DNA of 46,284 nucleotides from Spirochaetaceae bacterium (GTDB taxonomy: Bacteria > Spirochaetota > Spirochaetia > Treponematales > Breznakiellaceae), in assembly GCA_031282145.1 (NCBI GenBank), contig JAITEG010000127.1, positions 1 through 46,284 on the forward strand. Direction: 5' to 3'. A model generated the notes under the pieces. It was not told the DNA's origin, ran no database searches, and saw nothing but the letters and a program-made list of their open reading frames with translations. This document shows positions 1-46,284 of the stretch, one piece after another; positions within the stretch are counted from its first letter, which is position 1; each line of letters opens with the position of its first letter. The translations under genes and the position numbers were made by a program.

Positions 1-543
1 GGCGGCGGACTAATCGGAAGATTTTTCCGGGTTTATCATGTTATGCGCTGGCGGAGGGAATCGGTCTTCTGCGGGAGCTGCGGGACGCGGAATGGGGATG
101 CCCCGGTTGAACTTGCCCGGCTCTGTCCCTCCTGCGGCAGGCTGGAATATCCCCGGATATCCCCGGCGATTATCGTCCTCATTCTCCGGGACGACGGCAA
201 GGCGCTCCTGGCCCATAATAAGAAATTTTCAGGCAGGGTATACAGCCTTATCGCGGGGTTCACCGAAGCGGGGGAGAGCCTCGAAGCCACCGTAAGCCGG
301 GAAGTCCGGGAAGAGGTGGGCCTCGAGGTTCGGGATACGACCTATGTGGCCTCCCAGCCCTGGCCCTTCCCCAACTCGTTGATGATCGGCTTTACGGCCC
401 GTTACGCCGGGGGTACGATTACCCCCGATGGGGAAGAAATTGAGGATGCCCGTTGGTTCGGGCGGGAAGAACTCCCGGATCTTCCGGGATTCGGTTCGGT
501 TTCACGCTACCTCATTAACCTCTGGGTTGAAGGGCGCTTATAA
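1..543 (+). CDS. nudC: NAD+/NADH diphosphatase NudC, 3' part (5' end outside window)
   Basis: Nudix hydrolase that splits NAD(H) into NMN(H) and AMP and, in studied homologues, removes NAD caps from RNA. The reading frame is open to the window edge, so the N-terminal domain is cut off; the first ATG in view (43) is internal, because the residues before it fit the helix preceding the zinc finger. Visible are a four-cysteine zinc ribbon (FCGSCG, then LCPSCG), a complete Nudix box (GFTEAGES, then REVREEVGLEV) and the NudC signature SQPWPFP, which separates NudC from other Nudix enzymes. It ends 55 bases before the next gene. Confidence 0.93.
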   Translation, partial: GGGLIGRFFRVYHVMRWRRESVFCGSCGTRNGDAPVELARLCPSCGRLEYPRISPAIIVLILRDDGKALLAHNKKFSGRVYSLIAGFTEAGESLEATVSREVREEVGLEVRDTTYVASQPWPFPNSLMIGFTARYAGGTITPDGEEIEDARWFGREELPDLPGFGSVSRYLINLWVEGRL

Positions 544-598
544 AAATAATGGTTGATCCCCCTCCGGTTAGGGTTTATAGTTAAAACGGGAGGCAGCC

Positions 599-976
599 AT
601 GAGAATAGCAAGTCTGATTGAATTAAAATCATTCTATGAGATTGTAAAAACCACGGGGAGCCCTCCTAAGGATACCGTTCCTTTTATTGGATGTCCCCGG
701 CAGCATCCTTCGGATAAAAATAGAATTATCCTCATTTACGATCCCCTGGGGGAAAACACCAAGCTCCTGGAATTTAAATTTGAGGATATCCTTTGCATAG
801 AGGAGGTGCTTTCCGCGGTTACCGAAGCCGGGGAAGGGGTTCCGTTGGTAAAGTTATGGATCCGTAAAGGAGCCCACGGCGTTATTTTGGAGCCCTTTGA
901 GGTGGAGGATAAAAACCCCTTTACCGGTAAATACCCGGATCAACCTAAAGGGGCGTTAAGGCCCTCCGCTCCGTGA
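599..976 (+). CDS. Conserved hypothetical protein, 125 aa
   Basis: I do not recognise the family. The protein is small and soluble, with no signal peptide or membrane segment. It holds several aromatic and acidic stretches and a proline-rich C-terminus. A clear Shine-Dalgarno (GGGAGG, 7 bases before the ATG) supports the start. Its stop codon overlaps the GTG start of the radical-SAM gene behind it (GTGA), so the two are translationally coupled and probably work together or are at least co-expressed. Confidence 0.75.
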   Translation: MRIASLIELKSFYEIVKTTGSPPKDTVPFIGCPRQHPSDKNRIILIYDPLGENTKLLEFKFEDILCIEEVLSAVTEAGEGVPLVKLWIRKGAHGVILEPFEVEDKNPFTGKYPDQPKGALRPSAP

Positions 977-2004
977 CCGTTCCCCCGGGCCGGTATTTTA
1001 TCTCTTCCCCAAAAGAAGGCGAACCGGAGCGGATCCAATGTACCCTCTGTCCCCGGTCATGTTTTATGCGGCCCGGAGCGTCCGGCCGGTGCGGGGTCAG
1101 GGTTAACCGGAATGGGGTAGGGACCATCCCTTTTTACGGTCGTATCAGTTCCGCGGCAATGGACCCTATTGAAAAAAAGCCCCTCTACCATTTCAGGCCC
1201 GGGGCATCGATCCTGTCCCTCGGCTTCCTGGGTTGTAACCTTTTTTGTCCCTTCTGTCAAAATTGGTATATTTCCCAAAGTACCCAGGCGGATACCCGGT
1301 CCTTTTCCCCGGAGGAAGCGGCGTCGGCGGCTCTGGCCGCCGGGTGTTCCCAGATTGCGTATACCTATTCGGAACCCCTCGTCCATATTGAATATCTTCT
1401 GGATTGCATGAAAGCCGCCCGGGAACGGGGAATAGCCAATGTGCTGGTGAGTAACGGATGCTTACAGAAAGAAGCGGCGGCGGATATCCTGGCGCTGACC
1501 GACGCGGCCAATATCGACTTGAAATCATTTTCCCCGGATACCTATGGGCGGACCCTGGGAGGAGATTTGGCGGCGGTGCTTGATTTTATCACCCTGGCCT
1601 ATCGGATGGGGGTACACCTGGAAATTACCACCCTCATCGTACCGGGCCTTAACGACGGGGAAACGGAACTTGACGGGATAAGTGGATTTTTGAAGGAACT
1701 TTCCCCCCTTATCCCCTGGCATCTTTCGGCCTATCATCCGGACTACCGCTGGGATGCCCCCCCCACGGAGGCTTCAGGGCTTGAAAAAATTGCCCGCCGG
1801 GCCCGGAAAGACCTTTCCTATGTTTATACCGGAAACATCCCCGGGGAAACCAACGACACCCCCTGCCCCCACTGCGGCAGCCCCCTCGTAAGACGCCGGG
1901 GCTATTCGGTGAATACTAACGGCATGGTCCTGAAAGAACACCAGGGGAAAAATACCTATTACTGTACCGCCTGTGCGCAGCCGGTACCAGTGATCCGCTA
2001 TTAA
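973..2004 (+). CDS. amrS: AmmeMemoRadiSam-system radical SAM enzyme AmrS
   Basis: Radical SAM protein of the PflA-related AmrS family, 343 aa. The cluster motif CNLFCPFC (Cys88, Cys92, Cys95) binds the [4Fe-4S] cluster that cleaves S-adenosylmethionine. An N-terminal cysteine group (Cys23, 26, 30, 40) and a C-terminal zinc ribbon (CPHCG ... YYCTAC) are also typical. The family usually occurs with AMMECR1 and Memo proteins; neither gene is next to it here. The substrate is unknown. Start is GTG at 973, overlapping the stop of the upstream gene by four bases. The gene after it is on the opposite strand, so this is the last gene of its operon. Confidence 0.88.
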   Translation: MTVPPGRYFISSPKEGEPERIQCTLCPRSCFMRPGASGRCGVRVNRNGVGTIPFYGRISSAAMDPIEKKPLYHFRPGASILSLGFLGCNLFCPFCQNWYISQSTQADTRSFSPEEAASAALAAGCSQIAYTYSEPLVHIEYLLDCMKAARERGIANVLVSNGCLQKEAAADILALTDAANIDLKSFSPDTYGRTLGGDLAAVLDFITLAYRMGVHLEITTLIVPGLNDGETELDGISGFLKELSPLIPWHLSAYHPDYRWDAPPTEASGLEKIARRARKDLSYVYTGNIPGETNDTPCPHCGSPLVRRRGYSVNTNGMVLKEHQGKNTYYCTACAQPVPVIRY

Positions 2005-2069
2005 AAAACAGACCCTCATTTGCCAGCTTGAGCCGTTACAAAGCCGGTTGCTTTATGGACAGATCCGAG

Positions 2070-3215
2070 CTAATACTTCCACAGGAGGAATTTATAACCC
2101 AAGGATACGCCTATCCTTTCCATGGTATATTGCAGCCTGCTGCTGCTCTGAACGTTCGTTACCCCGAGGTCCCGGTTGTAACGCAGATCAAAAAGGATGC
2201 TCCCGGGCCCCAGGGGGAAGCCCAGATCCATGCCGAGAGAAACCCCAAAGGGCGGATCCACCGTGTAGGTATAGGCGTCGTTGGAACTATCGGTTTGCAC
2301 CCGCATTTTTCCCAGGGGCAGTGTCCCATAAAGACCGGCGTAGAAAGATAAATCAAAGACATCAAAATCAATGGGCATCTTTATCAAGACGGGGAAGCTC
2401 AAGGTCAGGGGTTTAAATTTATTGTAGGATCCCCCATTGCCTTCCACCGCGTTGAAGGTGTCCTGGTTAAAGACTGCCTCCAGCCGGAGACTGAGCAAAC
2501 GCAGAATCCTGAATTCCGCGAGTATGGCGGCCTCGTAACTAAAACTCCGGCTGAGGCCGGCCTCATACGTCCTGGTTCCTTGGGGAATAGAATAGGTGTT
2601 AAAGGCAGCCCCTCCCCTGAGGCCAAGATAGAGCCGTCCCAGGGGACGCTTAGCCTCCTCCGGGGGATTCCCCGCTGAAACACCGACATTATTCATCGCT
2701 ACCCCGGTTTGCGTCTCGGGGATCATATCGATAAGCGCCAATTCTTCATGCGGGGTAATTTGGGAGAAAATCCAGTTTACCAGGGTGGGCATATACTGGA
2801 TGGATTCTTCATAATTCTCGCTGACCATCTCATCGGTATATACCAAGCTTCCCGTGGAGGAATTCCAAAGCCATAGCTGAAAATGCTGTAAATCCTCGGT
2901 ATCAAAGTAAAATTCCCCGGTAAGTACATAACGTGAACCCCCCAGATATTCCATAGGCGGGGCTGAATCCGGGGACATATAGCGGATTTCCGGATATTCG
3001 GCCGCCGATATGGTCCGGGGATAATAGCTCACCAGATTGTTCACTTCCGCGACAACCGCATCATAGAACTCAGCGGCATTTTCCGGATCATCCAATCCGG
3101 GAAAGGGCATTATACTCACCCCCACCGTACCACCGGCAGGTATGGTTTGACCAAATCCCCCAAGGGACGTCAAAAACAGAAACATCAACCATATAAAAAA
3201 TGTCTTTCTAACCAT
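2070..3215 (-). CDS. Exported outer-membrane beta-barrel protein
   Basis: 381 aa with a classic signal peptide (Lys-rich start, hydrophobic stretch, likely cleavage after GGFGQ near residue 23). Residues about 25-170 form a mixed domain that looks like the N-terminal periplasmic part seen in several treponemal proteins. From about residue 190 the sequence alternates polar and hydrophobic residues with many Gly, Tyr and Phe, as in porin-like barrels, and it ends in an aromatic residue (LLWKY), a usual signal for barrel assembly. Function cannot be named; a general OMP_b-brl type assignment is most likely. GAGGAGACACC lies before the ATG as ribosome-binding site. Convergent with amrS. Confidence 0.75.
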   Translation of the reverse strand: MVRKTFFIWLMFLFLTSLGGFGQTIPAGGTVGVSIMPFPGLDDPENAAEFYDAVVAEVNNLVSYYPRTISAAEYPEIRYMSPDSAPPMEYLGGSRYVLTGEFYFDTEDLQHFQLWLWNSSTGSLVYTDEMVSENYEESIQYMPTLVNWIFSQITPHEELALIDMIPETQTGVAMNNVGVSAGNPPEEAKRPLGRLYLGLRGGAAFNTYSIPQGTRTYEAGLSRSFSYEAAILAEFRILRLLSLRLEAVFNQDTFNAVEGNGGSYNKFKPLTLSFPVLIKMPIDFDVFDLSFYAGLYGTLPLGKMRVQTDSSNDAYTYTVDPPFGVSLGMDLGFPLGPGSILFDLRYNRDLGVTNVQSSSRLQYTMERIGVSLGYKFLLWKY

Positions 3216-3261
3216 GGTGTCTCCTCAAAAAACCGCATAAAGAGATGAGGATGTTCCCATA

Positions 3262-3290
3262 AGTATGCTTGATAAATCATAAAATGTTAA
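3262..3290 (-). promoter_or_regulatory. Probable sigma-70 promoter for the barrel gene
   Basis: On the minus strand TTAACA (3290-3285) is followed after 17 bases by CATACT (3267-3262). It lies about 47 bases upstream of the ATG at 3215. Read from the sequence only. Confidence 0.4.
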
Positions 3291-3379
3291 TATCCCGGAA
3301 CGTCCGGTTCCGTAAAAAACACAAAATTGAGACGGTTTTTACCGGGCCGTTTTTGCAGCCGCCTCATAACCTACGTTTT

Positions 3380-3688
3380 TTAAACCAGGGTAAAAAGTAG
3401 GAAGCCCAAAACCGCCAGCAGGATCGAGCCGGCCAGGATGTACATCCAGAGGGGTAAACTTCCTACCTCCTCCTCCCGGGGACGGGCCTTTATATCCCCC
3501 CGCCCCTGCTCCGGAACAGCGGCATACCCGCAGACCGGACAACCTCCCTTAAAAATCCTTTCATCTCCCACAAAACCGCAGGCGGGGCATCGGACTGAGG
3601 CAAAATACCGTCCGCACCGGGGACAATGTTTGGTATCCCGGCTTACCTCGGCGCCGCAGTGTTCGCAAAAAAAACGGGGCTGTTTCAT
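3380..3688 (-). CDS. Zinc-ribbon membrane protein, 102 aa
   Basis: Three CxxC pairs lie in the first 55 residues (CEHCG, CPRCG, CPACG, CPVCG), giving two tandem zinc ribbons. A single hydrophobic helix follows at about residues 82-101 (WMYILAGSILLAVLGFLLFT), so the protein is probably tail-anchored with the zinc part in the cytoplasm. No catalytic motif is visible and the role is unknown. It follows the FmdB-type gene on the same strand with 97 bases between them. No convincing Shine-Dalgarno is present. Confidence 0.7.
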   Translation of the reverse strand: MKQPRFFCEHCGAEVSRDTKHCPRCGRYFASVRCPACGFVGDERIFKGGCPVCGYAAVPEQGRGDIKARPREEEVGSLPLWMYILAGSILLAVLGFLLFTLV

Positions 3689-3785
3689 ATCACTGAGATT
3701 TTGGGAACGCCCTCCAGCAAGGGGGGATTTTTGCTTTCACCGATGCCGCCGCTTTTCTCCCCGGTTCCGCCATCGCTTCTCCCTG

Positions 3786-4109
3786 CTACCCAGCGGCCTT
3801 TTTTTCCTGGCCGCCCTGGTTTGCCGTTACCGGCCCTGCCCCTCCGCTTTCAGTCTTGGGGGCGGATGGAACCGCCGGCTTATCGGAAGCGCCCCCCTCG
3901 GCGGGTTTAGCGGCGGCAGGCTTAGTTCCTCCCTTCTTATCGGTTACATAAAAACCGGAGCCTTTAAAAATAATACCGGAACCACCATTAATAAGGCGGC
4001 GTACTTCCTTGCCGCATTGGGGACACCTAGACAGGGGCTTTTCGCTCATACTTTGAAAAACCTCAAAAAGATATCCGCAGCTTTTACATTCATATTCGTA
4101 GGTCGGCAT
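3786..4109 (-). CDS. FmdB-family zinc-ribbon regulatory protein
   Basis: The N-terminal 45 residues are the FmdB/CxxC_CXXC_SSSS zinc ribbon: MPTYEYECKSCG at the start, then CPQCG and the usual GSGIIFKGSGFYVTD. The remaining ~60 residues are a low-complexity Ala/Pro/Lys/Gly tail, as often seen in this family. The exact role is unknown; FmdB was described as a possible regulator of amidase genes, but most members are uncharacterised. AAGGA lies six bases before the ATG. Confidence 0.85.
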   Translation of the reverse strand: MPTYEYECKSCGYLFEVFQSMSEKPLSRCPQCGKEVRRLINGGSGIIFKGSGFYVTDKKGGTKPAAAKPAEGGASDKPAVPSAPKTESGGAGPVTANQGGQEKKAAG

Positions 4110-4170
4110 GACAAATCCTTTTCATAATAATTCCCCTTCCCAACACGAGCTGGTTAAGACGGAGACACTT

Positions 4171-5097
4171 TTACTGATTTGAATATAACGATAACATATT
4201 AAAAAGTAAAGCGATCCCCTGGGGTTTTAGGGAACCGGTCCGTATGAGCAAAGCGGCATCTTCCTGGGTAGGAACATGGGTAAAAAGAGCGGAGGCCAAG
4301 AGGAGGGGATCTTCCTCATCCTCAGGGGTCAAACCGGCCATAAAAATCCTGGTCAGGGAGAAAATAGCCAGCAGGCCCTTGGCCTGGCTCACCGAAGGCG
4401 TCTCGATCCGCAAATGCGCCTCATATTCCTGCCCACTCTTCCCCCCCGGGGCATCGTACACACCAAATAGGATCCGTTCTGCGGGGATCTGCAGGGGAAT
4501 TTCGAGCAGGGCCAGGAACCGGTTAATTGAGGCGCCCCCATCATCGGTCCAGCCTGAGAGGAGGGCGTTCCGGCGGAGGGTTTCCAAAACCGTGGGGGCC
4601 TCCACCCCCGGAGGAGGAACCAGGGGGTCCCCATCGGAAACCAGGGCCCGGCGGGAATTCAAAAAAACCGAAAGACCGTTCCGGTCGGAACGCCAATAAG
4701 AATTTCCGGCGGGGGAGGGGCGCTTTTTCCAGGCGGAACTAAAGGCAAAGGAGAAACCTATCCGTCCGCTGGGGTATTTACCCCGGGCCGCCACCAGGAA
4801 AGACCGGCCAGATTCCGGCGGATAGGCAGCGGCTACCGCGGAATCGGTTTTATCCAGGAATTCGGTAACATCTTTCCCACTGAATCCCCCTAAGGAGATG
4901 AGTTCCAGCAGGGGGCGTGAACGGGAAACATCTATGGAGAAATAAGCCGCGGCCCCGGGAGCCAGGGCGGCAAAATCCCCGCTTTCATCGATCGGCGTTG
5001 TTTTAGGATTGGTGGCGCAGGACACCAAAAACATGACCCCAAAAAACAACGTCCCCATGACCTGAACTGTCAAGGTATCGGACTGCTTAATTTTCAT
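4171..5097 (-). CDS. Putative lipoprotein, 308 aa
   Basis: Hydrophobic leader ending in a lipobox (FLVSC, Cys near residue 27), so probably lipid-anchored. The rest has no domain I recognise; it contains several segments reminiscent of a soluble alpha/beta protein with an Arg/Gly-rich middle. The start at 5097 is only 3 bases after the ileS stop, and AAGGA abuts the ATG too closely to be a good ribosome site, so an internal ATG at 5058 (still ahead of the lipobox) is an alternative. The gene is probably co-transcribed with ileS. Confidence 0.65.
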   Translation of the reverse strand: MKIKQSDTLTVQVMGTLFFGVMFLVSCATNPKTTPIDESGDFAALAPGAAAYFSIDVSRSRPLLELISLGGFSGKDVTEFLDKTDSAVAAAYPPESGRSFLVAARGKYPSGRIGFSFAFSSAWKKRPSPAGNSYWRSDRNGLSVFLNSRRALVSDGDPLVPPPGVEAPTVLETLRRNALLSGWTDDGGASINRFLALLEIPLQIPAERILFGVYDAPGGKSGQEYEAHLRIETPSVSQAKGLLAIFSLTRIFMAGLTPEDEEDPLLLASALFTHVPTQEDAALLIRTGSLKPQGIALLFNMLSLYSNQ

Positions 5098-5100
5098 TCC

Positions 5101-8100
5101 TTATGCCTTATCAATATCCGCTAGCCATGTTTCATCTCCGGCTTCCAGTTCCCGGCCCTGGTTTTTTTCCCACACCACCGAAAGGGCCAGGGTCTCCGCA
5201 GCCACATAGTCAGAAAAGGCCTCCCAAGCCGCTTTAAGCCGGTCCGAACCGTAGAGGCGCAGCCGGATCCGGTCGGTCACCGCGAAGCCCTTATCCTTTC
5301 GTAGATTCTGCACCCCCCGGATAAGGTCCCGGACATCCCCTTCCTGGGCCAGTTCCTCGGTCACCTCCGTGTGAAGGGCCACGGTCAGGGTTCCCTCGTT
5401 GAGAACCCGCAAATTTGCCTTTTCAATCCGCCGGACATCCACCTTTTCCACGGTAATTTCCACGGCTTTCCCCCCAACCTCAATGGAAAGGGTCGCCCCT
5501 TCCAGGAGGCCCTGGATTTCAAGCTGGCTTAACGCGGCGATCCGGTCCGCGGCGGCCTTCATATCCTTCCCCAGTTCCTTCCCCAGGACCCGGAAATTTG
5601 CCTTGGCCTCGTATTCCACCAGGTCCTCTTCATTGTCCCGAAAGATCACGTTCTTTACGTTAAGCTCTTCCCGGATAATATCTTCCATTTCCAGGAACAC
5701 CCGCTTCTCATCGGCATTCCGGGTCACCAGTTCCACCGCCTTGAGGGGCTGGCGGACCTTGAGGTTGTACTGGGACCGCAGGGCCCGGCCCATGGAAACC
5801 GCGTGCTGGACCGCCCCCATTTTATACTCCAGTTCCCGGTCCCGCCTTTCCTCCCGGAGAAGGGGGAAATCGGTTAAGTGGACCGATTCGGCCTCCCCGT
5901 CCTTCCGGAGATTCCGCCAGATGGCGTCGGTGGTAAAGGGCATAAAGGGGCACGCCACGGCGATCAAGGTTTTCAGCACATCATAGAGGGTCCCGTAGGC
6001 CTCGGTTTTATCCGTATCGTTCCCGAAATTCCCGCCCGCGGAAGCGCGCCAGAATCGGCGCCGGGAACGCCGGATATACCAGTTATTGAGGAGATCGATA
6101 AATTCCACTATCGGATCTATTGCCCGGGAGAGGTCGTAGGCATCCAGGGCGCCCCCTACCTTTTCCACCAGGGATTCCGAGAGGGAAAGGATCCATTTAT
6201 CCAGGGGGTTCGAGGGGTTCCGGGGCGCTCCCTCGGGACTCTCGCCGTCGATATTGGCATAGGTCACAAAAAAACTGTAGGCGTTCCACAGGGGGATGAT
6301 AATACTCTTCATCACCTCCCGAACCCCCTCGTCGGAATACCGGAGGTCTTCGGCTTTTACCAGCGCCGAATGGATCAAAAAGAGCCGCAGGGCATCCGCC
6401 CCAAAGGAGTTAACTACCTCCATGGGATCGGTGAAGTTCCGCAGGCTCTTACTCATCTTTTTTCCGTCTGATGCCAGGACGAGGCCGCTCACCACACAGT
6501 TTTTAAAAGCCGGACGTTTAAACAGGGCCGCCGCCAAAACGGTCAGGGTATAAAACCAGCCCCGGGTCTGATCCAAGCCTTCATTGATAAAATCTGCGGG
6601 GAAATGGGCCTCAAAAAATTCTTTATTCTCAAAGGGATAGTGGTTTTGGGCATAAGGCATGGCCCCGGACTCAAACCAACAGTCCAACACCTCGGGGATC
6701 CGGCGCATAAGGCCGGAACAGGCCGTATGCGCCCCGGTTCCTTCCGACCCATGGCTTACCTTTGAACAGGGAATAGTGATCTCATCCACAAAGTGTTTAT
6801 GCAGATCCTCCGGCTCCTCGCCGGAAAGTTCCTTCAATTCCGCCCGGCTTCCCACGCAGACGGTTTTACCGCAGTCCGGACATTTCCAGATAGGTAGGGG
6901 ATTCCCCCAATACCGGTTCCGGCTGATGGCCCAATCCCGGGCGCCTTCAAGCCATTTACCGAAACGGCCGGACTTGATATGCTCCGGAACCCAGTAAATT
7001 TGGCTATTGGCATCCAGCATGTCCTGTTTGATCCTTTCCACATTGACAAACCAAGAACCCACCGCCCGGTAGATAAGGGGGCTCCCACACCTCCAGCAAT
7101 GGGGATAGGCGTGGAGGATCTGTTCCCGCTTTACGAGCTTCCCCTCGTTTTTAAGCCGCTCTATGATGGCCTTGTCCGCGTCCTTCACAAAAAGGCCCCG
7201 GTAGTCGCTCACCTCGCCGGTGAAGCGGCATTCCTCGTCCACCGGGCACACCACGGGGACCCCCGTACCTTTAAGGATCCGCTGGTCGTCTTCTCCGAAG
7301 CCCGGGGCGGTGTGGACGATGCCCGTCCCGTCCTCGGTGGAAACAAAATCCCCCCCGTAAACCCGGAAGGCGTTCTGTTCTCGGGCCGAGGCGAAATAAG
7401 GAAAGAGGGGCTCGTATTCCAGGCCAAGGAGATCCGCGCCCTTCATGCGCCAGAGGATCCGGCAGTCGCCCTCACGGAGAACTGCCCCGGCGGCCAATGC
7501 TTCCTCTCCGGGCATTTGGGGAGGATTTTTATAGTAGGCCCCGAGCCGCGCCTCCGCCAGAATGTAACGATCCCCTCCATCTTGGACCATCACATAGTCG
7601 ATGTCCGGCCCCACGGTGAGGGCCAAATTCGAGGGGAGGGTCCAGGGGGTAGTGGTCCAGGCCAATAAATAGGTGTGGTCATCCAGGCTTTTTTGGAGAA
7701 CCTGGTCAAAAGCAGAAGCCGGGGGCGTTGCGGGGGCGGCGCCCCCGCTGTGGGGGGAAGCGGAAGAGCCGGAGGCTCTGAAACGGGGGGGGAGACCTCC
7801 CCCCTCCTTAACCTTAAAACGGACGGTTATCGCGGGATCGTGGACGTCCTGATAGCCCCCCAGATTAAGTTCGTGGTTGGAGAGTACCGTGGCGCACCGG
7901 GGGCAATAGGGCAGGATGTAATGGCCCTCGTAGAGGAGGCCCCGCTCCCAAAGGGATTTCATAACCCACCAGATGGTTTCCATGTAGTCCCGGTCCATGG
8001 TCTTATAGTCGTAGTCAAAATCAACCCAGCGGCCCAGGCGGGTAATCACTTCCCGCCATTCCCGGACGTAGCGGAGGACCGAGGCGCGGCAGGCCTCGAT

Positions 8101-8448
8101 GAAGGGGACGATGCCGTAATGTTCGATGTCGGTTTTGGAGTTAAGACCCAGCTCTTTCTCGATAAGATTCTCCACGGGGAGGCCGTGACAGTCCCAGCCA
8201 AAACGGCGTTCCACCTTTTTTCCCTTCATGGTATGATACCGGGGAATGATGTCCTTGATGGTACCGGGAACAAAATGGCCGAAGTGGGGCATCCCCGTGG
8301 CAAAGGGGGGGCCGTCATAAAACACATACTCCTCCGCCCCTTCCCGCCGGGCTATGGATTTTTTGAATATGTCCTTTTCTTGCCAGAACGAGAGAATCTC
8401 TTCTTCCAATTTGGGGAAGTTTACCTTGGGGTCCACACTTTTATACAC
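5101..8448 (-). CDS. ileS: Isoleucyl-tRNA synthetase
   Basis: Charges tRNA-Ile with isoleucine; class I synthetase of the long bacterial/eukaryote-like type, 1115 aa. Visible are the HIGH-type motif HFGH (residues 55-58), the WTTTPWTLPSNLAL segment of the CP1 editing domain, the KMSKS loop (about residue 663) and a cysteine-bearing anticodon-binding region. The start is GTG at 8448, with GAGG about 8 bases before it. Odd: about 33 residues rich in Gly, Pro, Ala and Ser (near residues 213-245) sit at the start of the editing domain and are encoded by palindromic GC-rich DNA (see repeat 7715-7812). The downstream lipoprotein gene follows after 3 bases. Confidence 0.96.
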   Translation of the reverse strand: MYKSVDPKVNFPKLEEEILSFWQEKDIFKKSIARREGAEEYVFYDGPPFATGMPHFGHFVPGTIKDIIPRYHTMKGKKVERRFGWDCHGLPVENLIEKELGLNSKTDIEHYGIVPFIEACRASVLRYVREWREVITRLGRWVDFDYDYKTMDRDYMETIWWVMKSLWERGLLYEGHYILPYCPRCATVLSNHELNLGGYQDVHDPAITVRFKVKEGGGLPPRFRASGSSASPHSGGAAPATPPASAFDQVLQKSLDDHTYLLAWTTTPWTLPSNLALTVGPDIDYVMVQDGGDRYILAEARLGAYYKNPPQMPGEEALAAGAVLREGDCRILWRMKGADLLGLEYEPLFPYFASAREQNAFRVYGGDFVSTEDGTGIVHTAPGFGEDDQRILKGTGVPVVCPVDEECRFTGEVSDYRGLFVKDADKAIIERLKNEGKLVKREQILHAYPHCWRCGSPLIYRAVGSWFVNVERIKQDMLDANSQIYWVPEHIKSGRFGKWLEGARDWAISRNRYWGNPLPIWKCPDCGKTVCVGSRAELKELSGEEPEDLHKHFVDEITIPCSKVSHGSEGTGAHTACSGLMRRIPEVLDCWFESGAMPYAQNHYPFENKEFFEAHFPADFINEGLDQTRGWFYTLTVLAAALFKRPAFKNCVVSGLVLASDGKKMSKSLRNFTDPMEVVNSFGADALRLFLIHSALVKAEDLRYSDEGVREVMKSIIIPLWNAYSFFVTYANIDGESPEGAPRNPSNPLDKWILSLSESLVEKVGGALDAYDLSRAIDPIVEFIDLLNNWYIRRSRRRFWRASAGGNFGNDTDKTEAYGTLYDVLKTLIAVACPFMPFTTDAIWRNLRKDGEAESVHLTDFPLLREERRDRELEYKMGAVQHAVSMGRALRSQYNLKVRQPLKAVELVTRNADEKRVFLEMEDIIREELNVKNVIFRDNEEDLVEYEAKANFRVLGKELGKDMKAAADRIAALSQLEIQGLLEGATLSIEVGGKAVEITVEKVDVRRIEKANLRVLNEGTLTVALHTEVTEELAQEGDVRDLIRGVQNLRKDKGFAVTDRIRLRLYGSDRLKAAWEAFSDYVAAETLALSVVWEKNQGRELEAGDETWLADIDKA
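7715..7812. repeat. In-frame cluster of three GC-rich palindromes inside ileS
   Basis: Three perfect inverted repeats follow each other: 7731-7747 (stem CGGGGGC, 3-base loop), 7765-7779 (stem AGAGCC, loop GGA) and 7787-7804 (stem GGGGGGAG, 2-base centre). The segment keeps the ileS frame and encodes a low-complexity Gly/Pro/Ser/Ala stretch not expected in the editing domain. It looks like inserted repeat DNA tolerated in a surface loop. Confidence 0.7.
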
Positions 8449-8503
8449 CGCTCAACCTCTCTTAGCCTATTACTATGCCACAAAAAGATATTCTTTTCCA
8501 GTA

Positions 8504-8530
8504 GAGGCTGTTCAAAACCTTGGGTTTAAG
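8504..8530 (-). repeat. Intergenic palindrome family, copy 1
   Basis: Left arm GAGGCTGTTCAAAACC followed by a short centre TTG and GGTTTAAG. Same arm as copies at 26904, 32126 and 44388. On the minus strand it yields TTGAAC (8515-8510), which could act as a -35 box for ileS, but the -10 at the right distance (AATATC or GAATAT) is weak. Confidence 0.6.
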
Positions 8531-8536
8531 GGTACC

Positions 8537-9706
8537 TTACTCTTTCAGCTGCTTCTCATAGGCCTTGAGGTAGGGTTCGAGCTTTTTTTGTTTTTCGCCG
8601 GAATGGGATTCGTAATAGGTGCCTCCCACGGTAAAACAGGCAAAGCCCCCGGCAACGACCGCGGGAATACAGGCATCCCGCAGGTCAAGGCTGCCCCGGG
8701 GACGGACGCCCAACTGTTCGGCTATGCCGGCGATGAGTCCACCGGCGAAATTGTCCCCACAGCCGGTGGTATCCCCCGGAGTTTCCCGGGGCAGGGCCAG
8801 ATCCTGGTTTATAGCCTCCGAGGCCGAGAGGAGGGTTAATTCCCGGGGGGTAAAAAGGCCTTTTCCCGCGGCAAGACGGATGGGCCGGGCTCCTTCGGTA
8901 ACAACCACCGCTCCCACTCCCCGGGAGAGGAGCCATGCCATGGCATCCTCCGGGGAAGTGCAGCCTGAGGTTTTTACGACCTCGTCCCGGTCGGCGATAA
9001 GCAGATCAATATGGGGATAGGCGTCATCCCGGAGCCCCAATTTCCATTTTTTTCCCGGGGAGGCCTCTTCACTCCTAAAGTCGTAGACCAGATTCACCAC
9101 GGTTACCGCTCCCTTGGCCCGTTTCAGCAGTTCCGAAAGGCCGTCATGCAGGGCCGGAATCAGGGCGGTTCCCCCAAAGGCGAGGATATCCGCCTCGAAA
9201 AAGGAGTCCCCCAAATCCGGGGGACCGAACCGGGATGCCGCACCCAGGAGGTTGATGAAGGTCCGTTCTCCATGACCGTTATCGTAATGGGGGTCCGAAA
9301 GCACATCCGTCCGGGGGGTCGCCCCTTCCCGGACGCTGAGGCTATAGTTTTTAAAGGGGAGCCGGGCCAGGGCTTTTTCCACCAAACCACCCGTTTCGTC
9401 ATTTCCCCGGACGCCGAAAAAACAAATCCCGTCCCCCGGCCGTACCTGGGCTACATGGGCCAGGGATACCACCGAAGGCCCCCCCAGGTTTTGGGAATCG
9501 GAACCTCTTCCCAAGATAAGGGCCCCCAGGGCTTCCTCATAGGGTTTCCCCATGAAGCGTTCAAAATGCTCGGCAAACACCAGTCTCCCCGGAGAGAGAC
9601 CCCCGTCCCCTTCCCGCCGGGAGAGGGCGGCTTGAAAAGCGGAACCGGAAAAATCCGCCCGGTAAAGAGTATCCATCAAACAGCAACCGGTTCCGTGAAT
9701 TATCAA
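8537..9706 (-). CDS. PfkB-family carbohydrate/nucleoside kinase
   Basis: 389 aa ribokinase-like kinase. The PfkB signature near the C-terminus reads DTTGCGDNFAGGL, with the catalytic Asp in GCGD (usual form GAGD). The substrate cannot be told; fused or adjacent clues are absent. Start is TTG at 9706, chosen because GGAGGGG lies four bases before it; a later ATG (residue 11) is possible but has no ribosome site. It is followed by the repeat copy 1 and ileS, and preceded by oadB 21 bases away on the same strand, so it may be the last gene of the oad operon. Confidence 0.85.
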   Translation of the reverse strand: MIIHGTGCCLMDTLYRADFSGSAFQAALSRREGDGGLSPGRLVFAEHFERFMGKPYEEALGALILGRGSDSQNLGGPSVVSLAHVAQVRPGDGICFFGVRGNDETGGLVEKALARLPFKNYSLSVREGATPRTDVLSDPHYDNGHGERTFINLLGAASRFGPPDLGDSFFEADILAFGGTALIPALHDGLSELLKRAKGAVTVVNLVYDFRSEEASPGKKWKLGLRDDAYPHIDLLIADRDEVVKTSGCTSPEDAMAWLLSRGVGAVVVTEGARPIRLAAGKGLFTPRELTLLSASEAINQDLALPRETPGDTTGCGDNFAGGLIAGIAEQLGVRPRGSLDLRDACIPAVVAGGFACFTVGGTYYESHSGEKQKKLEPYLKAYEKQLKE

Positions 9707-9727
9707 TATTCCCCTCCCCCGTTCTTA

Positions 9728-11167
9728 TCAGCCTCCGTAGACCGCTATCATGACCCCCGCCGCTATGGCGGTTCCGATCACCCCGGCCACATTGGGACCC
9801 ATGGCGTGCATGAGAACAAAGTTGCCCGGGTCTTCATCAAGGCCAACCTTGTTGGAGACCCGCGCTGCCATGGGCACCGCGGACACCCCGGCGGAACCGA
9901 TGAGGGGGTTGATCTTCTCTTTCAGGAAAATGTTCATAAATTTGGCCACGAGGACCCCCGCGGCAGTGGCGATGGCAAAGGCCACCAAGCCCATCACCAC
10001 AATGATGAGAGACGAGGGGTTGAGGAACTTCTCCGGGGTCATCTGGCTGCCCACCCCCAGAGAGAGGAAGAGGGATACGATGTTTATAAGCTCGTTCTGG
10101 GCGGTATTGGAGAGCCGGTCCACCACGCCGATTTCCCGGATAAAGTTGCCGAACATGAGGCAGCCGATCAGGGGCGCCGCCGACGGGATCAGGATGAGGC
10201 TCAGAGTGAACACCACCATGGGGAAGGCGATCTTCTCGACTTTGGAAACCGGCCGGAGCTGCCGCATCCTGATGAGCCGCTCCTTTTTCGAGGTCAGGGC
10301 CCGCATGATGGGTGGTTGGATAAGGGGTACCAGGGCCATATAGGAATAGGCCGCCACCGCCACCGTCGCGAGGAGATGGGGCGCGAGCTTGGCGGCGATG
10401 TAGATCGTCGTCGGGCCGTCGGCGCCGCCGATGATGGCCACCGCGCAGGCTTCCCTGAGGTTAAAGGCAACCCCCGGCAGGTAGTTGGCAACGCTGATGA
10501 AGAACAGGGTGGCGAACACCCCGAACTGGGCCGCCGCGCCCAAAAGGGCGGTCTTGGGGTTGGCGATAAGGGGGCCGAAGTCGGTCATGGCCCCGATACC
10601 GATGAAGATGATGAGGGGAAAGAATTCGTTTCCTACCCCGGCATTATAGATGACGTTGAGGAACCCCTGATGCTCAAAAAGATGCAGTTCTTCGTTCCAA
10701 ATACCCGGAGAACCCATCCCCGCGCCGGGAATATTTACGAAAATAATGCCGAATCCGATAGGTACGAGGAGCAGGGGTTCAAAGCCCTTGGCCGCACCGA
10801 GATACACCACCACGAAACCTACGATAACCATGAGGAGTTCCTGCCAGCCAAAGATGGTGATAGGCAGCCCCGCCGGGGTTTCACCGGTGGTTATGTTGTT
10901 AATAAAAGCATAGATACCGGTAGTCCTGGCGATATTTTTGATGAAACTAACGAAATCCACATGAGGAAGATCCCTGCTGTTGGGGATAATACCGTCCAGA
11001 TTCCTAAATGAAGGCAGTTCATCTGCCGTGATGGAAGAGGAAGATGAAGTTTGTGCCGCGGCCCGGGGCATAAAAGCGGCGCCTGCCACGGAAAACAAGA
11101 AGGCACAGATCGCGAGGATCATACACCCTTTTAGTACCCAGATAGGGTCAACTTTTCTGTCTAACAT
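9728..11167 (-). CDS. oadB: Na+-translocating oxaloacetate decarboxylase, beta subunit
   Basis: Membrane subunit that couples decarboxylation of the carboxy-biotin to Na+ export. About 479 aa with many transmembrane helices. Family motifs are present: [15 protein letters not shown] (with the Na+-site Asp), IGGADGPT, and SNKVG ... [15 protein letters not shown] at the C-terminus. The protein has an N-terminal extension of roughly 80 residues with a hydrophobic segment followed by a Ser-rich linker, longer than in enterobacterial OadB. AAGGGG lies before the ATG; only 10 bases separate it from oadA. Confidence 0.94.
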
Positions 11168-11177
11168 AAAAATCCCC

Positions 11178-13223
11178 TTATTTTATTTCGGCAATGGGCT
11201 GCTGGGAGGCGATCTGAGTTCCCGCGGCGACGAGGAAGTGAACCTGCCCCCCCGCGGTAGCCTTGATCTCCAGTTCCATTTTCATGGACTCGATGATGAC
11301 AATCGTATCCCCCGAAACAACCTGGGCTCCCTCGTTTACCGCATAGCGGAGGATAGTTCCCGCCACCGGGGCGGGAATCACCGTTCCGCCCCCGGAAACT
11401 GCCGGAACCGCCGCTTCTACCGGAGCCGCCGGAGCTTCCGCCGCGACCGGGATCGGAGCCGTCCCCGGCACGCCGCCGATTTCCGCCACCGGCTGCTGGG
11501 CCGCCACTTGGGTTCCCGTAGCGATGAGGAAGTGAACCTTGCCCCCCGCCGTGGCCTTGATCTCAAGCTCCATTTTCATGGATTCCATGATGAGGACCGT
11601 GTCCCCGGCCTTGACCTCGGTCCCTTCGTTCGCCACATAGCGGAGAACGGTCCCCGCCACCGGGGCGGGAATCACCGTGCCGGTGGCCGCCGCCTGCGGC
11701 GCCGCGCTTGCGGGGGCCGCCCCGCCCGGAGCGGGGGCAACCGCCACCGTACCCGCCGGGGCAACCACCACGTTGTAATTGGCGCCGTTGACATTTACCG
11801 TATACCGCGCGGCCTGCCCGGGCACGGCGGAGGCGGCCTTGGGTTCGTCGGCCTCGGGTTTGAAAACCACCGGGCCCTGGGACCGCTTCTTGAAGAAATC
11901 CGGGGCGACCTTGGGGAACATGGCGTAGGTCAGCACGTCCTCGACGCTCACCGCGTCGGCCCCGAGGAGCTTCTTGGTTTCCCCCTCGAGCTTTTCGTAT
12001 TCATTGGGAATATCGTCCGCCGGACGATGGGTGATCTCCTTTTCCATTTTAAGGGCTTCCAGGGCCTTCTTCACCACCTCGACGTTTTTGGGGGCCGGGC
12101 AGGCGCCGTATTTGCCCGCCAAGAGGTCCATGGATTCCCCGGAAAGCCGGTTGTAGCGGCCGAAAAGCACGTTGAACACCGCCTGGGTCCCCACGATTTG
12201 GCTCGTGGGGGTCACCAGGGGCGGATAGCCAAAGTCCTTTTGGACCACGGCGATTTCCTTAAGCACCGCGTCGATCTTGTCGGACGCTCCCTGCTCCTTG
12301 AGCTGGCTCTCCAGGTTGGAGAGCATCCCCCCGGGAACCTGGGAGACGAGGATCCGGGTGTCGGCGCCGAGGAAGCTGGATTCGAATTTTTTGTAATTTT
12401 TCCGCACCTCCCGGAAGTAGGTGGCGATTTCCAAAAGCAGGTTGATATCAAGAGCGGTGTCGTATTCGGTACCCCGGAAGATCTCCACCATCGTCTCCGT
12501 AGGGCTATGACTCGTTCCCATGGAGAGGGAGGAAATCACCGTATCCAGGATATCCGCCCCGGCCTCGGCGGATTTGGTCAGGGTGGCCACCGACATACCG
12601 GTGGTGGCGTGGGAGTGGATCTCCATGGGGAGGTCTACCGCTTTTTTAATGGCCTTGACCAATTCATAGGCATCGTAGGGTTTTAAAAGTCCGGACATAT
12701 CCTTGATACAAAGGGAATCCGCCCCGATTTTGGCGTATTCCTTGGCCAGTTCTACGTATTTTTCTATGGTGTGGAAGGGGGTTGTGGCATAGGAAATGGC
12801 CGCCTGGATGTGTTTACCGGTTTTTTTGGCCGCGGCGGTGGCGGCCTGGAAATTCCGGGGGTCATTCACCGCGTCGAAGATACGGAACACGTCAACCCCG
12901 TCTTTGGCGGCGGTTTCCACGAATTTGGCCACCACGTCATCGGCGTAATGGCGGTAACCCAAGAGGTTCTGCCCCCGCAGGAGCATCATGATCTTGGTAT
13001 CGGGCAGGGCGGCTTTGAGTTTTTTGAGCCGTTCCCAGGGATCTTCGTTTAAGAAACGGATACAGGAATCAAAGGTGGCTCCACCCCAGGCTTCCAGGGC
13101 AAAATAACCCACCTTATTCAATTTTTCACAGATCGGAAGCATATCGGCGGTGACCATCCGGGTAGCAAAAAGAGACTGATGGGCATCCCGGAGTACCAAA
13201 TCGGTAAGTTTAACTTTAGGCAT
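11178..13223 (-). CDS. oadA: Oxaloacetate decarboxylase alpha subunit with two biotinyl domains
   Basis: Transfers the carboxyl group of oxaloacetate to biotin. 681 aa. Residues 1-~460 form the carboxyltransferase ([11 protein letters not shown]; metal-site HSHATTG; KDMSG with the catalytic Lys). An Ala/Pro linker leads to two tandem biotinyl domains, residues about 515-582 and 613-681, each with ESMKME; the biotin lysines are Lys550 and Lys648. The usual enzyme has one. The two domains are about three-quarters identical by eye. Ribosome site AGGAG precedes the ATG; the gene lies between oadG (31 bases) and oadB (10 bases). Confidence 0.95.
11181..11681 (-). repeat. Tandem duplication of the biotinyl-domain coding DNA
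   Basis: Bases 11478-11681 and 11181-11387 encode two copies of the ~68-residue biotin carrier domain, joined by a ~30-residue Ala/Pro/Val linker. Both keep the [15 protein letters not shown] core; differences are scattered and mostly conservative, so the duplication is not recent. Confidence 0.85.
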
Positions 13224-13254
13224 GTTTTCTCCTATAATTACCTTTCATGGCAAA

Positions 13255-13512
13255 TCACAAAGATGATTTGCGATATTCATTAACTGCCGCGGAAATAGCC
13301 GCGGTTACTGCGGCATTTTCCGCACCTGCCCCGCCGTTTGGGGATGTCCCCGCCTTAACCGGCGCCGTTACATCCTTACCCCCCCAGAGGGCATGGATAA
13401 TCTTCCCGGTCAAGCTTACCGAGATAATCAAAACTACCAGAAAACCAAATACAATTCCCATGCCGAGCAGGGTAAACACTCCGCTTTGCTCAAACATTTC
13501 GGCTATCGTCAT
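13255..13512 (-). CDS. oadG: Oxaloacetate decarboxylase gamma subunit
   Basis: 85 aa. One transmembrane helix at about residues 11-33 (FTLLGMGIVFGFLVVLIISV), then a short Ala-rich cytoplasmic tail, as in OadG, which in the studied enzymes anchors the alpha subunit to the beta subunit and binds zinc. GAGGAGG precedes the ATG. First gene of oadG-oadA-oadB; the divergent secA start lies 263 bases away. Confidence 0.85.
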   Translation of the reverse strand: MTIAEMFEQSGVFTLLGMGIVFGFLVVLIISVSLTGKIIHALWGGKDVTAPVKAGTSPNGGAGAENAAVTAAISAAVNEYRKSSL

Positions 13513-13578
13513 AATGCCTCCTCATGAAATCAAATCGATCTTCGCTTATCTAAAAAATGGCAAAAATCATTAGTATCT

Positions 13579-13632
13579 GAGGTGTTTCCAAAATCCGATA
13601 ATCCGGCAGGACCATAATTTTGAAAAAGATTC
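13579..13632. repeat. Intergenic palindrome family, copy 2 (degenerate)
   Basis: Left arm GAGGTGTTTCCAAAAT (13579-13594) and right arm ATTTTGAAAAAGATTC (13617-13632), largely complementary. It resembles copies 1 and 3-5. It lies between the divergent oadG and secA genes. Confidence 0.5.
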
Positions 13633-13648
13633 ACCTTGTTTTTACTAT
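13620..13648 (+). promoter_or_regulatory. Probable secA promoter using the repeat arm
   Basis: TTGAAA (13620-13625), 17-base spacer, TACTAT (13643-13648). The -35 box lies inside the right arm of palindrome copy 2. Confidence 0.5.
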
Positions 13649-13774
13649 AACAAAAAAGCCAGGCTTAACGCAAGGGTATGGGTGGCGAATAAGTGAAAAG
13701 TTAGGAGTTAGAAGTGAGGATCGGGTGCCTGGTACCGCTTGTCAACCTACCGGGTAAAACGTTACAGTAATTAT

Positions 13775-16543
13775 ATGTTAGAAAATATTATTAAAATCCT
13801 GTTCGGTTCGAAGCACGAGCGGGATCTTAAGGCCCTGCTGCCCATCCTGCACGCGATCAATGAAAAGGAAGCCTGGGCGGCAGCCTTGAGCGGGGAAGAA
13901 TACCCCCGGATGACCGCCCGCTTCCGGGACCGGTACCAGGCGGGAGAAACCCTGGATGCCCTGCTCCCCGAGGCGTTTGCCCTGGCCCGGGAAGCAGCCC
14001 GCCGGAATCTGGGGGAGCGGCCCTACGATGTACAAGTCCTGGGGTCCATTGTACTCCACCAGGGTAAGATTGTGGAAATGAAAACCGGAGAAGGTAAAAC
14101 CCTGATGAGCGTTGCCGCGGCCTACCTTAACGCCCTGCCCGGCAAGGGCGTTCATATCGTGACCGTCAACGATTATCTCGCGGAACGGGATACCGACTGG
14201 ATGCGGCCGGTTTTTACCTATTTGGGATTAACCGTGGGTACCATCCTTTCAGACATGGACAATGAGCGGAGAAAACAGAATTACCGTTGCGATATAACCT
14301 ATGGAACCAATAACGAATTTGGCTTTGATTATTTACGGGATAATATGCGCTGGGACCTCGACGGCCGGGTTCAGCGGGGGCATGCCTTTTGTGTGGTGGA
14401 TGAAATCGACTCCATCCTTATCGACGAGGCCCGGACACCCCTCATCATCTCCGGCGCCGCCGAAGACGATACCTTTAAGTATGCCGAGGTGGATAGACTT
14501 TTAGGTTCCCTGGAGGAAGTGAAAAAGAAAGAGGACGGCGAATACCCCGATGAGGCCCAGGGGGAGGAGGTTGTCGGGGACTATAAGATCAACGAGAAGA
14601 ACAAGGGTGTTTCCTTCAGCAACCAGGGGCTGGCGAAAATAGAGGATATCCTCCATAAGCGGAACCTCATCAAAGGGGCCATCGTGGATGAGGAAAACTT
14701 CGAGTACCTCCACTATTTTACCCAGGCCCTGCGAGCCCACAAGCTCTTTGCTATCGATGTGGATTATGTGGTTCAGGACGGACAGGTTCAGATAGTGGAT
14801 GAATTTACCGGCCGGATCCTCTATGGCCGGAGGTATTCCGACGGGCTCCACCAGGCCATTGAGGCAAAGGAGCGGATCAAAATCGCCCAGCGGAACCGGA
14901 CCATGGCAACCATTACGTTTCAGAACTACTTCCGGCTTTATGAAAAAATTTCCGGCATGACTGGTACCGCCGACACCGAGGCGGTGGAATTCAGCAAGAT
15001 CTACAACCTGGACGTGGTGGTGATCCCCACGAACCTCCCCGTGGCGCGGAATGACGAGGACGACGTGGTATATCTCAATGAGGGGGATAAATTGAGCGCC
15101 CTCTGCGATGAAATCGCCGAAGCCCACCGCCGGGGCCAGCCCATGCTGGTGGGGACCGTTTCCATTGAAAAGTCGGAGAAGATCTCCACCCTCCTTACCC
15201 GGCGGGGGGTGCGCCACGAGGTGCTCAACGCCAAAAACCACGCCCGGGAAGCGGGGATCATCGCCGAAGCCGGGGCCAAAGGGGCGGTTACCATTGCCAC
15301 CAACATGGCGGGCCGGGGTACGGACATAAAGCTCGGGGGCAACCCGGAACACCGAGCCCGAAAAGCCGCGGGTACCGGGGCAAGCCCGGAACAATACGCC
15401 GAAGTCCTCAAGTCGGAATATGAAAAGTGGAAAAAGGACTACGGGGAAGTGAAATCCCTGGGCGGACTCTATGTTATCGGGACTGAACGGCATGAAAGCC
15501 GGCGTATCGATAACCAGCTTCGGGGCCGTTCCGGCCGGCAGGGGGATCCGGGAAGATCAAAATTCTTTATTTCCATGGACGATGACCTGATGCGGCTTTT
15601 CGGCGGCTCCAATATTAAGGGTCTCATGTCCAAAATCGGTATGGAGCCGGGGGAACCTATCTATCATCCCTGGCTCAACAAGAGCATCGAAAAAGCCCAA
15701 AAAAAGGTGGAGGAACGGAACTTTGAAATCCGCAAACACCTCCTGGAATACGACGACGTCCTTAATCAGCAGCGAAAGTATATTTATGAACAACGGGACG
15801 CCATACTGCGGGATAACCATCTCAAAGACCGGGTAAACGACGCTACCCTTTCCATGGTAAAGGGCGCCCTGGAAACCTACCGACCCCGAGCGCGGGGGGA
15901 CGAGGCCGTTTTCGTTAAGGAACTGGGCAATTATCTCAAGGAAAAATTTGGCTACCCCCTCAAGGTTGAGGGAAAGGAGCTATCCAACCTGGAGGCCCTG
16001 GAAGGAGAGATCATCGGGGAATTGGAAAAAGACCTGGATGAAAAGGAAAACCTGGTGGGAGCCGTTAATTTAAACGCCTTTATCCGGATGCAGTACCTTC
16101 AGGCCATAGATCGCAAATGGTTGGATCACCTGGAAAATATGGAAGGCCTGCGGGAGGCGGTATACCTCCGCAGCTACGGGCAAAAGAATCCTTTGACGGA
16201 GTATAAAATAGAGGGATTTCAGATCTTCGATACCATGATCGATATGATCCGGGAGGAAATAGCCTCCCGGGTGCATTTGGTACGGATCCAGGCGGCGGGA
16301 GACCGGGAATGGCGGGGCAGACCCACGGCAACGGTCCAATCCCACGGAAGCTTTGCGGCCTTTGGAAGCTCTGCGGCCTTTTCCTCAGGAAAGGGACAGG
16401 GGGGCGGAGGAACCCCTCCGGGTCCTTCGGCAAAATCCCAGCCTGAGGCCGCCACCGTGGTCAGGGCTTACCCCAAGGTAGGAAGAAACGACCCTTGTCC
16501 CTGCGGCAGCGGGAAAAAGTACAAATTCTGCCACGGGAAATGA
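13775..16543 (+). CDS. secA: Preprotein translocase ATPase SecA
   Basis: Motor ATPase that drives proteins through SecYEG. From ATG 13775 it is 922 aa; the N-terminus [18 protein letters not shown] is typical, which is why this ATG is preferred to the in-frame TTG at 13739. No good Shine-Dalgarno precedes it. Walker A MKTGEGKT lies at residues 102-109, [15 protein letters not shown] is the DEAD-type Walker B region, and the C-terminal metal-binding tail [19 protein letters not shown] closes the protein. The linker before that tail carries an 18-base tandem duplication (16346-16381). It is convergent with the SPOR gene, 10 bases apart. Confidence 0.97.
16346..16381 (+). repeat. 18-bp tandem duplication in the SecA linker
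   Basis: Two copies of an 18-base unit (16346-16363 and 16364-16381) differing by one base; in frame, giving two similar Ser/Ala/Phe/Gly hexapeptides in the flexible C-terminal linker. Confidence 0.7.
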
Positions 16544-16553
16544 CCGGGCGCTC

Positions 16554-17579
16554 CTAATAATTCATTCCCTGCCGAATAAAGGCGTCCTCATAGCCTGAGC
16601 CTTTAAACCGTTGTAACAAGGCGCCGCTCTCCCCTAAACTAACCGGACCCAACAGGATACGGTATATGGACCCGTCCCCCGAGGGCTGAATGACCAGGGG
16701 ATAATTTTTTCCTATCCTTGATAATTCCGCTTCCACCAATTCGATCCTGCCGAAAGCCCGTAATTGGAGGTAGTATTTTCCCTTTTCCAGGGAGCTGATT
16801 ACCGGCACGGAAAAAGCGAGCCCCTCCGGTTCGGAAGGCATTGCGGTGGGGGTGGTTTTCCAGTCTTCCCATGAGGGTATAACCAGGGTAGGATCTATTT
16901 CCATCCCCGAAGAGGATTCGGCGAAGGGAGAAACCGCCAGGGGGGCTACTTCCGCTTCCGGGGGAAGTAGCCAGGAACCGGTGATTTCCGCAGGGGGACG
17001 TTCTTCCGCGGGAACCAAAGAAAGATCATAGCCCTGGGGGGGAATGGGGACTTGAGCCCGGGATAGGGTTTCCGGGGCTGCAAGGGGTTCTCCAGGGGAG
17101 GACAGCGCCCCGCTTTCCATTGCTTCCGGCTGAGGAGAGTTTAGCGCGGTATTGGGGACCGCTTCATACCAGGAATAAGAGCCGGCGGCGGATTCCTCCG
17201 GGCCTCCGGCTATCGATGAACCTTCGCGGTACACCCCTCCGGTAACATAGGGAGTTACCCCCTCGCCGGGCCGAATTATCCTGACCCTGGTCACGGATTG
17301 ATCCGGGATATCTATGGCCCGGGCAGCATCCCGGGAAAGCAGGGCGAGCAGGACCGGGGAATCAAGCCCGGCGGTGATGACCGCCTGGACGGTCTTCCCG
17401 CTTTCCAGGTTGGTCATATAAACAACCGTATTCGGGGGAAAAGAATTGGTGGCCACAAAATACCCATTATCGGGAAATTCGTTTCCCGGTGCGGCCACGG
17501 CGGCTCCTTCCCATATAGAAGCGCTGACAAAAAAAACCGACGCAACCATAATACCAATCATCATACGAATTTTTTTCAT
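16554..17579 (-). CDS. Exported protein with RlpA-like DPBB and SPOR domains
   Basis: 341 aa. A signal peptide (cleavage probably after AAVAA, near residue 30) is followed by a double-psi beta-barrel-like segment (residues about 38-110: YFVATNSFPPNTVVYMTNLE and the following strands), a long Pro/Glu/Ser-rich linker, and a C-terminal SPOR domain (from about residue 268, KYYLQLRAFG) that in other proteins binds glycan strands stripped of peptides at division sites. This arrangement resembles RlpA, a septal lytic transglycosylase. Whether the barrel is active cannot be judged; the usual catalytic Asp is not obvious. Confidence 0.75.
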   Translation of the reverse strand: MKKIRMMIGIMVASVFFVSASIWEGAAVAAPGNEFPDNGYFVATNSFPPNTVVYMTNLESGKTVQAVITAGLDSPVLLALLSRDAARAIDIPDQSVTRVRIIRPGEGVTPYVTGGVYREGSSIAGGPEESAAGSYSWYEAVPNTALNSPQPEAMESGALSSPGEPLAAPETLSRAQVPIPPQGYDLSLVPAEERPPAEITGSWLLPPEAEVAPLAVSPFAESSSGMEIDPTLVIPSWEDWKTTPTAMPSEPEGLAFSVPVISSLEKGKYYLQLRAFGRIELVEAELSRIGKNYPLVIQPSGDGSIYRILLGPVSLGESGALLQRFKGSGYEDAFIRQGMNY

Positions 17580-17607
17580 ACCTTACCTTCCCTTTTCTAA
17601 AATCGGT

Positions 17608-18114
17608 TTATCTATCCCCTAAATGGGATATCATCATCTGGGCAATGCGTTTTGCATCGGTCAGTTCATCATTTCCCGGGGATTGTGCCGAAGCTGAATA
17701 AGACTGTTCAAATAAAAATTTATAGGGATTTGTACTAAAAAGCCGCAAAGACACCCCTTGGGGCCTTATTTTCGGAGAATTAACGGCGGCGGCCCCCTCG
17801 TAATCCAGGAGGGCCAGGATAAAAAAATCGGCTCCCCCTTGGACGGCGTCTTCCAGATATCCCCGGGCTTCGCCGGGGATATCTTTATCTTTACCCGGGG
17901 GATTAGACAGACTCATTATGGGGGCGTTACTGACGATAAATCCCGCGTCAAAAAATACATCCAAAAGAACGGTTTCCCAAAGGGTTGAGGATTCATTAAC
18001 CGGACTCCCCTCCCGGATCCCCGTTTCTATGACAAGAAAAGAAATGTTAGCGGCAAAAATTTGAGATCCCAACAAAAACAATATCAGGCCCCATCCCCGC
18101 TTTACACAATCCAT
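17608..18114 (-). CDS. Exported protein of unknown function, 168 aa
   Basis: Start ATG 18114 is chosen because AAGGAGG lies five bases before it; the longer reading frame from 18141 has no ribosome site. A signal peptide covers residues 1-22 (WGLILFLLGSQIFAAN). The mature part looks like a small alpha/beta domain (FLVIETGI, DVFFDAGFIVSNAP, GADFFILALLDYEG) similar to lipoprotein-like proteins that assemble near the envelope. No catalytic motif is recognised. It follows the SPOR gene's start by 28 bases on the same strand, so the two are probably co-transcribed with this one first. Confidence 0.7.
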   Translation of the reverse strand: MDCVKRGWGLILFLLGSQIFAANISFLVIETGIREGSPVNESSTLWETVLLDVFFDAGFIVSNAPIMSLSNPPGKDKDIPGEARGYLEDAVQGGADFFILALLDYEGAAAVNSPKIRPQGVSLRLFSTNPYKFLFEQSYSASAQSPGNDELTDAKRIAQMMISHLGDR

Positions 18115-18261
18115 AGAAGCCTCCTTTTTTCTTATCGGCAAAAAACGATAACATCCAATAGTCTTTTTTCAAATTCCGGTTTTTTTTGAACGGTCCCCAT
18201 CGGCTCAAGCCAGCGGCGGCCCAATATTGCGAAGGGTGGTTTTTTATGGTATTACCCTGTC

Positions 18262-18807
18262 ATGAAGTATTATACGGCTCAGATAAAAACCAGAGCCGAG
18301 GAACGGTATATCAAGCTTTTCAAGAACCGGTACCCTGAAATACCGGTGGAACTCTACTTTCCCCAGCGGACCCTTGATATACGCCGCAAGGGGGTTATGA
18401 ACCGTACCACCAGGGGCATATTCCCGGGGTATATTTTTATTGAATTGGCGGAAAATGAAAATATCATCGACTATCAATGGTATTTCAGGAGAACCGAAGG
18501 ATTTTTTCGTTTTTTAGAATCAAATCAGAATATTTCCGCCCTGGAAAACGGGGACCTTACCCTTGTCCTCCATTTTATCAAAAAGATCGGTCCCGTGGCG
18601 GGAAAATCTCAGGTGTATTTTGATGAAAATTCCCGGATTGTGGTAATAGACGGCCCATTAAAAGGACTGGAGGGAAACATCATAAAGGTCGATAAAAGAA
18701 GAGGGAGGGCAAAGATCAAATTGGATCTCTATCATGAATCCTTTGCCATTGATTTGGCCTTTGAATATATGGAAAGCGCGGCAATACCGGTTATGAAGAG
18801 ACCATAA
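18262..18807 (+). CDS. NusG-family antitermination paralogue
   Basis: 181 aa. The N-terminal half is a NusG-like NGN domain (YYTAQIKTRAEERYIKLF, and PGYIFIEL near residue 60), and a KOW motif lies at about residues 128-155 (RIVVIDGPLKGLEGNIIKV). Specialised NusG paralogues (RfaH, UpxY, LoaP) ride with RNA polymerase on long surface-polysaccharide operons. Position supports this: the next two genes, 22 bases later and overlapping, make nucleotide sugars. The ATG has no clear Shine-Dalgarno; a GAAGGGTGG lies further upstream and would serve an out-of-frame ATG at 18246. A housekeeping nusG is not expected at this site, but cannot be excluded. Confidence 0.8.
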   Translation: MKYYTAQIKTRAEERYIKLFKNRYPEIPVELYFPQRTLDIRRKGVMNRTTRGIFPGYIFIELAENENIIDYQWYFRRTEGFFRFLESNQNISALENGDLTLVLHFIKKIGPVAGKSQVYFDENSRIVVIDGPLKGLEGNIIKVDKRRGRAKIKLDLYHESFAIDLAFEYMESAAIPVMKRP

Positions 18808-18828
18808 AAGAGCTTTGTTTATACGGAG

Positions 18829-20325
18829 ATGACTACTATAAAAGCGGGACGCCTTTATATTATCGGCGCGGGATTTGCGGGACAGACCCTGGCAAATGAA
18901 ATCAAGACCAAGGCCATCTTTGGGGAAGTGGTGGCCTTTTTGGATGACGATCCGGAAAAAATAGGCCGGAAAATAGACGGGATCCCCGTTCTGGGTCCAA
19001 TCCGGGATGTGGCCCGGCTCCTCAGAATGAATCCCGCCGATGAGGCCATCATCGCCATTCCCAGCGCTTCCCGGGAATACCTCAAAGAACTCTATGGGGT
19101 CCTTAAACGGGCGGGGTTTGAGCGTATCCGGATTTTGCCGGGGATATCCCAGATTATCGAAGGGGACGCCCACCTGATACAAACCCGTTCCATTGATCCC
19201 CAGGATCTCCTGGGCCGTACCCCGGTAACGGTAAATTTGAAACAAAGCCTCTCCTATCTCCGGGGGAAACGGGTCCTCGTGACCGGGGCGGGAGGTTCCA
19301 TCGGCAGTGAACTCTGCCGGCAGCTCCTCTCCGGAGGGGCTGCCCGGCTCTACCTTTTCGGCCACGGGGAAAATTCGATATACCAGATAGATCGGGAACT
19401 CCGGATCCTCCAGGAGGAGGGGGTAGGGGAGAAAGCCACCCTGGTACCTATCATCGGGGATCTTAAAGATCGGGACTATATTGATTATATCCTCAGGCAT
19501 CTCAAGGCGGATGTGATCTTCCACGCCGCCGCCTATAAACATGTCCCTATGATGGAAGAGAACCCCATAGCGGCCATTGAAAACAACGTTTTCGGTACGG
19601 ATAACCTGGTCCACGGCGCCCGGAAGCACGGGGTTAAACGCTTTGTCCTTATCACCACCGACAAGGCGGTGGATCCGGTGTCGGTTTATGGGGTTTCCAA
19701 AAACCTCTGCGAAGGGCTTGTTTTAAACGCGGCGGCCTCCTCGGAGCTTAACTTTATGGTGGTCCGTTTCGGGAATGTCCTGGGTTCCCGGGGATCCATC
19801 GTGCCCCTCTTTCAAAAACAAATCGAAAAGGGCGGACCGGTTACGGTGACCCATCGGGATATGCGGCGCTGGTTCATGACCATTCCCGAAGCCTGTTCCC
19901 TGGTTTTAAAGGCCGGCGGCGTGGGGGTGAACGGGAATCTCTACCTTTTGGATATGGGGGAACCGGTATGGATCCGGGAAATGGCGGAACAGATGATCCG
20001 GTTTTACGGGTTTGAGCCGGAACGGGATATCAAGATCGAATATGTAGGACTGCGGCCCGGAGAGCGGCTTGACGAACGGCTGTGGAGCGCGGATGAGACC
20101 CCGGTGGCTACCGAATTTAAGCGGATCCTCAAGGTGGAACGGCAAGGGCCTTCCCCGGTGGATGCCCCGGCTCTTTTAGAAAAACTCAAACCCATCTGCC
20201 GCTTTGATCCCTCCCGGCCGGATCACTACCGGAACAGCGAAATCCTTTTTGACCTGTTGGGAGAAACCTTTCCACATCTCAAGAAGGCGGCGTCCGTGAA
20301 AATACCGGTTGCTTATGGAAACTGA
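18829..20325 (+). CDS. CapD/FlaA1-type nucleotide-sugar 4,6-dehydratase
   Basis: 498 aa. An N-terminal CoA-binding-like Rossmann segment (residues 1-~130, YIIGAGFAGQTLA) is followed by the SDR domain with VTGAGGSIGSE (NAD site), TTDK and YGVSK (Tyr and Lys of the active site). It lacks the four N-terminal membrane helices of WbpM-type proteins. Members convert UDP-GlcNAc into 4-keto-6-deoxy sugars, the substrate for the aminotransferase encoded by the next, overlapping gene. Its start lies 22 bases after the NusG paralogue, with CGGAG close to the ATG. The exact sugar is not determinable. Confidence 0.88.
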   Translation: MTTIKAGRLYIIGAGFAGQTLANEIKTKAIFGEVVAFLDDDPEKIGRKIDGIPVLGPIRDVARLLRMNPADEAIIAIPSASREYLKELYGVLKRAGFERIRILPGISQIIEGDAHLIQTRSIDPQDLLGRTPVTVNLKQSLSYLRGKRVLVTGAGGSIGSELCRQLLSGGAARLYLFGHGENSIYQIDRELRILQEEGVGEKATLVPIIGDLKDRDYIDYILRHLKADVIFHAAAYKHVPMMEENPIAAIENNVFGTDNLVHGARKHGVKRFVLITTDKAVDPVSVYGVSKNLCEGLVLNAAASSELNFMVVRFGNVLGSRGSIVPLFQKQIEKGGPVTVTHRDMRRWFMTIPEACSLVLKAGGVGVNGNLYLLDMGEPVWIREMAEQMIRFYGFEPERDIKIEYVGLRPGERLDERLWSADETPVATEFKRILKVERQGPSPVDAPALLEKLKPICRFDPSRPDHYRNSEILFDLLGETFPHLKKAASVKIPVAYGN

Positions 20326-21634
20326 ATATATCCCTTTCTCCCGTCCCCATGTGGGAAAGGAAGAAGAAGAGGCGGTACTCCGGGTCCTCCGTTCGGGTTG
20401 GCTTACCACCGGAGCGGAAGCCCTGACCTTTGAAAAGGAATTTGCCGTCTTTCTGGAAGCGGGGACGGTCTCCTCCCCCGCGGAAACCGTCCTTTCCGAT
20501 TCAAACCGGGGCGGCGGTCCTCCACCCCTCTGGGCCCTGGCGGTCAATTCCGCCACCAGCGGCCTCCACCTTGCCTTGGAAGCCTGTGGTATAGGTCCGG
20601 GGGATTTGGTACTCCTCCCGTCCTATACCTTTACCGCCACCGCCGAAGCGGCCCGGTACCTGGGAGCGGAACCGGTCTTTGTGGACGTGGCCCCCGGGTC
20701 CTTCCACATGGATACGGACGCCCTGGAAAGGACCCTGGCCCGTTTGGACGCGGGGCTTCCCGCCTATCCCCGCCGGGGGGGCTTCGGTCCCCGGGGAAAA
20801 GCGAAGGCGGTGATCCCCGTCCATTACGGCGGCCTCCCCTGCGACATGGACCGGATCGGGGAAATCGCCCGGCGCCGCGGCCTCCGGGTCATTGAGGACG
20901 CGGCCCACTCCTTTCCCTCCCGGATCCCCGCGGTCCCGGCGGGAACCGGAGATTCCCGCAAAGCGGGAACTGGAGATTCCCGCTTTGCGGGAACTCTGGG
21001 GGATGTGGGGGTGTTTTCGTTTTACGCTACCAAAACTATTACCACCGGTGAGGGGGGCATGGTGGTGAGCCGGGACCAGGCCCTAGTGAACCGGATCTCC
21101 ATTATGCGCAGCCATGGAATAGACCGGACGGTTTGGAATCGTTATACTGATAAAAGGGCTTCATGGTATTATGAAGTGGTTGAAGCGGGGTTTAAATACA
21201 ATATCCCCGATATTCTGGCGGCTCTGGGACGGGTTCAGCTTAAAAAGGCCCGGTTCCTCCTGGAAAAACGGGAGGCCATTGCCCGCCGGTACGACGAGGC
21301 TTTTGGCGGGGACGGACATTTTTTCCTTCCCCCCACGGGGGTCGCTGATGCCCGGCACCTGTACCCCCTGCGGCTTAACCTGGAAGAACTTTCCCTTACC
21401 CGGGAGGGTTTTATTGAAAAACTCCAGGAGCAGGGGATCGGTGTTTCGGTGCATTTTATTCCCCTCCATACCATGCCCTATTACCGGCAGCGGTATGCCC
21501 TGAAGGCGGAAGATTTCCCCGAATCCGTCAAGAGTTTTAAGGGGGTTATTTCCCTTCCCATTTGGCCGGGGATGGAAGAAAACCACCTTGAACGGGTTAT
21601 TACCGCAGTGAAAAAAACTGCCGATATGTCTTAG
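20315..21634 (+). CDS. DegT/DnrJ/EryC1-family sugar aminotransferase
   Basis: PLP enzyme that aminates a 4-keto or 3-keto nucleotide sugar; 439 aa from the ATG at 20315, which overlaps the end of the dehydratase gene by 11 bases. The PLP lysine is Lys240 in FSFYATKTITTGEGG, and VIEDAAHSF contains the pyridine-nitrogen Asp. The pair dehydratase-aminotransferase fits synthesis of an amino-deoxy sugar for surface glycan or flagellin decoration. Unusual are two in-frame insertions: residues about 47-73, with a low-complexity Pro/Ser/Gly segment, and residues 209-227, a tandem AGTGDSR repeat, both encoded by palindromic DNA. Confidence 0.88.
   Translation: METEYIPFSRPHVGKEEEEAVLRVLRSGWLTTGAEALTFEKEFAVFLEAGTVSSPAETVLSDSNRGGGPPPLWALAVNSATSGLHLALEACGIGPGDLVLLPSYTFTATAEAARYLGAEPVFVDVAPGSFHMDTDALERTLARLDAGLPAYPRRGGFGPRGKAKAVIPVHYGGLPCDMDRIGEIARRRGLRVIEDAAHSFPSRIPAVPAGTGDSRKAGTGDSRFAGTLGDVGVFSFYATKTITTGEGGMVVSRDQALVNRISIMRSHGIDRTVWNRYTDKRASWYYEVVEAGFKYNIPDILAALGRVQLKKARFLLEKREAIARRYDEAFGGDGHFFLPPTGVADARHLYPLRLNLEELSLTREGFIEKLQEQGIGVSVHFIPLHTMPYYRQRYALKAEDFPESVKSFKGVISLPIWPGMEENHLERVITAVKKTADMS
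20455..20535. repeat. In-frame palindromic insertion 1 in the aminotransferase
   Basis: GGACGGT (20463-20469) and ACCGTCC (20486-20492) form a perfect 7-base stem around a 16-base loop. The surrounding bases encode a Ser/Pro/Gly-rich stretch where homologues usually join FEKEFA directly to the ALAVNS strand. Confidence 0.55.
20939..20995. repeat. 24-bp tandem repeat insertion 2 in the aminotransferase
   Basis: Unit 1 is 20939-20962, unit 2 is 20963-20986, and a partial third unit follows to 20995. Each begins GCGGGAAC and contains GATTCCCGC, so copies form hairpins; the hairpin loop is AAA after the first and TTT after the second, as if one loop had been inverted. It encodes AGTGDSRK, AGTGDSRF, AGT in frame. 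Confidence 0.8.
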
Positions 21635-21689
21635 GAGCCGCAGGATTCTAAAATATATCGATGGCTTAGAAGCCGTGTAGGAAATTTAT

Positions 21690-21709
21690 CGCAGGTCCTT
21701 AGACCTGCG
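21690..21709. terminator. Hairpin after the sugar aminotransferase
   Basis: CGCAGGTC, loop CTTA, GACCTGCG: a perfect 8-base stem 56 bases after the stop at 21634. No T-run follows, so it may be an RNA processing or attenuation hairpin rather than an intrinsic terminator. Confidence 0.4.
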
Positions 21710-21738
21710 GAGGGCCTCAAGCGGGCCCGGAATTATTT

Positions 21739-23850
21739 ATGGATAGATCCTTATTTGTGAGTGATATTTTTATAAAGGGATCTCTTTTTGGGATAACCAT
21801 CCGCTCACCGGCTGCCCGGGGCCGGCTGCGGGGAATTGACTTTCCCCGTTTACCCTCCGCCTATATCCCGATCAGGGCGGAGGATATTCCGGGAAAAAAT
21901 CACCTGGATGGTTTTTCCGTTCCGGTTCTGGCATCGGAAACGGTGTCCTATATCGGTGAACCGGTGGCGCTGCTCATTGGCCCTGACCGAATCAAACTTG
22001 AGGAATTTGCCGGTCTTTGCAAGGTGATGGTGGAAGAGGAAACCCCATTTTTTTCCGCCTATTCGGTTCCTCCCGAATTCATTTTGGCAAAGCGGAATAT
22101 CACCCAGGGGGACCCGGAAAGTGCCTTTCGGGAAGCAAAAACCATCGTGGGCGGGATATACCGGACCGGTATTCAGGAACATTGGTATTCTGAGGCTCAA
22201 GGCGCGGTGGTGGAATATCACAAGCCCACGACCTTAGAAAAGGAAAAAATCATCGTCTATACCGCGACCCAATGGCCCTTTCACGTTAAACGTTCCGTGG
22301 TTGCCCTCCTCAACCTGGCCCCGGATACCATCGAGGTTCATCCTTCCCGTATCGGTATCCACCTGGATGGAAAGATTTGGTATCCTTCCCTGGTCGCCTG
22401 TCACGCCGCTTTGGGGGCCTATATCACCAGGAAGCCGGTAAAGATCATCCTTACCAGGGAAGAGGATTTCCAATATACCCCCAAAAGAAGCGGCAGTGAA
22501 ATCCGGATTCGAAGCGCCCTGGGGGAACAGGGGCAGATCCTGGGAACGGAGATCAACGCAACCGCCTGTCTAGGCGCCCAGGGCGTTTTTGTGGATGAAA
22601 TTCTGGATCGGATATGTCTCGGAGCCCTGGGATCCTATAAAATCGCCCATTTCAGGATAGAAGGAAGGGCGGTGAGGACCAATATCCCCCCGGGGGGTCC
22701 CTTTGCGGGATTCGGTTTATCCCAGGGTTTTTTTGCTATGGAACGGCATGTTTCCCATATTGCCGATACCCTGCGGCAGGATCCCGCAGAATGGCGGAAG
22801 TCTCATTTTTTTTACCGGAACCTTCCCTTGGGTATTGGGGTGCCCCTCAAAGAGCACGTTCCCTTGAATGAACTGTTTGATACCGCTGCGGGTATGAGCG
22901 ACTATCATCGTAAATGGGCCTCCTATGAATTGCTTCGTATCCATCGCCGGGAACAAGGAGAGGTGGACAAAAACGAGCGCCTCCGGGGTATAGGGATTTC
23001 CGCGGCTTATCAGGGAAGCGGGCTCCTCTACACGGAAACCGATAAAGGGTTCTGTTCGGTGACCTTAACCTTGGAAAAGGACGGATCCCTGGAAATAAAA
23101 ACCAGTATGGTTTCTTCCAATAAAGAACATGCCTTTCTCTGGCAAAATACCGCCGCGGAAATATTGGCGGTAGAACCCGGCGCGGTTCGAGTGATTTCCG
23201 ATAATACCACCACCAGCCCCGATTCGGGACCGGCAACTCTTTCCCGGAACATCACCTTGATAACCCGGCTGGTGGAACGGGCCTGCGCCGCTATCCGGAA
23301 GCAGCGTTTCCGGGATCCCCTGCCGATTACGGTTTCCCGGGCCTATCATCCCGGAAAAACGGTTAATTGGGAGGGAAAAACCCTGGATCATAATGGCCTT
23401 TCCCATTTAGGCTGGGGAGCGGCGGTGGTAGAGGTAGAAATAGACCCCATAGAATATACTCCCAAGATCCGGGGGGTGTGGCTCGGTATTGATGGGGGGA
23501 GGATCCTTTCGGAAACGAAAGCCCGAAGATCCCTCGTCAATTCGGTCATCGAGGCCCTGGGTTGGGCTTCCCGGGAGCATATACAGTATGAGGAAGGGAT
23601 CATACCCTTGGAACAGATCCATGGCTATAATATTCCCATACTCCAGGATATTCCTCCGATACACATAGATTTTATATGGAATGATGTGGTCACCCCCAAG
23701 GGCATCGAAGAATTGCCCTTTAGCTGTGTGCCCGCGGCCTATGTCCAGGCCGTTTCCCAGGCTTTAGATCATAATTTTGAAAAGATCCCCCTGGACGCTC
23801 GAGATATTTGGGAAGCGAAAAAACTCAAGGGGAAGGAGACCCAAATATGA
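21739..23850 (+). CDS. Divergent xanthine dehydrogenase-family molybdopterin subunit
   Basis: 703 aa large subunit of a molybdenum hydroxylase. The domain layout is right: a small N-terminal domain (FGITIRSPAARGRLRGIDF), then the two molybdopterin-binding domains (TQWPFHVKRSVVALL; FAGFGLSQGFFAMERH; C-terminal PKGIEELPF). The catalytic Glu is probably Glu658. Two motifs depart from the family: the Gly-rich GGGFGGK is replaced by SRIGIHLDGK (203-212), and the RGFG arginine is Ala323 in FAGFG. Substrate and activity are therefore uncertain. No ribosome site is obvious. Its TGA overlaps the ATG of the iron-sulfur subunit. Confidence 0.85.
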   Translation: MDRSLFVSDIFIKGSLFGITIRSPAARGRLRGIDFPRLPSAYIPIRAEDIPGKNHLDGFSVPVLASETVSYIGEPVALLIGPDRIKLEEFAGLCKVMVEEETPFFSAYSVPPEFILAKRNITQGDPESAFREAKTIVGGIYRTGIQEHWYSEAQGAVVEYHKPTTLEKEKIIVYTATQWPFHVKRSVVALLNLAPDTIEVHPSRIGIHLDGKIWYPSLVACHAALGAYITRKPVKIILTREEDFQYTPKRSGSEIRIRSALGEQGQILGTEINATACLGAQGVFVDEILDRICLGALGSYKIAHFRIEGRAVRTNIPPGGPFAGFGLSQGFFAMERHVSHIADTLRQDPAEWRKSHFFYRNLPLGIGVPLKEHVPLNELFDTAAGMSDYHRKWASYELLRIHRREQGEVDKNERLRGIGISAAYQGSGLLYTETDKGFCSVTLTLEKDGSLEIKTSMVSSNKEHAFLWQNTAAEILAVEPGAVRVISDNTTTSPDSGPATLSRNITLITRLVERACAAIRKQRFRDPLPITVSRAYHPGKTVNWEGKTLDHNGLSHLGWGAAVVEVEIDPIEYTPKIRGVWLGIDGGRILSETKARRSLVNSVIEALGWASREHIQYEEGIIPLEQIHGYNIPILQDIPPIHIDFIWNDVVTPKGIEELPFSCVPAAYVQAVSQALDHNFEKIPLDARDIWEAKKLKGKETQI

Positions 23851-24332
23851 CCATAGGATTTATCCTGAACGGCGAAGATGTGACCATCCGTACCGAAGCG
23901 GATGTCCGCCTGCTGGATATACTCCGGGAGACCTTTAAACTGTTTGGAGCTAAATGCGGATGCCTCACCGGGGCCTGCGGGGTATGTTCGGTGATCTTTA
24001 ATGGGAAGGTGGTCCCCTCCTGTCTTATTCCAGCCTTTCGAATCCGGGGATGCGAAATTATAACCATCGAGGGATTTTCCCAAAATGATGAGTATCAGGA
24101 TATCCTCAGGGGGTTCTCCCAGGCGGGCCTTGAAAACTGCGGATATTGTGACGCTGGAAAGATCCTGGCTGTGGAAGCCTTACTGGAAAAAATTCCCCGG
24201 CCTTCCAAGGCCGATATAAACGCCGCCTTTAGCGGCATACGGTGCCGTTGTACGGACCCGGACCGGTTGGTGGAAGGGGTATTGCTCACCGCCGACATAC
24301 GGCAGCGGAGGTTGTATGGACGTTCCACATAG
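23847..24332 (+). CDS. Molybdenum hydroxylase 2Fe-2S subunit
   Basis: 161 aa. The ferredoxin-like cluster ligands are CGCLTGACGVC plus a later Cys (PSC); the second cluster ligands are CGYC and CRCT. Asn replaces the Gln that usually precedes CG in the second cluster segment (NCGYCDAG instead of QCGFCTPG), a residue next to the molybdopterin in known structures. Electrons pass from the molybdenum subunit through this protein to the FAD subunit. Start ATG 23847 overlaps the previous stop as ATGA, with GGAAGGAG upstream. Ends overlapping the next gene by 17 bases. Confidence 0.9.
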   Translation: MTIGFILNGEDVTIRTEADVRLLDILRETFKLFGAKCGCLTGACGVCSVIFNGKVVPSCLIPAFRIRGCEIITIEGFSQNDEYQDILRGFSQAGLENCGYCDAGKILAVEALLEKIPRPSKADINAAFSGIRCRCTDPDRLVEGVLLTADIRQRRLYGRST

Positions 24333-25152
24333 CCAGGTATTTTTTCCCAGTACCTTACCGGAATTATTTTCAGCCTGGTCCCGCTATCCTAACTCGGTTC
24401 CTTTTGCGGGGGGTACCGAACTGCTCTGGGGACAAGGCAAACCGATGCTCACTTTACCCCTCAATATTCTATCCCTGGACAAATTAGCCGAACTCCACCA
24501 CATAACCCGCACGGAACGGTATCTGGAAATAGGCGCCATGGTAAAAATAGACGAGATAATTAACCTGGGTAAAACGGTTCCCGAAGTGTTGCGACAGACC
24601 CTCTCCGGCATAGCCGGTCCCCAGCTGCGGAATATCGCCACCATCGGCGGTAATATCTGTCATGCTTCCCGGCGTATGGATGCTTCCGCCCCTATGATAG
24701 CGCTGGATGCCCGGTATGAATTACGGACCGCCCAGGGTACCCGGTGGATTTCCGCATCCCGGTTTTCCGCTTTTTCCAGTCCCCTGGTCTTTAATTCTCA
24801 GGAACTATTTACCCGGATCCGTATACCCCTGGAACAATGGGATTATTCAACCTATAAAAAATTTGAAAGTCCCTACATAGGTATTGAATCGGGGGGGGTG
24901 GCGATATTCCTCATGAGAGTTCAAAAAAACATATTAACCGATATCCGGATGGTTTTCGCGGAGAGAGCCATCCTGCGGGATAAAAATAGCGAAAGTTTTC
25001 TTGCTGGAAAGCGGCTCCCTTTGGATCGGAAGGAGGTCCTCCATTACGTGGGGCTTTGGAAAACTTACCTGTCGGCGATTGAACTAAATGGGGAACTGAT
25101 AAAGGCAAAACTGCTTAATTTTATTGAATCAACCATCACCGAACTGTCATAA
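24316..25152 (+). CDS. Molybdenum hydroxylase FAD-binding subunit
   Basis: 278 aa, CoxM/XdhB type. FAD pyrophosphate-binding segments are visible (FAGGTELLW; TIGGNICHASRRMDASAPMIALDA). The C-terminal CO_deh_flav_C-like part is present but short. It starts inside the preceding gene (overlap of 17 bases) and ends the operon; the next gene faces it. No cofactor-insertion gene (XdhC/MocA) or Mo transporter lies near. Confidence 0.9.
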   Translation: MDVPHSQVFFPSTLPELFSAWSRYPNSVPFAGGTELLWGQGKPMLTLPLNILSLDKLAELHHITRTERYLEIGAMVKIDEIINLGKTVPEVLRQTLSGIAGPQLRNIATIGGNICHASRRMDASAPMIALDARYELRTAQGTRWISASRFSAFSSPLVFNSQELFTRIRIPLEQWDYSTYKKFESPYIGIESGGVAIFLMRVQKNILTDIRMVFAERAILRDKNSESFLAGKRLPLDRKEVLHYVGLWKTYLSAIELNGELIKAKLLNFIESTITELS

Positions 25153-25205
25153 TGACCGGCGCTATGTCTTTTGGCTGGTTTGGGCGCTAAACTTCGAGAC
25201 GCGGT

Positions 25206-26588
25206 TCAAAGGGCGCATGGCTTTCCCCCTTTAAGGCATTTACCGGCGAGAACCCCGGGGACTCGTTTTTCGTTTTCGATGGAAAGTACGCCATTAACAA
25301 AGACATGCTTTACGCCATCGGGCGGCGCGTCGGGGTTTCCCAAGCCGGGAAAATCAGCCCGTTCATGCAGGCGATCCCAATCGAGAATAACCAGGTCCGC
25401 ATCGCCCTCCGGCGCAATGCGGCCCTTGCCGCCACAGCCCATAGCCCGGGCGGGGATCGTAGTACAGCGCCGCAGGGCCTCGTGTAATGAAAACTGCCGC
25501 CGTTCCTTTACCATCACCCGGAAAAACAGGGGATAGGTCGCCGCGCCCTGAGGATGGCCCTGGCCCGGAGGATTTCCTATGCAATCGGTGGACACCATCA
25601 CATCCTTGAGGGAGTAGGCGGTAAAAACATCTTCCGGGTGGCCGGGATCGTAAATCAAACTGTCGCCGGGAAAATCGCGGCGTATTTCGCGGAACTTCTC
25701 TAGATCGATAAACCGGCCCGCGTACTTCCCCGTGGCGGCGCGGAGGCGGTCAAAATGAAAATCCCCGCCATAAGTGATATTTTGTTCGTCAAAGACGGCG
25801 CTGTCGGCGCCGGTGGCAAAGGCGGTATACATACCGCTGTCCACCCAGACATCAGCGCCTTTGGCGCGGCAGCGGTCTATGATCTCCATTGCCTTCCTGA
25901 GGGGGTCTCCGACAAACATATACACCAGATGGGAGATGATGACCCGGACACCGAATTTCATCCCCATCTCCAGGATATACGCCAATGAATCGGTATCGCC
26001 GGGATAGCGCGAGCCTACATGGACGGTAATAAGCCTCCCTGCGCCGGAAGCAATTAACGCCATTTCTTTCAATTCTTCTTCCGACGCCCCCGGCGTATAT
26101 TCAATGCCAAAAGAAATGCCCCAGGCTCCCCGATCAAGGGCTTTTCCCGCAAGTTCCTTCATCACCTCTCTCTGGGCCGCCGACGCGCATTGGTAAACAT
26201 TCTCCTGCCCGGCTTCTTCCCTTAGCGAACTCAGACCCGTCATCTCCGCCTGATTCACCGGGTAACCAGACTCTTCAAATTCGCCAAAAAACGTGTCGAA
26301 ATCCACGGCCCCCCTGCCGCAGTTTCCACTTAAAACCGTAGTAACCCCCATAGCCAAAAGTTTTTCAGCACATGGAATATCATTGTCGCTGTGAGCGTGA
26401 ACATCAATAAAGCCGGGAACCAGGATTCCGCCTTCCGCATCAAGTTTCTGCAAGGCCCTTTCTTTTGCCCCTTCTTCCGGGGAATAGAGCCCTGCGATTT
26501 TTCCACCCGAGATTCCCAGGCTGCCCATAAAATCTCGGCCACTTTCAGGATCGATGATGCGCGCGTTTGTAACAAGATAATCCAGCAT
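25206..26588 (-). CDS. Amidohydrolase of the N-acyl-D-amino-acid deacylase type
   Basis: 460 aa from ATG 26588 (the start MLDYLVTNARIID is typical; a longer frame to 26657 has no better ribosome site). Metal ligands of the amidohydrolase fold are visible as VDVHAHSDND; GNCG, characteristic of the D-aminoacylase subgroup, and further His/Asp motifs (ISHL, VSTDC) follow. The reaction is probably hydrolysis of an N-acyl-D-amino acid or related cyclic amide, but the substrate is not known. Arginine is often CGC here while the neighbours favour CGG, hinting at a different origin. It faces the molybdenum hydroxylase operon; a functional link is unproven. Confidence 0.8.
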   Translation of the reverse strand: MLDYLVTNARIIDPESGRDFMGSLGISGGKIAGLYSPEEGAKERALQKLDAEGGILVPGFIDVHAHSDNDIPCAEKLLAMGVTTVLSGNCGRGAVDFDTFFGEFEESGYPVNQAEMTGLSSLREEAGQENVYQCASAAQREVMKELAGKALDRGAWGISFGIEYTPGASEEELKEMALIASGAGRLITVHVGSRYPGDTDSLAYILEMGMKFGVRVIISHLVYMFVGDPLRKAMEIIDRCRAKGADVWVDSGMYTAFATGADSAVFDEQNITYGGDFHFDRLRAATGKYAGRFIDLEKFREIRRDFPGDSLIYDPGHPEDVFTAYSLKDVMVSTDCIGNPPGQGHPQGAATYPLFFRVMVKERRQFSLHEALRRCTTIPARAMGCGGKGRIAPEGDADLVILDWDRLHERADFPGLGNPDAPPDGVKHVFVNGVLSIENEKRVPGVLAGKCLKGGKPCAL

Positions 26589-26903
26589 GGTTGCATTATC
26601 ACTCTTTATACTCCCTTTCTCAAGCCCTGTTTTTTGATACATTTCACCACTAACCATTTACGCTATCACATAGCTCTGTATCGTCAAAGGCGGTCCCATG
26701 ATGCCTTACTCGTTCTTCTTTTGTAAAGAGAGGTTTTACCGGCAGGTGAGAACTGTTGCATTACCAATACGGGTTATTTTGACACGCATTTTAAGGTTTG
26801 TTTGACAATTTCACCGCGTGTCGCCAACGGCGGAACGTATGCGCAGTGTGCCTTTTTGCCATATCAGTCTTAATCTGTTTTCTTCATATTACTTTAGTAA
26901 ATT

Positions 26904-26943
26904 GAGGCTGTTCCAAAACCCCTGAACGTTTTGTTGAAATTAC
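26904..26943 (+). repeat. Intergenic palindrome family, copy 3
   Basis: Left arm GAGGCTGTTCCAAAAC, centre CCCTGAAC, right arm GTTTTGTTGAAATT. The inner CAAAAC/GTTTTG pairs perfectly; the outer part is degenerate. The right arm supplies the -35 of the aroB promoter. Confidence 0.65.
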
Positions 26944-26962
26944 TCCCCAGGGGTGATATAAT
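26934..26962 (+). promoter_or_regulatory. aroB promoter, strong sigma-70 match
   Basis: TTGAAA (26934-26939), 17-base spacer, TATAAT (26957-26962). Transcription would begin near 26969, about ten bases before the ATG, leaving almost no leader and no Shine-Dalgarno. Confidence 0.7.
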
Positions 26963-26978
26963 ATAAGACTACAATATC

Positions 26979-28079
26979 ATGATGCGAGAACATTATTTTA
27001 CTTTTGGCAAATTTGTATCCCAGGTTCACTTACAAAAAGAACTGCCCCGGGCGGATGATATCTTTCAGGATAACCGGGCATCCCGGTCCATCCTGATAAG
27101 TGATATCCATACCGAAGCTATCGCCCGCAGCATAGGGCAAAATTATGATATTCCCCATTGTGTGCTGCCCGGAGGGGAAGCCGCTAAGGGGTGGCCCGCG
27201 GTGGAGCGGATCCTGGCCGCGGCAAAAGCGGGGGGGCTCGGCAGGGACGGTCTTTTTATTGCCGTAGGGGGAGGGGTCGTCAGTGATCTCGCCGCCTTTG
27301 CCGCCTCTATTTATATGCGGGGTTGCAAGCTCTGTATCGTTTCCACCACCTTGTTGGGCATGGTGGACGCCGCCCTGGGAGGAAAAACAGGGTTTGACCT
27401 CTTTGGGATAAAAAATCTTGCGGGTACCTTTTATCCCGCCGGGCATATTTACCTGTCATTGGATGCCCTGACCACCCTTCCACGGCGGGAATGGAAATCT
27501 GGCATGGCGGAATTGATTAAGACCGCCCTGCTGGAGGACGGGGGGGAGATGGAAGAAAGGCTTAAAGTTCTCGGACCGGCCTTCGAGGCGGGGGATCTTT
27601 TACTGGGGCATGACGGGGCGCTTTTTGAGCTTGTTTCCGCTTCGGTAAGACTTAAGGGCCGGATTGTCGAGGCGGATCCCGAGGAGTCCGGGACGGAACG
27701 GGCGCTGCTCAATTTGGGCCATACCTTTGCCCACGCCCTGGAATCGTCCGCCGGGTTTGGGACGCTGTCCCATGGGGAAGCGGTGGCCTGGGGGCTTGTC
27801 CGTTCCGGCGAATTAGGTCATCATATGGGTATTACCCCCCTGGAACGGGCCAGGGAAATCAAAGACCTGGTCCTTTCATTTGGGTACGAAATCGCCACCC
27901 CCCATCCAAAAATGGGGGACTGGGACGTTTTTTTACAGGCCCTGCGGGGTGATAAAAAACAATGGGCCGGGAAATTGCGGTTTGTAATTCCAACCGCCCA
28001 CGGTGCCCAAGTTGTACAGGACGATTTAATTGAAGAGCGTTTGTTATACCCCCTCATTAATGGAGAATATATGCTATGA
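26979..28079 (+). CDS. aroB: 3-Dehydroquinate synthase
   Basis: Second step of the shikimate pathway: converts DAHP to 3-dehydroquinate, with NAD+ and a metal. 366 aa. NAD-binding GGGVVSDLAAFAASIYMRG, the TTLLGMVDAALGGKTG segment and the metal-ligand groups AELIK, GHTFAHALE and LSHGEAVAWG are present. No ribosome-binding site is seen; the promoter lies so close that the leader should be only about ten bases. The next gene starts on its stop codon (ATGA), which is odd for an outer-membrane protein. Confidence 0.95.
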   Translation: MMREHYFTFGKFVSQVHLQKELPRADDIFQDNRASRSILISDIHTEAIARSIGQNYDIPHCVLPGGEAAKGWPAVERILAAAKAGGLGRDGLFIAVGGGVVSDLAAFAASIYMRGCKLCIVSTTLLGMVDAALGGKTGFDLFGIKNLAGTFYPAGHIYLSLDALTTLPRREWKSGMAELIKTALLEDGGEMEERLKVLGPAFEAGDLLLGHDGALFELVSASVRLKGRIVEADPEESGTERALLNLGHTFAHALESSAGFGTLSHGEAVAWGLVRSGELGHHMGITPLERAREIKDLVLSFGYEIATPHPKMGDWDVFLQALRGDKKQWAGKLRFVIPTAHGAQVVQDDLIEERLLYPLINGEYML

Positions 28080-29689
28080 GTTTCAAGAAACGGCTTTGTC
28101 TTATCTCTTTGATTTGTTTCTTATTCTCCACACTCTATGGACAAGAGGCCGAAGGGGCAGATCCGGAAAGTTCCACCGGGCAGCAGGACGCAATTGCGGC
28201 CAACGGGGCAGGCGAGGCGGGGGATGAATCGGGGGTGTACTACATCAGAACCGTAACCTTTGACATCGAGGGAAGAACCAAAGAGGGCGCCCTGGCGGAG
28301 AAGGGGGAATTCGTCCTCGGGGAATACATTACGGGGAGAGCAAACCTGGAAAATTATATAGACCGTAAAACGCAGCTCCTGCTTAATCAGCGGGTCCTTG
28401 AGGAAGTACATATCGCCTATACCCTGGCTGGAGTTGATGAAAACGGCCTTATACCGGTGGACCTCTTCGTCAATACCGAGGATACGTTGAATATCATCGT
28501 CCTCCCCGAACCTAAATACGATTCCAACTCCGGTTTTGAAATTACCCTAAAAGCCCGAGATTATAATTTCCTGGGTTCCATGGTTCCCCTGCGTCTGGAC
28601 CTCGGGTATTCATACGATGAAAACAACGAGCAGGGCTTTCTCCTGGGCATTGATTCGGATCTCCCTTTTCGCGCGCTGGGATATGCCTGGAATTTGAATT
28701 TTGATAATGAGTTTAATTATACCGAAGGGTCGCCCTTTTATTATAAGAACACCACCGGTCTTTCCATGGACCTTCCCTTTAAAATGACCACCATTACCTT
28801 TGGCTTTAACCAATCGATTCTCGTGAACGAAGAGAATAACACCTCCGACGCTATTGACGACGGTTCGTATTTCCAGGACCGCTGGTATATGCGGAGTGAA
28901 CTTTACAGCCAATGGAAAATACCCCTGGGTATCACCGTCGGCGGTTTTGGCCCCTTAACCTATACTCCCCAATTAGCCGGCTCCATAAATTACCGCCCGG
29001 GAGGGGATATCGGGGAATACCGGGAGGGTCCTTCCATTACCCCGAGTCAATCTCTGGGATTCGGCCAAATAAATTGGTTAGGAAACTACCGGAAGGGCCT
29101 GGAGGTTTCCCTGCAAAATTCCAATACCTATCAGGTGCCACGAAGGAGCTGGACCAACACTATTTCCGTTTCCGCTATCGGCCATCTTCCGCTTTCGGCG
29201 GATCTCGGGATTTCAGGCCGGTTTATGTACCGGCACTGGTTTTTTGATTCAAAGGGCATCCCGACGGTTTTTGGAAACGAATATTTCCGGGTGTATTCCG
29301 ATGGGGGGGATGCCCTGCGGGGAATTAAAGATAACCAGGTACCGGTAAATTATATGTTGTCCCTTAACCTGGACTTTCCGGTGCGGCTTTTCCGGTTTTT
29401 CCCCTCCGAATGGTACAACAACCCTAAACTCCATTTTTTTGATTTTGAACTCCATGGTTCACCCTTTATTGATATAGCCCTGGCGGAGGATCCGGTAAAT
29501 AAACGGAGTTTTTCATTTAAAGACGCCCTCGTCGCCGGGGGAGTGGAAGTGATTGTTTTTCCCCTGGCTATGCGTAGTTTCTATCTGCGGGCGAGTCTTG
29601 GCATGAATATGAGGGAATTTTTTCGGACCGGTAGATTTTTCCCTAGTGGCGGCCGGGAATTATTTATCGGGGTAGGTCATTATTATTAA
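28076..29689 (+). CDS. Omp85/BamA-like outer-membrane beta-barrel protein
   Basis: 537 aa. A signal peptide (cleavage near residue 22, after TLYGQ) is followed by an acidic linker, a POTRA-like segment (about residues 54-130: YYIRTVTFDIEGRT ... VDLFVNTEDTLNIIVLP) and a C-terminal barrel rich in aromatic/Gly alternation, ending GVGHYY. The single POTRA and reduced size make it a small Omp85-superfamily member rather than BamA itself. Start overlaps the aroB stop as ATGA. It is followed by another exported protein after 68 bases. Confidence 0.7.
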   Translation: MSFKKRLCLISLICFLFSTLYGQEAEGADPESSTGQQDAIAANGAGEAGDESGVYYIRTVTFDIEGRTKEGALAEKGEFVLGEYITGRANLENYIDRKTQLLLNQRVLEEVHIAYTLAGVDENGLIPVDLFVNTEDTLNIIVLPEPKYDSNSGFEITLKARDYNFLGSMVPLRLDLGYSYDENNEQGFLLGIDSDLPFRALGYAWNLNFDNEFNYTEGSPFYYKNTTGLSMDLPFKMTTITFGFNQSILVNEENNTSDAIDDGSYFQDRWYMRSELYSQWKIPLGITVGGFGPLTYTPQLAGSINYRPGGDIGEYREGPSITPSQSLGFGQINWLGNYRKGLEVSLQNSNTYQVPRRSWTNTISVSAIGHLPLSADLGISGRFMYRHWFFDSKGIPTVFGNEYFRVYSDGGDALRGIKDNQVPVNYMLSLNLDFPVRLFRFFPSEWYNNPKLHFFDFELHGSPFIDIALAEDPVNKRSFSFKDALVAGGVEVIVFPLAMRSFYLRASLGMNMREFFRTGRFFPSGGRELFIGVGHYY

Positions 29690-29757
29690 AATAGGCCTTT
29701 TCAAGGATGATTCGAAGAACCATCCTTTTGAAACCGGCTCGAAGAGGAGTACCTTTT

Positions 29758-30534
29758 ATGCGTAGGAATCTCATCGCCCTGTGTCTGTGGGTTATCGTTA
29801 TTACCAATACCTTTGGTGCCGTCCGATCCTTTACCGATATTTTTCCCAATTTAAACGAGACACAAAAGACCCGAGTTTTTTCGTCCGTCGGTTATTCGGA
29901 ATTTAATCTGGCCTCCGCGGGTTTGCAATTATTACCCCGTTCCAAATCGGGAATCTCTATTTCCTCCCCGGTGTTAAGCAGGCAGCCTTCCTTTTTTGTG
30001 GAAAACCTTTTGGTCTGTCCCTATACCAACCGGTATTCCGGGCTTATTACCGTGTATAATGCCCTGGGCAGGGTACAAACCTTGAGCGGCCGGGTGCACC
30101 GCGACGACGTACCGGGAAAGGACAATCCTGTTTTTAAGGAGACAACCCGTATTGAAAACGCCCGCAGGAACAATCCCCTTCCGGATCCTCCCCCGGCTAC
30201 GCGAATTCCCCCCACCGAAACCATGTATATGCGCTTAAAAGATACGAATTTCGGTAATTCTTACTATAAGGCGGAACTTACCGCAACCCAGGATGAGCTA
30301 CATTACACCCTTTCCAACTTCAAAACTATCTATATGGCCATATTTCCGATAATCAAGGAAAATAAATTCATCGCTCAACTCTATATTGAGCCCCTGGCCG
30401 AGGGGGTTTTAATTTATAGCATTATCGGCGCCGAGGTTCCTGATCTCGTCATGTCAAAAGCCAATACCGTATCGAACATGATTAAAAAAAGGATGGACAT
30501 CATTATTGACTGGCTTGTTGACGGCATAAAATGA
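29758..30534 (+). CDS. Exported protein of unknown function, 258 aa
   Basis: ATG 29758 is chosen because AGGAG lies about 8 bases before it and a signal peptide follows at once (NLIALCLWVIVITNTFGAV). The mature part has alternating strands, a Pro-rich stretch (residues about 133-148: NPLPDPPPATRIPPTET), and a C-terminal amphipathic helix. I do not recognise a family with certainty. Transcribed behind the barrel protein, so both may act in the envelope together. Confidence 0.65.
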   Translation: MRRNLIALCLWVIVITNTFGAVRSFTDIFPNLNETQKTRVFSSVGYSEFNLASAGLQLLPRSKSGISISSPVLSRQPSFFVENLLVCPYTNRYSGLITVYNALGRVQTLSGRVHRDDVPGKDNPVFKETTRIENARRNNPLPDPPPATRIPPTETMYMRLKDTNFGNSYYKAELTATQDELHYTLSNFKTIYMAIFPIIKENKFIAQLYIEPLAEGVLIYSIIGAEVPDLVMSKANTVSNMIKKRMDIIIDWLVDGIK

Positions 30535-30535
30535 A

Positions 30536-30558
30536 CCCCGCCGCAGAGCGCGGCGGGG
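30536..30558. terminator. Hairpin between convergent genes
   Basis: CCCCGCCGC (30536-30544), loop AGAGC, GCGGCGGGG (30550-30558): a perfect 9-base GC stem. On the minus strand it is followed by TTCATTTTAT, a moderately T-rich stretch, so it fits htrA termination; on the plus strand no T-run follows. Confidence 0.7.
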
Positions 30559-30578
30559 CTCCTCAGCACGAATACGAG

Positions 30579-32087
30579 CTACCGTTTATACCGTAAGCTC
30601 TCCAAGGTGGCATCCCCCCGGGCGATTTCAAACCACAATTCGGTTCCGGCCTTTTCCCGCAAGACCCGGTAAAAAGCGCTCTGATCCTGAACGGTTTCCC
30701 CATTGATCTTCAAGATCCGATCCCCCTGCCTGAGGCCCACAATCGACGCGGGACTATCGGCGATCACCTGGGCGACCAAGAGTCCCCGGGCATTTTTATC
30801 AAGGTTGAGGCTGCTGCGGGCCGCGTCGGTGAGGGGAATCACATAAACCCCGGGCCACAATTTTTTATTATCCGTGGTTGCTTCTTCGGTCCGCTCTTCA
30901 ATACGGACCGTAATAGTCTGAGGAGCCTTATCCCGGATAATGGTAAAGGCGGCCCGTTCCCCGGGTCTGATATCCCCCACCGTCATGGTTACCTGATTGA
31001 CGGTCCGGACTTCCCGGTCGTTAATATGGGTGATAAAGTCCCCGGGCTGTATGCCTCCCTTATCCGCGGGAGAACCCAGGAACACCATGGAGGCCAGAGC
31101 CCCCCGTTTACCCTCAAGTCCCAGGGCTTGCAAAGTTTCCCGGTCAGGTTCCAACAGGGAAACCCCGAGCCATCCGTAACTGATTTCACCCTTGCTGATA
31201 AATTCGTCGATGGACCGTTTCGCGTTGTTGATGGGTATGGCAAAACCAAGGCCCACGGAACCCCCACTGCTTGAATTACTGGCTATCCAGGTATTGATTC
31301 CGATAACCTCTCCCCGGATATTGACCAGGGCTCCCCCGGAATTTCCCTGATTAATGGCGGTATCGGTCTGGATAAAGTCGTTGATGTTATTCGCCGGCCC
31401 TCCGGTCCGCCCCACGGCACTCACAATACCCTGGGTTACGGAAAACATGAACCCCAGGGGATTCCCCACCGCAATGGCCCAATCTCCGACCTTGACCATA
31501 TCCGAATCCCCTAAAACGGCCAGGGGAAAGAAATCGGTAGTTTTAAAGGAGACCATAGCCAGATCCTTACGCTCATCCTTGCCCACCAATTCCGCGGAAA
31601 ACTCCTTGCCGTCACTCGTGGCCACGGAAATTTCGCTCACATCCCCTACCACATGGTTATTGGTAAGGACATAGTAGGTATCCTTTTCCTGCCGGACTAT
31701 GATACCCGACCCCAGCCCTTGGGATCGGTATTCCCGTTCCTGACCCCGGTTATCGGGGCTCCCTTCCCGGGGGCCAAAAAAGAATTCCCAGGGAATACCG
31801 TTAAAATTGGGAACCTGCTGCCGCCGGATGGAAACGGTCTTAATCTCCACCACCGAGGGAAGTACCTTGTCCGAGACCGAACGGAAGGCGACCTGCAGGT
31901 TCTCCGCAACCGAGAGGGCGTCCTGGGGAATCACCACGGAGTTTTCCTGAGCCCGGGCGGTCTTCGCCTGTGATGGAGTGGAACACGAGAAGGAAAGGAA
32001 CGCCAATGAAAAACCAAAAATTACCCCTATGAGTACCAAATTAAACACAAAAAGGTTTTTCGATGACAACTTCCGGATGACATTCAT
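30579..32087 (-). CDS. htrA: HtrA/DegP-type periplasmic serine protease
   Basis: Protease/chaperone for misfolded envelope proteins, 502 aa. An N-terminal hydrophobic anchor (residues 11-36, ending SFSC, a possible lipobox) is followed by the trypsin-like domain with His145 (NNHVV), Asp175 (RKDLAM) and Ser250 (GNSGGA), and two PDZ domains (starting near residues 300 and 415). GGAG precedes the ATG by ~9 bases. The gene is last in the order J-domain gene, map, htrA; the 123-base gap before it holds a palindrome and promoter, so it can be transcribed alone. Confidence 0.95.
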   Translation of the reverse strand: MNVIRKLSSKNLFVFNLVLIGVIFGFSLAFLSFSCSTPSQAKTARAQENSVVIPQDALSVAENLQVAFRSVSDKVLPSVVEIKTVSIRRQQVPNFNGIPWEFFFGPREGSPDNRGQEREYRSQGLGSGIIVRQEKDTYYVLTNNHVVGDVSEISVATSDGKEFSAELVGKDERKDLAMVSFKTTDFFPLAVLGDSDMVKVGDWAIAVGNPLGFMFSVTQGIVSAVGRTGGPANNINDFIQTDTAINQGNSGGALVNIRGEVIGINTWIASNSSSGGSVGLGFAIPINNAKRSIDEFISKGEISYGWLGVSLLEPDRETLQALGLEGKRGALASMVFLGSPADKGGIQPGDFITHINDREVRTVNQVTMTVGDIRPGERAAFTIIRDKAPQTITVRIEERTEEATTDNKKLWPGVYVIPLTDAARSSLNLDKNARGLLVAQVIADSPASIVGLRQGDRILKINGETVQDQSAFYRVLREKAGTELWFEIARGDATLESLRYKR

Positions 32088-32111
32088 ACTGCTACTCTCC
32101 TAAAATAAAAT

Positions 32112-32139
32112 TTTATAAAATAAGGTGAGGCTGTCTCAA
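32112..32139 (-). promoter_or_regulatory. Probable htrA promoter using the repeat arm
   Basis: On the minus strand TTGAGA (32139-32134), 16-base spacer, TATAAA (32117-32112); TAAAAT at 18 bases is an alternative. The -35 lies in the arm of palindrome copy 4. Confidence 0.55.
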
Positions 32140-32166
32140 AACTACCCACGTTTTGAAACCATCTCA
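32126..32166. repeat. Intergenic palindrome family, copy 4
   Basis: TGAGGCTGTCTCAAAAC at the left, centre TACCCAC, and GTTTTGAAACCATCTCA at the right. Most positions pair; a few mismatches are in the outer stem. Lies between map and htrA. Confidence 0.7.
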
Positions 32167-32210
32167 TATTATAATAATAATAAATTATACGAATGGTTAC
32201 AGCTTTATCC

Positions 32211-32978
32211 CTAAAGGATTTCGAGGTTTTCGGTCAAAACTTCGGTATGATCGCCAAAAATGACCACCGTATGCTCCCAATGGGCGGAATGTTTATGATC
32301 GGCGGTAACCACGGTCCAACCGTCTTCGAGGACCTTTACCTCCCCGGTTCCCAGATTGATCATGGGTTCAATGGCTATCACCAGGCCTCCGGTCATCCGC
32401 GGGTTTGGACCATGGGGATAATTCGGAACCTGAGGATCCTCATGAACCTCAAACCCTACCCCATGGCCGCAGAACTCATGGACCACCCCATAACCTTGGG
32501 ACTGGGCATGGGCATACACCGCCCGGGCAATCTGGAGAAGCCGGTCACCGGCTTTGGCCGCCGCGATTCCGCGGCAAAGACATTCCCGGGTAATCGCGTT
32601 AAGCCGGCGGAAGGTCTCGTCCACCCTGCCCGCTTCCACGGTTACCGCCTGATCACTGATATACCCCCCGAGGTCTATACCGCAATCCAGGGAAACGAGG
32701 TCTCCCTCGGCTATTTTCCGCCGGGAGGGAATACCGTGGATCACTTCCTGGTTGATGGAAATACAGAGGGTCCCCGGAAAGGGGTTATTCTTTGGCCCAT
32801 ATCCTAAAAAAGCGGGCCGCCCTCCCCGTTTTTTTATCCAATTCTGGGCCCATTTGTCCAGGTCGATGGTTTCAACCCCCGGCTTAACCAGGGGGATGAG
32901 TTCCCGGTACATGGCGCTGAGCATACGGCAAGATTGACGGATACCTTCGATCTGTTTCTCATTTTTTAAGCGGATCAT
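32211..32978 (-). CDS. map: Methionine aminopeptidase, type I
   Basis: Removes the start methionine from new proteins. 255 aa, the usual length. Metal ligands can be seen: Asp in SLDCGID, Asp in YISDQAV, His in CGHGVG, Glu in AIEPM and Glu in WEHTV. It overlaps the J-domain gene by four bases, so translation is coupled. Confidence 0.96.
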   Translation of the reverse strand: MIRLKNEKQIEGIRQSCRMLSAMYRELIPLVKPGVETIDLDKWAQNWIKKRGGRPAFLGYGPKNNPFPGTLCISINQEVIHGIPSRRKIAEGDLVSLDCGIDLGGYISDQAVTVEAGRVDETFRRLNAITRECLCRGIAAAKAGDRLLQIARAVYAHAQSQGYGVVHEFCGHGVGFEVHEDPQVPNYPHGPNPRMTGGLVIAIEPMINLGTGEVKVLEDGWTVVTADHKHSAHWEHTVVIFGDHTEVLTENLEIL

Positions 32979-33763
32979 GGTTTTATACCGGTAAACATTC
33001 TGCGGAGCCGTATGCTATTGGGAAGCCCGGGATCCCGTTTCAGGGCCTCCCGGAATATGGCTTCCGCCCCCCGGAGTTCCCCAAGATGGATCAATACTTC
33101 CGCCATGGAACGCATCCACCGGGCCTCATCCTTGGGGGAAAAACCCATTTCCAGGAGAGTTTCGATGCACTCTACATAGGTTTCCGGATCCACCGAGGAC
33201 TTGAGCTTGAGCCGGACAATTTCTTTGAGAAAGGTTTCAACCTCCCCCATAAAATGACGGAAATAGGGTATCCGCCGTTCCTCCCGGACCAGGGCGGTCA
33301 AAAGCATGAAAGCCTCATAATAACATTGCCGTTTTTCCAGTTCCTCCGCCAGAATAAAGGTGCAGTCCATCCAGTCTTCCCGGTCAAGATATTTTTCCAT
33401 GGGAAAATCCAGCCCCCCCTGGGACCGCCAAATAGCCAAGGCATCCTCCTCTTCCAGGTGGAGGAGGCTAAAAAACACCAGTTTTGCTTGACTCCCGGGA
33501 TCATCCTGCCGCTCCTGGAGGAAAGTCCGGTAATCAAAATGATACGTATCGACAAAACGACCGTAGGCTCGGTCATATTCATAGCGCCTTTCCTGGTCCG
33601 AAAGAACTTCGTAAGCGGCAAGGAGCTTCCGCATCTTTTCCGCCGCCGCCGCCCCGGCAATATCGGGATGTAGCCGCTTCGCCTGTTCACGAAAAGCTTT
33701 TTTAATATCCTGGGGGGAAGCGTTTTGTGTTATCCCCAGGAGACTATAATAGTTATCCATCAT
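32975..33763 (-). CDS. J-domain (DnaJ-like) protein
   Basis: Residues 1-70 are a J domain with the HPD tripeptide (RLHPD near residue 33), which stimulates DnaK ATPase. The remaining ~190 residues are helical with repeats resembling a TPR-like arrangement (EALKRD at the end), lacking the Gly/Phe and zinc regions of DnaJ. It is probably a specialised co-chaperone. Two consecutive ATGs exist; the first has been taken. Co-transcribed with map. Confidence 0.85.
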   Translation of the reverse strand: MMDNYYSLLGITQNASPQDIKKAFREQAKRLHPDIAGAAAAEKMRKLLAAYEVLSDQERRYEYDRAYGRFVDTYHFDYRTFLQERQDDPGSQAKLVFFSLLHLEEEDALAIWRSQGGLDFPMEKYLDREDWMDCTFILAEELEKRQCYYEAFMLLTALVREERRIPYFRHFMGEVETFLKEIVRLKLKSSVDPETYVECIETLLEMGFSPKDEARWMRSMAEVLIHLGELRGAEAIFREALKRDPGLPNSIRLRRMFTGIKP

Positions 33764-33799
33764 GTATAAAATTCAGGGGAGTATCCGGTTTCCGCCTCC

Positions 33800-34207
33800 C
33801 TATGCTCCTATCCGTTTCCCTAAAAATTCCGCCTGGGCTGGGGAGAGAATAATATCGCTCCAATTCACCAACATTCCCTCCTTTTCCATGGCCCGCATAA
33901 GATTCGACAGCGCTTTCGTGGTAAAGGGGCTGTTTTTTTTAAGAAAGGCGGCGCTTTTTTTGCCCCCCAAACTACTGCCCGCAGCCAGTATCTTGGGGAT
34001 CACCTCGGGGAGTTTTCCCCCAATTAACGATACCGGCTCGGCGGTAACCACGATATATTCATATCCCGGCAGCCTGAAACCGTCTTCGGTCCAGGCGTCC
34101 AAAACATCAACCCGGTGACCCATGGATTCCATACCCTTTGCCAGGGCGGTCACATAATCGGGAACGGCTTTTCTCGCCGCCGGGGCGCTTATAACTGCTA
34201 TCCTCAT
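33800..34207 (-). CDS. Flavodoxin-like hypothetical protein
   Basis: 135 aa. The start MRIAVISA and the YEYIVVTAEPVS strand with GGK loop suggest a flavodoxin-like fold. The usual phosphate-binding loop S/T-x-T-x-G-x-T is not present, so FMN binding is unclear. It lies behind the universal stress protein on the same strand with 27 bases between. GAGG lies about 9 bases before the ATG. Confidence 0.6.
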   Translation of the reverse strand: MRIAVISAPAARKAVPDYVTALAKGMESMGHRVDVLDAWTEDGFRLPGYEYIVVTAEPVSLIGGKLPEVIPKILAAGSSLGGKKSAAFLKKNSPFTTKALSNLMRAMEKEGMLVNWSDIILSPAQAEFLGKRIGA

Positions 34208-34234
34208 ACCCTACGTCCTCTGGATTCGGCTGCG

Positions 34235-34720
34235 TTAAGCCTGTTTATAGATCTGATCAATGGATGGTTCCTTGACCAGAAACACCGAACACTTGGCGTT
34301 CACCATGATTTCTCGGTGGGCATGGGAGATAATATCCCGGGCGCTCCGATCCTTTTCCCATCCCCCCAAAACAATGAGATCCGCTTTTTTTTCATCCGCC
34401 ACCCCGAGAATCTCCGTGTATACCGCACCCCGGCGCATTTCCCGCTCGATCCGCACGCCCTTTGCCCGGGCTAATTCCTCCACAAAAGAAAGATACCGCT
34501 CCCCGTTTGCCTCAAGACTCTTTTCATAGTCCAGGCTTTCCTCCTGAATAAAGATTTTACTCAGGGTAAGCTGACGGATGGTGGCGGTATCCACCACATA
34601 GGCTGCGGAGAGGCGGCAACGGTAAAGCTTTGCCATGACTATGGCATACTTTGCGGCCAAAATGGAAGCGTCGGAACCCGAAACCGCAACAACAATATTG
34701 GAGAATAATGGCTTAATCAT
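34235..34720 (-). CDS. Universal stress protein family protein
   Basis: 161 aa UspA fold: NIVVAVSGSDAS at the start and ADLIVLGGWEKDRS toward the end. The ATP-binding pattern G-2x-G-9x-G-S/T is not complete (the GG is present, the later G-S is not), so it probably does not bind ATP. Its start overlaps the stop of the V-ATPase D gene (ATGA), a pairing I have not seen described. Confidence 0.85.
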   Translation of the reverse strand: MIKPLFSNIVVAVSGSDASILAAKYAIVMAKLYRCRLSAAYVVDTATIRQLTLSKIFIQEESLDYEKSLEANGERYLSFVEELARAKGVRIEREMRRGAVYTEILGVADEKKADLIVLGGWEKDRSARDIISHAHREIMVNAKCSVFLVKEPSIDQIYKQA

Positions 34721-35361
34721 GCTTTGCCCCTAACGGTTGCACTGGTAACTCCTTTCTTTTTTAACAATTTACTGGTGAAGAAGGCATCCCGATCCCTTTC
34801 TTCAAGCGCCGATTCAATATACCCTTTGGTATCCCGAGCGGTGGGGATCACCATTTTTTCCAGGGCGTTCACCCTCCGCTGAGTTTTACGGACCTCCCGG
34901 GCAAGCCGCCAAGTAATGGTTCTAACCGCCGCCAGTTCGGTGAGGATCTTCAATAACTCAAAGAATTCTAACACAGTTTCGTCACATTCCGCAAATGAAT
35001 TCGCCGGAGAATATTTTAATTCCGCGTTGGGAAGGCGGACTTCGAGGCTGGGGAGGTTCATTCCCGCCACAAGGATCCGTTTTTCCCTCAATTCAAACCG
35101 GTAACGGATGTTTTGAGCAAGCCGATCCGCCCGGTCCCTCCCTACCACGATGAGCATCCGTTTCAAAGCGGGATAGGCGGTGGCTACCCGGGCATCCAAG
35201 TCCCGTTCCAAAAGTTTTACCTGCTCCACCTTCTGCATGAGTTCCATGACGAGGATCTCCCGCTTTTGTTCTAAGAGGTCATACCCTTCCTGGGCGGTGG
35301 CAAGCCGTTCTTTTACCCGGAGAAGATTACTTTTTGTGGGGGCTATCTGTTCCCGGGCCAA
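34717..35361 (-). CDS. V-type ATP synthase subunit D (orphan)
   Basis: Central-shaft subunit of V/A-type ATPases. 214 aa. The N-terminus (IAPTKSNLLRVKERLATAQEGYDLLEQKREILVMEL) and C-terminal region (RRVNALEKMVIP) are the conserved coiled-coil parts of the family. Start is TTG 35361 with GGAG nine bases before it; no in-frame ATG lies nearby. Odd: no other V-ATPase subunit (A, B, E, I, K) is present in this window, while spirochaete genomes normally keep them in an operon. It is coupled to a universal stress protein instead. Confidence 0.9.
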   Translation of the reverse strand: MAREQIAPTKSNLLRVKERLATAQEGYDLLEQKREILVMELMQKVEQVKLLERDLDARVATAYPALKRMLIVVGRDRADRLAQNIRYRFELREKRILVAGMNLPSLEVRLPNAELKYSPANSFAECDETVLEFFELLKILTELAAVRTITWRLAREVRKTQRRVNALEKMVIPTARDTKGYIESALEERDRDAFFTSKLLKKKGVTSATVRGKA

Positions 35362-35382
35362 CTTTTTTTCTCCATGTTTTAC

Positions 35383-35411
35383 AATTTACAATATTGAGAG
35401 GGGTTTAACAA
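35383..35411 (-). promoter_or_regulatory. Probable promoter for the V-ATPase D gene
   Basis: On the minus strand TTGTTA (35411-35406), 17-base spacer, TAAATT (35388-35383); TSS would fall about 15 bases before the TTG start. Confidence 0.45.
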
Positions 35412-35420
35412 TATAGAATA

Positions 35421-35453
35421 GGTCCTTTTACCCAGACCCAGAGGAAAAGGACC
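35421..35453. terminator. Hairpin between miaA and the V-ATPase D gene
   Basis: GGTCCTTTT (35421-35429) and AAAAGGACC (35445-35453) pair perfectly over nine bases around a 15-base loop. Probable end signal for the rpoZ-miaA transcript, although the T-run is part of the stem. Confidence 0.5.
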
Positions 35454-35485
35454 GTTCCAGGACGGACGTAATGCCTCGCAGAGGC

Positions 35486-36472
35486 TCATTTCATGAAAAA
35501 AGATTCCAGAGCCCGCCGGATCTGTCCCAGGGGATCATCGGCGGCGGAAATCCAGGTAAGTCCCGGGAGGGAGGCGAAATAGGTAAACTGCCGTTTGGCG
35601 TAGCGGCGGCTGTTCCGGGCGATGAGGGCTTCCACCCCGCCGAGATCGCCGGAGAGGGCGTATTCCCCGGGACGGGGTTCAACGAAAAATTCCTGGTAAC
35701 CGATGGCGGAAAGTCCGGGATCGCCGGGGCCGTAACCGGCTTTGAGGAGCTTTTCCACCTCGCCGGGCAGCCCGTTACGGAACATGGCGGCGCATCGTTG
35801 GTCGATCCGGCGGTAAAGTTCTTCCCGGGGACGGGTAAGGCCCAGGATGAGGAAACGGTAACGGGACCGGGGAGAAGCCGGAGAGGGGAGCGCAAAGGAA
35901 CTCAAGGGCCGGCCGGAGCTTCGGAACACCTCCAGGGCCCGGAGGAGCCGGTAGGTGTCGTTGGGGTGGATCCGGGCGGCGCTGGGGGGATCGCGGGCAG
36001 CCAGTTCTTCCATGAGGGCGGGACCCCCCCGCCGGAGAAGTTCTTCCCTGAGGGCTTCCCGGACCGCGGGGTCGGAGGGGGGGGCATCGCTTTGACCCAG
36101 GATGAAATTCCTGATATAAAAACCGGTTCCCCCGGACACCACCGGCAGGGCTCCCCGGCCAGCAATGGCGGCACAGGCTTCATCGGCTAGACGGACAAAA
36201 TCCCCGGCGTTGAACTGTTCATCCGGGTTACGGATGTCGATAAGGTGGTGGGGAATTTTTCCCCGCTCCCCAGGGTCCGGCTTCGCGGTGCCGATGTCCA
36301 TACCCCGGTAGACCTGCATAGAATCGGCGGACACCAGTTCCGCCTCAAAGGGAAGGCCCCGGTCCGGCCCCTCTCCAAAAAGGCGGGTCAAAATCCCGGT
36401 CTTGCCGGACGCGGTGGGACCAAAGAGGACGCATACGGGGACATCAACGGCCCCGGACAGGGGAATTTTCAG
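35486..36472 (-). CDS. miaA: tRNA dimethylallyltransferase with non-ATG start
   Basis: Transfers a dimethylallyl group to A37 of UNN-reading tRNAs. The P-loop GPTASGKT, followed by DSMQVYRGMDIGTAKP, HHLID and SGGTGFYI, is clear. The first ATG (36391) lies after the P-loop, so it cannot be the true start. Upstream in frame there is a TAG (36487-36485, the end of rpoZ) and between them only CTG, ATT and TTG as possible starts; CTG 36472 (CTG AAA ATT CCC) gives the expected ~14 residues before the P-loop. GGGCGG lies just before it. The distance to the rpoZ stop is 12 bases, so translational coupling may help. Confidence 0.88.
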   Translation of the reverse strand: MKIPLSGAVDVPVCVLFGPTASGKTGILTRLFGEGPDRGLPFEAELVSADSMQVYRGMDIGTAKPDPGERGKIPHHLIDIRNPDEQFNAGDFVRLADEACAAIAGRGALPVVSGGTGFYIRNFILGQSDAPPSDPAVREALREELLRRGGPALMEELAARDPPSAARIHPNDTYRLLRALEVFRSSGRPLSSFALPSPASPRSRYRFLILGLTRPREELYRRIDQRCAAMFRNGLPGEVEKLLKAGYGPGDPGLSAIGYQEFFVEPRPGEYALSGDLGGVEALIARNSRRYAKRQFTYFASLPGLTWISAADDPLGQIRRALESFFMK

Positions 36473-36484
36473 GAGCCGCCCGGC

Positions 36485-36676
36485 CTATTCTTCCAGGTGG
36501 AATTCGACTTCCCTGGTAAACACCTGCCGGGCCGCCAGGGAAACGACCTTGCCGTCGTTATCCTCAATATCCGGGTCCTTCAGCATGGAAAGCTGGTAAG
36601 AGCGCCGGGAGGAAGCGGAGGTAATCTCGTACATATTACCATCGTATTCGATAAGTTCTTCCAGAGGAAATATCAT
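36485..36676 (-). CDS. rpoZ: RNA polymerase omega subunit
   Basis: 63 aa from ATG 36676. The sequence IFPLEELIEYDGNMYEIT, then ASSRRSYQL and KVVSLAARQVFT, is the omega/RPB6 fold in its spirochaete form; it helps assemble RNA polymerase. A longer start (36688) exists, but the shorter matches the family and fits a promoter seven bases away (TTTACA 36712-36707, 17 bases, TATGGT 36689-36684), which would give a leaderless mRNA. No Shine-Dalgarno is seen. miaA follows after 12 bases. Confidence 0.85.
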   Translation of the reverse strand: MIFPLEELIEYDGNMYEITSASSRRSYQLSMLKDPDIEDNDGKVVSLAARQVFTREVEFHLEE

Positions 36677-36727
36677 GGAAATAACCATATAAAATATCGG
36701 AAATTATGTAAATACCCCGCATTGCCT

Positions 36728-37732
36728 TTAATCTTTTTCTTTAAGCAGCGCGTCGTTGTTGAGGACCTTGAAGGAAACGGCTTTGGGAGACCGGACATCC
36801 CGCACCACAATGCCTTCTTTATCAAGGCCGCTTGGGTACTTGCCCCGGGCCTTTTCCAGCAGCTCTTCCAGGGTATAGGCAAAAGCCTCCCCCCGCTCTT
36901 CAAGGGGAACAAAGGGGACTCCCAGGGAGGCGCAGATCTCAAGGGCCCTGTCGTAGGGAACATAGCCGCCTGAATCCCAGTCTTTAACGTCGAACACGTA
37001 CCATTCCCGGGAGGAAAGGCGCAGCTTGTTTTTTTGTATGCCCGGCCCGCATATTTCTCCGGTCAGGACGATGTTTTTTCCGTAGGCCGCCAGTTTTTCC
37101 TTAAGGCCGTAGCGGTACACCGGCGACCAGTACAGGGCCTCCGCCTCGTCCTTGATCTCCTTGTTGCGGCTGCAACAGCCGATCTTGCCGTCAATAAAGT
37201 ACACAATCCCCGAGGTGCCGTCCATCTTCGTGGTGATGTAGTAGGGCTTTCCCCGCAGCTCATCAAGCAGTTCCAGGGCGGACTGTATACGTATCTCGTC
37301 GGAGGCGGGAATCCCAAAGGGCCTTTCGCCGATGATGGTTCCGCCTGCCCCTGAGGTTTCGGGGATGTACCATTTTTTTACGCCCAGTTTTCCGGTAACG
37401 TCGTCCCCTTCGGCGGCGTCTGAAAGTTCGGGGAACTGCGCCAGCGGCAGGAAAAGGCCCTGGGAGAGCTGCCCGCGCATCCTGGCCGTGCGTATACGGA
37501 AGCCTTTGCCGTTGTCCTCGTTTTCGCGGTACGAGGAGTTACGCAAAAATTCATAACGCGGGTCCAGGGGCAGGAAACTATCCACCTCAAAATAGACGCC
37601 CAGATCCCCTTCCTGGAATTCGCCTTTCTTGACGACACAGGTCCAGCCCATGATATGGGCCGCCTCAAGAAAATCCGACCCGGGAATGGCCTGTATGCCC
37701 CTGACTCTTTGAATGGTAACTAGCGCACGCAT
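36728..37732 (-). CDS. RNA ligase of the DraRnl (Rnl5) type
   Basis: 334 aa. The nucleotidyltransferase motif KMDGTS is at Lys169 (AMP attachment), with motif III LTGEICGPG, IV DKEGIVVRD and V SFKVLN. Residues 1-~110 form the OB-like domain (WTCVVKKGEFQEGDLGVYFEVDSFLP) of the Deinococcus-type ligases, which seal 3'-OH RNA ends, including RNA in RNA-DNA hybrids. ATG 37732 begins the conserved protein; a longer frame upstream is not used because a consensus promoter ends six bases before this ATG. Arginine codons are mixed (CGT, CGC, AGG), unlike the CGG-rich neighbours, a sign of horizontal arrival. Confidence 0.88.
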   Translation of the reverse strand: MRALVTIQRVRGIQAIPGSDFLEAAHIMGWTCVVKKGEFQEGDLGVYFEVDSFLPLDPRYEFLRNSSYRENEDNGKGFRIRTARMRGQLSQGLFLPLAQFPELSDAAEGDDVTGKLGVKKWYIPETSGAGGTIIGERPFGIPASDEIRIQSALELLDELRGKPYYITTKMDGTSGIVYFIDGKIGCCSRNKEIKDEAEALYWSPVYRYGLKEKLAAYGKNIVLTGEICGPGIQKNKLRLSSREWYVFDVKDWDSGGYVPYDRALEICASLGVPFVPLEERGEAFAYTLEELLEKARGKYPSGLDKEGIVVRDVRSPKAVSFKVLNNDALLKEKD

Positions 37733-37738
37733 AGTATA

Positions 37739-37767
37739 AGTATAGAGGGGGTTTTTTGAAATGTCAA
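37739..37767 (-). promoter_or_regulatory. RNA ligase promoter, near-perfect; leaderless start
   Basis: On the minus strand TTGACA (37767-37762), 17 bases, TATACT (37744-37739). A second TATACT follows directly (37738-37733), then the ATG. Initiation would be at or next to the A of the ATG. Confidence 0.8.
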
Positions 37768-37815
37768 AACCCTGCGTAACATAAGATAATAAGTAAACAA
37801 CTCCCCCTCCTCTCC

Positions 37816-38769
37816 TCACTCCTCACTTCCGCCTTCTCCCCAGTCCCCCGCAAAAAGGATCTCCGGCTCCAGGGTAAAGCCCAGGGCGGCCTTGACCCGG
37901 GCGGCCGTTTCTTCCGTCAGGGCGCGGATCTCCGAGGCCCGGGCGTTTCCGGTATTGATGATGATATTGCCATGCCAGGGGGCTATCATGGCGCCGCCTA
38001 TGGCAAGGCCCCGGAGGCCCAGTTCGTCAATGAGCTTCCCCGTGGGTTTTCCGAAGGCCCGGTTGTTTTTGAAGACCGAACCTGCCGAGGGGTAACGGTA
38101 ATGGCCTTTGGCCTCCCGGTCCCGGCGGTGTTCTTCCATTTCCCGGCGGATCTCCGCTTCGGGCCGGGGCGTCAGGGCGAACCGGGCCGAGAAAATCAGG
38201 GCCCGCTGTCCCTGGAAGGGGCTTTTTTTGTAGCCGAAGTCCTCCGGTCTGGCGGGAATCCAGCGCCGGGCCCCGGCTTCGTCGAGGATTTCCGTTTCCT
38301 TGAGGACATCCGATACGGACCTGTCGTAACAGCGGGCGTTCATCCAGACCGCGCCGCCTATGGTTCCGGGCATACCGGCGAGGAACTCAAGGCCCCCCAG
38401 TCCCGCGGCGGCGGCGGCCTCCACGGCCTCATCCACCGGCGTACCGGAACGGACAAGCAGGCCGGAAGCTTCCGCCACCGCGCCCCGCCAGCCGCCAGTA
38501 TCCAGCACGACACCCCGGAGGCCCCGGTCGGAGACCAGGATATTGGCGCCGCCCCCAAGGATAAAGAGGGGAATCCCTTCAGTCCCGGCGGATTCCCGCA
38601 GCAGGGCGGCGTAGGCGGGAAAACCTTCACCTTCGGGGCGGATAAAAAGGTCCGCGGGGCCTCCGGCCCGGAAGGTGGTATGCCGGGACATGGGTTCGTC
38701 ATAGGCAAGGAATCCGGTGAATCCCGTCCGGGAATTGATTTTTTCGATAAACTTCTGTAGGGTAAGCAT
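37816..38769 (-). CDS. murB: UDP-N-acetylenolpyruvoylglucosamine reductase
   Basis: Makes UDP-N-acetylmuramate in cell-wall synthesis; FAD enzyme, 317 aa. FAD-binding segments LGGGANILV and AGMPGTIGGAVWMNA are visible, as is YRYPSAGSVFKN with the catalytic Ser. ATG 38769 (MLTLQKFIEKI) is preferred to a frame start at 38820, which would overlap cysS. Its start and that of cysS lie back to back with one base between them. Promoter inside cysS: see 38784-38812. Confidence 0.95.
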   Translation of the reverse strand: MLTLQKFIEKINSRTGFTGFLAYDEPMSRHTTFRAGGPADLFIRPEGEGFPAYAALLRESAGTEGIPLFILGGGANILVSDRGLRGVVLDTGGWRGAVAEASGLLVRSGTPVDEAVEAAAAAGLGGLEFLAGMPGTIGGAVWMNARCYDRSVSDVLKETEILDEAGARRWIPARPEDFGYKKSPFQGQRALIFSARFALTPRPEAEIRREMEEHRRDREAKGHYRYPSAGSVFKNNRAFGKPTGKLIDELGLRGLAIGGAMIAPWHGNIIINTGNARASEIRALTEETAARVKAALGFTLEPEILFAGDWGEGGSEE

Positions 38770-38770
38770 A

Positions 38771-40213
38771 ATGGCGTTTACTCTATATAATACCCTTGGC
38801 CGGGAATTACAAGCCTTCACGCCGATCGCCGAAGGAAAAGCCGGGTTCTACGGCTGCGGGCCCACGGTGTACGATTACGCCCATATCGGGAATCTCCGGG
38901 CCTATGTGGTCCACGACATCCTGGCCCGTTCCCTGCGCTGCGCCGGTTTTGAGGTGACCCATGTGATGAACATTACCGATGTGGGGCATCTTTCCGGGGA
39001 TAATGACGAGGGCGACGACAAGATGGTAAAAAGCGCCGGAGCGCGGGGAAAAAGCGTCCTTGAGATCGCCAATTTTTATACCCAGGCTTTTTTTCAGGAT
39101 ACGTCCCGGCTCAACATCCAAAGGCCGGACATTGTATGCAAGGCCACGGAGCATATACCGGATATGATCGGCCTGATCCGGCGGATTGAGGAACGGGGCT
39201 TTACCTATTCCGCCGGGGGGAACCTCTATTTCGACACGTCCCGGTTTCCCTCCTACGGGGAACTGGCCCTGCTCCGGCTTGAGGACCTGAAGCATGGCGC
39301 CCGGGTTGAGGTGGACGGAAACAAGCGGAACCTCACCGATTTTGTCCTCTGGTTCACCAAAAGCAAATTTGAAAACCAGGCCCTGACCTGGGACAGTCCC
39401 TGGGGCCGGGGCTATCCGGGCTGGCATATTGAATGTTCCGCCATGAGCATTAAGTACCTGGGGGAGCAGTTTGATATTCACGCCGGGGGAATCGACCATA
39501 TTCCCATCCACCATACCAACGAAATCGCCCAGAGCGAGGCCGCCACGGGGAAAAAGCCCTGGGTCCGCTATTGGCTTCATAATGAATTTTTGATTCTCGA
39601 CAAAAATAAAATGTCCAAATCCTCAGGGAGCTTTTTTACCCTGCAAAACCTTATAGACTCCGGCTACGAACCCCTGGATTACCGGTATTTCCTCCTGGGG
39701 GCCCATTACCGGAGTCAGCTTCAGTTTTCCTGGGACAGCCTCGGGGGGGCGAAAAACGCCCGGAAGACCCTGCTGGACCGGGTAAAGACGCTGGCCGGGA
39801 AGGCGGGGGTAGTTCCGGGCCCCGCCGGGGAGTCTCATGAAGCCGGGGCCTATCTGGCGACCTTTAACAAGGCCCTGGAGGAGGATCTTTCCACCCCCCG
39901 GGCACTGGCGGAACTCTGGGGCCTGCTCCGGGACAACAGTATAAAACCCGCCGCCGCCCTGGCAGCGGCCTTCGATATGGACAGGGTTCTGGGCCTGGGC
40001 CTGCGGGAAGCCGCGGCCGCCGCCCTGGACAGAGGGCCGGAAGACGGGGAGCTGGTCCGGGAAATTGAAGGGCTGATAGCCGAACGGGGGGAGGCGAAAA
40101 AGGCAAAGGATTTTGCCCGGGCCGATCATATCCGGGAGGCCCTGAAAAAACGGGGCATTATGCTTGAAGACGGGCCGGCGGGAACGAGCTGGCGGCGTGT
40201 TGAGCCTCTGTAA
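38771..40213 (+). CDS. cysS: Cysteinyl-tRNA synthetase
   Basis: 480 aa. HIGH-type motif HIGN (YDYAHIGNLR), zinc ligands (FYGCGPTVYD; HIECSAMS) and KMSKS in KMSKSSGSFF. Start ATG 38771 (MAFTLYN) fits the family. TTGATT (38735-38740), 17 bases, TAGGGT (38758-38763) lies upstream inside murB, with seven bases to the ATG, so the message may be leaderless. First gene of a tight series that continues with the sigma factor 16 bases later. Confidence 0.96.
   Translation: MAFTLYNTLGRELQAFTPIAEGKAGFYGCGPTVYDYAHIGNLRAYVVHDILARSLRCAGFEVTHVMNITDVGHLSGDNDEGDDKMVKSAGARGKSVLEIANFYTQAFFQDTSRLNIQRPDIVCKATEHIPDMIGLIRRIEERGFTYSAGGNLYFDTSRFPSYGELALLRLEDLKHGARVEVDGNKRNLTDFVLWFTKSKFENQALTWDSPWGRGYPGWHIECSAMSIKYLGEQFDIHAGGIDHIPIHHTNEIAQSEAATGKKPWVRYWLHNEFLILDKNKMSKSSGSFFTLQNLIDSGYEPLDYRYFLLGAHYRSQLQFSWDSLGGAKNARKTLLDRVKTLAGKAGVVPGPAGESHEAGAYLATFNKALEEDLSTPRALAELWGLLRDNSIKPAAALAAAFDMDRVLGLGLREAAAAALDRGPEDGELVREIEGLIAERGEAKKAKDFARADHIREALKKRGIMLEDGPAGTSWRRVEPL
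38784..38812 (-). promoter_or_regulatory. murB promoter inside the cysS coding sequence
   Basis: On the minus strand TTGTAA (38812-38807), 17 bases, TATATA (38789-38784). It lies within cysS codons 5-14; the leader would be about eight bases. Confidence 0.6.
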
Positions 40214-40229
40214 CGGTTGGGGAAAAGCG

Positions 40230-40784
40230 TTGTTTTCAATAACGGATGAGAAAAGGGACCCTGAGGAGTTCCGCAAACTCTACGACACTGTTTTCCCGAT
40301 CCTTTTCAGGGTGGCCTACCGGATCGCCAACAGTGAAGAAGCGGCGGAGGATCTCTGTCAGGAAGCTTTTTCCCGCCTCCATGAAAAAAACATGAGTTTT
40401 CCCAATCCGGAGGAGGCGAAATATTGGCTTATCCGGGTAGTCAAAAACGCGGCGTTAAATTACGCCAAGCGGAAAGACCGGGAACGGAAGGCCTATCAAC
40501 GGGCATTCCGGGAGGATACAAGGCAGGAAGAGACCGGAGAAGGGATTTTTATCAGAAAGGAAATCCAGACTGAAATACAGGAGGCCCTGAAAAAACTTCC
40601 CGGGCATTTACAAATGGTGATAATGTTAAAAGAGTATGGCGAAATGAACTACAAGGAAATCGGCCGGGTCCTGGGCATTAGCGAAGGGAATGTAAAAGTC
40701 CGGGTGTTCAGGGCCCGGGAGCGTTTGGCCAAGCTATTAGAAGCGGAAGACCATTTCCGCAAGGATGGTTCACATGTGTCCTGA
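40230..40784 (+). CDS. ECF-type RNA polymerase sigma factor
   Basis: 184 aa from TTG 40230, chosen because GGGGA lies six bases before it and it begins just after the cysS stop; longer GTG/TTG starts at 40164 and 40197 would overlap cysS. Region 2 (FRVAYRIANSEEAAEDLCQEAFSRLHE) and region 4 (LKEYGEMNYKEIGRVLGISEGNVKVRVFRARERL) are present; the linker is short, as in ECF sigma factors. It is coupled to an anti-sigma factor whose start lies inside its end, so activity is probably controlled at the membrane. Confidence 0.9.
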   Translation: MFSITDEKRDPEEFRKLYDTVFPILFRVAYRIANSEEAAEDLCQEAFSRLHEKNMSFPNPEEAKYWLIRVVKNAALNYAKRKDRERKAYQRAFREDTRQEETGEGIFIRKEIQTEIQEALKKLPGHLQMVIMLKEYGEMNYKEIGRVLGISEGNVKVRVFRARERLAKLLEAEDHFRKDGSHVS

Positions 40785-41400
40785 TCGTCAAATTCTTTCA
40801 CTTTATGCGGACGGAGAATTGCCCTCCCCCTGGAAAGAAAAGCTGGAAAGCCACCTGCCGGTCTGCGCCCGGTGCCGGGAAGAGCTGGAAGCTTACCGGA
40901 AGCTCTCCCGGTTTCTGGCGGGGGCCAAAAACACCGATTCCCTGGAGGCAGCCAAAGAACGGGTCCTCCGTAAACTGCGGAGCCGCGGGGAGGACGCCCT
41001 CCCCCGGAACCTGAGGCTCTGGCAAAAAAATGTGTCCCTCCCCTTCCCGGCGGCCGCGGCGGCCGCGGCGGTCCTGCTGTTTTTCCTGGGGTTCTTTGTG
41101 TTCCGCCAGATTTTTTTGGCCGACCCTGCCCAGGATAAAGTCATGGCCGCGGGGGTAAATCTTGACCTCCAGGGCATTACGCCGGTTTCGGATATAAACG
41201 GGATTCTCCAGTACCTGGGCGACAGGGATACGGGGGATATTGTGATTCTCCGCCTCCCGGAAAGCAGAAACTTCATGAGTTCCGGCGAGCCGAGAATCCT
41301 CAAGGCCGCGGAACTGCCGGCAAAATATTCCCGGACCTTTGCACCGTCCCCGCACCCCGGCCCCGGGGATTATTCCACAGGGAGCGGTTTACCGCGATGA
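40774..41400 (+). CDS. Zinc-finger anti-sigma factor, membrane-anchored
   Basis: 208 aa from ATG 40774 (AAGGATGG is eight bases upstream; an earlier ATG at 40765 is possible). The zinc anti-sigma motif HLPVCARC (His27, Cys31, Cys34) holds the sigma factor in the cytoplasm. One membrane helix lies near residues 90-112 (AAAAVLLFFLGFFVFRQIFL), and the remaining ~95 residues are extracytoplasmic. The next gene starts on its stop codon (ATGA). Confidence 0.85.
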   Translation: MCPDRQILSLYADGELPSPWKEKLESHLPVCARCREELEAYRKLSRFLAGAKNTDSLEAAKERVLRKLRSRGEDALPRNLRLWQKNVSLPFPAAAAAAAVLLFFLGFFVFRQIFLADPAQDKVMAAGVNLDLQGITPVSDINGILQYLGDRDTGDIVILRLPESRNFMSSGEPRILKAAELPAKYSRTFAPSPHPGPGDYSTGSGLPR

Positions 41401-41954
41401 GCCGCCCCTTAAGCCTTGTGGGCAGCCTGCTTTTCCTTGCCGCCAACGCCGCGGTGATGCCCCAGGAGCCAAGCCTGGAAGAACTGCTTCCGGGCCTGAA
41501 GGACCGGGCGGTAATATTGGACATTGTGTCCCGGGTGGTGGAACAGAACCAGGAGGAAGTCTGGAATTCGGTGAATTCCCGGGTGACCATTCCCGGCCGC
41601 CCCGTGGGGCTCAGGTTGGTGGGGGCCAATGTGGTGGTGGCGGTTCAATTTACCCCCTATTTCCGCCGGAATGGCCACAGCATGCTGGTTGCCCAGGGAC
41701 AAATCTGGGTGAATGTTCCCAACGAAGGCATCCGCTACCTGACCACCATGCAGACCATCCCCATAGAATTCGGGGAGCCGATCTACTTCTTTCCCCTGGG
41801 CCCGGCGGATTCCCAGGACGATGCCCGGATAGAAATCCGGCTGGAACTGCGGCCCTATACGGCGGAGGACAAGGTAATCGCGGACCCGCCGGAGCCCGGT
41901 AAACCGGAGTCCCTCCCCGAAACGGAAGAAGCCGCCGCCGGGGACGGGGAATAA
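41397..41954 (+). CDS. Exported protein of unknown function
   Basis: 185 aa. N-terminal signal-like segment (LSLVGSLLFLAANAAVM), then a mixed alpha/beta domain and an acidic Pro/Glu-rich tail. No known family is recognised. It overlaps the anti-sigma gene by four bases, so it is likely part of the same envelope-response unit; it could be a partner that binds the extracytoplasmic part of the anti-sigma factor. Confidence 0.65.
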   Translation: MSRPLSLVGSLLFLAANAAVMPQEPSLEELLPGLKDRAVILDIVSRVVEQNQEEVWNSVNSRVTIPGRPVGLRLVGANVVVAVQFTPYFRRNGHSMLVAQGQIWVNVPNEGIRYLTTMQTIPIEFGEPIYFFPLGPADSQDDARIEIRLELRPYTAEDKVIADPPEPGKPESLPETEEAAAGDGE

Positions 41955-41963
41955 AAGCGCCCC

Positions 41964-43610
41964 ATGGTTTTTATCCCGCCCAAAAGAGTCCCTCCCGGGG
42001 GCTTTCTGCTTCCGCTTTTCCTGACGGCGCTCCTCCTCTCCTGTAGAGAAAAGGCCCCGGTTATAGAAAGCATCAATCCCCGGATTGGCGCCCTGGGGGA
42101 GGTCCTGAGCATCCGGGGAAAAAATTTCGGCGCCGAACGGCGCGAATCGTATGTAACTATCGCGGGAACCGCGCCGACCAATTCTTCATACCTCTCCTGG
42201 CAGGACAACCTCATTACCCTGCGGGTTCCCGAATTCGGGGACTCCGGGCTGGTGTATGTTCATGCGGGAAGAAAAAAAAGCAACGGCGCACTCTTTTCCA
42301 ACGCCGCCGTCATTCCAAAACCGGCGCCGGGGCCGGAAACGAGTTTCGCCCCCCGGATCGTTTCGGTGGAACCCCCGGCGGGGGCCGTGGGTTCCCTCAT
42401 AAGCATCAAGGGAAGCGGCTTCGGCAGCTCCCGGGAACGGGGAGGCGTGTTTTTTTCGTGGGACGCGGACTCCGCTCCCGGCATCCCGGCGGAAGCCGCA
42501 GCCCCCGAATCGGTGGAGGTTTCGGAAGCCGAATTCGGTTATGACCTGTGGAGCGAACGGGAAATCCGGGTCCGGGTGCCCGACGGCGCCATCAGCGGCA
42601 ATCTGGAAGTCCGGACCCTCCGGGGCGCGGCCCGGCCTGTTTTTTTTGAGGTCTCCGGAAAACCGGGGACTAAAACGTTCCGGGACAAGCGGACCTACAT
42701 TATTTCCTATTCCGTGGACATTCAGGTTAAGGAGGCCGCAAATCCCAACGCCCTGTACCTCTGGGTTCCCCAGCCCGTGAGTTCCGCCGCCCAGCGGAAA
42801 ATTGAACTGCTCTCCCGGAATCATGAACCCTTTGTGGAGAACCACCGGAGCACAACCCTGTTTCAATTCAATAACCTTTCCCCCCGGAACGCCATGAACG
42901 TCAACCTTTCCTACCTGGTTGAGGTCTATGCCCTGGAAACTTCACTCAAGGTTCAAGCCATAAAAGAGGGCGGGGATTCTCCCGCCAAATCCGTCTATAC
43001 CCAGCCCTCCCCCCTCATCCCTTCGGATGATCCGCGGATCAAGGCCCAGGCCGCAGCCCTTGTTGGCCGGGAACGGAATCCCTATATCAAGGCCCGGCGA
43101 ATCTATGAATGGCTTATGGCGGAGGGAAATATCCGGACGGAACCGGTGAACGGCGGGGCGATAGAAGCGCTGAAAGAGAAAAAGGCGGACCCCTATACGG
43201 CGGCCCTGCTGTTCTGCGCCCTCGCCAGGGCGGCGGGGGTTCCCAGCCTTCCCGCGGCGGGGGTACTGGTAAACCGGAACCGCCAGGCCCTCCGTCATTA
43301 CTGGGCGGAATTCTGGATCGACGATTTCGGCTGGATACCCCTGGACCCGGCTCTGGGGGCGGGGGCCGCGCCGGACTCCTTTAACCTGCGGCCCGATGCG
43401 GCGGCTTATTATTTCGGGAACCTGGACAACCAGCGCCTGACCTTTTCCCGGGGCCAGACAGTCCTTTCCCAAATGGACCCCCGGGGACGGGCGGCGGTGT
43501 TTCCCCGGAACTATGCCCTCCAGAACCTTTGGGAAGAAGCGACCGGAGGGCTTGAGTCCTATTCCAGCCTCTGGGGGGATGTTACAATAACCGGTATGTA
43601 TATCCAGTAG
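41964..43610 (+). CDS. Lipoprotein with two IPT/TIG domains and a transglutaminase-like domain
   Basis: 548 aa. Hydrophobic leader ends LLLSC (lipobox). Two IPT/TIG immunoglobulin-like domains cover about residues 34-115 and 130-225 (ESINPRIGALGEVLSIRG; VSVEPPAGAVGSLISIKG). The C-terminal half is a transglutaminase-like fold with Cys418 (FCALARAAG), His445 (LRHYWAEFW) and Asp461 (IPLDPAL), the triad of papain-type crosslinking or peptidase enzymes. It may act on cell-surface proteins or peptidoglycan. It lies 9 bases after the previous gene and is followed by a UMP kinase after 9 bases. Confidence 0.75.
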   Translation: MVFIPPKRVPPGGFLLPLFLTALLLSCREKAPVIESINPRIGALGEVLSIRGKNFGAERRESYVTIAGTAPTNSSYLSWQDNLITLRVPEFGDSGLVYVHAGRKKSNGALFSNAAVIPKPAPGPETSFAPRIVSVEPPAGAVGSLISIKGSGFGSSRERGGVFFSWDADSAPGIPAEAAAPESVEVSEAEFGYDLWSEREIRVRVPDGAISGNLEVRTLRGAARPVFFEVSGKPGTKTFRDKRTYIISYSVDIQVKEAANPNALYLWVPQPVSSAAQRKIELLSRNHEPFVENHRSTTLFQFNNLSPRNAMNVNLSYLVEVYALETSLKVQAIKEGGDSPAKSVYTQPSPLIPSDDPRIKAQAAALVGRERNPYIKARRIYEWLMAEGNIRTEPVNGGAIEALKEKKADPYTAALLFCALARAAGVPSLPAAGVLVNRNRQALRHYWAEFWIDDFGWIPLDPALGAGAAPDSFNLRPDAAAYYFGNLDNQRLTFSRGQTVLSQMDPRGRAAVFPRNYALQNLWEEATGGLESYSSLWGDVTITGMYIQ

Positions 43611-43619
43611 GAGGTTTGT

Positions 43620-44324
43620 ATGGTGGCGGTAATTTCTTTGGGAGGCTCCATTGTGGCGCCCGAAGGTGTAGACGAGGCCTTTCTCAAGGATTTTGTTTCC
43701 CTGATCCGGGAGCTGCTTGAGGCCGATGACAAACAGCGGTTTATCCTTGTGGTAGGCGGCGGCGGCCCCGCCCGGGCCTGGCAGAAAGCCTACCGGGCGG
43801 TCCGGGGGAAAACACCTGAGGGATCGGAAAAGGCCGACGACGAAGCGGCGGACTGGATCGGCATCATGGCCACCCGGCTCAACGCCCAGCTTATCAAGGC
43901 GGTCATGGGGGACCTCTGCTGTCAGGAGGTGGTTACCAATCCCGGCCAGGTGGAGCCCCTGATGGGCCGGGTCCTGGTGGCCTCCGGCTGGAAGCCGGGC
44001 TTTTCCTCCGATTACGACGCGGTGCTTCTGGCGGAACGCTTCCAGGCCCCCATGGTGATCAACCTCTCCAATATCGAGCAGGTCTACACCGGCGATCCCC
44101 GGGAAAACCCCCATGCCAAACCGCTGGACAAAATTTCCTGGGAGGATTTCCGCGCCCTGGTGGGGGACGAATGGGTCCCCGGCAAAAACGTTCCCTTTGA
44201 TCCCGTGGCGAGCCGCCACGCGGCGAAGATCGGCCTAAAAGTAATCTGCGCGGCGGGAAAAAACCTGGAAAACCTGAAAAAAATCCTCCGGGGGGAGGAT
44301 TTTGTGGGAACCACCATCGGGTAA
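43620..44324 (+). CDS. pyrH: UMP kinase, archaeal type
   Basis: Phosphorylates UMP to UDP. 234 aa of the amino-acid kinase fold: AVISLGGSIVAPEG at the start, ILVVGGGGPARAW, and INLSNIEQVYTGDPR toward the end. The form is closer to the archaeal UMP kinases than to E. coli PyrH. AGGAGG lies five bases before the ATG, the best ribosome site in the operon, and this start is independent of upstream translation. Confidence 0.85.
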   Translation: MVAVISLGGSIVAPEGVDEAFLKDFVSLIRELLEADDKQRFILVVGGGGPARAWQKAYRAVRGKTPEGSEKADDEAADWIGIMATRLNAQLIKAVMGDLCCQEVVTNPGQVEPLMGRVLVASGWKPGFSSDYDAVLLAERFQAPMVINLSNIEQVYTGDPRENPHAKPLDKISWEDFRALVGDEWVPGKNVPFDPVASRHAAKIGLKVICAAGKNLENLKKILRGEDFVGTTIG

Positions 44325-44387
44325 GGGCGCAGCGGGAAAGCCATCTTTTCAAGCTTCATTGTTTTTACTATTATAAACTCACTCAGG

Positions 44388-44443
44388 TGAGGTTGTTCTA
44401 AAACCCGATTGGTGCAGACCAAAGGTCTGATAGAACAATCTCA
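44388..44443. repeat. Intergenic palindrome family, copy 5 (best stem)
   Basis: TGAGGTTGTTCTA (44388-44400) and TAGAACAATCTCA (44431-44443) pair over 13 bases with one G-T pair. Inside lies a second perfect hairpin, CAGACC-AAA-GGTCTG (44415-44429). Precedes the phosphofructokinase gene. Confidence 0.75.
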
Positions 44444-44487
44444 AGTTATAAAAAAATATGAATAAAAATGCTTTTGAGGAGAAAAGT

Positions 44488-46146
44488 ATGGATGTTTCCG
44501 CCCTGCAAAAAGTCCGTTATACGTATAAGCCCAAACTGCCCGCCAGCTTATGCGGGGGGATAGACGATATTGCCGTGGAGCTGGGCTCGCCCACCGAAGC
44601 GGCGGCGGACCGGGATGAGCTGCGGGAGATCTTCAAAAAAACCTACGGAAAACCGCTGGCCCATTTTGTCAGGGGAAAAAATGACCGGATCCGCCGGGAG
44701 CTCAAGGTGGGGGTCATCCTTTCCGGGGGACAGGCGCCGGGGGGACATAACGTGATCGCCGGACTCTACGACGGCCTTAAAAAGGGGAATCCCGCCTCGG
44801 AGCTCTACGGGTTCCGGGGAGGGCCCAGCGGCCTTATTGAAAACAAGGCCCTGGTTTTCTCAGGTTCCCAAATCGACGAATACCGGAACACCGGGGGGTT
44901 TGACATCATCGGTTCGGGACGGACAAAAATCGAAACCCCGGAGCAGTTCGCTTCTTCCCTGGAAACGGCGAAAAAGCTGGGACTCCATGCGGTGGTGATT
45001 ATCGGCGGGGACGACTCCAATACCAATGCGGCCCTGCTGGCGGAATATTTTGAAAAGGCCGGCGCGGGCATCCAGGTTATCGGCTGCCCCAAAACGATTG
45101 ACGGCGATCTCAAAAACGAATATGTGGAAACCTCCTTTGGTTTTGATACGGCCTGCAAAACCTACAGCGAACTTATCGGCAATATCGAACGGGACGCCAA
45201 CAGCGCGAAAAAATACTGGCACTTTATCAAACTCATGGGCCGGGCGGCCAGCCATATCGCCCTGGAATGCGCCCTCCAGACCCAGCCTAATATCTGCCTT
45301 ATCTCCGAAGAAGTGGAGGCCAAGGGCCTTTCCCTGGATCAGGTGGTGGATCATATCTGCGCCTCCGTGGCCCGGCGGGCGGAAAACGGCGAAAACTTCG
45401 GCGTAGTCCTTATCCCCGAGGGCCTGGTGGAATTTATCCCGGAGATGAAAAAACTGATCCGGGAACTGAACGACGCCATGGCGGAGGAGGCGGAAGAATT
45501 CGCCGGGATCAGCTCTTTCATCGACCAGATTTACTGGCTCAGCCGCCGGATTTCGGAACCCTCTTATAAAGCCCTCCAGAGCCTGCCGCCGGAGATTGCC
45601 CGGGAACTCCTGATGGACCGGGACCCCCACGGCAATGTCCAGGTCTCCCGGATTGAAACGGAAAAACTTTTAACCGGCATGGTGGAGAAAAAACTGGCCG
45701 CCATGAAGAGCGCGGGGCTCTACAAGGGAAAATTCAGCGCCCTGGGGCACTTTTTCGGCTACGAAGGCCGCTGCGCCTTCCCCTCCAACTTTGACGCCGA
45801 CTACTGTTACAGCCTCGGATTTTCCGCCTTTGTGCTGATCGCCTCGGGCCTTACGGGCTACCTTTCCAGCGTCAGAAACCTCACCGCCCCGGCGGACCAG
45901 TGGATAGCCGGCGGCGTTCCCCTCACCATGATGATGAACATGGAACAGCGCCACGGATCCAAAAAACCGGTGATCAGAAAAGCGCTGGTGGAACTGGAGG
46001 GCAAACCCTTTAAGGCCTTTGACGCGGTCCGGGATATTTGGGCGGTAAAAACCAGTTTCCTCTTTCCCGGCGCCATTCAGTATTTTGGCCCCCCGGAAGT
46101 CTGCGACGAACCGTCGAAGACCCTCAAACTGGAACATACGCCATAA
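44488..46146 (+). CDS. pfp: Pyrophosphate-dependent phosphofructokinase, long form
   Basis: Phosphorylates fructose 6-phosphate with PPi, reversibly, and replaces ATP-PFK in spirochaetes. 552 aa from ATG 44488, which has GAGGAG six bases before it; an earlier ATG at 44458 is possible. [24 protein letters not shown] (the Asp-rich pattern of PPi enzymes, where ATP enzymes have Gly), [21 protein letters not shown] and [16 protein letters not shown] are clear. The palindrome copy 5 lies 45 bases upstream. Confidence 0.94.
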
Positions 46147-46151
46147 GGCCC

Positions 46152-46244
46152 ATGCGGCTTCAGGCCGGAACCTGCTATCTGCAAATTTCCTGCCTTGACG
46201 ACGAACCGGCGGAGCCCTATACCATCAGGATTGACGGCGAATAA
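46152..46244 (+). pseudogene. Possible remnant of a protein C-terminus
   Basis: A 30-codon frame (start MRLQAGTCYL, end YTIRIDGE) follows the PFP stop by 5 bases. The wording YLQISCLDDEPAEPYTIRID resembles the final strands of lipoprotein or pre-peptidase domains, so it may be the remains of a lost gene or a very small exported segment; it has no ribosome site. Confidence 0.25.
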
Positions 46245-46284
46245 GAACGGCCATACCAGGGGTACTGTCTTAGCCGGGCGTTTT

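Follow-up and report, generated by a model that had tools for sequence, protein, structure and literature searches.

The RNA-ligase gene rnl of a spirochaete contig probably carries a housekeeping-sigma promoter fused to its coding sequence, a layout predicted from the DNA to yield a leaderless mRNA. Genes of this kind appear to form a standing minority class beside genes led by a Shine–Dalgarno (SD) motif in this Treponema family, with single genes switching class over evolution; we place the probability of this reading at about 0.85. Transcription by the housekeeping-sigma RNA polymerase would begin at the A of the rnl start codon, and the mRNA is predicted to have no 5′ leader. The ribosome would then start at the 5′-terminal AUG, probably as a whole 70S particle, by analogy with leaderless genes of other bacteria. 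The original prediction of a leaderless rnl is supported, and each sequence-based test able to refute it came out in its favor: the start codon is conserved, promoter-to-ATG distances peak at 6, the peak is specific to ATG and absent in Escherichia coli, and the layout is kept at rnl, rpoZ, and secA. The stretch of DNA analyzed, hereafter the window, is the whole of contig C77 (46,284 bases) from assembly G000, which comprises 3.04 Mb in 268 contigs and is 91% complete.

The rnl Gene and Its Promoter

The rnl gene (334 codons) occupies positions 36728 to 37732 of the minus strand, with its ATG at 37732-37730. Its product displays a Pfam PHA02142 OB-fold domain (127 bits) and an RNA_ligase domain (PF09414) scoring 100 bits against a gathering cut-off of 27, in agreement with its original designation as an RNA ligase. 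Against the equivalog for DRB0094-type RNA ligases (NCBIfam TIGR02306), it scores 134.3 bits, below the cut-off of 151.15; judged by these profile scores, it is a relative of the DRB0094 RNA ligase outside that equivalog.

The predicted sequence TTGACA-17-TATACT was found letter for letter on the minus strand, with the −35 box TTGACA at 37767-37762 and, after a 17-base spacer, the −10 box TATACT at 37744-37739. Six bases, again reading TATACT (37738-37733, minus strand), separate the −10 box from the ATG. The absence of a ribosome-binding site was likewise borne out, as no SD-like motif is present in the 15 bases before the ATG. The perfect 17-spaced TTGACA/TATACT pair occurs a single time in the window, at rnl, and pairs with up to two mismatches occur six times versus 0.98 expected, a count reached in 0 of 100 shuffles.

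Conservation and Switching at rnl

A different start codon could have overturned the prediction, and orthologs were compared on this point. The comparison covered the window and 51 of 58 orthologous loci, giving 52 rows; the loci left out have an odd start (L031, L057) or are truncated (L060, L063-L066). The protein begins at the same Met in all 52 rows, and an SD-like motif directly precedes that Met in 44 of them. The eight SD-less rows are the window, L009, L010, three loci titled Prevotellaceae, and the two Fibrobacterota loci L053 and L055. L041, one of the three Prevotellaceae-titled loci, shows a weak promoter match at 7 bases.

Two of the SD-less relatives display the same layout as the window: L009, whose protein is 91% identical to the window's, reads TTGACA-17-TATACT-6-ATG, and L010 (88% identical) reads TTGACT-16-TATATT-6-ATG. 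Over the last 40 bases before the ATG, the window matches L009 better than all shuffles (0/500 as good) and L010 better than nearly all (1/500). The preceding 40 bases are unlike, with 493/500 shuffles as good for L009 and 299/500 for L010, and sequence further upstream differs among the three loci. A direct comparison of L009 with L010 over the last 40 bases was not significant (276/500 shuffles as good). In the rnl tree, the window, L009, and L010 fall together with SD-led genes in a single starred set (18 rows), within which the tree gives no order. Because the close relatives L011 (88%) and L012 (87%) carry rnl behind SD leaders, at least one switch between SD-led and leaderless-type initiation, in either direction, is indicated at this gene.

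Relatives of rnl with 70-81% identity were also observed on contigs titled Bacteroidota, Fibrobacterota, Clostridiales, Synergistales, and Coriobacteriales. These other-phylum loci (L031, L038, L039, L041, L045, L047-L049, L053, L055-L058, and L061) reflect either transfer of the gene from one phylum to another or errors in the binning of contigs. The contigs carrying rnl relatives are mostly titled Treponema or Spirochaetaceae and come from metagenome assemblies, which, going by isolate names, we take to be from termite guts.

Promoter-to-ATG Distances across Genomes

Leader lengths were compared across genomes through the distance from a promoter to the start codon. Genes were called with a simple Markov coding model, sigma-70-like promoters (at least 9 of 12 letters) were located relative to in-frame ATG candidates, and the background was averaged over distances 12-60. 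The distance peaks sharply at 6: in the sample from the window's own genome (626,136 bases, 465 genes), 14 promoters lie at distance 6 and 4 at distance 7 versus 1.24 per distance. The relative G033 displays 16 at distance 6 and 6 at distance 7 versus 0.67 (169 genes), and G059 shows a weak, broader peak with 5, 4, and 6 promoters at distances 6, 7, and 8 versus 1.29 (222 genes). No peak was found in G064 (0 of 76 genes) or, by the same procedure, in E. coli K-12, where 0 promoters lie at distance 6 and 1 at distance 7 versus 0.51 (181 genes). For GTG and TTG, no promoter lies at distance 6 in the own-genome and G033 samples, and the peak is also absent for three control codons. This limitation to ATG is what one would expect if transcripts of this class have to begin at their start codon.

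The excess at distances 6-7 amounts to about 15.5 of 465 genes (3.3%) in the window's genome and 20.7 of 169 (12%) in G033, figures that cover strong promoters only and depend on the gene caller used. The suggestion that leaderless genes may be frequent here holds insofar as the predicted class exists beyond rnl; its extent is about 3% of sampled genes in this genome and about 12% in G033. In G033 itself (L127, L188-L207), 22 of the 169 sampled genes have a strong promoter 6-7 bases before the ATG, and 150 exact-pattern matches occur genome-wide, several times the count in the window's genome. With the −35 test switched off (41 pieces), the profile becomes blunter and a second peak of 17 matches appears at distance 0, which falls to 4 matches with the test on.

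A pattern requiring exact TTGACA was followed through 97 genomes, whose families (here f1-f5) carry numbers rather than names, f1 being that of the window. Gaps of 5-8 bases to the ATG outnumber gaps of 13-16 in 58 of 58 f1 genomes (totals 2008 versus 691), and the same holds for 11/12 genomes of f3, 10/13 of f4, 13/13 of f5, and the single f2 genome (1/1). A search of six genomes for small-subunit rRNA retrieved it from G059 only (1/6), with none in G000 or G033.

Conserved Layouts at secA and rpoZ

The secA gene (13775-16543, plus strand; NCBIfam SecA, 1160.5 bits versus a cut-off of 814) is preceded by TTGTCA-18-TACAGT (13739-13768, plus strand), which ends 6 bases before the ATG at 13775; this gene does not figure in the original prediction. 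One search matched secA in 97 genomes, from part of which 40 pieces were taken, G022 and G068 among them; the rows left out were L238 (contig edge), L262, L304, and L306 (no start found), L257 (truncated), and those without a locus except G022 and G068. The layout is present in 28 of 41 readable members of the window's class versus about 1.2 expected. By family, it was found in 15/20 members of f1, 3/9 of f3, 3/3 of f4, and 4/4 of f5, with the small families giving 2/2 in f6 (upstream sequences identical), 1/1 in f8, and 0/2 in f7. Outside the class, 2 of 24 relatives display it versus 1.36 expected, and 16 of the 24 are SD-led. Among the 30 genes with the layout, inside and outside the class, the promoter lies at distance 6 in 20 and at 7 in 7. 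Since the class members with the layout have SecA proteins anywhere between 93% and 64% identical to the window's, the spacing has outlived the sequence between the −10 box and the ATG.

A weaker version of the rnl arrangement with seven bases had been proposed for rpoZ, encoding RNA polymerase omega (36485-36676, minus strand; ATG at 36676), and this proved a strong case: TTTACA-17-TATGGT (36684-36712, minus strand) lies 7 bases before the ATG. The product matches Pfam RNA_pol_Rpb6 with an E value of 2.2e-5 and 24.8 bits, under the cut-off of 26, and its start, MIFPLEEL, is conserved among relatives. In f1, a −35/−10 pair lies 5-8 bases before the ATG in 14 of 17 readable orthologs versus 0.40 expected from shuffles, the remainder being two SD-led genes and one with neither feature. 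Rows L174 and L178 (unreadable) and four matches without a locus were left out. Elsewhere, the layout was found in 2/4 members of f3 and in 0/7 of f2, f4, and f5 combined, all seven of which are SD-led. Because the distances range over 5-8 and are most often 8, the predicted leaders would be 0-2 bases long, not exactly 0.

A further and decidedly tentative proposal is that secA (in the sampled class, one family excepted) and rpoZ (in the window's family) have been leaderless since ancient times and under selection. Output of SecA and omega might then be tied to leaderless translation, for example through the state of the 70S ribosome, rather than to SD-based initiation.

Other Genes of the Window and Its Relatives

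The murB gene (37816-38769, minus strand; NCBIfam murB, 215.5 bits versus a cut-off of 144.5) adjoins rnl upstream on the same strand and is divergent from cysS, with one base between the two start codons (38767-38773). Because a single base separates them, the promoter of each must sit within the other gene. For cysS, the original prediction held a weaker promoter with seven bases, and the letters are indeed present (TTGATT-17-TAGGGT, 38735-38763, plus strand, 7 bases before the ATG at 38771), but the match reaches only 7/12 and lies wholly within murB codons. The same TAGGGT letters precede cysS in G001 and in contig C48, where cysS starts further off behind an SD, and an SD at cysS is absent in C77, G010, and G019, all three. 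Seven cysS upstream rows on the minus strand were used and the others left out. As TAGGGT consists of murB codons, cysS is not accepted as a good leaderless case and counts as a doubtful one.

Leaders of about ten bases had been predicted for aroB and murB. The aroB value agrees with TTGAAA-17-TATAAT located 16 bases before the ATG at 26979. At murB, no site passes the consensus rule, but TTGTAA-17-TATATA, picked out by eye 14 bases upstream of the ATG (38769-38767), is plausible, if weak. An amidohydrolase-like gene displays TTGAGA-17-GATAAT (26595-26623, minus strand) 6 bases before its ATG at 26588.

A gene for a small protein with the motif VIIDGMGGG, whose family we take to be DUF3842 (L089), has a promoter 6 bases before the ATG in the window's own assembly (L089, 3162-3581) and 8 bases before it in G033 (L197, 5331-5762). 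Relatives of this gene are mixed, with a promoter at 5-8 bases in 7 of the 14 readable loci among 17 tried (fragment L283 left out), and the gene was set aside as evidence.

Origin of the Contig

From 27,000 to about 35,434, the window matches the same-genus assembly G001 at 81-89%, and its SecA is 93% identical to that of G001. Right of 35,496, where miaA, rpoZ, rnl, murB, and cysS lie, same-genus DNA matches the window at 80% at best and otherwise at no more than 76% (stretches of at least 300 bases); kinship thus changes abruptly at about 35434-35496. Second copies exist in G000, with rpoZ on C71 and the cysS region on C48, and the C48 CysS is 84-87% identical to the CysS proteins of G001, G003, and G004. 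C77 may be a chimeric contig, a product of mis-binning, or the carrier of an acquired block, and the part with rnl may come from a second Treponema. The conclusions hold for either origin, as the two likely sources are both members of the family with the signal. Positions 40164-41400 encode a member of the sigma-70 family (Pfam regions 2 and 4) and, after it, a protein resembling anti-sigma factors whose score falls short of the NCBIfam cut-off.

Alternative Explanations

Read-through from murB is the most serious competitor, though an unlikely one: rnl would be read mainly from the murB message, its near-ATG box would be minor, and translation would start without an SD inside a long mRNA. The arrangement permits this: murB precedes rnl on the same strand at a distance of about 83 bases, and the scan found no terminator-like site between the two. 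A read-through mRNA would, however, equally be without an SD near the rnl ATG, L009 and L010 share the promoter layout despite their different upstream sequence, and read-through explains neither the distance-6 peak nor secA and rpoZ.

Two other explanations would remove the promoter altogether. That AT-rich upstream DNA merely resembles a promoter beside the ATG is very improbable; matches at the 9/12 level do arise by chance (8.3 expected versus 19 found in 16 kb), but the uniqueness of the perfect 17-spaced pair in the window, the distance peak, its ATG specificity, and conservation all speak against coincidence. Least credible of all is a true rnl start at GTG 37819, overlapping the murB stop, in which case the apparent promoter would encode 29 extra residues. 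The frame is open up to a stop 30 codons upstream and holds one GTG at codon −29, but the orthologs begin at Met, most with the SD-like motif ahead of it. Several of them have in-frame stops 1-10 codons upstream, which leaves the GTG start unsupported, and the N-terminal extension, not being conserved, was rejected. A promoter fused to the rnl coding sequence is the explanation that we retain.

Relation to Known Leaderless Systems

Leptospira belongs to another class of spirochaetes than that of the window. In Leptospira interrogans, also a spirochaete, about 440 mapped leaders are shorter than 10 nt; they were mapped there by RNA sequencing, whereas the leaders here are predicted from sequence, and the main text of that study names neither secA nor rpoZ (PMC5243855). 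In the main text of a survey by Zheng et al. (2011), TANNNT about 12 bases before a start codon without an SD serves as the mark of TA-led leaderless genes, and such genes, averaging 3.9% (range 1.8-6.9), are given for 6 of the 18 Spirochaetes (PMC3160421). The genes described here share the −10 position and the absence of an SD with that group and differ from its account in the proper −35 box, the ATG specificity, the conservation followed gene by gene, and the share near 12% in one relative; that main text mentions neither Treponema nor secA nor Leptospira. In Deinococcus-Thermus, a reporter-tested "-10 region adjacent to ORF" (TANNNT) drives leaderless mRNA at about 30% of ORFs with weak need for a −35 box, unlike the minority class with good −35 boxes found here (PMC12340547).

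A literature search, conducted mostly without subscription journals, retrieved, among the titles listed for leaderless secA and rpoZ, none concerned with spirochaetes, and nothing on leaderless genes in Treponema, the combination of leaderless mRNA and Treponema leading to toxin-antitoxin systems only. Leaderless genes as a kind, including in Spirochaetes, are therefore already known; what would be new, on the sequence evidence, is the conservation at secA and rpoZ together with the switching at rnl.

Implications

Starts of the leaderless type also bear on annotation, as software that depends on SD motifs to pick start codons can place them wrongly. The rnl gene offers a natural comparison: where the protein is 87-91% identical to the window's, some species have an SD leader before the gene and others the leaderless-type layout. 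The secA and rpoZ genes provide a short list of conserved cases testable directly in cultivable spirochaetes. As read from their genomes alone, treponemes would be running a standing class of leaderless genes.
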